This document shows positions 1 to 64,000 of a stretch of DNA of 64,000 nt, one piece after another. The position numbers and the translations under genes were made by a program. Source of the stretch: Diphasiastrum complanatum (lineage: Eukaryota > Streptophyta > Lycopodiopsida > Lycopodiales > Lycopodiaceae). The first letter of the stretch is position 1; the number at the start of each line of letters is the position of its first letter. Below the pieces are notes generated by a model. That model saw nothing but the letters and a program-made list of their open reading frames with translations, had not been told where the DNA came from and did not search any database. Location: assembly GCA_029204225.1 (NCBI GenBank), contig CM055107.1, positions 6,234,873 to 6,298,872 of the forward strand, in the 5' to 3' direction.

Positions 1-545
1 TCAAGAAGGCGCTCTATCATCAATGAATTCTTGGCTCAGAGAAGTGATCCGCGTCAAGGCCATTTCAACTCACAACTGGCTCAAAGGTGATGGAGCAATT
101 GCTCATGATGGTTTAGTATTTCAGAAATTGCAATGCCCATGACAACTCGCTTACACCTCAAGTGACAATCAAATGAAAAACTCATGACTCGTAATCAACT
201 CTCTCTTGTTGATAGAATGCTAAAGTGATCAACCATTTGCAAAAAACTAAGCTCAACGATGACCTCTTTTCTCAAAAACTAGTAAGCATAACAATAAGGA
301 AAATCTCCAAGTATTTATAGGAGATGGGGAGGGTTTGCCACCATGGAATGAATCCAAAGTGGTAGTTATCTCATAATCACACCATAAAGACTTTTTTCTC
401 ACTAATGGTAGTTTATCTTTTATTTCCAATTAAGTGTGCATGGGGCCTTGCATGCCATTGGACCACACCTTGACTTTTTACTTTTGAAGGATGGTGAAGA
501 GTTGACTTGCCCATTTTGCCATTTTCTATCTTCTTTTTAAAAGGC
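1..545. other. No gene recognised; possible LTR or UTR remnant
   Basis: No credible coding frame is visible in this AT-rich stretch. A TATA-like AGTATTTATAGG lies near 310, which would fit an old LTR promoter ahead of the gypsy pol relic that starts at about 550, but I found no second LTR copy to confirm this. Confidence 0.3.
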
Positions 546-549
546 AAGA

Positions 550-2095
550 CCCCTTAACTTCATGAGATCGAGCATACGGAATGGATTTCACCAATTGTCA
601 TTGTTCCTAAGAAGAATGGAAATTTAAAATTTGTGTGAATCTCAAGGCCTTGAACAAAGTGATGTGGAAGGATCACTTTCCGTAACCATTTACTGAAAGC
701 ATTTTGGACCGCCTTGCTGGAGCGAAAGCTTATAGTTTTCTGGATGGATTTAGTGGTTACAACCAGGTCAAGATTGCACCTGCAGATCGTCACAAAACAG
801 CGTTTGCAACAGGGTGAGGCACCTATGCTTACAAAGTAATGTCGTTTTCCCTAAATCCGGAAAAACGCCAGATATGGGTTTCCCACGGAGTTGTGCTTGG
901 GCATGTGATATCGAGACATGGCATGGTCACAAATTATTCTAAAATCAAGGTTATTGTGAAATTGCCACCACCAACAACAATTCGTGGAGTTTATGTGTTT
1001 CTGGGTCATGCGAACTACTATCGAATTTTTATTATCTTCTTTGCGGATTAGCAAGACCTATATACAAACTGACTGTTGTTCATATTTGGACAATAGAGGC
1101 GTTAGAAGCTTTTTAAAAATTAAAAAAAGCATTAATTTCAGCACCGATACTACGTTCTCCAGATTGGACGATTGAGTTTCATGTTCACACTGATGCCTCA
1201 AAATATGCAATTAAATCAGTTTTGACGTAGCCAGGTGACTATAAGGACTATCCAATACGATTTGCAAGCTGACAATTTATAGATCCAGAGAAGATCTATT
1301 CAACAACAGAACGTGAAGTGTTAGCCATGATTTTTTTTGTACGAAAATTTCGTCATTACCTCATGGAAATGCACTTTGCATTTTATACGGATCACTAGCC
1401 GTTACTTTGCTTGGTAAACAAGACGTGGAATACTGGGCGTATTGCAAGATGGTTATTTCTATTGACATAATTTGACTTTCGAACTGTGGTTCGTAAGGGG
1501 AAGCAACATTATCTAGCCGACCACATTTCGCGAATTGAATATGCACCAGTTAATACTGAAGTGGATGATGAATTACCAGACACTATATTATTTTATGTAG
1601 AGGCAGTACCTAAGTGGACAGCGGATATTGTTCAGTATCTGATGCTAGGACAACTGAATGACTCTTTGACAAAAGTATAGAAGAGACAATTGATTCATAA
1701 GGCTCAACCTTATCAATTGATTGCAGGACAATTGTATCGTCGTGGATCATACAATATTCTACGTAGATGTGTTTTACCGCATGAAATATCAGATTCAATC
1801 ATGTTTTCACGTGATGGCATGTGCGGAAGACATTTCTCTACATATATTACTGTTCGCAAACTTTTACAATCAGGTTGTTGTTGGCCTACACTTCATAAGG
1901 ACACAGAAAATTATATTCAGGCATGTGATGTTTGCCAGCAAGCATGACGGCCTACTAGACAGAACTATGAACCCTTACATCCGGTTTTATCGCTAGCACC
2001 ATTTGAAAAATGGGGATTGGATTATGTTGGTATTCATCCTGTCGTGCGAGGATCTCAGGCCCGATACATTATCGTAGCAACTGACTATGTAAACC
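550..2095 (+). pseudogene. Ty3/gypsy retrotransposon pol relic (RT, RNase H, start of integrase)
   Basis: Read across several frames, this stretch encodes a gypsy reverse transcriptase entry motif (IVPKKNGNLKF near 600), the block with FLDGFSGYNQV near 740, then directly the later block around LGHVISRHG and FLGHANYYR (890-1030). The part holding the YxDD box is missing, so there is an internal deletion near 815-840. RNase H follows (HTDASKYAI near 1190, IYSTTEREVLAM near 1300, KQHYLADHISR near 1505). Next come the H2C2 zinc-binding part of integrase (CDVCQQA at 1925-1945) and the first integrase beta strand (KWGLDYVG near 2010). Many in-frame stops show it is dead. It stops at about 2095, where an LTR of another element begins. 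Confidence 0.9.
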
Positions 2096-2511
2096 TAAGA
2101 TTAGATTGATTATACATCTACAACTAATCAGGGAATTACAAGAGTGGCAGATTAGCCACGACCTAGGAAGTATCTATTGACGTCATGCCATCAGGTCAGA
2201 TCTCTGTACTTCTGGGTACTTGCGTGATCTCTGGTGATACTCCTTGGAGCGTGAGGACAGGATAGGTTTCGTTTCCACCTTTGGTTTCGTTTACCTCGTC
2301 TGCCTTTCTCTCTTGCTGGACCGCAAAAGAATCTCGTTCGTGGATCCTTTGTGTTTGCGAACCATCCGTGTTCACGAACCGTTCGTCTTCGTCTCCGTTG
2401 ACTTTCGTTTTCGCAAAACTCTTCGTGTTTTGTGTCTCCAGATGTTTGAGTTCGTGAACATCTTCATCAGGCGAAGGGCTGAAAGCTAGCAAGACTTTGT
2501 AATGAAAAACA
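2096..2511 (-). repeat. 3' LTR of the antisense copia relic
   Basis: On the minus strand a purine-rich run ends just before TGTTTTTCATTAC at 2511, a plausible polypurine tract and LTR start that follows the end of the copia polyprotein (ADIFNKALDKGLFERQ at about 2570-2620). The LTR body is rich in GTTCGTGAA/TTCACGAAC-type words, as are the LTRs at 26.1-27.0 kb, 41.3-42.0 kb and the window end. The far end is set only by where gypsy sequence resumes, so the boundary is approximate. Confidence 0.5.
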
Positions 2512-5420
2512 CTTTGTTTCTTCAGCTCCCTCTAAAAGCATGGTAGCTTTATGATCTAGAGACTGCTCCATTGCCTCTCAAAGAGCCCTTTGTCCAGAGC
2601 TTTATTGAAGATGTCAGCAACCATATCTTTCATTCCTGTGAAGGTGGTCTACATCATCTTCCTTTCAATCAGATCATTGATCAAGTGATACTTGATCGCA
2701 ATGTGCTTCATTCTTGAGTGGAACACAAGATCTTTTGTCAGGTGTATCGCAGAGGTGTTGTCCATCTGCAAGACCAATGGCTCGTTCCTTGTTTCGCCCA
2801 ATTCGTCTAGGAACTGCCTTAGCCAAATTATTTCATTGGCCATCTTTGCTGCTGCTATGTACTCTACTTCGCAAGACGACTGGGCTACAATGGTCTGCTT
2901 CTTGTTGACCCAGAGAACTGTTGCTCCTGATGCGATGGTCCATCCTTCTGAGATGCTTTTATAGTCGTCCCTGAGAGATGCCTAGCTAGCATTGCTGTAG
3001 GAAAGTATCATGAGACCTGCACCACGACAATAACACAAGCCATAATCCCTTGTTAATTCAAGATATTGCAAAATTAGTTTTGCAATCTTCCAATGTGTCG
3101 AGCCTGGATTCGTACAGAATTGGCTCATCCTGAATACTGCATAAGCAATATCAAGACGTGTGTTGTCTGCAAGGTACATTAGTGAACCTATCAGCCTCTT
3201 GTAGGGTGTGAGCTGCATCTGTTCCCTTTCTTCCTCAGTCTTTGGACAGTCGTCATTTGTTAGCACCATCCCTTCGAACATTGGAGTGTTCGCTCCTTTG
3301 TAGTTCAGCATCCCAAAGTCCTCTAGGATCTTCTGGGTGTATCTGGACTGGTGAAGGTATAACTTGTCTCCCTCATAGTCCCTTTCAATCTGTAAGCCTA
3401 GGTAACACCTGGCTTCTCCTAGATCCACTATCTCAAAATGTTTCGAGATGTCTGTCTTTACTTCAGCAATTAGCTGCTCACTCCTGCAAAGTATCAGAGT
3501 GTTGTACACATAAACAACCATTATGATGATTTGCCCATCTGTAACTCTGACATACACATTGGAGTCAGCCAACAGAGGCTTGAATCCCAATGATTTCAGG
3601 GACTGATCCTTCTTCTTGTACCATTGTCGGATTGATTGCTTCAGACCATAGATGCTTCTATGCATTCTGCATACATAGTCAAGAAGTGAATTCGAGACAA
3701 ATCCTAGGGGTTGATCCATGTAGACCTCTTCATCTAATTCGCCATGCAAGAAGGTTGTCTTCTTGTCCACAATGTGGATCCTGAGGTCATAAGCTACTAC
3801 ATATGCAAACAACAGACGTAGGGATGAATGTTTGACGACAGGAGAGAAGGTTTTAGAGTAGTCAATACCGTATCTCTGAGAGAAACCCTTCGCTACCAGT
3901 CTTGCCTTGTATTTTGTCACACTCCCGTCTGGTCCATATTTGAGTTTGAAAACCCATTTGCATATGACAATCTTGCGCTTATGAGGTAATGGCTCCAACG
4001 TCCATACTTAATTCTTCCTCATGGACTCCATCTCTTCGTTCATGGCTTGGATCCATTTGCCCTTTTCTGGACCTTCAATCGCCTCCTCCAATGTCTGTGG
4101 TTCGCCACTGAACCCACCGAATTCTTCTGATGTGGAAGCTGAGCTGCCTGGCACAAATCTTGCTGGCGCTCTTCGTGGTCTTGTCGACCTTCTGGGAGAT
4201 CCTCTCGGAACAACTATGTCTTTTCTCTTGTCTGCTCTGCTCGGTCCAGAACCATCTTGGTTTACAGGAACTACGGTGGCAGGTTGCCTCTCAAATCTTT
4301 CTTCATCTGATTCGTCGTTCGAATGGGAGATGACTCAAAAATCTTCGTTTTCGTGTTCATCCTCTACTCTCTCTGACGTTGGCGGCAGGTCATAGTATTG
4401 TCTTTCTAGAACTTCATAGCTAACAGGGTCTTCGTTGGCCATTGTCCTACTCTCGTTGAATTTGACATCCCTCACTGTTTTTCACAGTGTTCGTGTCTGG
4501 CATGTAGATCTGTAGTATGACGAATTATTGTCATAACCTACCAGAGATCCTTGCTTGGCTTTCTCATCAAGCTTCTTGTGAAGCTTATCAGGAATATGTG
4601 CATATGCCGCACAACCAAATATTCTGACGTGAGACAGGCTGGGCTTCCTACCCCACCATAGCTCATGTGGTGTCGTGTGAGGAACACTAGATTTACCTGT
4701 CCTGTTCTGAATGTATGCGGCTGTAGCTACTACTTCAGCCCACAATGCCCTTGGAGCCTTTGAGTATGCCAGCATGCATCTGGCTGCTTCCATCAGGGTC
4801 TTGTTCTTTCATTCAGCAACACCATTGTGCTGCGGTGTGTAGGCTGCAGTTCTTTTGTGAATGATGCCACAATCATTGCAAAAGTAAGTGAAGCGATTCG
4901 AGATATATTCGCCACCTCGATCTATTCTGATCTGCTTCACCTTGCTGCCTGTGCATTTCTGAGCCCAATTCACATATTCTGTGAATTTATCGAGTGCTTC
5001 AGATTTATTCTGAATAAAATACACTCTGGCAAACTTGCTATAATCATCAATGAAGATTATATAGTATTTTGAATCTTTTGCTGAGATCACGTTGAATGGA
5101 CCACATATGTTAGAGTGCACCAGCTCCAGAATTTTTGTCGTTCTGTAGGAGTCTTTGACGAATGGTGTGCGTGACATCTTGCCTTTCAAACATGCATCAT
5201 AGGTGGTCGAACTGGTTGCGTTCGAGATGTTGACCCCTGTTATTGCTCCATGATGACTTGTCTGGTAGAGTGCCATTGAGTGTCTGGCTAGTCGTCATGG
5301 GTCTGATGCATTTGATCTTCAGGTAGGTGCACCTTTAGATGATATAGGTTGCCCTTCCTTCTGTCTTGAGCAATGATTTCTAAATTTAGTGATTTTATTG
5401 ACTTTGATGATGACGACCTC
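2512..5420 (-). pseudogene. Ty1/copia polyprotein relic A (pre-integrase to RNase H)
   Basis: From 5' to 3' on the minus strand: gag-pre-integrase end (RRKGNLYHLKVH near 5330-5370), integrase core (HSNICGPF, FIDDYSKFARVYF, RIDRGGEYIS, TPQHNGVAE, 5276-4809), the integrase tail (WWGRKPSLSHVRIFGCAAYA, 4793-4482), the long reverse transcriptase (3998-2982; KWVFKLKYGPDG, ARLVAKGFSQRYGIDY, SIYGLKQ) and RNase H (2843-2649; EIIWLRQFLDELGE, QMDNTSAIHLTKD). The RT catalytic box that should read YVDD reads YVYN at about 3500-3515, so both aspartates are lost. Frameshifts separate the pre-integrase, integrase and RNase H pieces. Gag and protease are absent because the element breaks off near 5400-5420 at the neighbouring gene. 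Its wording is close to relic D at 35.0-38.8 kb, so both are likely one family. Confidence 0.93.
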
Positions 5421-5424
5421 ATAG

Positions 5425-6192
5425 ATGGCATCGACTGAGGACCAGGAAGAATGGGCAAGTGGCACATATGCCCTACAAAGGATGCTATTTGAGAGCAGGG
5501 CATATGAGGCTAATATGCCGAGTAAGGAGGAGTTTTTGGCTTTTCAGAAAAGGTATCTGCCACCTCCCATATATACTATTCCAGTTGACCAACAATCGAC
5601 CATTATTGCTGGTCACAATTTAGAAGCTGCTGGTGTGATCCAAGCTGATGAGGAGGATCTGGTAAGTACACCTTCTCACAAAAATCATTTACTATTTAAC
5701 GTGTAACTGATGATTGATCTGCTAGTTTGACTAACACTCGATTATGTGTTGTAGGAAATCGTTGAAGTTGATGCCTTTGTTAGCAAGCATGGAGGACTGA
5801 GAGAAAGACAAGGCAGGAGACAGAAGGATGCCTCATTGGCTCATTATTTGAACCATTTTGTAAATAGCGAAATTTGTATTCTTCATGAAAGGTTTTTTGT
5901 GAATGCGAGAACCTTACTCATGGCCATCAAGGCCCTATCTTATTTTGCCCAAGGGCATAAACATCCAAAAAATACATATAGAATCATTTTTGGCAAAAGA
6001 GATGTTGCTCTTAAAGTGTTCAATTACGTGCCAAAAAATGTTCCTATGAGATCATATGCTCTGGCAATTCTATTACAATATATAGATCTGAGCAAAAGGC
6101 GATCCACTCGATTTTTGGATCCGTATGATAGGAAAAAGTTTCTTCATGACCACACAGCAAAAATTGTCCTTAGAGACAATGAAGAAAAATGA
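5425..6192 (+). CDS. Unrecognised two-exon gene, convergent with the RAG1-like transposase
   Basis: Exon 1 runs from an ATG at 5425 to 5661, with a GTAAGT donor. Exon 2 runs from 5755, after GTTGTAG, to a TGA at 6190-6192. Joined in frame, they give about 225 residues without an internal stop. I do not recognise the family. Visible features are an acidic patch at the splice junction (QADEEDL/EIVEVD), a basic patch (RERQGRRQKD), and a C-terminal half rich in aromatic and basic residues (YRIIFGKRDVALKVFNYVP, RSTRFLDPYDRKKF). There is no signal peptide or membrane segment. It ends 82 bp from the 3' end of the minus-strand transposase gene, so the two converge, as accessory genes of DNA transposons often do. 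It could be an accessory protein of that element or a captured host fragment; the upstream end may have been lost at the junction with copia relic A. Confidence 0.55.
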
Positions 6193-6273
6193 TTGTACTC
6201 TTTTCCATTTAATGTATGTGAAATTTGAGAATTTTTTATTACACGCATTTGATCTTTATTGAATGCCATCAAT

Positions 6274-8804
6274 CTAATTTTGGTTTATAAATTTACATGC
6301 TTTTTTGAATCTTTGATATTCAGTTGATCTTGTTGTATATCGAACTTGAGCTCGTCCATAAAACCATTGGAATAGCTGAATGATGTAACTATTTTTTGAG
6401 GATGTTCCACCATGTTGTGTATTTCGATGAAATGCTGCTCTTGCCTGCCAATGTGATTTCTCCATTCCTTGTGAGGACCATATACTCAAACTGCCATACT
6501 TTTTTGCAAAAAATGATGCATGATGCCTTAGTATGTGCTGCAATATCAAAGATTTATGCATTGGTTAGAAAAATATGCATTGGTTAGAATCTATCAAGCA
6601 AGTTATACTAAAATTATAAAATTGTAAGACACTGTTCAAATGTATCTTACCATGTACTGGGTGATGTGATCTGAGCCCCAAGCCACACGAACTGCATCTA
6701 CAAACTCTATTGCTATTTTCTCCAATAGGAGTGCATCTGCATATGAAATTGTGTCTTTTCTAAGCACTTCAACCATATTATCGAGCTTTTTCCAAACTTC
6801 AACCTTCGTTACCCTTGTTGTTTCTTTATCTTCAAAGTCTTCTGTTGCAGAAATAACATATTTCCAAACCGAGTATTGGATCTTAGATGACTCTTTAGAA
6901 TGATTTGATAAAAATCGACGAGCTTTGACTCTTCCTATGCTAGCTAGGTTTACTGGGTGAGTTTCCTGTTTTTCTCCAAAGCTTTTCATCTTTTTGTATT
7001 TTAAAATGGCCTTTATGAAGGCCTGCTTTTGACAACACTTCCTCTAATCGAGCGATTGCTTGTTTTGATGCTGACTCTAGCTTAGTATTCCATGCAAACA
7101 AGATATGAAGATATATTAATTTCTCTATGATCCTCACCTCTTCATGAAGTGTGCAAATATGCACATTTTGTAAAGGAATTGGTAGTACTGGTTTCCAGTT
7201 GGGACCTTCAATATCTCTTGAAACTCTTGTGTTCCTTGAAATGTCATTTGATGATTTCATATAATATAGACATGGATGTTTCAAATTTGCTCCATGAGAT
7301 ACATTGAACATACATTTCAATGACTTCAAGTCTCCAGCTAAATGCCATCCCACAAAAAATTCACCTCTGTCAAGAACACTAAGTACTTTGCCATTCATAT
7401 GATCCTTTATGATATCTGGATAACTTGTTCTGCTAAAAATCCAGGAAAGAACATTGTGATCCTCCTTGATAACCTGTTCAACATATGGAATCACAAGTTT
7501 TTATATATTCAAAACAATTACTAAAAGAAATTGCACATGAATAACAGCCGTTTTTTACCTGAAAACATGCTAGCCACCATATGTTGTTTTTTGATTGCAC
7601 ACTGAAGTTGAGATCCCTTGAGTTTGTTGCATTGCTCAATGCTCCATTCATGAGAGTAATACTTACTCTTTCCAACTTTTTTCCTTTTATAACTTTCGAT
7701 TCATCTAGCTTGACCACCAGAATAAGTTTGCTCATACTAACACTTGTTATATTATAAAATTTCACTATAAATCTCAATAAATGATTCAAATCCACAAATA
7801 AGTTGTTGGTAGAATTATATGACAAATTGCCAGACTTTGAATTGTAAATCTCATTGATGTGAAAAGGGATTCCAATGACATTTTGCATACCCTTATTCAA
7901 TACATCTCTCTCCAATCTTATCTGAAAAGGGCGAGGAATGAAAATTTTTTTTACGTGCAATTGTCCAAAATCCTCTTTAATAATTTTAAATATACTCGCA
8001 TATGCCTCCCTGCTAATACCTGAGAAATCGCATGCTCCCTAAATTAACGTTCGGTCGATTACCTTACCGACCTTGTTCATCAAAGCCTCAATGACCTTGG
8101 ACTTGATTCGAGAATATCGATTATTGTCCAATAAAGACTTTGTGGACTTGGTTGTCAATACCGAACTCGGTGATTTTCCGATCAGGTCATTGTCCTTCAT
8201 ATGCTCATTTGCAACCAATGCTGATCTGCAAATGATTATGAAAATCAAGAAACCCAAATAGGACACATAATAAATGTCATGCTATTCACAAAACTAAAAT
8301 AAATCTGATTCAAATCAAATCCTTACTTGAATGCTTGAATCATTTTTCTCCGCTGGCCTCCATTTAACGAAAGCTCATGAATGTCCTTCAGAATTCTTTT
8401 TCGCTTGTTTCTTTTTAAATTCTTATCTAGTATGCAAGTTTCTTCTTTTAACTGTGCATTATCTTTTTTTGTTTGTGATAATGCGGTCTCTTTTTCTCTA
8501 TAGTCAGCAAGCAAACCATTTAACATACATTCTAAACTCTGTATTTTATGAACAGAGTTTGCAACACCATAAGTCATCAATCTTTCACAATACCCCAGTA
8601 AACGTTTTCTCTGTCACACAAAAACTTTATTAATTGTGTGATGGATTGGAATTGTGGAGCTTGCATCGAGCTCAGATCCAATGGATACAAACTTCCGTCA
8701 ATCCACAAATCATAATTCTTTCTTTGGTTGATTCTATGAGTGATCATATCAAGTGGAGAAACTGTGGATTCTTTCACTAGTCCTCTTTTAGCTATCGGAG
8801 CATT
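6274..8804 (-). pseudogene. DDE transposase relic with RAG1/Transib-like core, four exons
   Basis: I read four exons with good splice sites: 8804-8327, 8225-7559, 7473-6651 and 6537-6274. Exon 1 has a charged, probably coiled-coil stretch (about 8510-8370). Exon 2 carries VVKLDESK, the Asp codon at 7703-7705 being the likely first catalytic residue. Exon 3 carries AGDLKSL (Asp at 7330-7332), then HPCLYY, then LHEEVRIIEK. Exon 4 opens with an H-x4-H pair and runs into SLSIWSSQGMEKSHW, with the Glu at 6460-6462. In RAG1 the motifs are D600, D708, C727-x2-C730, H937-x4-H942 and E962 within WASEGNE. Here the spacing from second His to Glu is 20 residues, as in RAG1, and from Asp to Cys is 20 (19 in RAG1). 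Similar proteins with a QGxEK motif occur in animals as uncharacterised transposase-like genes, as far as I recall. Lesions: TAG at 8039-8041, a 1-bp loss near 8585, a CTAG doubling at 6940-6947, and Tyr for the second zinc Cys at 7261-7263. Confidence 0.72.
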
Positions 8805-9296
8805 CTAGGCAGGGAGAACAATGTGTAGATGAAACTGAGACATCTCCGCAATCATCAACTGACAGACCAAAAAGAAAATAGACACTATTTTTCATCCATG
8901 GCATACCTGAGATTCTATGTTTATTCTCTCGCTAGTTAAAACGAGGGACACAATCTCATTTTCAAATTTGAAAAAGTTAGTTAATGAGCGTCATAGGTTC
9001 ATGAAGTCGTAGTTAAATGTGTCAAAATTGTGTCATGTTAACTACACATTACTAGTAAGGTTAAGCTAAACTGGACCTGAAAGTCCGTCGGAGTTTTAAA
9101 ATCCGATGTTTTTTTGGTCCTACGTGGCATTTCTTAGACGGCCCTTTTGATGTTTGTAACTCCTCTAATGTTTATTTCATAATGTCGATACTCTGTTGCT
9201 TTGGATCTTTAAAAAATAGTAAAGGAAACTTGTTTTCCGATGATTATAAATCGATAATTCAATTAAACTATCATAACTTGTTGTTTGAATTGCAAG
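8805..9296. other. Spacer between transposase relic and aspartic protease copy 1
   Basis: The first 13 bases, read on the minus strand, are a pyrimidine-rich stretch ending in CCTAG that fits a splice acceptor for transposase exon 1, so an unidentified 5' exon may lie here or beyond. No other coding signal was found. A short imperfect inverted repeat (CGGAGTTTTAAAATCCG) lies near 9090. Confidence 0.4.
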
Positions 9297-10344
9297 TTTT
9301 TGGGTCCCTCATGATAAAGTGTGTTCTCAGGTTGGTGTATGTGATTCCAACAGGTTAATACACTTTGCTCAATGTTGGAATTCTAATATTATGTTTCAAT
9401 GATTGGCAAGTTTGAGGCTAAGTGGGAGTAACTGTGTACGCATTACAATTGACGACATTCTTACTTCATCATGAATGCCCTGGCAGTGCCAGAATTGCTA
9501 GTGTGTTGGACAGAGAACATGTCCTCGCGGGGGATGAAGGGGATGACACGCTTTGTAATGTTTGTGAGATGGTTGCCAACTGGGTGCATAACCAACTTTG
9601 ACAAAATCAAAGCAAATCTCAAATCATTTCTTATCTTGACCAGGTTTGACAATGTTCACAATTTATGTTCCTAGTGATTAATTGGGCCTCCTCTAGAACT
9701 ACAGTCTTGGCATCCAATAGATTGCCATATTTTCTGTACAGTATTTGATTTGGTATCAAGTACGTTATATTTGTATAGTTATTTTGAGGTACATGTTTGT
9801 GACATGAGCTTGATGGAGTACAATCAATTTAGGAATGTTACTTCTAGGCCCATATCTCTAGAATTTGTCATTTACAATTAAACCCTTTAATTGGAAAATT
9901 TTGACACTCTGACATTGTTGGCATATTGTGTGACAAGTTTAGCTATTAGAGATCATATTTCATTTGGATTTCATGGCTTGACATAAAAGAAAATAGAAAA
10001 TATGTAGCTAGATATGTGGCCTGCTGAGTCAGTACAAATGTTGGATGTTTTAGTATCCGAGGTTAGAGCAATATGAAATACTTGTTTTAGGCTTACAGAT
10101 GTGTAAGAAGCATCCATGAAATAGCACATGAAGAAGTTTAGAAGTTCGAAGAGTTATTTTATTTGTGTTACTTTTTCAAATTGCCATCGTGAGTGCTACG
10201 ATCACTTAGGCAGGTGGAAAACACTTCTGCATTTTAAATGATATGCATTTGATATGAAAGATATAGTTTTTATCTCAATCCCGTTTTTTGTTTCATTTTT
10301 TGTGGTTGCTTGCAAATAAATTTGAACAATGTAGTTATAGTTAC

Positions 10345-10667
10345 GTAATGGATTGTTGGTGACTATTCTGCCCATTTCTAAACAGATTAAAAAGCAGAAT
10401 AGTCACCTGTTTTTTTAAAGAAAAATTAGTGCAGATTCTGCCTGCGTTTGCCATGTGGCAGCATCGGATTGGTCTCAAAAAATTTTTAGTGTTGTTTTTG
10501 CTTGCACCTGCCACGTGGCAGCTAAGGATTGGTTTAAAAAGGGTCCACAAATCCATCACGCAATGGAAGGGGCCGGGCAGAGGCCATTCTGCCCGATAAC
10601 AGAATTTTGTTAGGCTCGGGCCGAGCCTAAAAGAATTCTGGAAATCCTTGCCCGGCCCCTTCCATAA
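10345..10667. mobile_element. Foldback MITE-like insertion in the copy 1 intron
   Basis: Copy 2 of the aspartic protease reads GTTATAGTTACAACAACC at the matching intron position (minus strand, about 52220-52240). Here the same words are split by roughly 323 bp, with TAC on both sides (10342-10344 and 10668-10670), a likely 3-bp target duplication. The ends share a short imperfect inverted repeat (TAATGGA/TTATGGA). Inside are a perfect 14-bp inverted repeat with a 22-nt loop (10358-10371 with 10394-10407) and a nested cruciform with perfect 16-bp arms (10564-10579 with 10649-10664) around a GC-rich palindrome (10611-10629). It has no coding capacity. It could be a Tourist-like (3-bp target) or other foldback element. 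Confidence 0.68.
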
Positions 10668-11650
10668 TACAACAACATTAGTTTGCCTCATACGCACTTT
10701 TTTTTCTTTTAATGTATATGCTTGCTTTTACTTCAATCTCATTCATTTTTTCTTTCTCTTAGTATCAAATTACTCCCGTAGTAGAATTCAGCCATAGGAT
10801 GAGGTTAGGAACATAAAATCTTGGTCCTATTGCTTTAAGTGGTAGCATAATTGGGCTGTACGATGAGGTTAGGAGCACAAGAAAATATGGTTAAGAAATC
10901 CTTTACATGAGTCACTTGTCAGGAAACTAACCAATAGGAGCACATGACATTGAAGGACCAAATGAAGATTGAGTAATTTTTTCAATTCAAGACTGGGTGA
11001 ACTACTTTCTGAAATGCATTTGTAATGATTTTAAACCATGTTGCGTATTCCTAACAGCCACAAAAAACTATTGGTAAAAGTACATTTTTGACGGGTTTGA
11101 GTTTTGGGTTTCTCGGTTACATCCATTCTGTAATTTGCTAGAATATAACGAAATTTCAAATGCACAATAGTTAGTGGGTTTAGTTTGTTTTTCGATCCTC
11201 CAGATATGTGGCTGTTATGATGCTTTTCTTTGTTGAGCTCATTTTTTTCTTCCTCAAGTTCTTTGTGATGAATTTGTAAACTCATTAATTCGGTTTCTCA
11301 TGATGCAGCTTCGTGAGCAAGCACCACATCCACAAGGAGAATATACTGTTAATTGTGATGCAATCCCTCAGATGCCAAATGTGTCCTTAACTATAGCAAA
11401 TCATATTTTTGTACTCAATCCAGAACAGGTTTGGTTTCGTTGCTTCTGCTCGTGGTTGTTTGAGAAGTTGGGAAATGTAGCAATTTCTACTTGATGGAAG
11501 AGGATTTGTATTGAATGTTTTGACTTCGAACAAATAATGCCAAGACCGGACTGTTTGAAATAAGAGACATGATGAATTTTTAGACAAAATTGCTTTACAT
11601 AAATGGAATGAGAGATGAATTTCTATACAACATTGCTCCACATAATTGAA

Positions 11651-11654
<4 letters not shown>

Positions 11655-11716
<62 letters not shown>
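11655..11716. repeat. (GA)n microsatellite in aspartic protease intron
   Basis: A pure GA run of about 62 bp lies between exons 3 and 4 of copy 1. The inverted copy has the matching run, longer, at 50905-51012. Confidence 0.97.
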
Positions 11717-11719
<3 letters not shown>

Positions 11720-12110
11720 ATATCTCATTGTCGTGGCTACTCAGTACACTTTGAAGACCTCACAATTTGGACAGACAATTTGTCTCAGTGGCTTTGTTGA
11801 AATGGATGTAGCACCTCCATCAGAACCTCTTTGGTAATATTGCACATGGTTGTTTGTGGCACTTGTATACTAACTAGAGAGCAAGTAGCTAGTAACAAGG
11901 GGTTGACTTTGAGCTGACTAATTTTTCTGTTTCGTAGCAGGATTATAGGAGATACTTTCATGGAAGTCTATCACACGGTACTTGATTTTGGAAACAAGCG
12001 TGTTGGATTTGCTGAAGCAACTCAACTGTAAAATCTGAATACAAGTTGAGTCATATTTACTATATATAAGCTTAGCTATGCATTTGTAGATAATGAGACT
12101 AACAAATGTC

Positions 12111-12310
12111 ATGGGCCGTGGGACAAGTAAGCATCACATGTATCATGTAATGTTGCTTTGGACACTTGTGTTCAAAACAAAGTTTGTAGTGTGTGCGAGA
12201 TTCGTCACCAAGAGGCCAAGGGCCTTGGCCATGTTCAGGAGACACTCAACCCTGGAGGTCTTGAGACCTGCCCCTACCAGATATGCAACTCAAATTTCAA
12301 TGCGTAGTCA
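12111..12310 (+). pseudogene. hAT-type transposase fragment
   Basis: The frame holding RFVTKRPRALAMFRRHS followed by LEVLRPAPTRYATQ matches the plant hAT core pattern in which a short helix with ALAIFR is followed by LLRPAETRFAT. I recognise only these 40 or so residues. The flanks have stops and no BED finger, catalytic Asp or dimerisation domain. It lies 80 bp after the end of the aspartic protease and is unlikely to be functional. Whether it comes from the same family as the hAT element at 18.2-22.4 kb cannot be judged by eye. Confidence 0.6.
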
Positions 12311-12527
12311 TTGCTAATTAGAATTTAGTAATTCTATTGTGTGCCCGAAAATGGTTCACAATATTGTGCACTATGCGCTATATGATCCTACTATGCTTGT
12401 TACAGATTGAAACAATATCTCTACTTCTTGAATTACTCTCACTCTCTTTCGCTCTTCGATTATGAGAAATCAGGTTATCTGATAAAATCGAGTTTTTTTT
12501 ATTCAAACTCTACATTATGCATCAATG

Positions 12528-13639
<1,112 letters not shown>

Positions 13640-13915
13640 GGTCTTCGAAATCCAACTACAAAATCCATCGATATGCTTTTCCATCGCTTATCAAAGATAT
13701 CCAATGGATGCAACAAACCACCAGCTTTAACGCATTCAACCTTAGCTAATTGATAGGGTTTGCATTTAATCACAGATGAATTGACGTATGGCTTGAGTTT
13801 TGACCAATAAAACTCTCTTCTGACCAAGTCAAGAGTCATGTGTATATCGGGGTGTCTTACACAAGGTATGTCATGGCATTCAAACAAAATCTTATGTCTG
13901 AGCTCATCATCACCA
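13640..13915 (-). pseudogene. Ty3/gypsy integrase fragment (H2C2 finger and core start)
   Basis: Read on the minus strand from 13887: FECHDIPCVRHPDIHMTLDL, then REFYWSKLKPYV, CKPYQLAKVE and KRWKSISMDFVVGF. These are the H2C2 zinc-binding region and the first strand of a gypsy integrase, with the first catalytic Asp in SMDFVVGF. The core is then lost in a low-complexity tail. The DNA from about 13803 to 13912 is closely similar to the gypsy relic at about 50140-50265, in the same orientation relative to the neighbouring aspartic protease copy. Confidence 0.85.
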
Positions 13916-14152
13916 CCACCTACAGAGAGAGGGCCTGTTCCTCAACAAAGAAGGAGAAAGCAAACCAAGCCCACCAGGCCTGCCAGGCAAAGGGTCGTAG
14001 TCAGCGAATCACCATCCCCCCCCCCCTCATATCTCTCGTCCTTTGGTTGGACCATCACACCAATCTGCAATGCGTTCTTCTCCTCCCGCCACCCCTAACT
14101 ATTCAAGTAGTTCCTCTTCCATTCCCCCATTCCATCCCACAATAACGAGGAT

Positions 14153-15339
14153 ATGACCTCTACTGTAGATAAAATAATATCGGATCTAGATATAACTTTA
14201 ATAGGTGATTTTTATAAGGATCTTTGTGTAAGATTTCCTGTTGATCCAAAATATTCATTTTTGGATTCTGAGAGGTATATAGTTTTTTATGAGTATGTTG
14301 CCAAAGAGATTGATAAGCTAGGAGGTCAATTTTCTTTTTGTCTAAATTCAATTAATTATGTAAATCACATAAATAAAGACTTTTGTGATGCCTTGAAGGA
14401 GAAGACAGCAGATATATCAGATCCAGTTGTGGAGGCTGGTTTGATGTATTTTGTAAATAGATGTAAATGCGATGATACTAAGGACATTGGAGTTGTGCTG
14501 TCCTTTTTTGCACACAGCCTTCATAGTCCAACTAAGGCGGCGAAGTATATTCTCCATACAACCTCGGAGACCAAAGTCTTTATTATTCCATACTGCCAAA
14601 AGTAAGTGATTACATAGAATATATCCAAGTCACATATTTATAATAAGTTTTGTAATTCCTTCAGTTTAACTAATTATCTCTTATTTGCAGTAAGCATTGG
14701 AGTGTGCATATAATCTCCCTTAGGGAAGATTCAGATGGGATCATTAATCCCATCTGTTTAAAGATGAATTCCTTGAAGTCTACCCATGCCAAAATGGACA
14801 TGATGTACAGCAAAATGTTGTCATTTTTGCCAAGGCCGGATGGTGCTACTATAAATAGCCACCTGAAGATTGTTGATGCAAAAGTAAGTATTTCTCATCT
14901 AGTATCTGATAGGTAATATGATTTGTTTTTTTTCAGAGTGCACAACTAATTTATTATACGTTTTTTGATTGAAGTCAACTCAGGAAGATGATGGACATAG
15001 TTGTGGATGGTTCTCCATCCACGATATACAGGACTTCTTAGAGTGATACATCATGCAATCCGGGGTTCCAAATATACGAAAGGTAAATAGACTAGTGAAT
15101 TTCCTAACTAAGTTATTTTCGATTTGGTTTTTGATAAGTCAATTGACTCGATTCTTCTGGATTTGTAGTATAAATGTTGAGCATTTACAATGAATGACAT
15201 ATATGAGTTTTGTCAACAGATGTTGGTGAACTTATTATCTCATGCAACACCCAGTCCAGTTGTGGAAACGGAAGGCCAATCAAGTCCACAGCTGACACTA
15301 GTGCAAGGTGGAGATAATCCATATTACTTTGAGTTGTAA
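14153..15339 (+). pseudogene. Ulp1/C48-type cysteine protease, four exons, probably inactive
   Basis: Exons with consensus splice sites: 14153-14601, 14691-14883, 14975-15082 and 15220-15339. The C48 (SUMO protease-like) signature is spread over exons 2 and 3: the catalytic His in NKHWSVHIISL (codon 14695-14697), then LKMNSLK where the family usually has DSL, so the Asp position is Asn (14767-14769), then QEDDGHSCGWF with the oxyanion Gln and the catalytic Cys (15002-15004). A TGA at 15044-15046 in exon 3 removes the last third. Such proteases are encoded by plant MULE and CACTA transposons as well as by host genes. The place beside other transposon-like genes favours a transposon origin. The N-terminal exon (about 150 residues, acidic) is not recognisable. 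Residue changes other than the TGA could still leave a binding function. Confidence 0.78.
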
Positions 15340-15663
15340 ATAATAGATTAAATAGAGATATACATTTTTGATGTAATGCCCTGTGAATAATTATGGGCAT
15401 ATAGAAAGATAGAGACAATGGGGAAAAAGCATCCATTGTTATATACAGGATGCACATGTACATTCTCAGAAAATGAGAAATATATTGATATTTATGAGAG
15501 CTTTTACAAATCTTGTATCATGATTGCTCTATTATCTGAACAATTCCACCCAAATCTTTGCATTTGATTTTCCCTTCATGTCTTTTACGTATCTGCACAA
15601 ACATACATTAATCAAATTACAGTTAGTGATCCAAATATTGACAAAAATGATAATGAATACAAA

Positions 15664-17039
15664 TTAATATAAAAATTCATAGATTTCACATACTAATTTT
15701 CCATCCAATATAAAGCTGAAATATTCGGGGATACTTTGCTGTAAAAGTGTCAGTTCCATTCTAATGTAGAATAAGGTCCAGTCCTGCTCAACCTCAGTAT
15801 TAGTAAGTAACTCTCCATTTGCCATGATATTAATGCATATACGATCAGTGTGTCCAATGCTATCTAGATCTTGATCTAATGGGGCCGAAGTACCATTGTG
15901 TTCTTTCCATCTCTGATAATGAAACACCATACTAAGCATTTGCTTCTCTATACTGTATCTAAATGATATGGATGAATGTTTGATTCTACAAGAAATATCT
16001 GCAGTGGATCTTATATCCCAACCTTTGTCCATGAATTTGAATAAAAAACAATCTGATAGATTTTCGCAAACAAACAATGTGGAAGTTCGATGGACCTCCA
16101 TGTTTGAAAAAGAGCTGACAAACAATGACATTGGAACAAACCAGTTTAAGTGCACATTTCTTGATCTAATACTAGTTTTGAGTGACTTTTGTACATCATT
16201 ATACAGCTTGGAACGAAAACATTTTATTATATTGTCGTTGACTGCAATCTACCACACGTTATCTTGAAAATTAGGTAGAGGTATACACTCTAGTTTTTCC
16301 ATTCCTCCATTTCTGTCTAGAATATACATAGCATCATAAATTTTTTTTCTAGAATTTGCAATTTCTTTTGTCGTTCGTTCTTTGTATTGCAATTTGCCAA
16401 TTTCTAAATGGATGGCATCTATAATACCTGAAAGAGATGCCACAGATTCCCATTCATGTATATTTGAAGGATATAGATTTGCAATACAAAATCATAATCA
16501 GCTCCGATTCATATATACGATAACGTTTTAAAAATGACAAGCAACCCAAAAAAATTAAGATACTTACAATTACACTTTTGAAAATCATGTGGATTTATAG
16601 CCTCCACATTAAGTTCTGAATGCATATGAACATGTTGAATAAGCACCTCTGAAATGGTTTGTCGTCCTGAAGAAACTTTGAAATCAATAATTCGTCTTTT
16701 CCAATAAGATCTACATGTATACTTGGCCTTTTTCTTTTGGCAAAAAGCCCCTCTCGTCGATGGATGCATCAGTACCAAAGAAGCCTTATGATATTCACGA
16801 GTGATCCATGTGCCATCGTCTTCCCTCTCATTATAAAAAATTGCAGAGCATATCAAGGATCTCAGTCTTTTGAAGTGTTCATGTTTGAACTTGTCAATAT
16901 GAGAGTCCAGATTATAATAGGTTGGCTCGCACGTGCTCTCCATCCACCTCCTCCCAAGTAGACTGAATGAATGGCAAATGAGACTCCCACCTCTATATAA
17001 CATAGTGTCCCTCATTAAGCACAGTTCAAATCGTGACAT
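15664..17039 (-). pseudogene. Unrecognised spliced gene next to the Ulp1-like protease
   Basis: Exon 1 runs from an ATG at 17039 to a GTAAGT donor after 16568 (about 157 residues; basic, with a Cys-poor KKKAKYTCRSYWKRR patch). A second block, about 16490-15664, is one continuous frame of about 270 residues, broken only by a TAG at 16249-16251, and ends in TAA at 15664-15666. The splice acceptor of this block is unclear. Visible motifs are EWESVASLSGIIDAIH, a basic helix with KERTTKEIANSRKKI, and a C-terminal half with regular alternating hydrophobic residues that looks beta-rich (FYIRMELTLLQQS, FILDGKLVCEIYEF). No family comes to mind. Tail-to-tail placement with the Ulp1-like gene (325 bp between 3' ends) mirrors the convergent pair at 5.4-8.8 kb, so it may belong to the same large element. 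Confidence 0.5.
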
Positions 17040-18215
17040 GAGTCATCCTAGGATGCTAACACGTGGCACTCAAACATCATAGCCGGCCTCCCCCATAAAA
17101 AAAATTTTCTTTCAGAGAAAACTAAGAAATCTTAGTCTCAAATCCAACTCTTTCTCCCAAGCATTCTCATCATCTGACTTTCTAAAAGGATCACAAGTGA
17201 AGATCCTCTAGATTCTATTGCATGCACCAAAGGACTATTGTGGAGCCAAACTAACCAACTGGAAGGCGAGAGTGAAATCCCAATCAACTTTTTCCCCGAG
17301 CCACGGTGATTGAGTAAAAGATAGGAAAGGATTCCAACAATCGAAAACTAAAATCAAATTGTGGGGATGGGCAAGTTCCCATATGTTATATAGACTTCAA
17401 AAGCCTACGAATATTTATATAGGATGCCAATTCTCAACCAATTGCTTTTGATGTCCTTTACATGCACTGAAAGTAGTCAATCACCATGGACTAGCTCCAT
17501 ATGTCCTAACTAGAGCATTTGGGCCCTCGCAAGATTATTAATTGTATTTCTGGCCTAGTCCAAAATGGTGAGGCTTAATTAATAAACTTATACACTAGAG
17601 TACCTAATATTCAAGTATAGTGTCGAATCCTATATACATGATGTGGACGTAAAGTTCTTCCCCCCTTAAATAGGTTCTGTCCTCAAAACATGAAAGAAGG
17701 TCAAAAACCAATTCGTTAACTTGCAGATCTACCCAGAAAATCATTACCCTTGGTCTGATTTCAAATATCAAATAAGTACTCAAAGATAAAACGATTTTCC
17801 AAATGTTTATTTCTGCTCTGAAATACTATATTGGATTTCAGAAGTACACTAAGCAATAAATTTTTCAATTGGGTCTGATTCTCTTCAAACCAATAACATC
17901 ACATTCATGCACATTTAGTCTACATGAGCCACTGGGTGAATTATCACCTTACATTGGAGATCAAAATCAACTATAGTCCAAAACTATCTACAATTTCTCA
18001 TAGACAATTCAAAACGCTTCTTGGTACAAATACTCTTAGAATATCCAAAAAAACTAAGGTATGATAGTTCATCCTACTAGAATCTCTAGGAGATCCATCA
18101 AAATAAAAATGAATTTAACTCAATCCTAAGTACACCAGATACCCTCTTGAGTTAGTTGCCCCTATTTCTAGCATCTCATGCAAGAAAATAGATACCATCC
18201 ATTCTTAATAAATTT
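17040..18215. other. No gene recognised
   Basis: No coding frame or known motif is seen between the start of the unknown minus-strand gene and the hAT element. The first 150 bp would be the place for that gene's promoter, but I see no clear TATA box. Confidence 0.5.
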
Positions 18216-18533
18216 GTTTTCCCCAGGGTTTTCAAAAACGTAATTACGTAAAGTGAAATTTGAAAAATTTGAGAGTTATTTTTGGTCCCTTGGAACGTTA
18301 ATAACGTTTGTGTTGACGTTCCACCGGGGAAAACCGGCCAAAGAGTTTGCGCGGCAGGCTTGGTTCTGGAGCCTGCTGGGTTGTTTCTCTCTCCTTAAAC
18401 CCTATAAATACATTGTTTTGTTGTTTATTATAAAGATAAGCAAGCTTAGAGATATTGAAAGACTGCTCAAAACTAAAGTCAATCTTGTTTGGCCATATTT
18501 AGAAAGTGTTTAAGGTTTAGAAAATATTATTTT

Positions 18534-19019
18534 GGAAAGTCTATTCTTGTCACTTTCATGACTTGGGTAGTTGCTTTTCTTAATGATATTTAGAAACGAT
18601 GGTCATTATCTCTATGTTTGGGATCAATTGGCTCTCAATTTCACATCAATAGAGTCTGAATTTTTTGTTCCAACCAATCTTGATATAGGGTCCATAAAAT
18701 TTTATCTTGGAAAGTCTCTTCTCGTCAACTTCATGACTTGGATAGTCTCTTTTCTTGATGATATTTAGAAATGATGTGCATTTTGGGTCATTATCTCTTT
18801 GTTTGGGATCAATTGGCTCTCATTTCACATCAATAGAGTCTCATTTTTTTGTTCCAACCAATCGTGATATAGGGTCCATAAAATACTATCTTGGAAAGTC
18901 TATTCTCGTCAACTTCATGACTTGGGTAGTCACTTTTCTTGATTAAATTTAGAAACGATGTGCATTGTTGGGTTATTATCTCTATGTTTGGGATCAATTG
19001 GCTCTCAATTTCACATCAA
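18534..19019. repeat. Tandem repeat, about 2.7 copies of 175-184 bp, in the hAT
   Basis: Units begin at GGAAAGTCT at 18534, 18709 and 18893 and share long words such as TTTGGGATCAATTGGCTCTC and AGGGTCCATAAAAT. The third unit stops near 19019. The small open frames in it arise from the repeat and are not genes. Confidence 0.92.
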
Positions 19020-19099
19020 AAGCTAACCACAGTCTATCTTTAGTATCATATTCTTCAATTCCAATTTTTTTCATCAATGGGTAATTCAACGCCCTAGCC

Positions 19100-19576
19100 T
19101 AATACATCGCAGATCGCTTGTGATGTGCCATCGACATCTAGGGGAACATTGGTTCTACCCAAGAAGAAACTTCCTGGGAAGTCACCTAGTCCCAAGAATT
19201 TGCCAAAAATCTTGGCAAATATATGAATTGGGAGTGTAACTTTTGTCACCTGCAAAAGTCCGGTGGTGCTACTAGAATCAGAGAACATCTTTTGGGTGGG
19301 AGTAGAAAATCATCGATCACGAGATGTACTAGTCGTTTGGCCCAAGAAGCTTCCAAGAGATTGAGAGCTATAATAACTAAAAAAACAGCAAAAAAAAGAG
19401 GTCGGTCATCAATTAGTATTGGTCATAGTCACAACATGGTTGAACTGACAGATCCTGATGAAGATCCAACCCTAAACACCTTCTCATTAGACAAGGGAAG
19501 TAATCGAAGTGATGTAGGTGTATCATCTCAGCATCCATCGCCAATTTCGATTCCCAACAACAAAAGCAAACAACTC
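19100..19576 (+). pseudogene. BED zinc finger exon of a hAT transposase
   Basis: From about 19223 the frame reads MNWECNFCHLQKSGGATRI then REHLLGG and TRCTS: the W, C-x2-C, HL and C positions of the plant BED finger that begins many hAT transposases and binds the transposon ends. After it comes a basic stretch (KKTAKKRGRSS) and a low-complexity linker. The frame is cut at about 19577, where copia reverse transcriptase sequence begins, so the RNase H-like catalytic core and the C-terminal dimerisation domain are missing. Confidence 0.72.
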
Positions 19577-20745
19577 AATTAGTGGTTAAAGGATTTGAGC
19601 AAATTTATGGAATAGATTACACTGACACCTTTAGTCCAGTGGTAAAGCATCAATCTATTCGCACCTTGCTGGATATAGTTGTTGCAGAAGATCTGGACAT
19701 TCACCAGATGGACGTCCAGAAAGCATTTCTTCATGGATACATTCAAGAAGACAAATTCATTTATCAACCAGAAGGTTACGTCCTTCAAGACAAAGAGCAT
19801 TTGGTATGTAAATTGCATTAGGCATTATATGGTCTTAAGCAAGCTCCCAGGGCCTGGTATGAAAGAATCAATCACTTCTTGTTGCAGCATAATTTCACTT
19901 CTTGCTTTGCAGACTCTAATGTATATCTCAAGCGTAAAGGGTCAAGCTATGTTATAATAGCATTATACATTGATGATTTCTTAATTATCAGCAATTCAAA
20001 TAAGTTATTACAGGAAACCAAATCTCTGCTTTCATCAGAAGCTACAATGGTAATACAGAAGTTGCACTCACACTGATCACCTATTCAGATTCAAACTGGA
20101 CAGGAGATGTGGATACCAAGAAATCCACATTAGGATATATTTGTTTCCTTGCAGGAGGACCCATTTCATGGAACAGCAGAAAGCAGAAATGCATTTCGTT
20201 GTCCTCTATAGAATCCGAATATGTTGCAGCTACATCAGTAGTGAAGGAGATAATATGGCTAAGAAAGCTACTACAAGATCTATAACTCCCACAGATTGGT
20301 CCAACAATACTCCAGTGTGACAATTGGAGCTGCATAGCTCTATCTCTGAATCCACGTACTCATGCTAGAACTAAACACATAGAAGTTCAATTCCATTTTC
20401 TTAGAGAGAAAGTTTAGAATAAAGATGTTGTACTAAGTTACTGTCATACAGATAGTATGTTGATTTGTACATTCTGGGTCACGAATATGCACTTTCTACT
20501 AATGTGAGTACTTCAATTGCCCAATTATGGCATCGAAGATTAGGACACTTAAACCTGAGATCAATCTTGTATATGCATCATAATAGTATGGTCAAAGATA
20601 TAAACTTTAATGCTACCTCCACTGACATTCAACATGTTTGTGAGATGTGCCTACTAGGCAAACAGCCTAGATCAAGATTCCCAAAAGAACATGCCACTAG
20701 AGCTATTATAAAATTGATACATAGTGATCTGTGTGCCCTATGAGT
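19577..20745 (+). pseudogene. Scrambled copia fragment inside the hAT (RT, RNase H, then pre-integrase)
   Basis: The fragment starts mid-RT at LVVKGFEQIYGIDYTDTFSP, goes on through QMDVQKAFLHG, ALYGLKQAPRAWY and the catalytic ALYIDDFLII (YIDD intact, near 19965), then jumps by deletion to RNase H (TYSDSNWTGDVDTKKST, ISLSSIESEYVA, 20080-20430). After that, out of normal order, comes a gag-pre-integrase piece (AQLWHRRLGHLNLRS, CEMCLLGKQPRSRFPKE, 20515-20740). In a copia element the pre-integrase should precede RT, so two fragments have been joined. Stops after LVCKLH and within RNase H confirm it is dead. Confidence 0.88.
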
Positions 20746-21430
20746 ACTCCCTTTCTAATTTAGTTTCATCTATCCCCGAGGGAGCTTCATCTCCCATATC
20801 TTGAAGACACTTACTAACATCTCCAATAAAACTAGAAATATTTTTCATAGCTTTCTCTTCATTGGCGTTGTATTCTTTACATGTCGCTTGAACTATTTCG
20901 TTTGTAAGTGCTCACACGAGCCTCATTACAAACAACTTCCTCTAACTAAATGTTGTTAAAGCCATCTATTAGTCGGCAAACAAATGTACGTAAAGACTTG
21001 AGAAGAATTTTTCTTTGGTTAGCCATATTTTCTACGAAAATTTTTTACAAGTTACTAATGCTAAAAAATTAAATTTACAATAAAATAATTTCATTTGATA
21101 ACAACTGTTAAAACAACAAATAGCATCTAATAAAAAATCTTTTGTACTAGATGTTAAGAATAACAATTTACAAACCTCATAATAAATCTCACTTCATGAA
21201 TCATAATTAAGTTACTCTGAATCATAATTAAGTTAACGAGTTACTAATGCTAGAAATATCAAATTGTAAGCATGTGTTGTAATTGAAATATGAAATACAA
21301 AATTGAAATCTAATGTATCACACATACAGAAATAAAAGCATATACTAAAAATGTTAAAATTGAAATATGTCTACAATCTTAAAATTCTTCACGCAACACC
21401 GACATATAATGCACACAATTCTTAAATAAT

Positions 21431-21997
21431 CAGCATGCAACAGACAACCATGATAGTTATAAATTCATCAATCGCACCTAGCCAAGTGAATAGCCGTGCA
21501 GCAAAGATGAATCAATAATTATCAGGGACACAAATGGTTATTGAAGATTCATCAATAGCACCTAGCCAAGTGAATAGTCGCGCACCAAAAATGAATCTAG
21601 AATAACCACAAACTAGAGACTAATCATGCAACAAACAACCACGATAGTTATAGATTCGTCAATAGCACCTAGCCAAGTGAATAGTCGTGCACCAAAGATG
21701 AATCAATAATTATCAGGTACACAAATGGTTATTGAAGATTCATTAATAGCACCTAGCCAAGTGAATAGCCGCACATCAAAAATGAATCTAGAATAACCAC
21801 AAACTAGACACTAATTATGCAACAAACAACCATGATAGTTATAGATTCATCAATAGCACCTAGCCAAGTGATTAGTCGTGCACCAAAGATGAATCAATAA
21901 CTATCAGGTACACAAATGGTTATTGAAGATTCATCATTAGCACCTAGCCAAGTGAATAGCCATGCACCAAAAATTAATCTAGAATAACCACAAACTT
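21431..21997. repeat. Tandem repeat, about 3 copies of a ~190-bp unit, right side of the hAT
   Basis: The word AACCATGATAGTTAT or close variants starts units near 21447, 21637 and 21828. Each unit holds two copies of ATTCATCAATAGCACCTAGCC about 90 bp apart, so the unit is itself an older duplication. Confidence 0.92.
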
Positions 21998-22432
21998 TGA
22001 ACATGCAAAAGCGATATTAAAAATTTAAAGTACAAACTATAAAATTTAACTACCCTGGATTACTGTCGTGCGCAAATAAAATTGCAAGCAATAATATTAG
22101 GAAGCAAAATATTAGGAAGCAAGAGGATTAGAAAGTTGAAATGTGAGAAACATGGCGGGATATGGACTTCTTTTATAATGAAAATGCCCGTCGGGCTATG
22201 TTAGAGGGCATCCGGTGGGCCCGAATGGAATTTTATAGGATCCTGGCAGGGCCCGTCGAGCTTCTTTGGTAAGCCCGCCCCACCAAACCACCTGGTCCAA
22301 ATCCCACCAACAAGTCATTTTTTGATAACATTATTATGATTTTTCACGTAATCATGTCAACATTATAGTTATTTACGTAAGAAAAAAAAAAAAAAAGAGT
22401 GATTACGTCAATCTGAAAACCATGGTTTCCCC

Positions 22433-23460
22433 TATAACAACCGACGATCTAGTCTAGAACCCCTACGCAAGCATTTACAAGTTACAATCCATAGTAGAGT
22501 TTCATCCACTAGAGTAAGCAATTCTCCCATTAGTGAAATAATCTCCATTATGAGAATGCCCGTGAGATAGATACATTCTCAATCAAACACTGGAGTAAAG
22601 AGATTTAGACTTTCAAAGGCATTGGTCTAAATTCTTGATTCATTCAAAAGATCATGAATTACTCATCATTCTTAAAAATCACCATCACATTTTCTTGTAA
22701 TCCTTTAATAACAGTTAAGTATCTATTCATGATCCGTCAATTTTAAATATTTAGAATCTTATGATTCATGAATCACAACTCTCAAAATTCTAAACCACAC
22801 TTTTGGTTATTTTATATATTTATTAAATCTGTCATCCAATATGAGCTTACAAGGATACAATCAATAACTTAGAGTCTATTTCTCACTAAAGGAATACTCT
22901 ATACCAAGAATTTTCTTAGATTCTATGCACATAATTTTTTGTGATGAACCTTGATGAATAAAAAATCATGCGTCTTATAAGCAATTAGATTAAAATAATC
23001 AATTACTGGTGAATTCTCTTCACACTATTCACCTAATCAATTAATTTTACTCATGAGTAATCCAACTATCAAATCAATGGCTAATGATTCAGAGGTCTCA
23101 TAATGTCTAGGTGCACCACATTTAGAATCTCTTCTAAACCATCACTGAATTGTAATAAAAACAAGTATTCATGCAATAGAACTTGAATGCAAGTAATGAA
23201 CAAAAATCATTCCACAAATTGCAAGAATGAGTAATTTTTTGACACCCAAAAGATACACACTATACGTAACAAAAACGGTACATATATACTGCCAAGCCTA
23301 CATCCAAAAAAACATCTTTCATAGTAGTTCATTGAATCACGTCCCACTATTTGCACAATCTTAACTAATTTGTACTTAAAGCGAACTAAAAATATGGCTT
23401 GAATTGACATCTAGTGCTCAACAGTACGGTGTGGCTGACATCATCTAGTTGATAGTTGTC
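22433..23460. other. No gene; AT-rich spacer
   Basis: No coding frame above noise. The stretch near 23210-23412 may include the 3' LTR of copia relic B, since TGTCAATTC on the minus strand at about 23410 follows the end of its RNase H region, but no second LTR was found. Confidence 0.4.
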
Positions 23461-23469
23461 ACCATTTCT

Positions 23470-26115
23470 AGTTGAGCACCAAGAATCCCTTCCTCAATTC
23501 TAGGCATTTTCTATCTGAATCTCTATAATGCCTAATCCATCTTCCAGATAGTTGAATCTGTCCTTTGGTATCACTTTGGTCATCACATCTACTATCATTT
23601 CGCTGGTGGGGTAATCCAAGATCATTCTACCACTTTGTACTAAGTCCTTGACAAAATGGTATTGGATGTCTATATGCTTGCTCTTCTTGTGGAACCCTCC
23701 ATTTTTGCTGATGAAGATACATCATTGATTCTCACTATACACCTTCATGCCCTCTCTCATGATTTTCACTTCTGCATAGAAAGTACTAATCCATAGGTAT
23801 TCTCTTGCTCGATAGCATAATCTCATTAATTTTGCCTCACTGGATGAGAGGCCGATTGACTTTTGCTTTGAGCTTCCCCATGTTACAGCAGCATCTCCCA
23901 TCATAAACATGTATCCACGAGTTGATTTTTTGTCATCTAAATCCCCCGCCCAGTCCGAATCTACAAATCCTGTTATTTCATGGCTAATCCCATGATAATG
24001 CAAACCATGATTCACATTTCCTTTAAGATATCTCAAAACCCTCTTGGCAGTTTGCCAATGTTCTACCCCTGGATTGGTCAAGAACTGACTTAATCTACTC
24101 AAGGCAATGGAAATATCTGGTCTAGTGCAACTCATGTTCTACATCAACGAACCAATGGGATTTCTATAAGGGCATCTCTTCATTTCCTCTCTTTCTTCTC
24201 CAGTTGTTGGTAATGCGCATGAACTGAGTTTGGCTCCAAGGTCAGGTGGGGTTGCCATTGGGCTCACATTGTCCATTCCATATTTTATGAGCATGTTTAT
24301 GATGTATCTTTCCGAGTTATACACATTTCTCTTGTTACTTTGTTCCTTGTCACATGGATTCCTAAGCAATAGTGCAATTCACCCATGTCTTTAATTTCAA
24401 ACTCAGCTTTTAATTCATTTTTGCAGTCCTCCAGACCTTTAACATTATTTTCAATCATGATAATATCATCAGCATATACATCTATGAGCACAATTTGCAG
24501 ACCTATTTTTCTGCAAAAAAATGCTATGATCTATTTTGCATTTTTCAAATCCCCTGGCTTTAAGAAACCGCTCCATCCTTTCGTACCACACTCATGATGC
24601 TTATTTAAGCTCGTATAACGCCTTCTTTAGTTTGCAGACCTTATCTGGTTCTTGCTCTAACCCTTCTGGTTGCTTCATATATGGATCTTCACCGAGGTTC
24701 CCATTCAAGAAAGCTATTTTTACATCCATCTATAGCATCTCCATGTCATTAATTGTGGCCCATGCCAAAAAGTATTCTAATAGACCCTATTCTTGCTACT
24801 AGCGCAAAAGTTTCTTTGTAATCAAGCCCTTCAACCTGGGCATATCCCCTTGCCACAATTTTGCTTTATATCTTTCTATGTTTCCATCCACATCAATTTG
24901 AAATTGTAAACCCACTTACATCAAATAGTTTTCCTGCCATCTAGTAGATGTACTGATTCTCACACATTGTTCCTTTGGATTGAGTTCATTTCTTCAGTCA
25001 TTGCCCTGTGTCGTGTACCATATATGCATATGCTAGATTTGTCTATGCTCTGCTCTGGATCATAATCAAACCCTCTAAGCATACCTTCTTTAGGAAATTT
25101 TGCAAACCCCTCGCTCCAAGATGCCCTAGTTTTATGTGCCACATATTGTTGGTTTTACTGGAGCTCAAACTCATACATGTCATTGATCCTTCCTCTGCTC
25201 CCCCCTTGTAGTCGATACAATCCGCCAATTCGGAAGCCGATTCCTATAGGCTCACCATCCCTTTGAATGCTACATCCATCCCTTTCAAATAGTACATCCA
25301 AGTCTGAATCGATAATTTGTGCTACTGACAAGAGGTTCTTTGCAAGATTGGGCACGTATAGCACTTCCTTCAAAACAATGTTCCTCCCCTATCCAAGCTA
25401 GAGTGATACAGTTTCCCTTCCTACAACATCGATCATTCCGTTGTCTCCCATCATGATCTCCTTCCCTGTGAGAATTTCATATGTAATGAAGGTTGATTAT
25501 ACGTCATGTGTGAAGTCATTGCAGAATCCAAATACCACTAGGAGTATTATGTCATTCCTTGCTTGTGAAACTAGTCTTGATAGCTACTGTCTATGTGCTT
25601 CTTCCAGAGGAGTACTCACTGGAGTTGTCACGTGATTGCTCAGAGGAGACATGATGTTCTTCTGCCATCATGGCAAATGCATCTCCTTTCTCTGTCTCCT
25701 CCTTTACAATGTTCACCTGATCTGCCTCCTTCTGTATGGGCCTCCTAGTGATGAGATCCATGCTCATTTCACCTTCATGTCCATCTAGTAGCATTACTAG
25801 AGGATCATAGCTTACTGGTAAACTGGTGATGAGTGTGTAAATCAGTTGTTGTATGTCCAATACCACACCGGACTCCTCTAGCTGATGTCCTAGAGTCTTG
25901 ATTCTTTCAATTTGTTCTCTAAAGGAGTCTCTCTTAGTCATATTTATGCTTGTGAACTACCTTTGGAGCACAAGTATGCTTGAGAATCATTTTGACTGGT
26001 AACTTTGCTGCAAGGCATCCCATACTCCCTTTCATGTTTCCTGGTCCATGACCAAAGAAATGGCTGCATCTCCAAGCGATGTGCACATGATCATTGTAGG
26101 AAAAATAGTAATCAT
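23470..26115 (-). pseudogene. Ty1/copia relic B with integrase deleted
   Basis: On the minus strand from about 26110: gag (SLGDAAISLVMDQETWKG, then 25941-25591 with LITSLPVSYDPLVMLLDG), pre-integrase (25373-25155, EVLYVPNLAKNLLSVAQI; 25228-25043, MWHIKLGHLGARGLQ), then directly the RT start (about 25000-24800, CKWVYNFKL). The zinc knuckle, protease Asp and the whole integrase core are missing. RT keeps an intact catalytic VYADDIIMI (24491-24297), and the rest follows as MSCTRPDISIALSRLSQF and RNase H (FVDSDWAGDLDDKKSTRGY, 24135-23722). Many frameshifts break the RT. Gag is cut at 26115 by an LTR that lacks a primer-binding site at the join. Confidence 0.9.
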
Positions 26116-26117
26116 TC

Positions 26118-27002
26118 TTCCACAGAGAACACGATGAAAGTTTGAATAAATCAAACTAATAGCGGGGTCTTCAATCGGGTTTGTTTCTAATCTATGTACA
26201 AATAGAATAGTATTTACCTTGATTGAATTAGCGCGCAAAAATAATATGCGAAATTAAGAGACAACTTAAGACAATTTTAGACAAACAAAAACTATTGGTC
26301 AAAAACAAATTTATAATTCTAAATCTGAATCAATATACATCTCTTGTTGTCTTATCTCGTTGTTGTGTCTCTGATTGAATGAGTCTGAGAGTCTCTTCAG
26401 TGTGAGTTTTTGAGAGTTGGACAACGAGTAGTGCACATGTATTTATATTGCTACAGGACAAGCCTTTTGTGGTATTTTAATTACAGGTCTTTTGGCCTTT
26501 TGATTTTGTAACAGTAGATATAACTGTTTACGACGGTTGATATTCAAATGGATGCTCTGTTTCCAGGGTTGAACAATTTCTGTTCGTGAATTGTTCACGA
26601 CAGTCCATCTCCTCGTCACATTGTGACACTTGTCTCTTCGCGACATTTTTGTGTTTTCTGAATTGTTCGTGACAGTAGACAGTCGTTGAGCTTGTAGAAG
26701 AATCAGAAGATTTTGCAAATTGTTTGCGACAATTTCACGACATCTGAGGTTTGAGCAAGAAACAAAATATTTCGCGACAAGAACTTGTTCGTGAATCTTT
26801 CGAGCTTCAACAAGAAACCACGATCTTCTACAAGAAACTGTTTCACGAATCTTTCGAGTTTCAGGCAAGATAAATTTCACGAATCCTTCGAGGTTGATCA
26901 CGAATAGAAATGTTTCGAGTTCGCGTTCGTTTCTCATCCTTTGTCAACTAAACTGCGGACTTTGCTAATAGAATCAAGATCTGTCTAATCAGGTGTTTTA
27001 CA
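26118..27002 (-). repeat. Copia LTR with TATA box and many TTCnnGAA palindromes
   Basis: Reading minus, the LTR starts at TGTAAAACACC (27002) and ends at TTTTCCTACA (about 26118). Its last 40 bases (GATTTATTCAAACTTTCATC) match the LTR end at 34766-34819, which is followed by primer-binding sites, and this sets the end. A TATA box (ATATAAATA) lies at 26440-26448. Upstream of it, 26560-26940, are many copies of TTCACGAA, TTCGTGAA and TTCGCGA words. The LTR is not followed by a primer-binding site but abuts gag of relic B, so it is a solo or truncated LTR. Confidence 0.68.
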
Positions 27003-27010
27003 ACTCCCTC

Positions 27011-27345
27011 TCACTTTATCTTATCTTCATTCCAACTTTGTGAGGGAGTGCTAGAACTAAGATTATAAGTTCATTTGTTGGATTAGAAATCTAATTTGAG
27101 TGAAACACTACAAGAGAGAGACCTTAGTGAGTTTCTAGAGACAATCAAATCCATTTCTTGGCAAGATTTGTTTGAAAGTAGTTTTCACTTCATCTTATCT
27201 TCATTCCAGCTTTGTGAGGGAGTGATAGAACTGTGATTATAAGTCCGTTTGTTGGATTATAAATCAAATTTGAGTAAAACACTGCAAGTGTGAGACCTTT
27301 GTGAGTTTCAAGTCAATCAAATCTATTTCTTGTTTGTAGAAGTCA
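27011..27345. repeat. Tandem duplication of about 174 bp upstream of copia gag
   Basis: TCTTATCTTCATTCC followed by a run with CTTTGTGAGGGAGTG occurs at about 27018 and again at about 27192, with similar sequence to about 27345 (GTTGGATTA, AAAACACTGCAAG). It sits just before the gag start at 27353 and is probably LTR end or untranslated leader. Confidence 0.75.
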
Positions 27346-27352
27346 CTAGTAA

Positions 27353-28585
27353 GATGGGATTTGCTGGAGCATACCTTCTAGAAGCTAGTGAGGGATTGAA
27401 TTCTACAAATTATGCTATTTGGAAGGTTAGGATGGAGTCACTCTTGGTGCTCCAAGACCACTTCATTGTGTGCAGATGAATGTGAGCAATGATTTGTTGA
27501 GAGAAGTATCAACATGTACTAGTGCTAAAGAGGCTTGGGAGTCTTTAAAATCAATCTATGAATCTAGCAACACTTCTAGAGTTCTCATGCTTAGAAATCA
27601 GATTTTGCAAAGCATGAGGAGAAGTGAGGAGAGTGCACATGATTATGTACTCAGAATAATCAAGTCTCTAAGTAGGGAGTTGGCTTCCATTGGAGAGAAG
27701 ATTCGTGATGGAGAGCTTGTACAAATTGTTCTTAATGGTCTTAGAGATGCAAATTTGGTCCAAAGTTTTACCATCCAAGACACTTTGCCAACTATAGAAA
27801 AACTTCACAGTGTATTAGTGGCTTAAGAGTGTAGGATGCTCCATGCAAAATCTAGGATGAGTTCCTTGTCTTTGCAGGGTGGTGATGAGAAAGCCAATTT
27901 CTCATTCAAGGGCAAAAAGAAGACCAGTGGAAAGAAGAAACATCCAAAGGAAGCCAAAGAACATGATGATGCATCAATCTCAAAGGACAAGTCAAAGCAG
28001 AAATGCTTCTTTTGTGGAAAGAAGGGGCATTATGCATTTGAATGCTACAAGAGGCTAAGAGCACAAGTGGAGGAGAACAAACAAGGAAACCTTTCAAAAA
28101 AGGAGGAGGAGGATGAAGTAGATGTATTCTTGATGACATCTACATCCTCACCAACAAGCAATAGCAATTCAAGAGACAATTGGTGGATCAATAGTGGGGC
28201 TAGCTCCCACATGTCTTGTGAAAAGGACTTTTTCTCAACCTTACACTCATTCAATGATGCTAAAAATTTTGTCTTTACTGCAAATGATGAAGAGTGTAGG
28301 ATAGATGGTGTTGGCACCATCTCTTTGTGTCTAGAATTCTCAAAATGCATGGATCTAAAATATGTCCTTTATGTACCATCAATCACCAAGAATATGCTTA
28401 GTGTTGGTATATTCTTAGAAAGTGGTTTGGATGTCCACTTTAAGCATGGTGTTTGTTTCATCTTGAAGAATGATATTTGCATTGCAAAGGGATTTAAACA
28501 TGGAAGATTGTTTAAGTTGGAAGCTAGTGTTGCTTTTCAAAGAATGAGCTTGGCAAAGGAGGGGATCACTCAAGAGGAGATCTAG
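27353..28585 (+). pseudogene. Ty1/copia gag and protease fragment with mutated protease site
   Basis: Gag begins at MGFAGAYLLEASEGLNSTNY (27353), breaks near 27475, and continues as the helical capsid part (27470-27826; SAKEAWESLKSIYES, HDYVLRIIKSLSRELASIG). After a stop at 27826 comes the nucleocapsid knuckle CFFCGKKGHYAFEC (C-x2-C-x4-H-x4-C, intact, near 28010-28050) and the protease, where the active-site word DSGAS reads NSGAS (28190-28204). It runs on to the pre-integrase part (KYVLYVPSITKNMLSVG) and stops at 28585. Integrase, RT and RNase H are absent. The wording after 28300 is near-identical in style to relic C at 33.8 kb, so the two are probably the same family. Confidence 0.88.
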
Positions 28586-30168
28586 GCAAAGTTTGATCTT
28601 GCTTGCATTGAGGAGGAGCATCAAAAGGAGAAAGATCTTGAGTATCAACATCAAAGCATGAGAGTTCCAAGGGAGTCTTCAATGACAATGGTCGAGTCAT
28701 CAAATTGCATGCAAATTGTCCATTCAAGTGTGCATCTTGCAAGGATGGTGAGCATTGGAGAGTCTACTATCTTTGAATACTTTTTGGATAGTATTAGTAG
28801 ACATGCAGTGACTTGTTGCTTATCTTTAAGATCTATGATGTTTAGTAGTTTGTATGAGAAGACAATGAAAATTGATGCTTTCAAATCTCCATTTGTTGTT
28901 GATAAAGCAATTTCATAGGATAACTATGTTTGTAATAGTTTGAATAGTGTCATAAAAGATGAAACATCATTTGTATTGGAAATATTTGGGTTCACATGCT
29001 TTGAGCATGATTATTCCAATATAAGGACCAAAGATTATCCTATTTCAATGATAGGAATAATGGTAGTGTTTTGCTCTTCAAGTAGAGATTGTAGAATCTA
29101 CTTGTTTTCCATCAAAGAAGTTGTCAATGGCGGAAATGTGACAGTGTGTGTCAGTTGAGATTCAAAGCTAGGACTCCGGTTGAGATTTCAAGCATGAGGA
29201 ATGGGAGGAGCGTGAGTTTGAGTAGAATCGAATCCAGGTCTGTTAGTGTGTTTGCAAGAACAACGAATTTGCGATTCTAACAGCCTGTGGATCTGGGTGA
29301 GGAGATAGCCATTGAAGTGGCTCTATTCAGTTGCGAAAACTCAGATGTGGTGAAAGAATTGGAGTGTGTGTGCGGTAATCTGAGTGTGGACTTTGTTGAT
29401 GTGCTGTTGGATGTAGTATGCATTGGGGTTCAAGTAGCAACGGTGCCAAATGTTGACAGATCCCCTGCTCCAGAGGACCTGTTGTTTACTTCGGTTCTTT
29501 CTGGCCACTTTTTCAGAACCGTTTCTGCCTGTTATCAGGCTTCATGGCATTCGTTAGATAGTTTCTTGATTTTACGATGCCAACCAGACATAAGGGACAT
29601 AGTTTCGTTGTAGTATTTTCTTTTATGTCATGCCTGTCGGAGGACTACTCAGGGACGTCACTCTTGAATGCACTTACATTCTACATAGGATGCAAGCCTA
29701 TAACGCTCATTCACAGATCAGCATGTATACCAATGAATGTTCAATAGTTTCTACTGCTACTTACTCTAAAAGCGGATTGAAATCAGATCCTACACTACAC
29801 TGGACTTGCATAAATCCACAGAACAAGAAGCAAGAATCTAATCTACAGCATGTTAGAAGTCCAAGAATCAAGAAACTAACCAGCCTTTTGATTCTTGGAC
29901 ATCCCAAGAACATCAAGAACTGGATTGTACAGAGATATGCAAGAATCACACCACAAATCCAGCCTATTTAGTCTACTTGAATACTGGCTCCTACATTATG
30001 TCAAAGTATAGCAAAATGAACCAGGAATAGATCTAAATCAGATCCACAAGTGTGATTGGATGTTAGATTAGATCAACCTATCAATCTACACAAGATTAGA
30101 TAGCATTTAGATCAAATCTAGATGAATAAATCTAACAAGAACAATCATTATTGATCAAAACTTGTAAT
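28586..30168. other. No gene recognised; internal copia leftovers and spacer
   Basis: Open frames at 28658-28918, 28940-29158, 29287-29613 and 29630-29971 have no motif I recognise and disagree in frame. A perfect 12-bp inverted repeat with a 16-nt loop lies at 29860-29871 and 29888-29899 (TCCAAGAATCAA). The part 29980-30168 is AT-rich. Confidence 0.45.
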
Positions 30169-30835
30169 TGTTGGTTTCACACATGTGAAAACCTATCAGA
30201 GTACGAATAGTAGGCTGAAAATAAAGTATACTAATCTTAGAACCCAATCAATGCATAAAAACACAAGACAAATAGAGAGAAAACACTAGAATTGCTCCAA
30301 AACCAAGATTTAGCTTCCATATCAATTATGGCCAAAGGAGCCACCATATATACACAAGAGCTGATGCTTACTCAGCTGATTTGGCACATTTGAGAGTGCC
30401 TACTCATCAAAGGATCCACCAATAATCATCAATATGGCACATGGACCAAGTTTCCTAACTTATAGCCACCTCCCTTGATTTTAGGCAATTTTTCTAATTT
30501 ATAGGGACTTGCACAAATATCTACTACAAGTTGGATCTCACCTACTACTGATGTTTTGACACATGTGAGCAATCCTTGGCACATGTGAGATCACTCCTAT
30601 CCATGTGAAATAGCTTTTTCTACCAATAAAATGATGCCAAGTGGCATATAGCTAGAAAACTAGATTTTGGCCATTTTAGCCACTAGATCTCAAATGAAAT
30701 GGTATGTACAACCTATATGACACATCTAAATGATAAATGCATTTAATTCACACGTGGGAACAAGATTCACACATGTGTAAACATAATATGTACATTATTT
30801 TGGCCTAGATCAAGCATGATTTTGACATTTTCACA
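30169..30835 (-). repeat. 3' LTR of copia relic C with TATA box
   Basis: On the minus strand a purine-rich tract (TTTGAGGAGGAG, about 30836-30848) is followed by TGTGAAAATGTC at 30835, a good polypurine tract and LTR start. The likely end is CCAACA at about 30169. A TATATA box sits at 30347-30352. The LTR is dotted with CACATGTG/ACATGTGA palindromes. No matching 5' LTR is present beyond 33900. Confidence 0.68.
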
Positions 30836-30849
30836 CTCCTCCTCAAAAT

Positions 30850-33800
30850 CTAGCTTGGTAAATCTAGTATACATCTATCTACAACTCCAAGTTCTAATCT
30901 TAACTTCACAAATGGATCCTTTGCCAATGGTTTGGTAAGTATATCAGCAACACAATCTGAAGATGAAACATGGATGAGCTTGATCTCCTTTGCTTGTACC
31001 TTCTCTCTCACAAAGTGATGTGAAATCTCAATGTGCTTGGTTCGAGCATGGAAGATTGGATTGTTGGCAGCTTGCTAGGCTGCTTGATTGTCACAATAAA
31101 TGCATGGAATATCTTCAACCTTGATCACTTGAAGCTCCTCCAATAGTCTTCTTAGCCATAGGATCTCCTTTGTTGTTGTTGTCATAGCTTTATACTCGGA
31201 TTCGGTTGATGAAAGTGAGATAGTATCTTGCTTTTTGGAAAGCCAGGATATGACTCCTCCACATAGGAATGTAGCAAAGGCACTTGTGGATCTTCTATCC
31301 ACTTTGTCATCTGCAAAATTTGAGTCCGAGTATGCTCTCAAACAAAGATTAGTCCCTTGATATACTATGCCAAAGTTTCTAGTAGTCGAGATGTACCTTA
31401 AAACTCTTTTGGCACTCTTCCAATGACATATTAGTGGACTTTGCATGTATTGACTCAATTTGCCAACACAAAAGCTAAGATCTGATCTAGTGATGGTCAA
31501 ATAGATCAAGGAACCAATAAGTTTTCTATAGGTAGTGATTTTCTCAAAGGATGCTTCATTACTTTCCTTAGAAACTTTTACATTTCGTTCCATGGGAGTT
31601 TCAACTCCTTTACAATCTTTCATGCCAAACTTTTCTAAGATGGATCTAGCATACTTAGATTGACATATGAGAGTAAAATCATTGCATCTAGTAACTTCTA
31701 TTCCAAGTATGACCTTTAGAAGTCCTAGATCTACCATTTTAAACTCACTAGACAAGGAAATTTTTACATCTATAATGCCATCATGATCATTTCCAGTGAG
31801 AATTATATCATCAACATATAAGACCAAAATGATGATCTTTCCATCATTACATTTGTAGTATAATGATGGTTCATAAGAACTTACAACAAATCCAATGGAA
31901 ATAAGATAAGAATGCAACCTAGAGTACCAAGCTCTAGGTGCTTGCTTGAGCCCATAAAGACTCTTCTTCAAAAAGCACACTTTGTCTTATTCTCCATCTT
32001 TGATGAAGCCCTCGGGTTGGCACATGTAAATTTCCTCCTCCAAGAATCCATTCAAGAAAGCATTTGTCACATCAAGTTGAAAGAGCTCCCACTTGAAATA
32101 AGTAGCAAGGCATATGATCAATCTAATGGTTACAAGCTTTGCAACAGGAGCAAAGTTTTCATCATAATCTATGCCTTTGACTTGTAAAAACCCTTTTGCT
32201 AAAAGTCTTGCTTTATACTTATGAATGGAACCATCTTGATTATACTTCAATCTATATATCCATTTACAAGTAAGAGGCTTCTTTCCATAAGGTAGATTAA
32301 CAAGATCCCAAGTTTGATTTTCCAACAAAGCATCAAACTCTACTTGCATAGCATCCTTCCAACTTTGAGACTTAATTGCTTCTTCAAAACATGTTGGTTC
32401 TTCAAGCATAGTAGTCAAGAAAGAATAAGAGGTGTGTAGTTGAGAATCTTCCCTTTGCTTTCCTTTGTCACTATAAGTGAGCCTTGATGGCTCGACCCTC
32501 ACTCTTGTTGATCTTCTTGGCACCTTTGGATCTTGAGCAAGATCCTCTTGGTCTTCAACTCCTTGAAGCTCCTCCTTGGCCATAGCATGATCACTGATAA
32601 GATGAGAGTTGTTGGAAAGTACCTTCTCTTTGCCATTGAGAGATTCATCAAAAAGTACATCTCTACTTACAACAACTTTCTTGGTAATAGGATCAAATAT
32701 CCTATATGCTTTACTATTTTCACTATAACCAATAAAGATGCCTTTTAATGAAGTAGCATCTTCCTTTTTCCTTGCTTCTAAAGGAATGTGTACATAACAA
32801 GTACATCCAAAAATTTTCAAATCACTAAGATTTGGCTTTTTGCCATACAATGCTTCATAAAGTGTGAGACCTCCAATGACACTATTAGTCATTCTATTAC
32901 ATAGAAAGTTTGCACATAAAATAGCTTCTCCCCAAAATGAAATAGGAAGTGATGCATCTAATCTCAATGCTTTAGCACACTCACATAGTGTTCTATTTTT
33001 CCTCTCGGCCACCCCATTTTGTTGTGGGGTGTATGTGCAAGTAAACTCTCTTCTAATGCCATTAGTTTGACAAAACTCTTTCATACTATTGGAGATGTAC
33101 TCCCCTCCGTTGCCACATCTTAATACTTTCAAGCTAGCATTAAGTTGCTTTTCTACAAGAGTTTTGAACTTCACAAAGGTTTCAAACACTCCACTTTTCT
33201 TAAACAAGAGGTAAATCCAAGAGTATCTTGATTTATCATCAATAAAAGTGACATACATAAGAGCTCCACCATTAGATTCATGTGAAAACGAGTGAACATC
33301 TGAGTGAATAAGATCAAGAGGAGAGTCAGATCTTGTCAAAGATCTCTTGAAAGGTTGCTTATAAGACTTGGAGACTCCACAAGCTTCACAAAGCTTGCCA
33401 CACTTGGATATGGCTTTGGGAAGTCCAATTGCTAGCTCTTTGTTCACCATGGTCTCCATAGCTTTGTAGTTAGGATGGCCTAACCTCTTGTGCCATAGCT
33501 CCACTTGAGAGAGGTCCTCCCTTGCCATCTTAACACTTCCAACCATCACATTAGCATCTAACTTAAATAACCTTCCTTGCTTAAAGCTATTAGCAATACA
33601 TTTATCATTCTTCAAGATGGAACATGCTCCATGCTTGAAATGAACATCTAATCCACTATCCATAAATTGACCAACACTTAACAAGTTCTTTGTAATAGAA
33701 GGTACATAAAGAACATAGTCTAGATCTACTTTCTTAGATGATCCAAGACATAATGGAATGGATCCCATTCCTACAATCTCACATTCTTGATCACTTGCAG

Positions 33801-33900
33801 TGAAGATAAACTTCTTAGAGTTATTGTAAGAAAGTAAGGTAGAAAAGTAGTCTTTCTGGTAAGGGATGAAAGATCCACCAAAATTAGCATTAGGGATAGG
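30850..33900 (-). pseudogene. Ty1/copia relic C, nearly full pol
   Basis: This is the best-kept element. One frame runs 33768-31987: pre-integrase (YVLYVPSITKNLLSVGQF, ELWHKRLGHPNYKAM, CEACGVSKSYKQPF), integrase (LIHSDVHSFS, FIDDKSRYSW, TPQQNGVAERKNRTL), linker, and RT start (CKWIYRLKYNQDGS, KGIDYDENFAPV, LDVTNAFLNG). After one TAA (31987-31989) the same frame continues 31980-31075 with LKQAPRAWY, the intact catalytic LYVDDIILTG, and RNase H (AYSDSNFADDK, ISLSSTESEYKAM, CDNQAA), then a TAG (31075-31077) and the tail [19 protein letters not shown] and VADILTKPLAKD. In integrase the second catalytic Asp, normally in SDNGGEY, is Gly (CGNGGEY, about 33110). The 5' end is cut near the protease motif at 33900, so gag is missing. 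Confidence 0.95.
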
Positions 33901-33904
33901 TTTA

Positions 33905-34285
33905 GGCTACTCATACCTACCCAAGACCATGATGGATCATGTATATATAGGTGATGATATCTCACCAAAATCAATCAAGCAATTTCATGATTTTTCTCTC
34001 ATAATGGTGCAATTGCTTTCTATGTTCATAATTGTTTGAGTACTTGTGATTACTAATAATTATAGGATTGAATGTAGGTCTGGTGTACAATACTCAGACT
34101 GTGGGAGGCCATACTTTCACACGTGTGAAGCCTTCTTCAAAGATTTGGGCCATTTAGTGAGGTTCAAGCATAGATTTTTGATGGATTTTGATGGTTCAAC
34201 TTGTGCTAATCTTATGAAATCATAATCTATTGTTTCCCTCATCATTTCAAGTGTTTTAGGATCCTTATTTGCTGTAATTTTCACA
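33905..34285 (+). repeat. 3' part of a plus-strand copia LTR
   Basis: The stretch ends in TTTTCACA directly before a primer-binding site at 34286, which marks an LTR end on the plus strand. A TATA-like GTATATATAGG lies at about 33939-33949. The LTR start is lost where relic C begins. Confidence 0.5.
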
Positions 34286-34297
34286 TGGTATCAGAGC
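34286..34297 (+). other. Primer-binding site (initiator tRNA-Met type)
   Basis: TGGTATCAGAGC, complementary to the 3' end of plant initiator tRNA-Met, follows the LTR end TTTTCACA. No gag follows within 700 bp, so this element is truncated. Confidence 0.75.
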
Positions 34298-34819
34298 CTG
34301 AAGGCTGAAATGAGCTAAATCCTTGGTTTTCATTCAATTTGATCACAATTTTTGTTCTAAATCTTGTGTAGATTGGATCTTAGCATCTAGCATTGATTCT
34401 AGAACTCAAAGTGAGTCAAATACATTGGAGATTGGTGTTGTGTGACTTCATTTGCAGGTGTTTAGGTGTCTAAAACCAGAGGCAAAGTATGGTTGGAATC
34501 TTGGAGATCCCTCAACAATGCAAAAATTACCAAAAATAGCTCCTATTTTTTTCTCTCTTGTATCTAAGCATAATTTGGACTCATTCCAAAGGTTCTAACA
34601 CTTAGGTCTACTTGAGAACATCCTTATGAATGGAATCTTATGCTATTTGGCACATGTGACAAGCCACATCATGACCACCTAACTATTTACAAGTCATATG
34701 ACCAAAACTAGTCAGGCTAGAATTGTGAATTTTTAACAGATAAAAAGCAAACCCAATTGAAGACACTGATATGAGTTTGATTTATTCAAACTTTCATCGT
34801 GTTTACTAGTTTTCCTACA
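34298..34819 (+). repeat. Leader remnant followed by the end of the relic D 5' LTR
   Basis: No coding frame. The last 55 bp (from about 34766, GATTTATTCAAACTTTCATC, to CTACA at 34815-34819) match the end of the LTR at 26118-27002. The rest of that LTR is not recognisable here, so only its 3' end is present. Confidence 0.45.
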
Positions 34820-34820
34820 G

Positions 34821-34919
34821 TGGTATCAGAGTAATGATTCGTGTTGCTATAGTGGTATCAGAGCGAATTAAAGCTAATACAGTGGTATCAGAGCATATAG
34901 AGTCGATACAATGGTATCA
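34821..34919 (+). repeat. Four tandem primer-binding-site copies
   Basis: TGGTATCAGAG at 34821-34831, TGGTATCAGAGC at 34853-34864 and 34883-34894, and a decayed TGGTATCA at 34912-34919, spaced 29-32 bp apart. One would be the normal number after an LTR. Confidence 0.85.
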
Positions 34920-34979
34920 TTGCACCCCTCTCAGCATTATTCATATATCCATCAACAAGCTGCATCTGGAGTTATTCAG

Positions 34980-37900
34980 AACTTGCATCCATAAGATCCA
35001 AACTACTTTATTTGGAAATTAAAGACTTCACTCATATTGAAGGGCGAAGGTCTATGGCAATGGGTAGAACCAATTGAGGAGAAGCTAATAACTACTCCTA
35101 GAAAAGAACTTCAAGAATGGAGTTTGAGAAATGACAAAGCTATAGCAATTATTGCGTCTTCAGTGCATGACAATATAATGCTAGATCTTACATCAATTTT
35201 GAATGCAAAAGATTTATGGGAAGAATTGCAAACCAAGAATGAGACTCGATCTCGTAATCAAATCATGTTCTTGGAAGACCAGTTAACTTACCTACAGTGG
35301 AACGACAAAGACCTGAACACATTCGTACGAAAAATAAAAGACATGTTTATTTCTTTGCAGAATTTGAGCGTGAAAAATAAAATTTCAAAGGAAAAACAGC
35401 TTAGTTATTTTCTTCAAGCCCTATTCCACACAACTCAAACCTTATTGGCCAAAGATGCGACAATGACACTTCAAATGGCAATAGATGGAGTTAAAGAGGA
35501 AGTAGAACTCATGAATGCTATGACGACAATGGTGATTCCAAAAATGCTCTATTTACTCAGAAGAATAGATCTTGTAATAAATCTAAGTTTAAGAGGGAGT
35601 CGTCTAAAAAGAATGAGTAAAAAAAAAATGATCAACAATTTGAAAAACAACAGAAAAGTTTTGGTGATAAGAAGATCTGAAACAGATGCAAAAGAGCAGG
35701 TTATACAGAAGATAAGTGTTGGTTAAATCCAAAGATTGAATGCATTCATTGTCATAAACGGGGTCATGCAGCAGTAGACTGTTATTAGAATCCCAGAAAC
35801 AAAAAGGAGCAAAATCGAAGCAAACCTTCAGATTCAAACTATGTCAAAGACAAAGCAGAATGTTCCAGAGTAGCAGAAGACAGGACGACGAGGAACTCAA
35901 CAGCTTATATTAGTGCTGATCTATGTTGTTCATCTAATTCTAAAATTTTAGAAGTAGTACTTGATTCGGGAGCCACCTCACATTTTGTTTCCTCGAAACA
36001 AATATTATCTGAGTACAAGAAGATGAACTATTCGAGATTCATTATACTTGGAGACGGTTCTAAGCACATAGTTGATGGAACTAGTGTACTATAGCTGGAC
36101 ACGAATCAGGGTGACAAGAAACTAGAGGAAGTTCTCTATGTCCCTACTCTTGACAAAGATCTTCTATCTGTAGCAAAGATAGTTGATACAAACATGTCAG
36201 TAACCTTCACTAAGAACTTTTGCAAACTATTCGAAGAAGATTTTGATAACCTAGTTGCTAAAGGCAACAACGAAGGAAATTTGTATCACTTGAACATTCG
36301 AATTCGAATCAAACAAGCCAATCAAACTCAAGAATCGACAGATATACTGTGGCTTTGTATCACTTGAACATTTGAATTCGAATCAAACAAGCCAATCAAA
36401 CTCAAGAATCGACAGATATTTGTGGCACAAGAGGCTATGTCTTATGAACATGGAAGCCTTGTACCAAGCCAACAAAAGTCAGAGAATTGAAGGAGTCGAA
36501 ATCAAAAGTAGAGATATTCGAACTATCTACGAATCCTGTCCCTAAGGCAAGATGACTAGAATACCTTTCAGTAAGGATGTTTATAAAGCAACTAAGGTTC
36601 TTGAAATTGTGCATTTAGATATTTGTGGACCATTCGGAGTATTGTCGTTGGGTGATGCAAAGTACTTCATAATGTTTATTGATGACTTCAACAAGTTCGC
36701 TGTAGTATACTTCATACGTACAAAAACTGAAGTTTTTGAGAAATTCGTTGAGTATACAAATTGGGCTGAGAAGCAGATAAGCAGTAAGTTGAAGCAGATT
36801 CATACAGATTGCGGAGATGAGTACATTTCCAAAGAATTCAAGGCTTATTGTACTGACCGTGGTATTATGCATACGAAGACTGCATCGTACACACCTCAGC
36901 ACAATGAAATAGTTGAACGAAGGAATCATACACTTATGGAAGCTGCTAGGTGTATGATGGCTCATGCAAAGGCACCAAAACAATTGTGGGCAGAAGTAGT
37001 GGCTACATCAAATTATCTTCAGAATCGAATTCTGAAATCTTGAATACTGGATAAAACTCCTCATGAGATATGGTGGAAGTCGAAGCCAAATCTTGCACAT
37101 GTTCGGACATTCAGATGCGCAGTGTATATGCACATACCAGATAAGCTAAGAAAGAAACTCGATGAAAAGATAGAACAAGGTTTTTTGGTAGGATTCGAGT
37201 TACATCCGTCATATTATCGAGTCTATGTACTCGAAACTGGTAGAATAAAAATTCTTCGAGATGTAAATTCAATGAGTCGAAATACATAGCAAACGGTGAT
37301 CTAGTCAGCTATGAAATTCTCAAAAACTATTATGAGCTATCTAGAATTAAAACAAGCAGAAGATGAAAGAGAATTACCAAATTCAGAGGGAGGTCAAGAT
37401 CGAGTACCTGACAGACTCGAATCACCAGCTTGAATTCCAGCAGACAAGGTTGAATTAGAATCGAATTCAAAAACTGCGGAATCAAACTCGAAACCAGCTA
37501 TGAGAAGATTTGACGGACAACAAAACCCACTAGAAAGGTATGGTCAAGATGTTTTTAATACAACCATCAAATTTTGTAATTTCTCTGATGAACCTCAAAT
37601 ATTCGAGAAAGCTGTTGATGGACCAGATAAAGATATCTAGATTCAAGCAATGGAGAACAAAATGTCATCCATGTATAAGAACAATGTATGGACACTTGCA
37701 CCTATACCTGATGGCAAAAAACCAGTCAAATGCAAGTGGATCTACAAGATCAAAATAGGTCCTAATGGAGAAAACATCATATACAAAGCAAGGTTAGTTG
37801 CTAAAGGATTTTCATAGAAGTATGGGATCGACTACACTGATACTTTCTCACCGGTAGTCAAACATACATCAATTTGCTTGTTATTTGCGTATGCAGTGGC

Positions 37901-38805
37901 TCATGATTTGAAAATCCATATTGTGTATGAGAAGACTACTTTCTTGCACGCAGAATTGGAAGAAGACTTATTCATGGACCGACCACTTGGTTTTGTAAGC
38001 CAAGAATATCCTAAATACTGATGTCACATGAATAAATGCATTTATGGTATGAAACAAGCAGCAAGACAATGGTATAGAAAGAAGGATGAAGCACTATGTT
38101 CCTTAGGCTTCAAACCTCTATCTGTTGAATCAAATGTCTATATCAAACATGTCAAAAATGAAATAATCATCCTAGTTGTCTATGTTGATGACACGCTTAT
38201 CTTCTCACGAAGAGATAAGTTAATTTTAGATGTCAAAAGAGACATTTCTGAAATATTTGAGATCGCTGACGTAGGAGAAGCTAAAATCTATCTAGGCTTG
38301 CAGATCCAAAGAGACTTTGAAGGTGGTAAGTTGTATCTTCACCAACAAAAGTACACTCAAAAGATCATTGAAGACTTCAACATGCTTGAATGCAAAGGTG
38401 TGCATACTCCCATGATACTTGGAACTCTACTGAGCAAGGCAGATTGTCCGCAGACTCTCGAGGAAGAGAAGCGAATGGCCAAAACACCCTATCGTAGGTT
38501 GATTGGATCATTGTTATATCTAGCAGACAACACCAGACCTGATATAGCGTTTGTAGTATACAGGCTGAGCCCAATATAACCAAAAGCCAAGATCGTTGCA
38601 TTGGAATTTGGCAAAAAGAGTACTACAATATCTCCAGAAAACGAAAGACTATGGACTGTATTATTCGAAGGAAGCTAGATTTCACATCGAATCTTATAGT
38701 GACGGAAGCTGGGCATTCATGAAGGATGATAGCAAAAGTATTTCAGGAGGGTGTACTCTAGTATATGGCACAACTATTTTTGCTTCAAGCTGGGAAACAA
38801 GTATA
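34980..38805 (+). pseudogene. Ty1/copia relic D, gag to RNase H
   Basis: Gag starts near 35000 (LKTSLILKGEGLWQWVEP) and runs open to 35726. Two zinc knuckles follow out of frame (one near 35690, and CIHCHKRGHAAVDC near 35745). Protease has an intact VVLDSGATSHFVSS (35950-35990). Pre-integrase (EVLYVPTLDKDLLSVAKI) holds a roughly 75-bp tandem duplication. Integrase 36552-37043 keeps HLDICG, HTDCGDEY and EIVERR, so all three acidic residues are present although NGG is altered. RT (about 37700-38580) keeps LVVYVDDTLIFS near 38180 and YLADNTRPDIAF. RNase H starts (ESYSDGSWAF) but is cut at about 38805, where an opposed copia element begins. There are several stops (37043, 37820, 38020). The 5' LTR end and tandem primer-binding sites lie just upstream. 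Confidence 0.93.
36279..36420 (+). repeat. Tandem duplication of about 75 bp in relic D pre-integrase
   Basis: The run from TTTGTATCACTTGAACATTC through CAAACTCAAGAATCGACAG occurs at about 36279-36344 and again at about 36354-36419. The second copy leads into the normal LWHKR pre-integrase motif. Confidence 0.9.
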
Positions 38806-41262
38806 TATTGAAGAGCTTGGACCTTCAATGGGAATAGTCGACTGAGGAACTAAAAAGTTTAATATGTCAGGAGAATCTGACAAGTCGGCTACATGGGGAC
38901 TGCCTTTTCCTTTGAGGTCTTGAAGCTGATCTTCGATGGAGATGACATCCCAGCTAGTGAATATCTTCAACTCGATGGGATCGAACAAATTGTAGGCTTG
39001 ATCTAAAGTAGTGTAGCTGATGAAAATACATTTGATACTCTGGAAGTTGAGCTTCTTCCTGAGATCACGAGGTATATGCGCAAAAGCAGTACATCCAAAA
39101 AGTCGTAGGTTTGATAAAGAAGGTTTGGTACCTGTCCAAACTTCGAATGGTGTTTTGTCTAAGAGACCTTTAGTAAGACATTTGTTCTGAATATAGGTTG
39201 TTGTTGAAACAGCATCAGCCCAAAAGGACTTTGAAAGTGTCGCATGTGATAACATGCACTTTGCCGATTCAAGTAAGGTTCTGTTCTTTCTCTCATCAAG
39301 ACCATTTGAATGAGGCGAATAAGAGGTAAAATGTATTGTTGTTCAATGTCGTTGTTAAGGCAATACTCCTTGAATTTGGTGGAGATTTATTCTCCCCCAT
39401 TATCTGACCTCAGTGCTTTGATTCGTTTGTCAGTTTGATTCTCAGCATGCTCTTTGAATTGTCTAAATTTGATGAAAGCCTCTGATTTGTCTTTAATGAA
39501 ATAAATGGCTGTTCATCTTGAGAATTCGTCAATAAAAGTAATGAAATAATTTGCATCTAGCAATGAAGGAGTTTGTATAGGTCCACGTATATCTGTATGA
39601 ACAACATCTAACAGACCTTTTGATCTAAAAGGAATCCTAGCCTGCTTTCCAAAGATGCAGCTATGACAGACAGGGAGATCGACCTTACCAGAAGGATAGT
39701 TGAGATCAATAACCATGGATTGTCTGGACATGTTCAAAACAGATGCATAATTCAAGTGTCCTAAGTGATGATGCCATAGTAATACTTTATTGACTAGAAC
39801 AGCTTAAGGCTTGACTAGACTCAGAATAACAATGTGCTAATCTATGTAAGTAACTCTGTCTCTTGCCGAGTGCAAGGATCTTATTACTCCAATCAATAAT
39901 TTTGCATTGATCAGATTCGAATTCATGACCTAAATTTGTAAATCTACTTACTGATAACAGATTTGTAGAGAGTTTAGGAACATATAAGATCTTTGATATT
40001 AGTTTGAAATGATCATGCTAGAATCACAATCTTACAGTACCTTCACCTTCAATAGCGTGAGTACTATTGTCACCAAGATGAACAAATTTCTTCGTGCTAT
40101 AAGGCGTGTAGGAGTTGAAAATATCACGTTGATTGGTGATGTGTTGAGTTGCTCCCGAATCAAGAAACCATAAATCATCCAAAAATGCACTTTGGTCTTT
40201 GACCATGAATGCGCCTTCGTCCACTTTGACCTGGGGAGATGATGAAACTGTGTTTGCTTGTTGATCAGGTTGCTTGGCTGCATTCTTCGCTTGGAGAATT
40301 CGGCAATCCTTGATCTCATGGTTATTGCGCTTGCAATACCTGCAAAACATCTTCTTTTTCGACTGTGGATTTGATAATTGTACTTGACTTTGAGTTAGCT
40401 TCTGGTTCATTGCAGCCTTCTTGGAGCTTTTCTGCTTCTTTCTCTTAGAGCCTTTGTTGACATATAGAGTCTGAGAGGAGGAAGTAGACAAAGTGTCTTG
40501 ACTTCTTCTATTGTCTTCTTGCAGTAACATAGTGATAACTTTAGTAAGAGTTAAATCTGAGTGTGTCGATATGATCATCACCCAGTTCTCATATGTAGAG
40601 GGCAAGTTTGAAAGCAATGTCATAATCATTGTCTTGATCGTCTATGACTAATCCAACAACGGCCATATGTTGCAAGAGACTCTTAAACTGGTTAATGTGA
40701 CTATGAAGAGACTCACCATTAGACATCTTGAATGTGAAGAATTACCTTCGTAGATATAACTTAGTAGTTACATCCCTCACGTCATATAGTGAGTTTAGGA
40801 TGTCCCAAACATCTTTTGAAATCTTAGCTACAGCTATGTGTCCAATCTGTGTATCTGATATATTGAGGATAATAAGAGCAAAAGCTTTACCATCCTTCGA
40901 TTTCCACTTTGAGTCTTCTGTGTCATCTTCAGGTTTTACTTTTGTATTTGTAACAACATCCCATAACTCTTTGGTGATTAGCAAGGTCTTTATTTTTAAG
41001 TTTCCACAAATGAAAATAGGATCCATTCAGCTTGTCTACAATAAGACCAACTTTACTTTGAAAATTCATCTAGAACTTAGTCTGTCGATTGTATCGATGA
41101 CGCTAAGATGTAGTAATGCCAACAACAAGAAATCAATTCTCTAATACTAAAACGATGAAAAGAACTAAAGAATATGATATCAATTTGATATTACGAAAGA
41201 TATCAAGTATTAAAACTTTTGCTCTTATATCGAAATAGTATTAGGCTCTGAAGAAGAATCAA
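38785..41262 (-). pseudogene. Ty1/copia relic E, gag to integrase
   Basis: Minus strand from 41140: gag N-terminus (41026-40742; LLITKELWDVV, AKISKDVWDILNSLYDV), gag rest plus nucleocapsid and protease in one frame (40629-40024; knuckle CRYCKRNNHEIKDC intact, protease WFLDSGATQHIT intact), pre-integrase with LGHLNYAS and CHSCIFGKQARIPF, integrase start VVHTDIRGPI and FIDEFSR (39755-39513), a broken middle, and the integrase tail (39255-38785; SKSFWADAVSTTTYIQ, LRLFGCTAFAHIP). RT and RNase H are missing because the element ends at about 38805 against relic D. A 5' LTR and primer-binding site are present, so this is a 3'-truncated copy. Confidence 0.92.
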
Positions 41263-41263
41263 T

Positions 41264-41275
41264 GCTTTGATACCA
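41264..41275 (-). other. Primer-binding site of relic E
   Basis: On the minus strand TGGTATCAAAGC lies between the LTR and gag; it matches the initiator tRNA-Met type site with one change. Confidence 0.8.
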
Positions 41276-41980
41276 CGTCGGGAAGAGGTATGTGAAGTGC
41301 AACGAAATAAGCTATCTTCCTCTTTCTTCATGCATGACTACGCCTATCAATTTCAAAAAAAACAATAGTGATAGAAATCACGTTCGATATTATAGTAACT
41401 GGCTTTGAAATCATCAGTACTGCAGTGATTACGTAGCCAAACAATAATGCATTGAATTAGCAGACAAATAATTTGTTGCGAATCACTAGACAAATAATTA
41501 GTCGCGAATCACTAGACAAATAATTAGTCGAGAAGAACTACATAAATGCATACATTATGAGACGAACCTGAACGCAATAAAAGATAGTATTGATTTAGTA
41601 TGAAAACAAAAGAGAAGTAAATGAGTACAATAAGTTGCGGATCGAAATCACATACTCTAAGCTATCTTTGAGCGGCTAAAATGAAAGTTTGAATCAAGTG
41701 TAATGTTGATAAGCAATAAGTGCAATAGCAATCTCTAAACAACTATAAGAAGTGAGCTAGAATGCTCAGGAGTGTTCAAGCTCGTAGGCTTGGGGGAGAG
41801 AGCATTTGTGTACTTCATACGGTTTTCAAACAAAAGGACTATCAAATAGTAAACTTGAGTCTATTTTAGTTGTAAATCTGTAGAGTATGTAAAGACACAA
41901 GAAAATCCGCAAAACTGGATAAACAATGGATGAGGATTAAAATCGATTAGTCGATTAGTAAGAAGGAGAATAATCCAACA
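41276..41980 (-). repeat. 5' LTR of relic E
   Basis: The LTR starts with TGTTGGATTATTCTCC at 41980 and ends at the primer-binding site (about 705 bp). The start is closely matched, in opposite orientation, by the LTR piece at 46244. It holds repeated TAGTCGCGAATCACTAGAC words (41460-41535), like those near the window end (63700-63800). Confidence 0.82.
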
Positions 41981-43150
41981 TCAACCAACACCACCACATT
42001 GTGTAATGACTTGATCCAACTCATCAATATATAGGCCAACGAGGACTGGTGAGAGGGAGCAACCATGCTTGACCCCAATGGTGCTCCAAATGTGATCAGA
42101 TATGCCATTGTTATGCCGGAAACAACCCAGGACATAATCATAAAGTGTCATTACAACAAGAACGATCTCAGTGGAGAAGCCAAGGTCTCGAAGTCTCTGG
42201 ATGAGCAATGAGTGAGGAACAAAATCAAAGGCTATCCAGAAGTCCACAAAAGAGCAATAAACCCTCTCTCTCCTGTGCTTAGCCTCCTCAATCAAAGCCC
42301 GCAATGTGAAGATGTGGTCTGCAGTAAAGTAGAGGGCTCGAAAACATGCCTGACCCATGGCATGTAGTCTCCTAGTCTCCGCCTTTGTGCTCACAACAGA
42401 CTGTAGTATAGTACCATTTAGTTTCGCTAGGACATGCCCAATCACGATGGTGCAATAGTTACTAGGAATCATGAGGTCACCATTCTTATGGATGGGGTGG
42501 ATAATGTTAGTGCACCATGATGATGGAAAACCAGAAACAACTGCGGAGTTAAGAAGGGTGGATATAGTGGGGGCAAGTAAGTCAGAGGCATGGGAAAGGA
42601 GCTCAGATTCAAGGTCTTCAATATCTCTGGCCTTGTGGGACTTCATCTTCCTAATGGCTGCAAGTACTATGTCAGATGTGAAGAAGGAGAACTCGGATGG
42701 TCATGGAGATATAGAGATAGGCGAGTCGGTAGGGACGGTATACACACTGGTAGCATAATCAGTCCAAATGTGAAGGTCTTCCAGGAGAGGTGGTCGAGAG
42801 CAAGGAATGAACTCACGCCAAAAAGCACCCGAAGAAGAATTGAAAACAAGGTCAATAAGATGTTTCCCTTTAGAATCATCATAGGAACGCTTCTTACGGC
42901 AGAGAACACGATGGTAGGAGCGTCTGGAAGATCAAAGCAAATGTGGGGCATGGATACGTGAATAGGTTATTGGCTGATGAAGAGAACGACACTTGGTATT
43001 GTACCATGGAGGGTGCATTGGTCGAGGTGTGCGCCGAGTCTTTTTGGGATGGGGCTTTGTGGGGAGAGTTAGTGATGCAGTCGTGTGGAGAGAAGTGGTG
43101 AGGAAAGCAGCGTGGGTGTCGATTGGACTGTCATGAGGAACGAAATGTCA
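41981..43150 (-). pseudogene. LINE (non-LTR) reverse transcriptase fragment
   Basis: On the minus strand one frame with a single TGA runs from about 42940 to 41981, preceded by weaker coding with PWYNTKCRSLHQ near 43000. RT motifs: IHPIHKNGDLMIPSNYCTI (usually KKGDP), LRALIEEAKHRRERVYCSFV, motif A FVDFWIAFDFVP with the first catalytic Asp, and motif B IGVKHGCSLSPVLVGLYIDEL. The next part, with the catalytic Y/FADD, is missing because the relic E LTR begins at 41980. The upstream endonuclease domain is not visible. Confidence 0.88.
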
Positions 43151-44689
43151 AAAAGTAATAGATGTAGATAAGTAATTTGAGTTGCATGTGAGTGCTATGT
43201 GGATGCATGAGCTAGAAATCGACTTTATGTAATGGAAAAAAAAATCAGAAATACTGCTAAAATTAAAGATTCTTGCAAGTTTCTTCATAGATTTGATTAC
43301 ATATTGTTGTAAATCACCTTGTAGTCCTTGTAGGAGGGTAGATCAACATCTTCTGAACCTGTCCAAGAAGTTAGAGCCAAGAATAGAGGGTGTAGGAGGC
43401 CAAAAATGGACTGAAAATTGTTTTTTTTTCATGCTTTTGGGGGATTTATTGCAACAACTCCATAGGTGGATCATGGATGGAGTCAATCCAACTCGTTTTG
43501 AATCCATCTTGGCCTTTTTGACAAGCTTTTCCTTTTGTACTAATGGTATTTTTGTCATAACATTTCGGTTACGTAAAATTTGTTAAAACTCAATTTTTTT
43601 AAAAACATTCGAGTATTCAGTTTCTTTATGTTATTTATGGGAACTTAAATTAGTGAAATGAGCACACTGAGGTTTATGTTCAGTCAGATTTGGTCAGAGT
43701 ATTTTCATTGAAGTCAATTATCTCCCGGTTATGGATAATTTTGATAGAAAGAAGGAATTCCAAATTCTACTATACCTAGTACACACAATTTACCAACAGT
43801 TTAATATTGTATCGACATTTTAAAAGGGAGTGCTGTCTTCTCGATAAAGTATAAAAAGTGAATTTTTATCTTTTTCGTTGAATTTCAACTATGGTCAACT
43901 TTTGAAATCGGTTATTTTGCCTAATACAGGTCTAATCGATTCTGATCATTAGAAACGGGTCAGGAACTGTTTAAAGTTGAAACACTGAAGTCATTTTTTG
44001 AGTTTAATTATAAGGTTGAGTATACAAAAATGTTCTATATAGTGCTATTATGCATTTATATGGATGAATTTTGTGTATCTATGGATTCAACCTGGTTATA
44101 AGATAACTTACTCATGGAAATAAATTTTTTATTTAGACTTTTTCCTATGATAATTCACTTTCCATTTACCATATGTCTTGGAGCCTTCCTTGTGCCTTAT
44201 GAAAATCAAGGGACTGATAATCCTAAGGTGGGAAGTAGAGTGGACATTCGGGGTAGTAAGTGTGCTTTGAAAATGTATTTTGCAGTTAGAAATTTTTGAA
44301 AATCCATGGGAATAATTGCTTAGTACCCAATATTAATCTATAGAATAGTATTCATTTAGTGGAATTCCTAATAGATATTTTTGCAACGATGAGACTATCC
44401 ACAGGTTTTGGATGTAATTTTGTGATCAGGAAAATAGTAAGTGAACATATAAATCACATTGGACCTATTAGTGGTGATAGAAGCCTATTCTTTAGAGTTA
44501 ATACTCTCATATTAGTAGGGATTCGATGCTTATCTCTATCTTGGAAGGGTTGATAATGTGATATTGAACCATGTTGATTCCTCTACTTAACTCATAGATC
44601 ATGTGTGGATCTTGTATATCCATCTTTGAGGCATGCCAGTCATCCAAATAGATGGATTCTCTAGTGTGTGGTAGTGAAGAATACTTTTT
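43151..44689. other. No gene recognised
   Basis: AT-rich, with no consistent coding frame and no repeat period seen by eye. Confidence 0.5.
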
Positions 44690-45378
44690 CTATATGGACA
44701 TGCATGGATTTTTTTGTGTTTTTTTGCGAACCAAGTCTTCGTCAATGGTGCTTAAGATTTCATCATGGTGTACGTCACATTGATAGACTTTTATCTTCGG
44801 TCTGTATACACGAGTGTTTATTGGTTGTGAATGTTGCACACAAGCCAATGGTGATGGAAGTTTAATCTCTTTCTGTATAAGACGCCTTCCTAATCTCTTT
44901 GGGTCCATCAAGTGGATAAGTTGGTTGTCAAATAACTCATTTCCTCCCACAATAAGAATGTCATCCTCACTGGTGAATACTTTAGTAGCAAAAGCATCTT
45001 TAGGTATCCACTCAATAGAAAGTGCATCTATCATGTATAGAAGCAGTCTGGGAGTGTTGATTCCGTGGAGTTTATGGTAATATTGACGGGGTCCTCTTCC
45101 TGAACTTCTTGTTCACAAAAGACTTGTAAAAATCTATGAGGGTTCACATTACTGTCAAACTTTGGTATTTCCAATCGGGGTGTTCGTTTATCAGATCTTG
45201 CGGTATGGTGAGCATGTTGAACAGGTTGATCGTCAGGGTTATCAAACTGATTAGGCCTCCATTTGGATGGCCTAGGGTCTTGATTCACCTGAGCTCTATA
45301 CCGATAAGACTTGTTCTCATCATTTGGATGACCGCTTAGTGTGAATTCATCCACAAGTTCTTCTGGTATATTTGCCAT
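44690..45378 (-). pseudogene. Ty3/gypsy-like gag N-terminus with an unidentified downstream frame
   Basis: The frame 45378-45031 begins MANIPEELVDEF and holds PRLEIPKFDSNVNPHRFLQV, the usual entry to a gypsy capsid (a short pattern of the type IPKFxGxxDPxxFL). Another frame, 45034-44690 (IEWIPKDAFATKVFTSE), follows at once but is not recognised and may be decayed pol. There is no zinc knuckle or protease. Confidence 0.5.
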
Positions 45379-45539
45379 TAAAATGGTCTGACTGAACTCT
45401 TTGTTTTTTTTGTGTGTGTGTTTTTTTTTTTAATCTTTTTTATATTTTTGTAATGATTGGTTGACAATACCTTAAAATAGAATCAGATTTTCAATAAGTA
45501 ATTCTAAAAAATTAGTCTATCAGACCTGAGCAAAAGTTC

Positions 45540-46130
45540 GTCCGATGCAACTACAGTGACAGTGTCAGATGTAAATTATGTGATAACTTGGCAGATCTGT
45601 TGTCAATTATAGTCTCAGATGCAGTTGTCGGCTGCTTGTCAAATACAAGATCGTCGGATGCACGTCGGATAGAAAAATTGTCGGATGCATATGTAAGAAT
45701 CCCAAAGGATCTATCGAATAGAAAATTCAGTATGTAAATTGGATATGGAGTTCAGATACACTGTCGGATGCAGCGTCGGATGCAAATGCGAGAATCCCAA
45801 AGGATCTATTGGATGGAAAATTCAGTATGTAAATTGGATATGGAGTTCAAATACACTGTCGGATGCAACGTCGGATGCAATCGTCGGATGCAACACTGTC
45901 GGATACACTTCGGATTGAAAAATTGTCGGATGAAATATCGGACGCAAAGTCGTCGGATGGAATTTGTAAAAACTGGTCGTCGGATGCAAATGTGAGAATC
46001 CCGAAGGATCTATCGAATAGAACTTTAGATGGAAATTTGTCAGATGCAATTGCAAAAATCTCGAAGGACCTGTCGGATATGGAATTGTAAAAATCTCAAA
46101 GGATCTGTCAGATGCAATTTTAGATCTAGT
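45540..46130. repeat. GTCGGAT-rich minisatellite
   Basis: At least 13 exact GTCGGAT words, mostly extended to GTCGGATGCA, plus decayed forms (GTCAGATGCA, TCGGACGCA). A longer unit of about 97 bp (AGAATCCCAAAGGATCTAT, then GGATATGGAGTTCA) appears twice in tandem (about 45696-45885), and parts recur to 46120. Confidence 0.9.
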
Positions 46131-46243
46131 TTTTTTGGGTGCACGTTGGATGTATTATTTTTTAGTTTGGTTGTCATCGGTTCTAAACGCAGACCAGGCT
46201 CCCTCCTCTAAAAAAGTGTGTAAAACAGTGGAGAGCGGTGGGG

Positions 46244-46560
46244 TGTTGGATTATTCTCCTTCTTACTTATCGATTAATCGGTTTTAATCTTCATCCATTG
46301 TTTATCTAGTTCTAGGGATTTTTTCGTGTCTTTACACAGTCTGCAGATTTACAAGTGTTTTTACACAGTCTATAGAAATACACGGAGTTTGACTACAGTG
46401 TCACATTTTCTCTCACTTTGTATTTTTCTCCTGCCAAGATTTATGAGTAAAATTACAGTGTCGCATTTTTTGCATTTTAGCGACATTGTCGTATTTTAGG
46501 ATTTACAAGTAAATATGTAGAGTCGCATTTTTTGCTTTTTCCAAAGTGCCTCAAATGTGG
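46244..46560 (+). repeat. LTR fragment of the relic E family, plus orientation
   Basis: Starts TGTTGGATTATTCTCCTTC and stays similar to the first 120 bp of the relic E LTR (reverse complement of 41860-41980), including CATCCATTGTTTATC and GTGTCTTTACA. Beyond about 46365 the match fades. No element body follows. Confidence 0.75.
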
Positions 46561-48600
46561 TTTCGTATAGAATGTAAATTATTACTAATCTAATCTAAGC
46601 AAAAAACGAAGAATGAGATTGAATCTAACCCTACTGAAATCACCAAAATCAACAAAACTGAATCTAACTAAGAACTACAAATCCTACAAAATGTTTATTA
46701 CAAGTATCACTCAACATTTGTAATAAAAACTCCTCAGGGAGTCAAGCACAAAGCAACATCAAATGAGAATGGGTAAGATCAGCCACTAAGCCCTATACAG
46801 CTACTTGATATTAATCACAAAACCAACCTGGGAGAAGGAAGAAACAACAACAACAAATTCATACACAAGTATCCAAATTAAATGCATGAAAATGGAGCAT
46901 AGACTGAAATGCAAATAGAAGGATTTTTCAATTATTAGTTCAACAGCATCTCATTACAATATCTTATCCTTGGAAACTTGTGGAGGAGGCCTCTATGTAT
47001 ACCCACGAGTTAGTGAATCCATTTCTATTACAATTTGGATTCCGCCTCTTACAAGTGAGTGAACTATCTTCTATAAAGGTTTGGGTTCCACCTCTTACAT
47101 AATTCTAGAAGGCTTCTTTATTAAAAACACAACTCAAGTTGAGAGGGTCTAAATTACTAGTTTCCACATGGTTTTCCATCTTTTGGGAATTACCATGGGG
47201 CTCACAAATTGTACAACTTAGCATAACACTAGTGATTCTCGTGCTCTCAGACTCGGCTCTCAACTTCATCTCTGCTGGAAGCCCTTTTGAGTGGTGATGC
47301 TCTACATCGCCACCTCGGGGCATGGCATCAGCTAACATTAGAAAAGAGGAAGTAGTACATCAGTGCTATGATCCTCTTTTAAATGGAAAAATTAGAAAAA
47401 AAAAAAAAACTTAGAAACTTTCTTTTTTTTACAATTTTGTAAAGAAGTAGGACAAAATCATCATCAAAACTGATAACTTTATGTTTTTTTTAAAACTAAT
47501 CCTCACCTACTTACAAGCAGGACCGTCCTAATGCAACACAGTATTGTCAAATTTGGCATTGTCAAAGTCTACGAGGGTTCTTCCTCAGTTCTGAAAGCAT
47601 CCGAAGGTTTAAATGATAGAAAGTGTCAAATTAACTAAAAAGCTTCAATTTTCGATAAAATTTTGTTAAGAAGTTGTGTTTAATTCCATTCATAGACTAG
47701 AATTGAAAGTGACAAGAAAAACTCCTAGAAACCACGTGACTTGGTTCAAATGATTGCTCTTTGAAAGGCATCATGTTTAGTTGAAATTATATGGAGCACA
47801 TTAAGGAATATTGATACAAACCCTATGATATAAGAGATTTGCATTGTTTATATCACAACAACACTATCATTTACTTATGTTCAGTTGCCATATAAATCGA
47901 CATAAAGGGCTGAAAAATGATTTAAATAAAGGCATGGACCATATTTCATTACGTCCCTTGAATATAAACGAAGTGGCTTGTGAACTTATGAATGGTGTAT
48001 ATCTGCTTGCTAAAATACTTCCATGTCTGAGAATGTTGAATGATAAAGAGGTAACTGAGTGTGCTTATAAAGTTAGAATTTATGCATTATAGTTTCTCAA
48101 AACGAAAAACATTTACACTGCAAACAACAATACAATTACAATGAGTTCAACGCATGTGATGATACTTTTTGGATGCTAAAATTCTTGTTTGTGAATGGCC
48201 TAGACAAAGTACAAACTGACACTTGTTTTATCTGCAAGTTTTATGTTAGAAGTAAAGCACTCGAAAGGTTAAAATGGGTTGACTTTACATCATTCTTGAA
48301 TTAACTTCAAGACATGGAGCATGAAAAAATAAAGATGATTAGCTTAATCTGGTTCAAAAGAACTTCCATCTGCTGGTCTCTCGGAATATTCGGATAGTTT
48401 ATGTCATTGAGTGGTGTACTCAATTGTTGGCAAATTTGCATGTATGAAGGTGCGACCGGATTTGGCACAGCGTGATTTGCAGCTTCTTCAGCCATCTTGA
48501 ATTATCTATTTCAAGAAATAACTAGCTTGAGTTAATGAAAACAAGGCCGTCAATAACAAAACCCCTTATATTGTCTTCTCCAAACCTCGGATTTCAGCCT
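46561..48600. other. No gene recognised
   Basis: Only short open frames without known motifs. A 62-codon minus-strand frame at 48495-48307 (MAEEAANHAVPNPVAPSY) is not supported by anything else. Confidence 0.5.
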
Positions 48601-48619
48601 GAAACTTATTTGAGTGAGA

Positions 48620-50392
48620 AGAAGAAGAAGAAATCGGAAGTTGTGGAGGACTGGCTCATTAAATGAAGCAATTACTTCAGTTTGCATGAAATCATAACGA
48701 GAAGAAGATTGAAAGTGTCGTGCTATTCTTACGTGGCAAGGCATCGTTGGTGGCAAGATTTTTAGAAACCTGGGAAGCTTTTGCAGAGGTTTTTACAAAA
48801 GCTTTTGTAATATCTGATGACGTCAATTACAACCATACATTTGTGAATTACAAAATGGGTTACATCCATGACTTCATGGATATCTGAAACAGAGTTTTAT
48901 AATTCAATCCCAAGTTGGCATTATGGTAGTTTATCCTAGGTTTGCCAGCAAATTATCATAAAAAATACTGGAGGTATGTGCTTCAAAGCCTCGACGATGC
49001 TGTTCAAATAGCAAAAGCATACGAATCCACAGTGGTGGCATCCAGGAAGCAACTTCAACAGATTCCAAACACTTTGAAATACAAGAAGAGAAAGAAGCGT
49101 GGTCCAGACATTAGAGGAAGTTTGAGTTCAAAAGGGGCCGCATACGAATTCATGCCAAGATCTCTTTTGTATTTTGTCACTATTTTCAACCAATATCTTT
49201 GACTCGCTATAACTTTTTATTAGTAGCTCAGAAGTATGACATGTAACAATGCACCAATTTTCATCGCATTCTGACATAGCAATCAAAAGTTATGCCATTT
49301 TCAGTGTAGACTCAAAGTGTGACTCAAAGAAGTAACGCTACATTAAAGCCACTATGTCAAGAAACTCTTCGGCCACATGTACAAAAGAAGTGAATAAAAA
49401 ATGAAAAAGAAATCTTGACAAAAGGCCTTTTTTGTGTTTAAACTTTCTCTAATGCCAAGCTACTAAATATTTTGATGAATTGGATTAAATGGCATCGGAA
49501 ACCCAGAAATCGAAGAAGAGAAAGTTGAAGAAATCTATGTCCCAGATGAAGGCTATGAGAGAAAATCTCTATTTCATTTGTAATAAACCTGGACATATGA
49601 TGAAGTTTTGTCCGGAGAGAAAGAAAATTGCAACAAAGATGATTGAAATCCCAAGGGATAAAGATAAAACTTTGGAAATTAATCTTCTAATTGTGAGTGT
49701 GAATGTGTTTTTAGTACTGCTTCTTTCTTGCCTAATAATCTGTATCATTTAACATGCACAATTAAAGATCCAGAAGTAAGTATTTTATTAGACATTGGTT
49801 CTACTCATGATTTCATTAATTCTCGTCTTTTGCAGAAACTCAGCTTGGAAACTGAAGCCAGTAATCATAGATATAGAGTGTATCTAGCTCAAATTGCGGA
49901 TGCTCTTAGTCAAATTGGTGATCTGAACGAGTTGTCATTGACACTATTTCCGCGGATCTATGTCTTTAGATGAGAGTAAAATATGAAAATGATTCCTATT
50001 TTGGTCGTATTTGGAACATTGTTCGGACCGGAAGAAATGAGGACAATGTTGAGTCAAGTTCACATGGGTCTCAACTAACAAAGAAAGATACGAAGATTGT
50101 GGAACAGTATACCATTTGAGATGGATTGTTATTTCGGAATGGAAAGGTTTATGTATTTGGTGATGATGAGCTCAAACATAAGACTTGGTTTGAATGTCAT
50201 GACATACCTTGTGTAAACATCCCAATATACACATGACTCTTGACTTGGTCAGAAGAGAGTCTTACTGGGTATATCTTAGAATTTCAAAAGATTCTAAGTA
50301 CCAAAAAACATTATAAACTATCTACTCGATATTGTGGACTGTTCAGGATCGTACGAAAGATTGGTTCTTTAGCACATGAATTTCCTATCCCT
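48620..50392 (+). pseudogene. Ty3/gypsy relic: gag, zinc knuckle, protease, integrase ends; RT deleted
   Basis: Gag capsid is readable across frames (SEVVEDWLIK near 48630; LQSLDDAVQIAKAYES at 48980-49030). A nucleocapsid frame (49489-49752) has YFICNKPGHMMKFC, where the first zinc Cys is Tyr. The protease frame (49728-49973) reads ILLDIGSTHDFIN, with the active site DIGS in place of DSGS/DTGS. After a large deletion come the integrase finger (DGLLFRNGKVYVFGDDE, FECHDIPCV, 50115-50225) and then the C-terminal integrase strand motif (RYCGLFRIVRKIGSLAHE, 50325-50385). RT, RNase H and the integrase core are missing. A CT repeat follows at once. The finger DNA is closely similar to the relic at 13640-13915. 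Confidence 0.87.
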
Positions 50393-50400
50393 CGGCATAG

Positions 50401-50403
<3 letters not shown>

Positions 50404-50478
<75 letters not shown>
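50404..50478. repeat. (CT)n microsatellite
   Basis: A pure CT run of about 75 bp at the 3' end of the gypsy relic. Long frames reading SLSLSL or ERERER here are artefacts. Confidence 0.98.
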
Positions 50479-50484
<6 letters not shown>

Positions 50485-50901
50485 GGCCTGATTTTGGATT
50501 ATGCGCACACCTTTCAATAGAGGCCGGTTCAAATCGGTTCACAGTTAGAACTGACTACGTTCGGTCGAAGGTTTGAGGTTCAAAGTACATATGGAAAGGA
50601 TCACATCTAAAATTCGAAAGCATTTTCAAAGTATGAATTTTGGTGATCTTTTCTTTTCCATGAAAGTATTTCCTATAGTCATGTTACGAAACAAAAAAAT
50701 TAGTCAGCTCAAAGTCAACCCATTGTTACTAGATACTCGCTCTCTAGTTAGTATACAAGTGCCACAAACAACCATGTGCAATATTACCAAAGAGGTTCTG
50801 ATGGTGGTGCTATATCCATTTCAACAAAGCCATTGAGACAAAATGTACGTCCAAATTTTGAGATCTTCAAAGTGTACTGAGCAGCCACGACAATGAGATA
50901 T

Positions 50902-51430
<529 letters not shown>

Positions 51431-53186
51431 TCCTCGTGCATCAAGTAGAAGTTTCTACATTCCCCAACTTCTCAGGGACATTGATATAAACATGTCTCCA
51501 CTTGTACACCAATTACAAACAACCAAGAGCAAAAGCAACGAAACCAAACCTGTTCTGGATTGAGTACAAAAATATGATTTGCTATAGTTAAGGACACATT
51601 TGGCATGTGAGGGATTGCTTCACAATTAATAGTAAATTCTCCGTGTGGATGTGGTGCTTGCTCACGAAGCAGCATCATGAGAAACCGCAATAATGAGTTT
51701 GCAAATTCATCACAAAGAACTCGAGGAAGAAAAACATGAGCTCAACAAAGCAGGGCATCATAATAGCCACATATCTGGAGGATCGAAAAACAAACTAACC
51801 CACTAACTATTGTACATTTGAAATTTCGTTATATTCTAGCAAATTACAGAATGGATGTAACCGAGAAACCCAAAACTCAAACCAGTCAAAAATGTACTTT
51901 TACCAATACTTTTTCCTTGTGGCTGTAAGGAATACGCAATATTGTTTAAAATTGATATCCTATTGGTTGGATTCCTGACAAGTGGATCATGTAAAGGATT
52001 CTTAACCATATTTTCTTGTGCTCCTAACCTCATCGGACAGCCCATTATGCTACCACTTAAAGCAAAAGGACCAAGATTTTATGTTCCTAACCTGATCCTA
52101 TGGCCGAATTCTACTACGGGAGTAATCTGATATTAAGAGAAAGAAAAAATGAATGAGCTTGAAGTAAAAGCAAGCATATACATTAAAAGAAAAAGAAAAA
52201 GTGCTTATGAGGCAAACTAAGGTTGTTGTAACTATAACTACATTGTTCAAATTTATTTGCAAGCAACCACATAAAAAATAAAACAAAAAAAAGGATTGAG
52301 ATAAAAATTATATCTTTCATATCAAATGCATATTATTTACAATGCAAAAGTGTTTTCCACCTGCCTAAGTGATTGTAGCACGCACGATGGCAATTTGAAA
52401 AATTAACACAAATAAAAAACTCTTAGAACTTCTAAAGAATTCTTCATGTGCTATTTCATTGATGCTTCGTACACATCTGTAAGCCTAAAACAAGTATTTC
52501 ATATTGCTCTAACCTTAGATACTGAAACATCCAACATTTGCACTGACTCAGTAGAAAACGTATCTAGCTACATATTTTCTATTTTCTTATATGTCAAGCC
52601 ATGGAATCCAAATGAAATATGACCTCTAATAGCTAAACATGTCACACAATATACCAACAATGTCAGTGTCGATTAAATAAAAAAATGACAAATTCTAGAG
52701 ATATGCCTAGAACAAAGAGTAACATTCCTAAATTGATTGTACTCCATAAAGCTCATGTCACAAACATGTACCTCAAAATAACTATACAGTTACAATGTAC
52801 TTGATACCAAATCAAATATTGTACATAAAATATGGCAATCTATTGAATGCCAGGAGAAAAGGCACTTAATGGACCGGAAAAATAAGAGATCCCGGAATCT
52901 AAAATTGCAGCACATCCTCCAGTACGAAGTCCTGGCACGTGTAAGCCACCAGTTACATGCAGCAACATTTTAAAACCTTAAGAATACACAATGAAGTAAA
53001 ATAGGTCACATTTGTGTTCACGAATATAGTGACTTACTTACCTGTGACTTTGTCACCAATAAGACTTTCACCCATCTCGATCTGCCACATGTTATTATAT
53101 TAAATCTTGGTGAACAGCTGCACATCTCTCACAAACAACAAAACACAATAAGTGATAGTGCCAACCTGCCAATTGTTGGTTTAACT

Positions 53187-53545
53187 GTTAGAATTAACGG
53201 ACATTCCATAGTCCTAGTTAGCTGAACGAATAGTTTAAGCATTTCTTGATGTCGCCCTATGACGTGGCTCAAAAGTAGGATCTTGATGTACAGCGTTTTT
53301 TATATATATAATGGTGATCGATGAGTAACCCGACACCTTGTTTTGTGATCATTCTGCTCTTGTACAAGTGATTGATCATTGACTGTGTGATCTGCTTTAT
53401 TGTTTTATTGATTGGATATCTTTAGAGCTGTGATTACTGACGTGATAGAATTGTCTAAGCTTCAAAGGTTACGAGCCCACGTAATCGCTTGATCATCCAT
53501 TATTATCTATCACGACCAGTATGACGCGATCACGAAGGAGGATTT
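53187..53545 (+). repeat. 5' LTR and leader of copia relic F
   Basis: TGTTAGAATTAACGG at 53187 is a typical LTR start. A TATA box (TTTTTTATATATATAATGG) lies at about 53298-53315. The LTR end and primer-binding site are not clear; gag begins at 53552. It sits directly upstream of aspartic protease copy 2, and may be why that copy loses its 5' exons. Confidence 0.58.
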
Positions 53546-53551
53546 GAGGAG

Positions 53552-56395
53552 ATGGCGATGGAAGCACACACTACTGAAGCAAGGAACATAGAAAAGTTGG
53601 AGGGCAGTGATGGATACCCGCTATGGCGATGGAGAATGAAGATGATTCTGATGGAGAAATCGCTTTGGGAAATCGTCGAAGGAACAGAACAGGCGACTGC
53701 TGTTAACAGCGAAGGAGTGCAGATGAACGAAGCGGCAAAGAAAGCATTCATGGCCAGGGAATACAAGGCGCTCGTGACGATTTGCATAACACTTGGAGAG
53801 ACGCCTGCAGTATAGGCACATGATGCAAAGAATGCTAAGAAAGTGTGGGATACTCTAGCGTCAATCTACGAAGGAAAGAGTGTCGCGAACGTTTTGCTGC
53901 TGAGGAGGAAACAAGCCACTGCGAGGATGGCTGAAGGGGAATCTCTGAGCACGCACTGGACAAAATGAAAGGATTAGCAAGGCAGCTAGAGGCTGCAGGC
54001 GCGCCTGTTGAGAAGACCCACCTCATTTTTACAATTCTAGGAAGCCTCCCGGCCTCGTACGACCCGCTCATCATGGTGCTTGAAGGATGCAAGGTCGACG
54101 AACTTGAGCTAGGATTCGTGACACAAAGGCTACTACAGGAAGATGAGCGCAGAAGAAGCCTGACACCGACTGAGGAGCACGCCTTGATCGGAAAGCTCAG
54201 TCACATGAACTTTGCACACACGCAGGAACATCCAAGGAAGGACGCAAGGAGCAGCCAAGATCAATTGGAGCCTGGACCTGCTGCGAATGTGCAGGGCCGG
54301 ACTGGAAAAGGCAACTACCAAGAAAGAAGAAAAGGCATTGTTTATTATTACTGCAATATTAGTGGACACATAGCAAGGGAGTGCAGAAGAACGCAGAAGA
54401 ACGATTGAGGACATGAAAAAGAAGGTGGAAGCTCATGCAAACTTGGCGGAATCAGAAGAGAAAGACATAGCCTTGGTAGCTGCTGTGAAATCAGAAGTCA
54501 AAGGGACGAGGATAAATATGACACCACCCAAGAACGTGCCCTGGAAGCAAGGTGGGATGGAGAGCATAGATCAATAGACCAAACAGGACAAGGACAGTAA
54601 CTGGTACTTAGATTCAGAAGCATCTGGCCACATGACATTTGACATGAGGGTTTTTTCAAATTACCAAGTGATTCATCCAGCAAGAAAGGTAATTATTGGA
54701 GATGGCATGAGCTTGTACTCACCAGGGATCGACACTGTGTACATGAAACTCCCAGGCGGCAGGGGAGGGACCTTAAAGGATGTTATGTATGTGCCAAATC
54801 TCAATAAAAATCTGTTGTCCATACGGAGGATGACCCAGATGGGTTTGGAGGTGCGTTTCTCAGGAGACAAATGCTGCATAACGAAGGATGGCGAGGATCT
54901 AGCTACAGCAGTCATAGAGGACGGACTTTACAGATTTCAGTGTGAAACAGCAAATTTGTATCAGGCAAATATAGTTGTGGCAAGGACCAAGAAAGACATT
55001 GTGTGGCACAAAAGGCTGGGTCATGTAGGTGCAGACGTGCTAAATTTGTTGAGGAAGTAGGATTTGGTTCATGGACTTGACTATCATGGTGATGGAGAAG
55101 CCTACACATGCCAAGGATGCATACTGGGGAAACAACATAGAGAGCCATTTAAGAAATGGCCTGGAGTCTCCACCAGCTCATTGCTAGAACTGGTCCACAC
55201 AGACATCTGTGGACCAATGGAGATTGGATCCGTGGCTCATTCTCGGTACTTCCTAACATTTATAGATAATTACAGCAAGAAGACATTCCTCTATGTCATA
55301 CGAACCAAAGATCAGACAATAGATAAGTTCAAGGAATTTGTATTCATGACAGAAAATCAGACAAGATTGACTGTGAAGCGGGTTCGCTCAGACAACGGAG
55401 GAGAGTATTCAAGAAACAAATTCCGAGATTTCTGCAGAGAGAAGGGGATCCATCATGAGTTTACCATAAGTTACACCCCACAGCAAAACGGGTTGGTGGA
55501 ACGGAAGAGCATGAGTTTGCTGAACATGGCCAGATGCATGCTGCATGATAATCAACTGCCCAAGTTCCTGTGGGCAGAAGCAGTGAGCACAACAACATAC
55601 ATCCTCAATAGGATACCAAACAAGCTGAGAAAAGATAGCACACCAAAAACAGTGTGGACTGGTCGGAAGCCGTCAGTGGAGCACATGAGGATCTTTGGAT
55701 GCAGGGCCAATATGCATGTCCCTGTGAGGAAACAAGAAAGAAGTTGGACAGGAGAGAGAACCCGTGTATATTTGTGGGGTAGCCAGACAATGCACAAGGA
55801 TACAAGCTATACGACCCATGCAAGCGAAAGGTGGTAGTGTCACGATATGTGATTTTTGAAGAATTGGAGCTGCTCGAAGAAGACAGTGAGGAGGGAACAT
55901 GCCGACAATCAGAAACGATAATAGTTGATGACAGATGTGAAGGAACTTCCAATGGGACAATGGAAGTCGCAGACCATGAGCATGGTGATGAAGACAACAA
56001 TCATGTGATTGCTAAGGATCCCGACCCTACTGTGGATATCGAGCTGCCACACAGACGAAAGGAGGTGAGTAAGAGAAAAGAAAGCACCCAACAGATACGA
56101 TGAGATGAGCTTCTTGGGATACGAAGTTGTTGGAAACAAAGTCATTAAAGAACCTGAGAGCCTGCCTGAAGCACAAGAGAGCCCAGAGTGGGAGCATTGG
56201 CAAAGCGCCATGAAGGAGGAATTGAGGTCAATAAAAAAAAATGACGCATGGGACATGGTGGACCTACCTCCTGGGAGAAAGGCAATCGGAAGCAAATGGG
56301 TGTTCAAGGTTAAGTACACAGCTGATGGGAATGTTGAAAGATTCAAGGCCCGATTGGTGGCAAAGGGTTTCAGTCAGGGTTGGAGGGTCGAATTC
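53552..56395 (+). pseudogene. Ty1/copia relic F, gag to start of RT
   Basis: Gag (53552-54408; KLEGSDGYPLWRWRMKMIL, LIFTILGSLPASYDPLIMVL) has a stop near 53815 and a small frame break near 53945. The knuckle reads YYYCNISGHIAREC, with Tyr for the first Cys. Protease reads YLDSEASGHMTFD (DSEAS for DSGAS, about 54605-54645). Pre-integrase (DVMYVPNLNKNLLSIRRM, IVWHKRLGHVGADVL) has one stop at 55058-55060. Integrase is well kept (55064-55837; VHTDICGPMEI, RVRSDNGGEYSRN, ISYTPQQNGLVERK), with all three acidic residues. RT begins (GSKWVFKVKYTADGN, ARLVAKGFSQG) and ends at about 56395, where a different copia begins. Its higher GC content and fewer stops suggest it is younger than its neighbours. 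Confidence 0.94.
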
Positions 56396-58467
56396 GATAC
56401 ACGGTTGTACCATCCATGACAAATTTCAGAAAGTTTTAGCTTTCGGGAGAAGAAGTGGAAATCTCTACAAACTTAGCCACAGTTATTCTTCCAACAATCA
56501 AGCTCTTCACATGTCAACTTCCGAATCATCTGATATGCTTTGGCATTTCAGATTAGGCCATTTGAACTTCAACAGTATTCAACAAATGTCGACTCAGAAA
56601 CTAGTACAAGATCTGCCTTCTCTCATCAAACCAACTTCTCCATGTGAAAGTTGTATAATCAGCAAGCATGCTAGAAGTCCTTTCATTTCTAACTCAGTTC
56701 ATACTTTTAAAGGCCTGCTAGATCTTGTACATAGCGACATCTGTGGCCCGACATACTGCTTCCAAAGAGAGAGCTCTATACCTCCTAACCTTCATCGATG
56801 ACTTCTCTCAAAGGACTGCAACCTATTTTCTGACAAAAAAATCAGAGGCATTCAAGTTCTCAATGCAGTTCAAGGCATCTGCTAAAATTTAGATCCATAG
56901 GAAGATCAAAGCTCTATGCACAGATGGATGGAGAGAATTTATCTCCATCGAATTTGAGGAGTTTTGCAAAGGCCAACAGAATACAACCAAGAGAATGTTG
57001 GCCCATGCCTCTCTTCCGAAGAAATTTTGGATAGAAGTTGTTTCAACAGCCGCCTATCTACAAAATCGATCCATCACCAAAGCCCTGAATGGCAAGACAC
57101 CTTATGAGGTGTGGACAGGATCAAAACCATCACTCAATAATATTAGAGTGTTTGGTTGCATTGCTTATGCTCAGATCCCTAAAGATCTCAAGAAGAAAAG
57201 AGTTCACGATCGAAAATTAGAGAATCGATTCAAACTCAGAAAATGAGCCCGAACAGCGGGGGGTCAAGATTCAACCAAGAAGATGGAATCAAACAAGATG
57301 CAGATTTATGGACGATGCAGCTTGCTACTTAGTGCAGGAATGAAATACAAACTCGGAGGCGATGTCTGCACCTGATGCTGATCAATGGAAAGCAGTGATG
57401 GACACTGAATTTGATTCTCTGATAGAGAATCAAACGTGGATAGTCACTGAGCTGCCAAAGGGAAGAAATCTGATTCCATGTAAATGGATATTCAAGGCGA
57501 AGTATGATGACGAAGGAAGGCTGAATCGATACAAAGCCAGGCTAGTCGCCAAAAGCTATTCCCAAATTTCAGACCTAGATTATTCCAAGACCTTCAGCCC
57601 AGTCATCAAACATGCTTCGATTCGTTTGTTACTCTCATTTGCAGCCGCAGTAGATCTCAAAGTCCATCAAATGGATGTCCAGACCACTTTCCTCAACGGG
57701 AGCATTGAAGAGAAAATTTTAATGTCACAGCTCGAAAGATACGAGTTGAGGAGTAAGGAACACCTTGTGTGCAACATTCACAAGACACTCTATGGGATGA
57801 AATAGTCACCCAGAGCTTGGTTCCAGAAAATAAATGTATTTCTTATTGAGAATGCTTTTATTTCAAACTCAACAGACTCGAATGTCTACTTCAAGTCTGT
57901 ATCGAATTTCTTCTTCATCATCAATTTCTATGAAGATGATACACTATTAGTCAATAACAATCTGAATCTGATGAAGGAAACAAAATGCATGCTGGTCAAG
58001 GAGTACAAAATGATTAATATGGGTCCATCCCACTATTGTCTTGGAATCGAAATTTTCTGAATTCAATCCAACAGACTGATTTTCATTAGTCAGCAAAGAT
58101 ACCTCACCAATGTGCTGGAAAAGTATGGAATGCCCAACTGCAAACCTAGTATATTTCCACTCAACCCTGGACTGAAGCTGTCAAAGGAACAATCTCCTCA
58201 AACTGAGGCAGAAAAAGAGGAAATGAAGCAATATTTGTTTCACTCCATCATCGGCTCACTGATGTATGCAATGATCTACACTCGACCCGACATTGCATAT
58301 TCGATCAGTTCACTCAGCCAGTTCCTATCAAGTCCAGGTCTAACCCATTGGAAAGCACTCACAAAAGTCATGAAGTACATCTAGGCAACCAAACATCTTA
58401 GCATCTATTATGGAGGCAGCCAACCTACCAACGTACTTGAAGGATACATAGATGCGGATTGGGTAGG
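56396..58467 (+). pseudogene. Ty1/copia relic G, pre-integrase to RNase H
   Basis: Joined to relic F within RT, it restarts at the pre-integrase (GRRSGNLYKLSHSY, MLWHFRLGHLNFNSIQQ, CESCIISKHARSPF), then integrase start (LVHSDICGPT, FIDDFSQRTATYF, LCTDGWREF), with the third catalytic region deleted (a jump from KGQQN to TTKRMLAHASLPKKFW). RT (57362-58100; CKWIFKAKYDDEGR, VHQMDVQTTFLNGS, TLYGMK then a stop) has FYEDDTLLV where YVDD is usual, keeping both Asp. RNase H is cut after EGYIDADWVGD at 58467. No LTR is visible. Confidence 0.92.
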
Positions 58468-58469
58468 AG

Positions 58470-58970
58470 ATACACAACTACACATATGTGTGTTTTGCCA
58501 TGCAATGCTGCCACGTGAACCCAATACTTAGCCGAAATTTTGACATTTTTCTTATGCGTGGCACTGCCACGCATGGCACATTCATGCCAAAACTTTTTTG
58601 AGGACCCTGCCGGTGAAATCCAGGCTGGAGGTGGGGTCCGACACGTGGCAATGCCATGCAAATTTTTTTAAACTCAAAACTTAAAATATGAGCGCCAAAA
58701 TATGTTGGCGTGGCACAGCCACGCGTGGAAGTGCCACGTACAGTTGTTATTTAACCAATTGTTATCTGACATGATTCTTTTGGGATTTGCCACGTGTGGC
58801 AAATCTCCAGAGAAAATTCCAGAGCGATGGCTTTTTTTATTGCCACACTAAGCAAAATTTGTCAAAAAATTTGCCACGCATTGCAATATCAAAACACAAT
58901 ACTTAAAGAAATTTTGCTTTGGAAATTTGCCACGTGTGGCAGTTCCACGCATGGCAAAATTAGTTTGTTG
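58470..58970. repeat. Cluster of GCCACG/CACGTG palindromes
   Basis: In about 480 bp there are many inverted and direct copies of TGCCACG: TGCCACGTG (58509), GCGTGGCACTGCCACGC (58556-58572), ACACGTGGCAATGCCATG, GCGTGGCACAGCCACGC (58708-58724), and TTGCCACGTGTGGCA twice (58789 and 58927). The pieces can pair in many ways. Similar TGCCACGTGGCAG words occur in the foldback element at 10.45-10.52 kb. Confidence 0.8.
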
Positions 58971-59676
58971 TAAATTTTTTTTTGTAACTATTATGAATAA
59001 TATGCTAATAAACAACAACTTTATGATTAATTTAAAAGCAAATAAGATTTTTTTTATAGATTTTGAATAAGTGTATACTTATAATAAGATCATTATGTCA
59101 AATTATTATGCTCTGACGAATTGAAGTTATTATCAGTTGAATATTACATGCTATCTTATGTATTTATGGACATTATGATGTGTTTCTATATTGAGAAAAT
59201 TCTATAATCAAAATTTGACATTAATTTCAATATGATATTAATGGGTAAAAATATAAGCGTGAGCTTAGTATGCATTTGAGAAGATGCTAAGTACCTTACA
59301 ATTGAGAGCCATGTGGTAGCTTGTTAAGCTAATTTCTGATATAAAAATTGCAATATTATACACTTTGTGTGTTTGCAAAGATCAATGAATAGTCGAACAA
59401 TATTGTGGCAAAGTGTATTATTATCTCAAATTCATCAAATATAGCTTCAATCGCCCTCTTCCAAGATGTGTACAAAAGGTTTTGAGCCAAACTCAAGCAT
59501 GTACCTTGTGAATATCAAAATACATTTTATCTATTTAGTGAGAGCAAGTTATGTTGATTGTGAATTAATTGTTTTCTTTTTATTTCATATTGCATGCCTT
59601 GATTTAAAATATGGTGTTTGATTTGCATGTCTTAATTTTAGTTTTAATTTTCATGAATGACAATTTTATATGTTAA
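58971..59676. other. No gene; AT-rich spacer
   Basis: No coding frame or repeat unit was seen. Confidence 0.6.
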
Positions 59677-60060
59677 TTGATGAATATGTTAATTTGTTTC
59701 CCATGTTTGAAGGACTATGAATCGTCATCTAGCTATAGTGACGATGACAACAATCACTCCATATCCAAAACAAGATTGGCATACGATGGGCCACACATAA
59801 ATCAATTATCACGTCGTGAGCGTATGGGATTGAGAGCCATGATGAAAATAGATGAACAACAACGTGCCAAAGCAAATCAGCCTCGATCTTCTTCTTCTTC
59901 TTCTTTTTCTTCAGAATCAAGATCAAGTGCTGAAAATGATTTTTGCATTCAAGATGAAGTTGAAATCATGAACAACTTGATAAATAACGTCTATGGGCAT
60001 CATGATGTGGAAGAACGCACTGATAGTGAATCATTTATTAGTGTCGAGGAAAAAAATTGA
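59677..60060 (+). CDS. Unrecognised acidic, Ser-rich ORF upstream of CACTA fragment
   Basis: An open frame of 127 residues with low-complexity acidic and serine-rich parts (SSSYSDDDNNH, SSSSSFSSESRSS) around a conserved-looking middle (LSRRERMGLRAMMKIDEQQ). The true start may be a splice acceptor near 59710 (KDYESSSSYS). I do not recognise a family. It lies 230 bp before the TNPD piece on the same strand and may be an N-terminal exon of that transposon gene or a separate accessory protein. Confidence 0.35.
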   Translation: MMNMLICFPCLKDYESSSSYSDDDNNHSISKTRLAYDGPHINQLSRRERMGLRAMMKIDEQQRAKANQPRSSSSSSFSSESRSSAENDFCIQDEVEIMNNLINNVYGHHDVEERTDSESFISVEEKN

Positions 60061-60289
60061 GAGAAGAATCAAACACACCATTATATCTTGGAGCAAAGAC
60101 ATCTCATTTGGCCGCTTGATTGCTTATATTGAACCTCCAAGCAAAATATAAATGGAGTGATACAAGTGTCACATCCTTATTTGGGTAAATAAGATTGAGA
60201 TTTTTTGAATTTAATAGATGTGTTGTTCAAGTCAAATGTTTTAGTTGGCTAAATGTTTTATATTATGAAAATTCATTTCATTATGTATA

Positions 60290-60893
60290 GGTTATTGCGC
60301 AAACTACTCCCAGAAGGAAACACTATGTTAGAGATAATAGGTGAGGCATGAAAAATGTTGAGTGCAATGGGAATGGACTATACATTGCATCATGCTTGTC
60401 CAAATGATTGCATCTTATATCGTGGTGAGTATCGAGGGTTGAAAGCTTGTCCTATATGCAATACTCCGCGATATCGAGATGACTTACAAGGGACCACTAT
60501 TCCATGCAAGGTGTTCCGATTCTTTCCAATAATCCCACGATTGCAACGATTGTTTCGTTGCAAGTCTCTTGTAGAACTTGTGAATTGGCATGCTAGTCAT
60601 CATTCTTCGGATATGAGATCATGAGAGTAACCCTCAGACTTTCCTGCATGGAAACACATTGACAAAGAATATCCATGTTTCGCAAGTGAAACAAGAAATA
60701 TAAGATTTGGACTTGCAACAGACGGGGTTAACCCCTTTGGAAAAATGTCAAGCACGTGGTCTACTTGGCTAGTGGTGTTGGTCAACTATAATATTCCACC
60801 TTGGCTAAGCATTAAAAAAGGACATCTCATGCTAGCACTTCTAATTCCTGGAAAACATAAAGTAAAAAATGGATATCTACTTTGCACCATTGA
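60290..60893 (+). pseudogene. CACTA (En/Spm) TNPD/Transposase_21 fragment
   Basis: Across a few frame breaks: KLLPEGNTMLE, MLSAMGMDYTLHHACPNDC, ILYRGEYRGLKACPICNTPR (a Cys pair typical of TNP2 proteins), FRFFPIIPRLQRLFRCKSL, then LATDGVNPFGKMSSTWSTW (usual LGLASDGFNPFG), YNIPPWLSIKKGHLMLALLIPG. This is the N-terminal half of the Transposase_21 domain. A TGA at about 60354 and a shift near 60624 break it. It stops around 60860-60893 where an antisense gene fragment abuts, so the catalytic part is lost. No CACTA ends were found. Confidence 0.85.
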
Positions 60894-62000
60894 TTATTCA
60901 CCACATTTAATGGGCCTTATCGCACATACCATTACGTATGTACCTTTTGAGTTCCTAGAAAAGTATTCTTCCTTTCCATTGGTGTGTTCCTCAAAATCAC
61001 AATTAGTTAATGAAGGGCGCCCAATGGAACTATTTATATATGCAACAATATTGCCATGTTTTTTTGGACGTCCATCAATGTACATACGATGTGATTTCAA
61101 AACATTCTCTCCTTGCACACGTCGCTCTTCCAAAGAACAAGCATTGGCATTCAAGCCATAAACCTGCATTCTCCATTGGTGACGACATAGAACATGCCAA
61201 TCACCCCAATTGTATTGAGGTCCTGCATAAGGCATTAATGTGACAACACTATTCAAGGGGACATCAATGCTAGTCAAAGAAAATAAACCCAATCGTGGTG
61301 TGGTGGAGTGAGTGACGTGCAAAATGGAAAGATGCATAACTTCCACATCATGATGTGTGTAGTGACTAGTGACATCATTATGATCATCAACAAGATCTTT
61401 GTCTAATGGCAAAGATGATCCAAAATCGATATTTCTTATCTTGTTGATAAGATTGTCAATCGACGTGTTATAAGACATTGACACCAATGTATTATTCTGC
61501 AAGAGTGAAACATTATACAAGCATTAGTTTTTTTTTTTTTTTAATTATAAATACGTGTATGATAAGAACAGTACTAAATAGTCAAAATGTACCTCCAAAT
61601 TCACATTGGGCTCCTCGATGTGCTTTCCAAACTTCCACAGATGTTGTGCCACTATTCGTCTTTCTTGAATTTTCAATCCTTTGCATTGTTTGCACTCGCA
61701 ATATATCTTATCATTGTACCTCTGTTGATACTAATTTCATTTTACAATTACAAGAATGATTAGCTTAATGTTACAAGCTAATTTATATGTGTATAAATAC
61801 AGTCCTAAGTTTTAAACAGATAATTATATAGTACCTACGATTTAGGTCGAGGCTGGGCACCAGATTTTGAAGGCGATGATGTTCCACTAAGTCTCTGCTC
61901 AAGCATTTGTGCTCTTTTTCGTGAATTCATTTTGTAATAATATTGCATCTTCTTTAACTTTTTGTTATCTTGTAGAGGCGTCGTGCTTTAATCGTAGACA
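60894..62000 (-). pseudogene. Antisense gene fragment with a SET-domain-like C-terminus
   Basis: Three minus-strand exons can be proposed: about 62000-61845 (KKLKKMQYYYKMNSRKRAQ, basic), about 61738-61593 (YNDKIYCECKQCKGLKI, ERRIVAQHLWKFG, with a GTAC donor) and 61498-60894 (acceptor TTGCAG). The last exon ends with HRMYIDGRPKKHGNIVAYIN, RPSLTNCDFEEH and GTYVMVCAIRPIKCGE, which follows the order of the SET-domain end (YxIDG, GNIAxYIN, NCxF, VMVxAxRxIxxGEEL) and stops at GE, just where the domain would go on to LxxxY. The break coincides with the end of the CACTA piece. It may be a host gene fragment caught by a CACTA transposon or a second transposon gene; the SET assignment rests on motif order only. 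Confidence 0.52.
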
Positions 62001-63409
62001 AAAAACAAAAAAGTTATATTCAACACACAATGCTGCAAATCCAAATGTTAAGTACATAATATCTACTATACATTTAATAAATATACCCGTTTTGAGACAT
62101 TTCCTCAATAGAAGACATATTCGCTAATGAACGATTAAATTTTATCTGCAATTTTTTAACAAGATTGTTAATGATATTGACAAAATACACTTGTCAAAAT
62201 ATACAGTTAAAATTGAGATGTGTACAAATTTAACAAGATCCACAAATATCTTTATCACTAAAACATTTAGATACCTTACCAATGTCAATTTGCTTGAACG
62301 AATATGACATTGTCTAATTCACGAAGAAAAGAAGCAGATTCAAGCAAACTATGAAATAGAAGTGTGATTTCTTTTAACTATTTAGGAAATTACGCAGTAA
62401 TTAATACATATTTGTCATTTTTAACAAATCATCAAAATTTTCAAAATCCCGAGTTTGGAAAAATCAAGTAAGTTGAATTTGATACTTAAATGTGAAACAA
62501 CTCTATTTTGGTCCCTATCGCTTGACATAGCCCATTGAGTAATCACAATTAACCAGCATCACATGAGATAGCTCAAACTTGATGTCTATCAATGTAAAAA
62601 GTCCCATTTTGGCACTTCTCACCTGAGGCTCCTCATAGAGTGATCAACTTTGAGGGATTTCATCCAAATAGACTAAATTTGTTGCCTATCGTTTGGGAAT
62701 GCCAAAATTTGATGTCCAATGTGTAATTTTTTTCTTATCACCCAACATGGCTCATCAAGTTATTAGACTCAACTAGTTTCAAATATAGTATATTGTGTTG
62801 CACTAGTTATTGTTGACATTTGATCCCTATTACATGTTGGATTTATCTTCTCTTCCTCTCCTAAATCCTATTTAAATCTGCCTCCATTCATGCTGCATTT
62901 TTTTACTCATGTTGTCGCACAATCTGCATATGTAAAATAAGACAGACGAATAAAATGCGACTGTCTGCATAATTACAACTAAATTCTCACAGTCGAAGAA
63001 AAGGCAAAAAACGTGACACTGTGTTTTTACACGTGTTTTATGACAGGCGAAAATGACGACATTGCCTTACGAAATGCCAAAGGTGCCCTAGGAAAAGCGA
63101 AGGCACCATGTAAATCAAATCCTAAGGCATTTCGTCAGAGTGACGCATTTTTCGCATCTTCACCAATGTTCTTTTTAGCAAAGGCTGACATCGCGTCCTT
63201 TTCATGCTCATCCCGTGCAACTGTGCTAACAGACTTGACAACGACTGCAGCCACCCACGATCTCCTACAGACAGCACATCCACTTTGTACTTTCTTCATC
63301 TACACACCTGTAACATTGTGTATATATCAAATACCACTTGCATATTCAGATAAGGATAATGATAAAGTGTGCGTAAAATAATAGCATCAGAAGCTCAGAG
63401 ATAAACAAA
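62001..63409. other. No gene recognised
   Basis: An open frame at 63013-63381 (GALGKAKAPCKSNPKAF) has no known motif. The rest is AT-rich. Confidence 0.45.
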
Positions 63410-64000
63410 GTAGATGCCTTGCACATTGATTCTTTATTGTCAGTAATAGGTTCATTCCTTTTATAGATTGAATTAGCTTTGTAGAGCACGCGGTTTCGCC
63501 TGCTATTGTCTTGTGCTCTACCGCATTATTGACATGTATATTTTGCTATACTTAATCTGATAGCGGCTCTTTTGTTCTGCATTTAGATTTGTGTCAATAT
63601 TGTTATGCTTCTTTTCATTCTGTTTGACTTTCTTGTTGCTCAATCTGGTAATCTGTTCTTAGCGAGTTATTATTAGTCTAATTGTTGATGACTAATATTT
63701 AGTCTTGCCTTTCGCAAATCATTCGCGACTGATTATCAGTCGAGCTCAGTCTAGTTCTTCGCGAATCATTCACGACAAATAATCTGTCTAGCTGTTTGTG
63801 ACAAATAATCTTCTGGTGTCTTATTAATGTTTGGCTACATAGTCAGAACTTCTATCACTAATGTACTGTTTGTTTTTTATAGGCATAGTGATGCTTAGGG
63901 AAAGAGTAATATAGCTCATTCCACCGTGCACGAACACTTTCTGTTCTAGTTCATTTCTTGTTCGAGTTTCGAGTTCGCTCCTTTTTTGTGTTTGTTTTCT
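63410..64000 (+). repeat. Copia LTR (partial, runs off the window)
   Basis: The part 63820-63960 (TGTTTGGCTACATAGTCAG, then TCTATCACTAATGTACTG, ATAGGCATAGTGATGC) resembles the reverse complement of the relic E LTR (41280-41460). Upstream are the same TCGCGAATCATTCACGACAA words as in the other LTRs. Start uncertain. Confidence 0.6.

Follow-up and report, generated by a model that had tools for sequence, protein, structure and literature searches.

The window, by which we mean the whole 64,000-nucleotide stretch of the Diphasiastrum complanatum genome that was analyzed (contig CM055107.1, positions 6,234,873 to 6,298,872), contains parts of two copies of a DNA transposon. The first is a left part that carries a four-exon gene, hereafter gene 1, which an earlier note made from the sequence alone had described as a relic of a RAG1-like DDE transposase. 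The second is a right half with two of the companion genes. The features are as follows.

5373..9170, minus strand: left part of a transposon copy, truncated at 5373, the point at which a Copia fragment starts
9152..9170, minus strand: left terminal inverted repeat CATTAGAGGAGTTACAAAC, with one match in the window and none expected
~8843-6277, minus strand: gene 1 (DDE gene), whole, four exons
8327..8849, minus strand: matched extent of gene 1 exon 1, with the ATG likely at 8843-8841
7559..8225, minus strand: gene 1 exon 2, with the first putative catalytic Asp at 7705-7703 and a stop at 8041-8039
6651..7473, minus strand: gene 1 exon 3, with the second Asp at 7332-7330, a Cys at 7272-7270 and LH at 7146-7144
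6277..6537, minus strand: gene 1 exon 4, with H-x4-H at 6537-6535 and 6522-6520 and the Glu at 6462-6460
5425..6192, plus strand: gene 2, acidic protein, C-terminal part, apparently two exons, present in other copies
13913..16921, plus strand: second, partial element copy (right half), neither end found
14180..15076, plus strand: second-copy gene 3, the part for the Ulp1 (C48) peptidase, interrupted by a stop
15667..16871, minus strand: gene 4 of the second copy

The spliced minus-strand model proposed earlier for gene 1 stands, as its introns (8326-8226, 7558-7474 and 6650-6538) have GT..AG boundaries by eye and the same exons align in other genomic copies. The start codon is likely the one at 8843-8841, upstream of 8804. 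The window copy of gene 1 is a pseudogene, a decayed copy of a transposase, with stops at 8807-8805 and 8041-8039, frameshifts near 8600 (exon 1) and 6945 (exon 3), a deletion of ~84 bp at 8454 in exon 1 relative to other copies, and Tyr in place of the second zinc Cys (HPCLYY; 7263-7261).

Beside the element, a Copia retrotransposon fragment occupies 2982-5294 on the minus strand, reading by eye from integrase to reverse transcriptase and broken by stops; it adjoins the element break at 5373. Searching the window against Rfam gave no match.

A four-gene transposon and its sibling families

The source genome (1.74 Gb in 5176 contigs) was searched with a 59-residue piece of exon 2, and 150 matches were scored of 6428 first-look candidates; gene 1 is therefore part of a repeat family. 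Twenty longer genomic loci were then fetched for comparison, and pieces of the window element proved ~89-96% identical to all 20. The match to the window element stops exactly at 5373 in 10 of these loci. A sharp left end, CATTAGAGGAGTT (window 9170), was found in 15 of the 16 copies listed of the 20, the copy at L015 being different. The near-complete copy at L010 measures 8.7 kb from this left end to a right end that reads AACTCCTGTAATG, and a genome search with the right end gave 40 scored matches of 288 candidates. The inverted ends span ~13 bp, reading CATTAGA (left) and CATTACA (right) when followed inward, and the element as a whole is bounded by CATTAG..TAATG, with a deviating last base in L023, L027 and a short insert in L014. 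Aligned with positions 5442-8456 of the L010 element, the second copy in the window shows 91.2% identity across 3027 columns. The gene marked in the earlier note thus belongs to a larger and very abundant DNA transposon.

In the L010 copy, the element holds four genes: the DDE gene (gene 1, plus strand), a convergent gene for an acidic protein (gene 2, minus), a gene with histone-H3-like (hereafter H3-like) and Ulp1 parts (gene 3, plus), and gene 4 (minus). Gene 2 has relatives at 34% and 39% identity and either a weak Pfam match (E 0.024) or none, and the best Pfam value for gene 4 was E 0.16. In gene 3, an H3-like stretch (PF00125, E 2.2e-12) precedes a Ulp1 C48 peptidase, the latter matching PF02902 (Peptidase_C48) at E 1.7e-7 and 31.7 bits against a cut-off of 20.7 when the L010 pieces were joined. 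The H3-like coordinates are 8642-8830 in L010 (joined with L030) and 740-582 in L034. The two parts lie in different frames in L010; in L009 and L021 they are consecutive in one frame, with stops. Gene 3 thus likely encoded a fused H3-like/Ulp1 protein, as judged from the reading frames. The H3-like part was matched in five loci (L009, L010, L014, L021 and, over 27 residues, L027), and a relative with 41.5% identity and a stop lies beside a sibling element at L034; it is therefore not the private capture of one copy.

The flanks of the copies contain relatives of the same element, which we designate siblings S1 to S4. S1 lies around L010 at 36-67% identity by exon, S2 at L031 at 56-60% for the gene end only, S3 at L034 at 68-70% in longer pieces, and S4 at L043 and L035 at 34-66% by exon. 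A query with S4 exon 3 against the source genome gave 150 scored matches of 11,634 candidates. The L010 copy sits inside S1, since S1 gene 2 is found on its left and S1 gene 1 on its right. Element copies were seen inside or beside their own relatives at L010/L032, L034, L035/L043 and L031. This nesting looks as if the siblings were frequent targets of one another, or it may reflect mere abundance.

Comparison of gene 1 with S1 over 411 codons gave pS 0.70, pN 0.21 and dN/dS 0.12, and synonymous change between families is near saturation. Within the family, three comparisons gave dN/dS of 0.97, 0.54 and 3.36, the last resting on one synonymous change. These values indicate that gene 1 was under purifying selection while the families split and that single copies decayed afterwards.

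Residue plan of gene 1 and comparison with RAG1

The motifs KLDESK and AGDLKSL, containing the first and second Asp, were found at the minus-strand places where the earlier note had put them, as was the Cys located 20 residues past the second Asp; the H-x4-H pair is also present, and the Glu of WSSQGME falls 20 residues past the second His. Conservation was tallied over 21 aligned rows, window included, and family numbering is used hereafter. D379 is kept in 21/21 rows and D475 in 16 of 18 aligned rows, while the zinc cysteines at 495 and 498 are kept in 17/18 and 17/19, H706 in 12/13 and the Glu (E726) in 13/13. Cys fills the second position in 17 of the 19 rows that have a residue there, and the family motif is therefore CxxC, the Tyr of the window copy notwithstanding.

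For RAG1, residues were numbered back from E962, by which D600 falls in VVVKESCD; the residues compared were D600, D708, C727, C730, H795 (of LH), H937, H942 and E962. The successive distances are 96/20/3/203/5/20 in the family, 91/20/3/205/5/20 in S4 and 108/19/3/207/5/20 in RAG1. Both the family and S4 thus hold D, D, CxxC, LH, H-x4-H and E in the RAG1 order, and the more decayed siblings keep part of it. Every catalytic and zinc residue is kept in S4, the best-preserved sibling, of which a fully contiguous copy exists. The same is true of S3 in the part found, exon 2 not being found there. In the single decayed copy of S1, Tyr replaces both the second Cys and the second His; in that of S2, for which exon 4 alone was seen, the Glu has become Lys and the second His has become Asn.

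Shuffles of the remainder of the protein were scored with the C-terminal block fixed and with windows picked after the match was seen. In 515/200,000, a CxxC fell no more than 10 residues off its RAG1 distance; the addition of an Asp 18-20 residues before it reduced this to 62/200,000, and the further addition of a later LH pair to 12/200,000. On these counts the arrangement of the motifs appears to exceed chance. This layout alone cannot single out RAG1, since the available text of PMC12730594 gives the C(2)C/H(3-4)H pattern as common to EnSpm/CACTA, Mirage, Chapaev, Transib, Plavaka, ESTA, Lanisha and RAG1.

We then compared the sequences directly. By BLASTP, the family consensus aligned with the mouse RAG1 core at 27.3 bits and E 0.002 (two-sequence space, composition correction off), with 11/34 residues identical around the Glu and ITHYMHILRHH..GSLSIWSSQGME paired with ITNYFHKTLAH..GSIGAWASEGNE. 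The Smith-Waterman score against RAG1 was reached by 3/500 shuffles over the length and by 1/1000 for the C-terminal block. In a plain pairwise alignment with RAG1, the C-terminal block alone was in register, and D1, D2 and CxxC were not. AlphaFold, run on two naturally contiguous reads, returned pLDDT values of 35.7 and 35.4. The modest size of these statistics, the lack of a usable fold prediction and the choice of shuffle windows after the fact would all suit a chance resemblance in an unrelated protein. We nonetheless regard that reading as highly improbable, given that the 62/200,000 comes on top of the C-terminal block and that S4 retains its catalytic and zinc residues, synonymous change between families being near saturation.

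An HH comparison of four families with RAG1 scored 28.3, against a mean of 17.0 and a maximum of 27.6 for 200 shuffles and 16.7 for the reversed sequence; the corresponding P value was 0.01, but the probability was only 4%, and HH probabilities overall ran from 1.9 to 4%. Against the PDB, phmmer and hmmsearch returned neither RAG1 nor Transib at E<=10, only unrelated weak matches, and hmmscan against Pfam matched neither RAG1 nor any transposase at the same threshold. With HMMER filters off, the family scored at most 7.0 bits with a first RAG1 fragment, whose start was inaccurate, and 12.1 bits with the corrected one. The insect Transib chain 6pqn scored 17.1 bits with that first fragment; over that segment, Transib is therefore the closer of the two to RAG1. 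The RAG1 core as query against the source genome gave five matches at E<=10, the best at 0.311. Searches by exact 8-mers, by which only close relatives are detectable, gave no match for exon 3 or for RAG1 in the viral contig collection (single query each) and none for gene 1 from D379 onward in the genome contig collection.

The notion that Transib and RAG1 are described mainly from animals has been overtaken, as the available text of PMC9435367 reports 39 Transib-like proteins from plants, 20 from fungi and 42 from bacteria. RAG1/Transib-like genes from an alga and from plants are already in print. The accessible part of PMC8355894 held nothing relevant on plants and fungi.

Insertion sites and placement among known transposons

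Both ends and flanks were read for five large insertions (L010, L023, L027, C5 and C16), with C1254 left out for having the same flanks as C5 and the C3 pair dropped for having no left end. A target-site duplication next to the ends was found in none of these five distinct insertions. Two short elements of ~375 bp (L014 2288-2662 and L015 3102-3479) have the same 13-bp ends and lie inside larger copies; sister copies supplied the empty sites, and here too no duplication was found (0/2). Of the two short insertions, one is precise provided that its terminal base, A in place of G, is assigned to the element; in the other, a single base is missing from a homopolymer. The L027 flanks are alike over ~40 bases some 10-20 bases off the ends, a likeness that we take as an older repeat. 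The simplest reading of these sites is that the ends would be joined without a stagger.

These insertions bear on whether we are dealing with a genuine Transib or RAG1-like (RAGL) element that arrived by descent or transfer and then diverged. It has the same residue plan as they do, the C-terminal match to RAG1 is weak but specific, and Transib-like proteins have been reported from plants (PMC9435367, in the part available). The element resembles the RAG1 core and Transib, including TransibSU, ProtoRAG and the Aureococcus RAGL, in how D, D, C-x2-C, LH, H-x4-H and E follow one another and are spaced, in the C-terminal block and in having short inverted ends. It differs in giving no significant sequence match, in particular none in the PDB to RAG1L or Transib, and in a RAG1 similarity below that of insect Transib. 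It also has four genes, among them the H3-like/Ulp1 gene, and no RAG2-like gene was recognized among genes 2-4. The Transib end consensus is CACWATG, and the CATTAG ends are unlike this Transib/RSS-like 7-bp sequence. The available text of PMC4411706 gives Transib 5-bp duplications and one or few autonomous copies per animal genome, whereas a 5-bp duplication was seen in 0/7 insertions here and the copies are very many. We consider Transib or RAGL membership quite improbable. What stands of the RAG1-like relic is the residue order and spacing, their conservation, purifying selection between families and the inverted ends; descent from Transib/RAG1 is left unsupported by the PDB and Pfam searches, the end sequences and the missing 5-bp duplication.

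A divergent EnSpm/CACTA element would share the C(2)C/H(3-4)H plan of the CMCT group and the CA..TG ends. CACTA elements abound in plants, where Ulp1 genes are carried by some DNA transposons. Neither the CAC..GTG ends nor the 3-bp duplication of EnSpm/CACTA was seen, and the Pfam search at E<=10 found no transposase; this assignment is in our view unlikely, if somewhat less so than Transib. Fungal ESTA elements have the same CMCT plan as gene 1 and are RAG1-like by HHpred, but they differ in their TA duplications, in being fungal and in that they may carry TET/JBP genes; Spy differs in being grouped with ISL2EU and in its plan, which is not RAG1-like (both from the available text of PMC12730594).

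Membership in the proposed superfamily Lanisha (Maumus, McDaniel and Carey 2020, Repbase Reports, as cited in PMC12730594) is a serious possibility, though we put it at somewhat less than even. The available text of PMC12730594 places Lanisha among the cut-and-paste CMCT lineages that have C(2)C and H(3-4)H, and it gives the duplications of the CMCT clade as 2-5 bp, which counts against the assignment. Such membership would name the explanation that we prefer rather than exclude it. The Lanisha authors reportedly worked on a moss genome, which we count in its favor.

Our preferred explanation, which we hold to be probable, is that gene 1 is the decayed transposase of a multi-gene DNA transposon, a DDE enzyme on the RAG1/Transib/CMC plan that joined its element bluntly. 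The product would have an RNase H-like core in which Asp 379, Asp 475 and Glu 726 may bind metal ions, with Cys 495, Cys 498, His 701 and His 706 forming a putative zinc site beside the active site. The transposase would bind the ~13-bp inverted ends (CATTAGAGGAGTT), excise the element and join it to new sites without a stagger, in which case no target-site duplication would be left. Genes 2-4 would be accessory; for gene 3, with its predicted H3-like fold and Ulp1 peptidase, host chromatin or SUMO may be the target. Most likely, then, the element acts as a RAG1-plan DDE cut-and-paste transposon, and it looks like a separate lineage of RAG1 type with companion genes rather than a stray animal RAG1. 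By its transposase motif, not its fold, it would fit the wider CMCT group, in which the duplications are a feature that these insertions lack. More tentatively, and with somewhat less confidence than we give to Lanisha, it could represent a sister superfamily of Transib/RAG1 and CACTA, marked by stagger-free joining, the H3-like/Ulp1 protein and several mutually inserting sibling families.

Among the matches listed, and judged by title and the start of the abstract, literature searches on RAG1/Transib, non-seed plants and lycophytes, and on Ulp1/H3 in transposons and duplication-free transposons, did not turn up the element; an empty search of this kind is no proof of absence from print.

The finding would add a very abundant lineage of several families to the transposase group that gave rise to RAG1, and such non-animal relatives would allow tests of where the RAG1 catalytic core is rooted. 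Insertion free of duplications would be unusual among transposases of the RAG1 group. The transposon-borne H3-like/Ulp1 protein, with an H3-like relative beside a sibling element, would be a candidate for interference with chromatin or SUMO.
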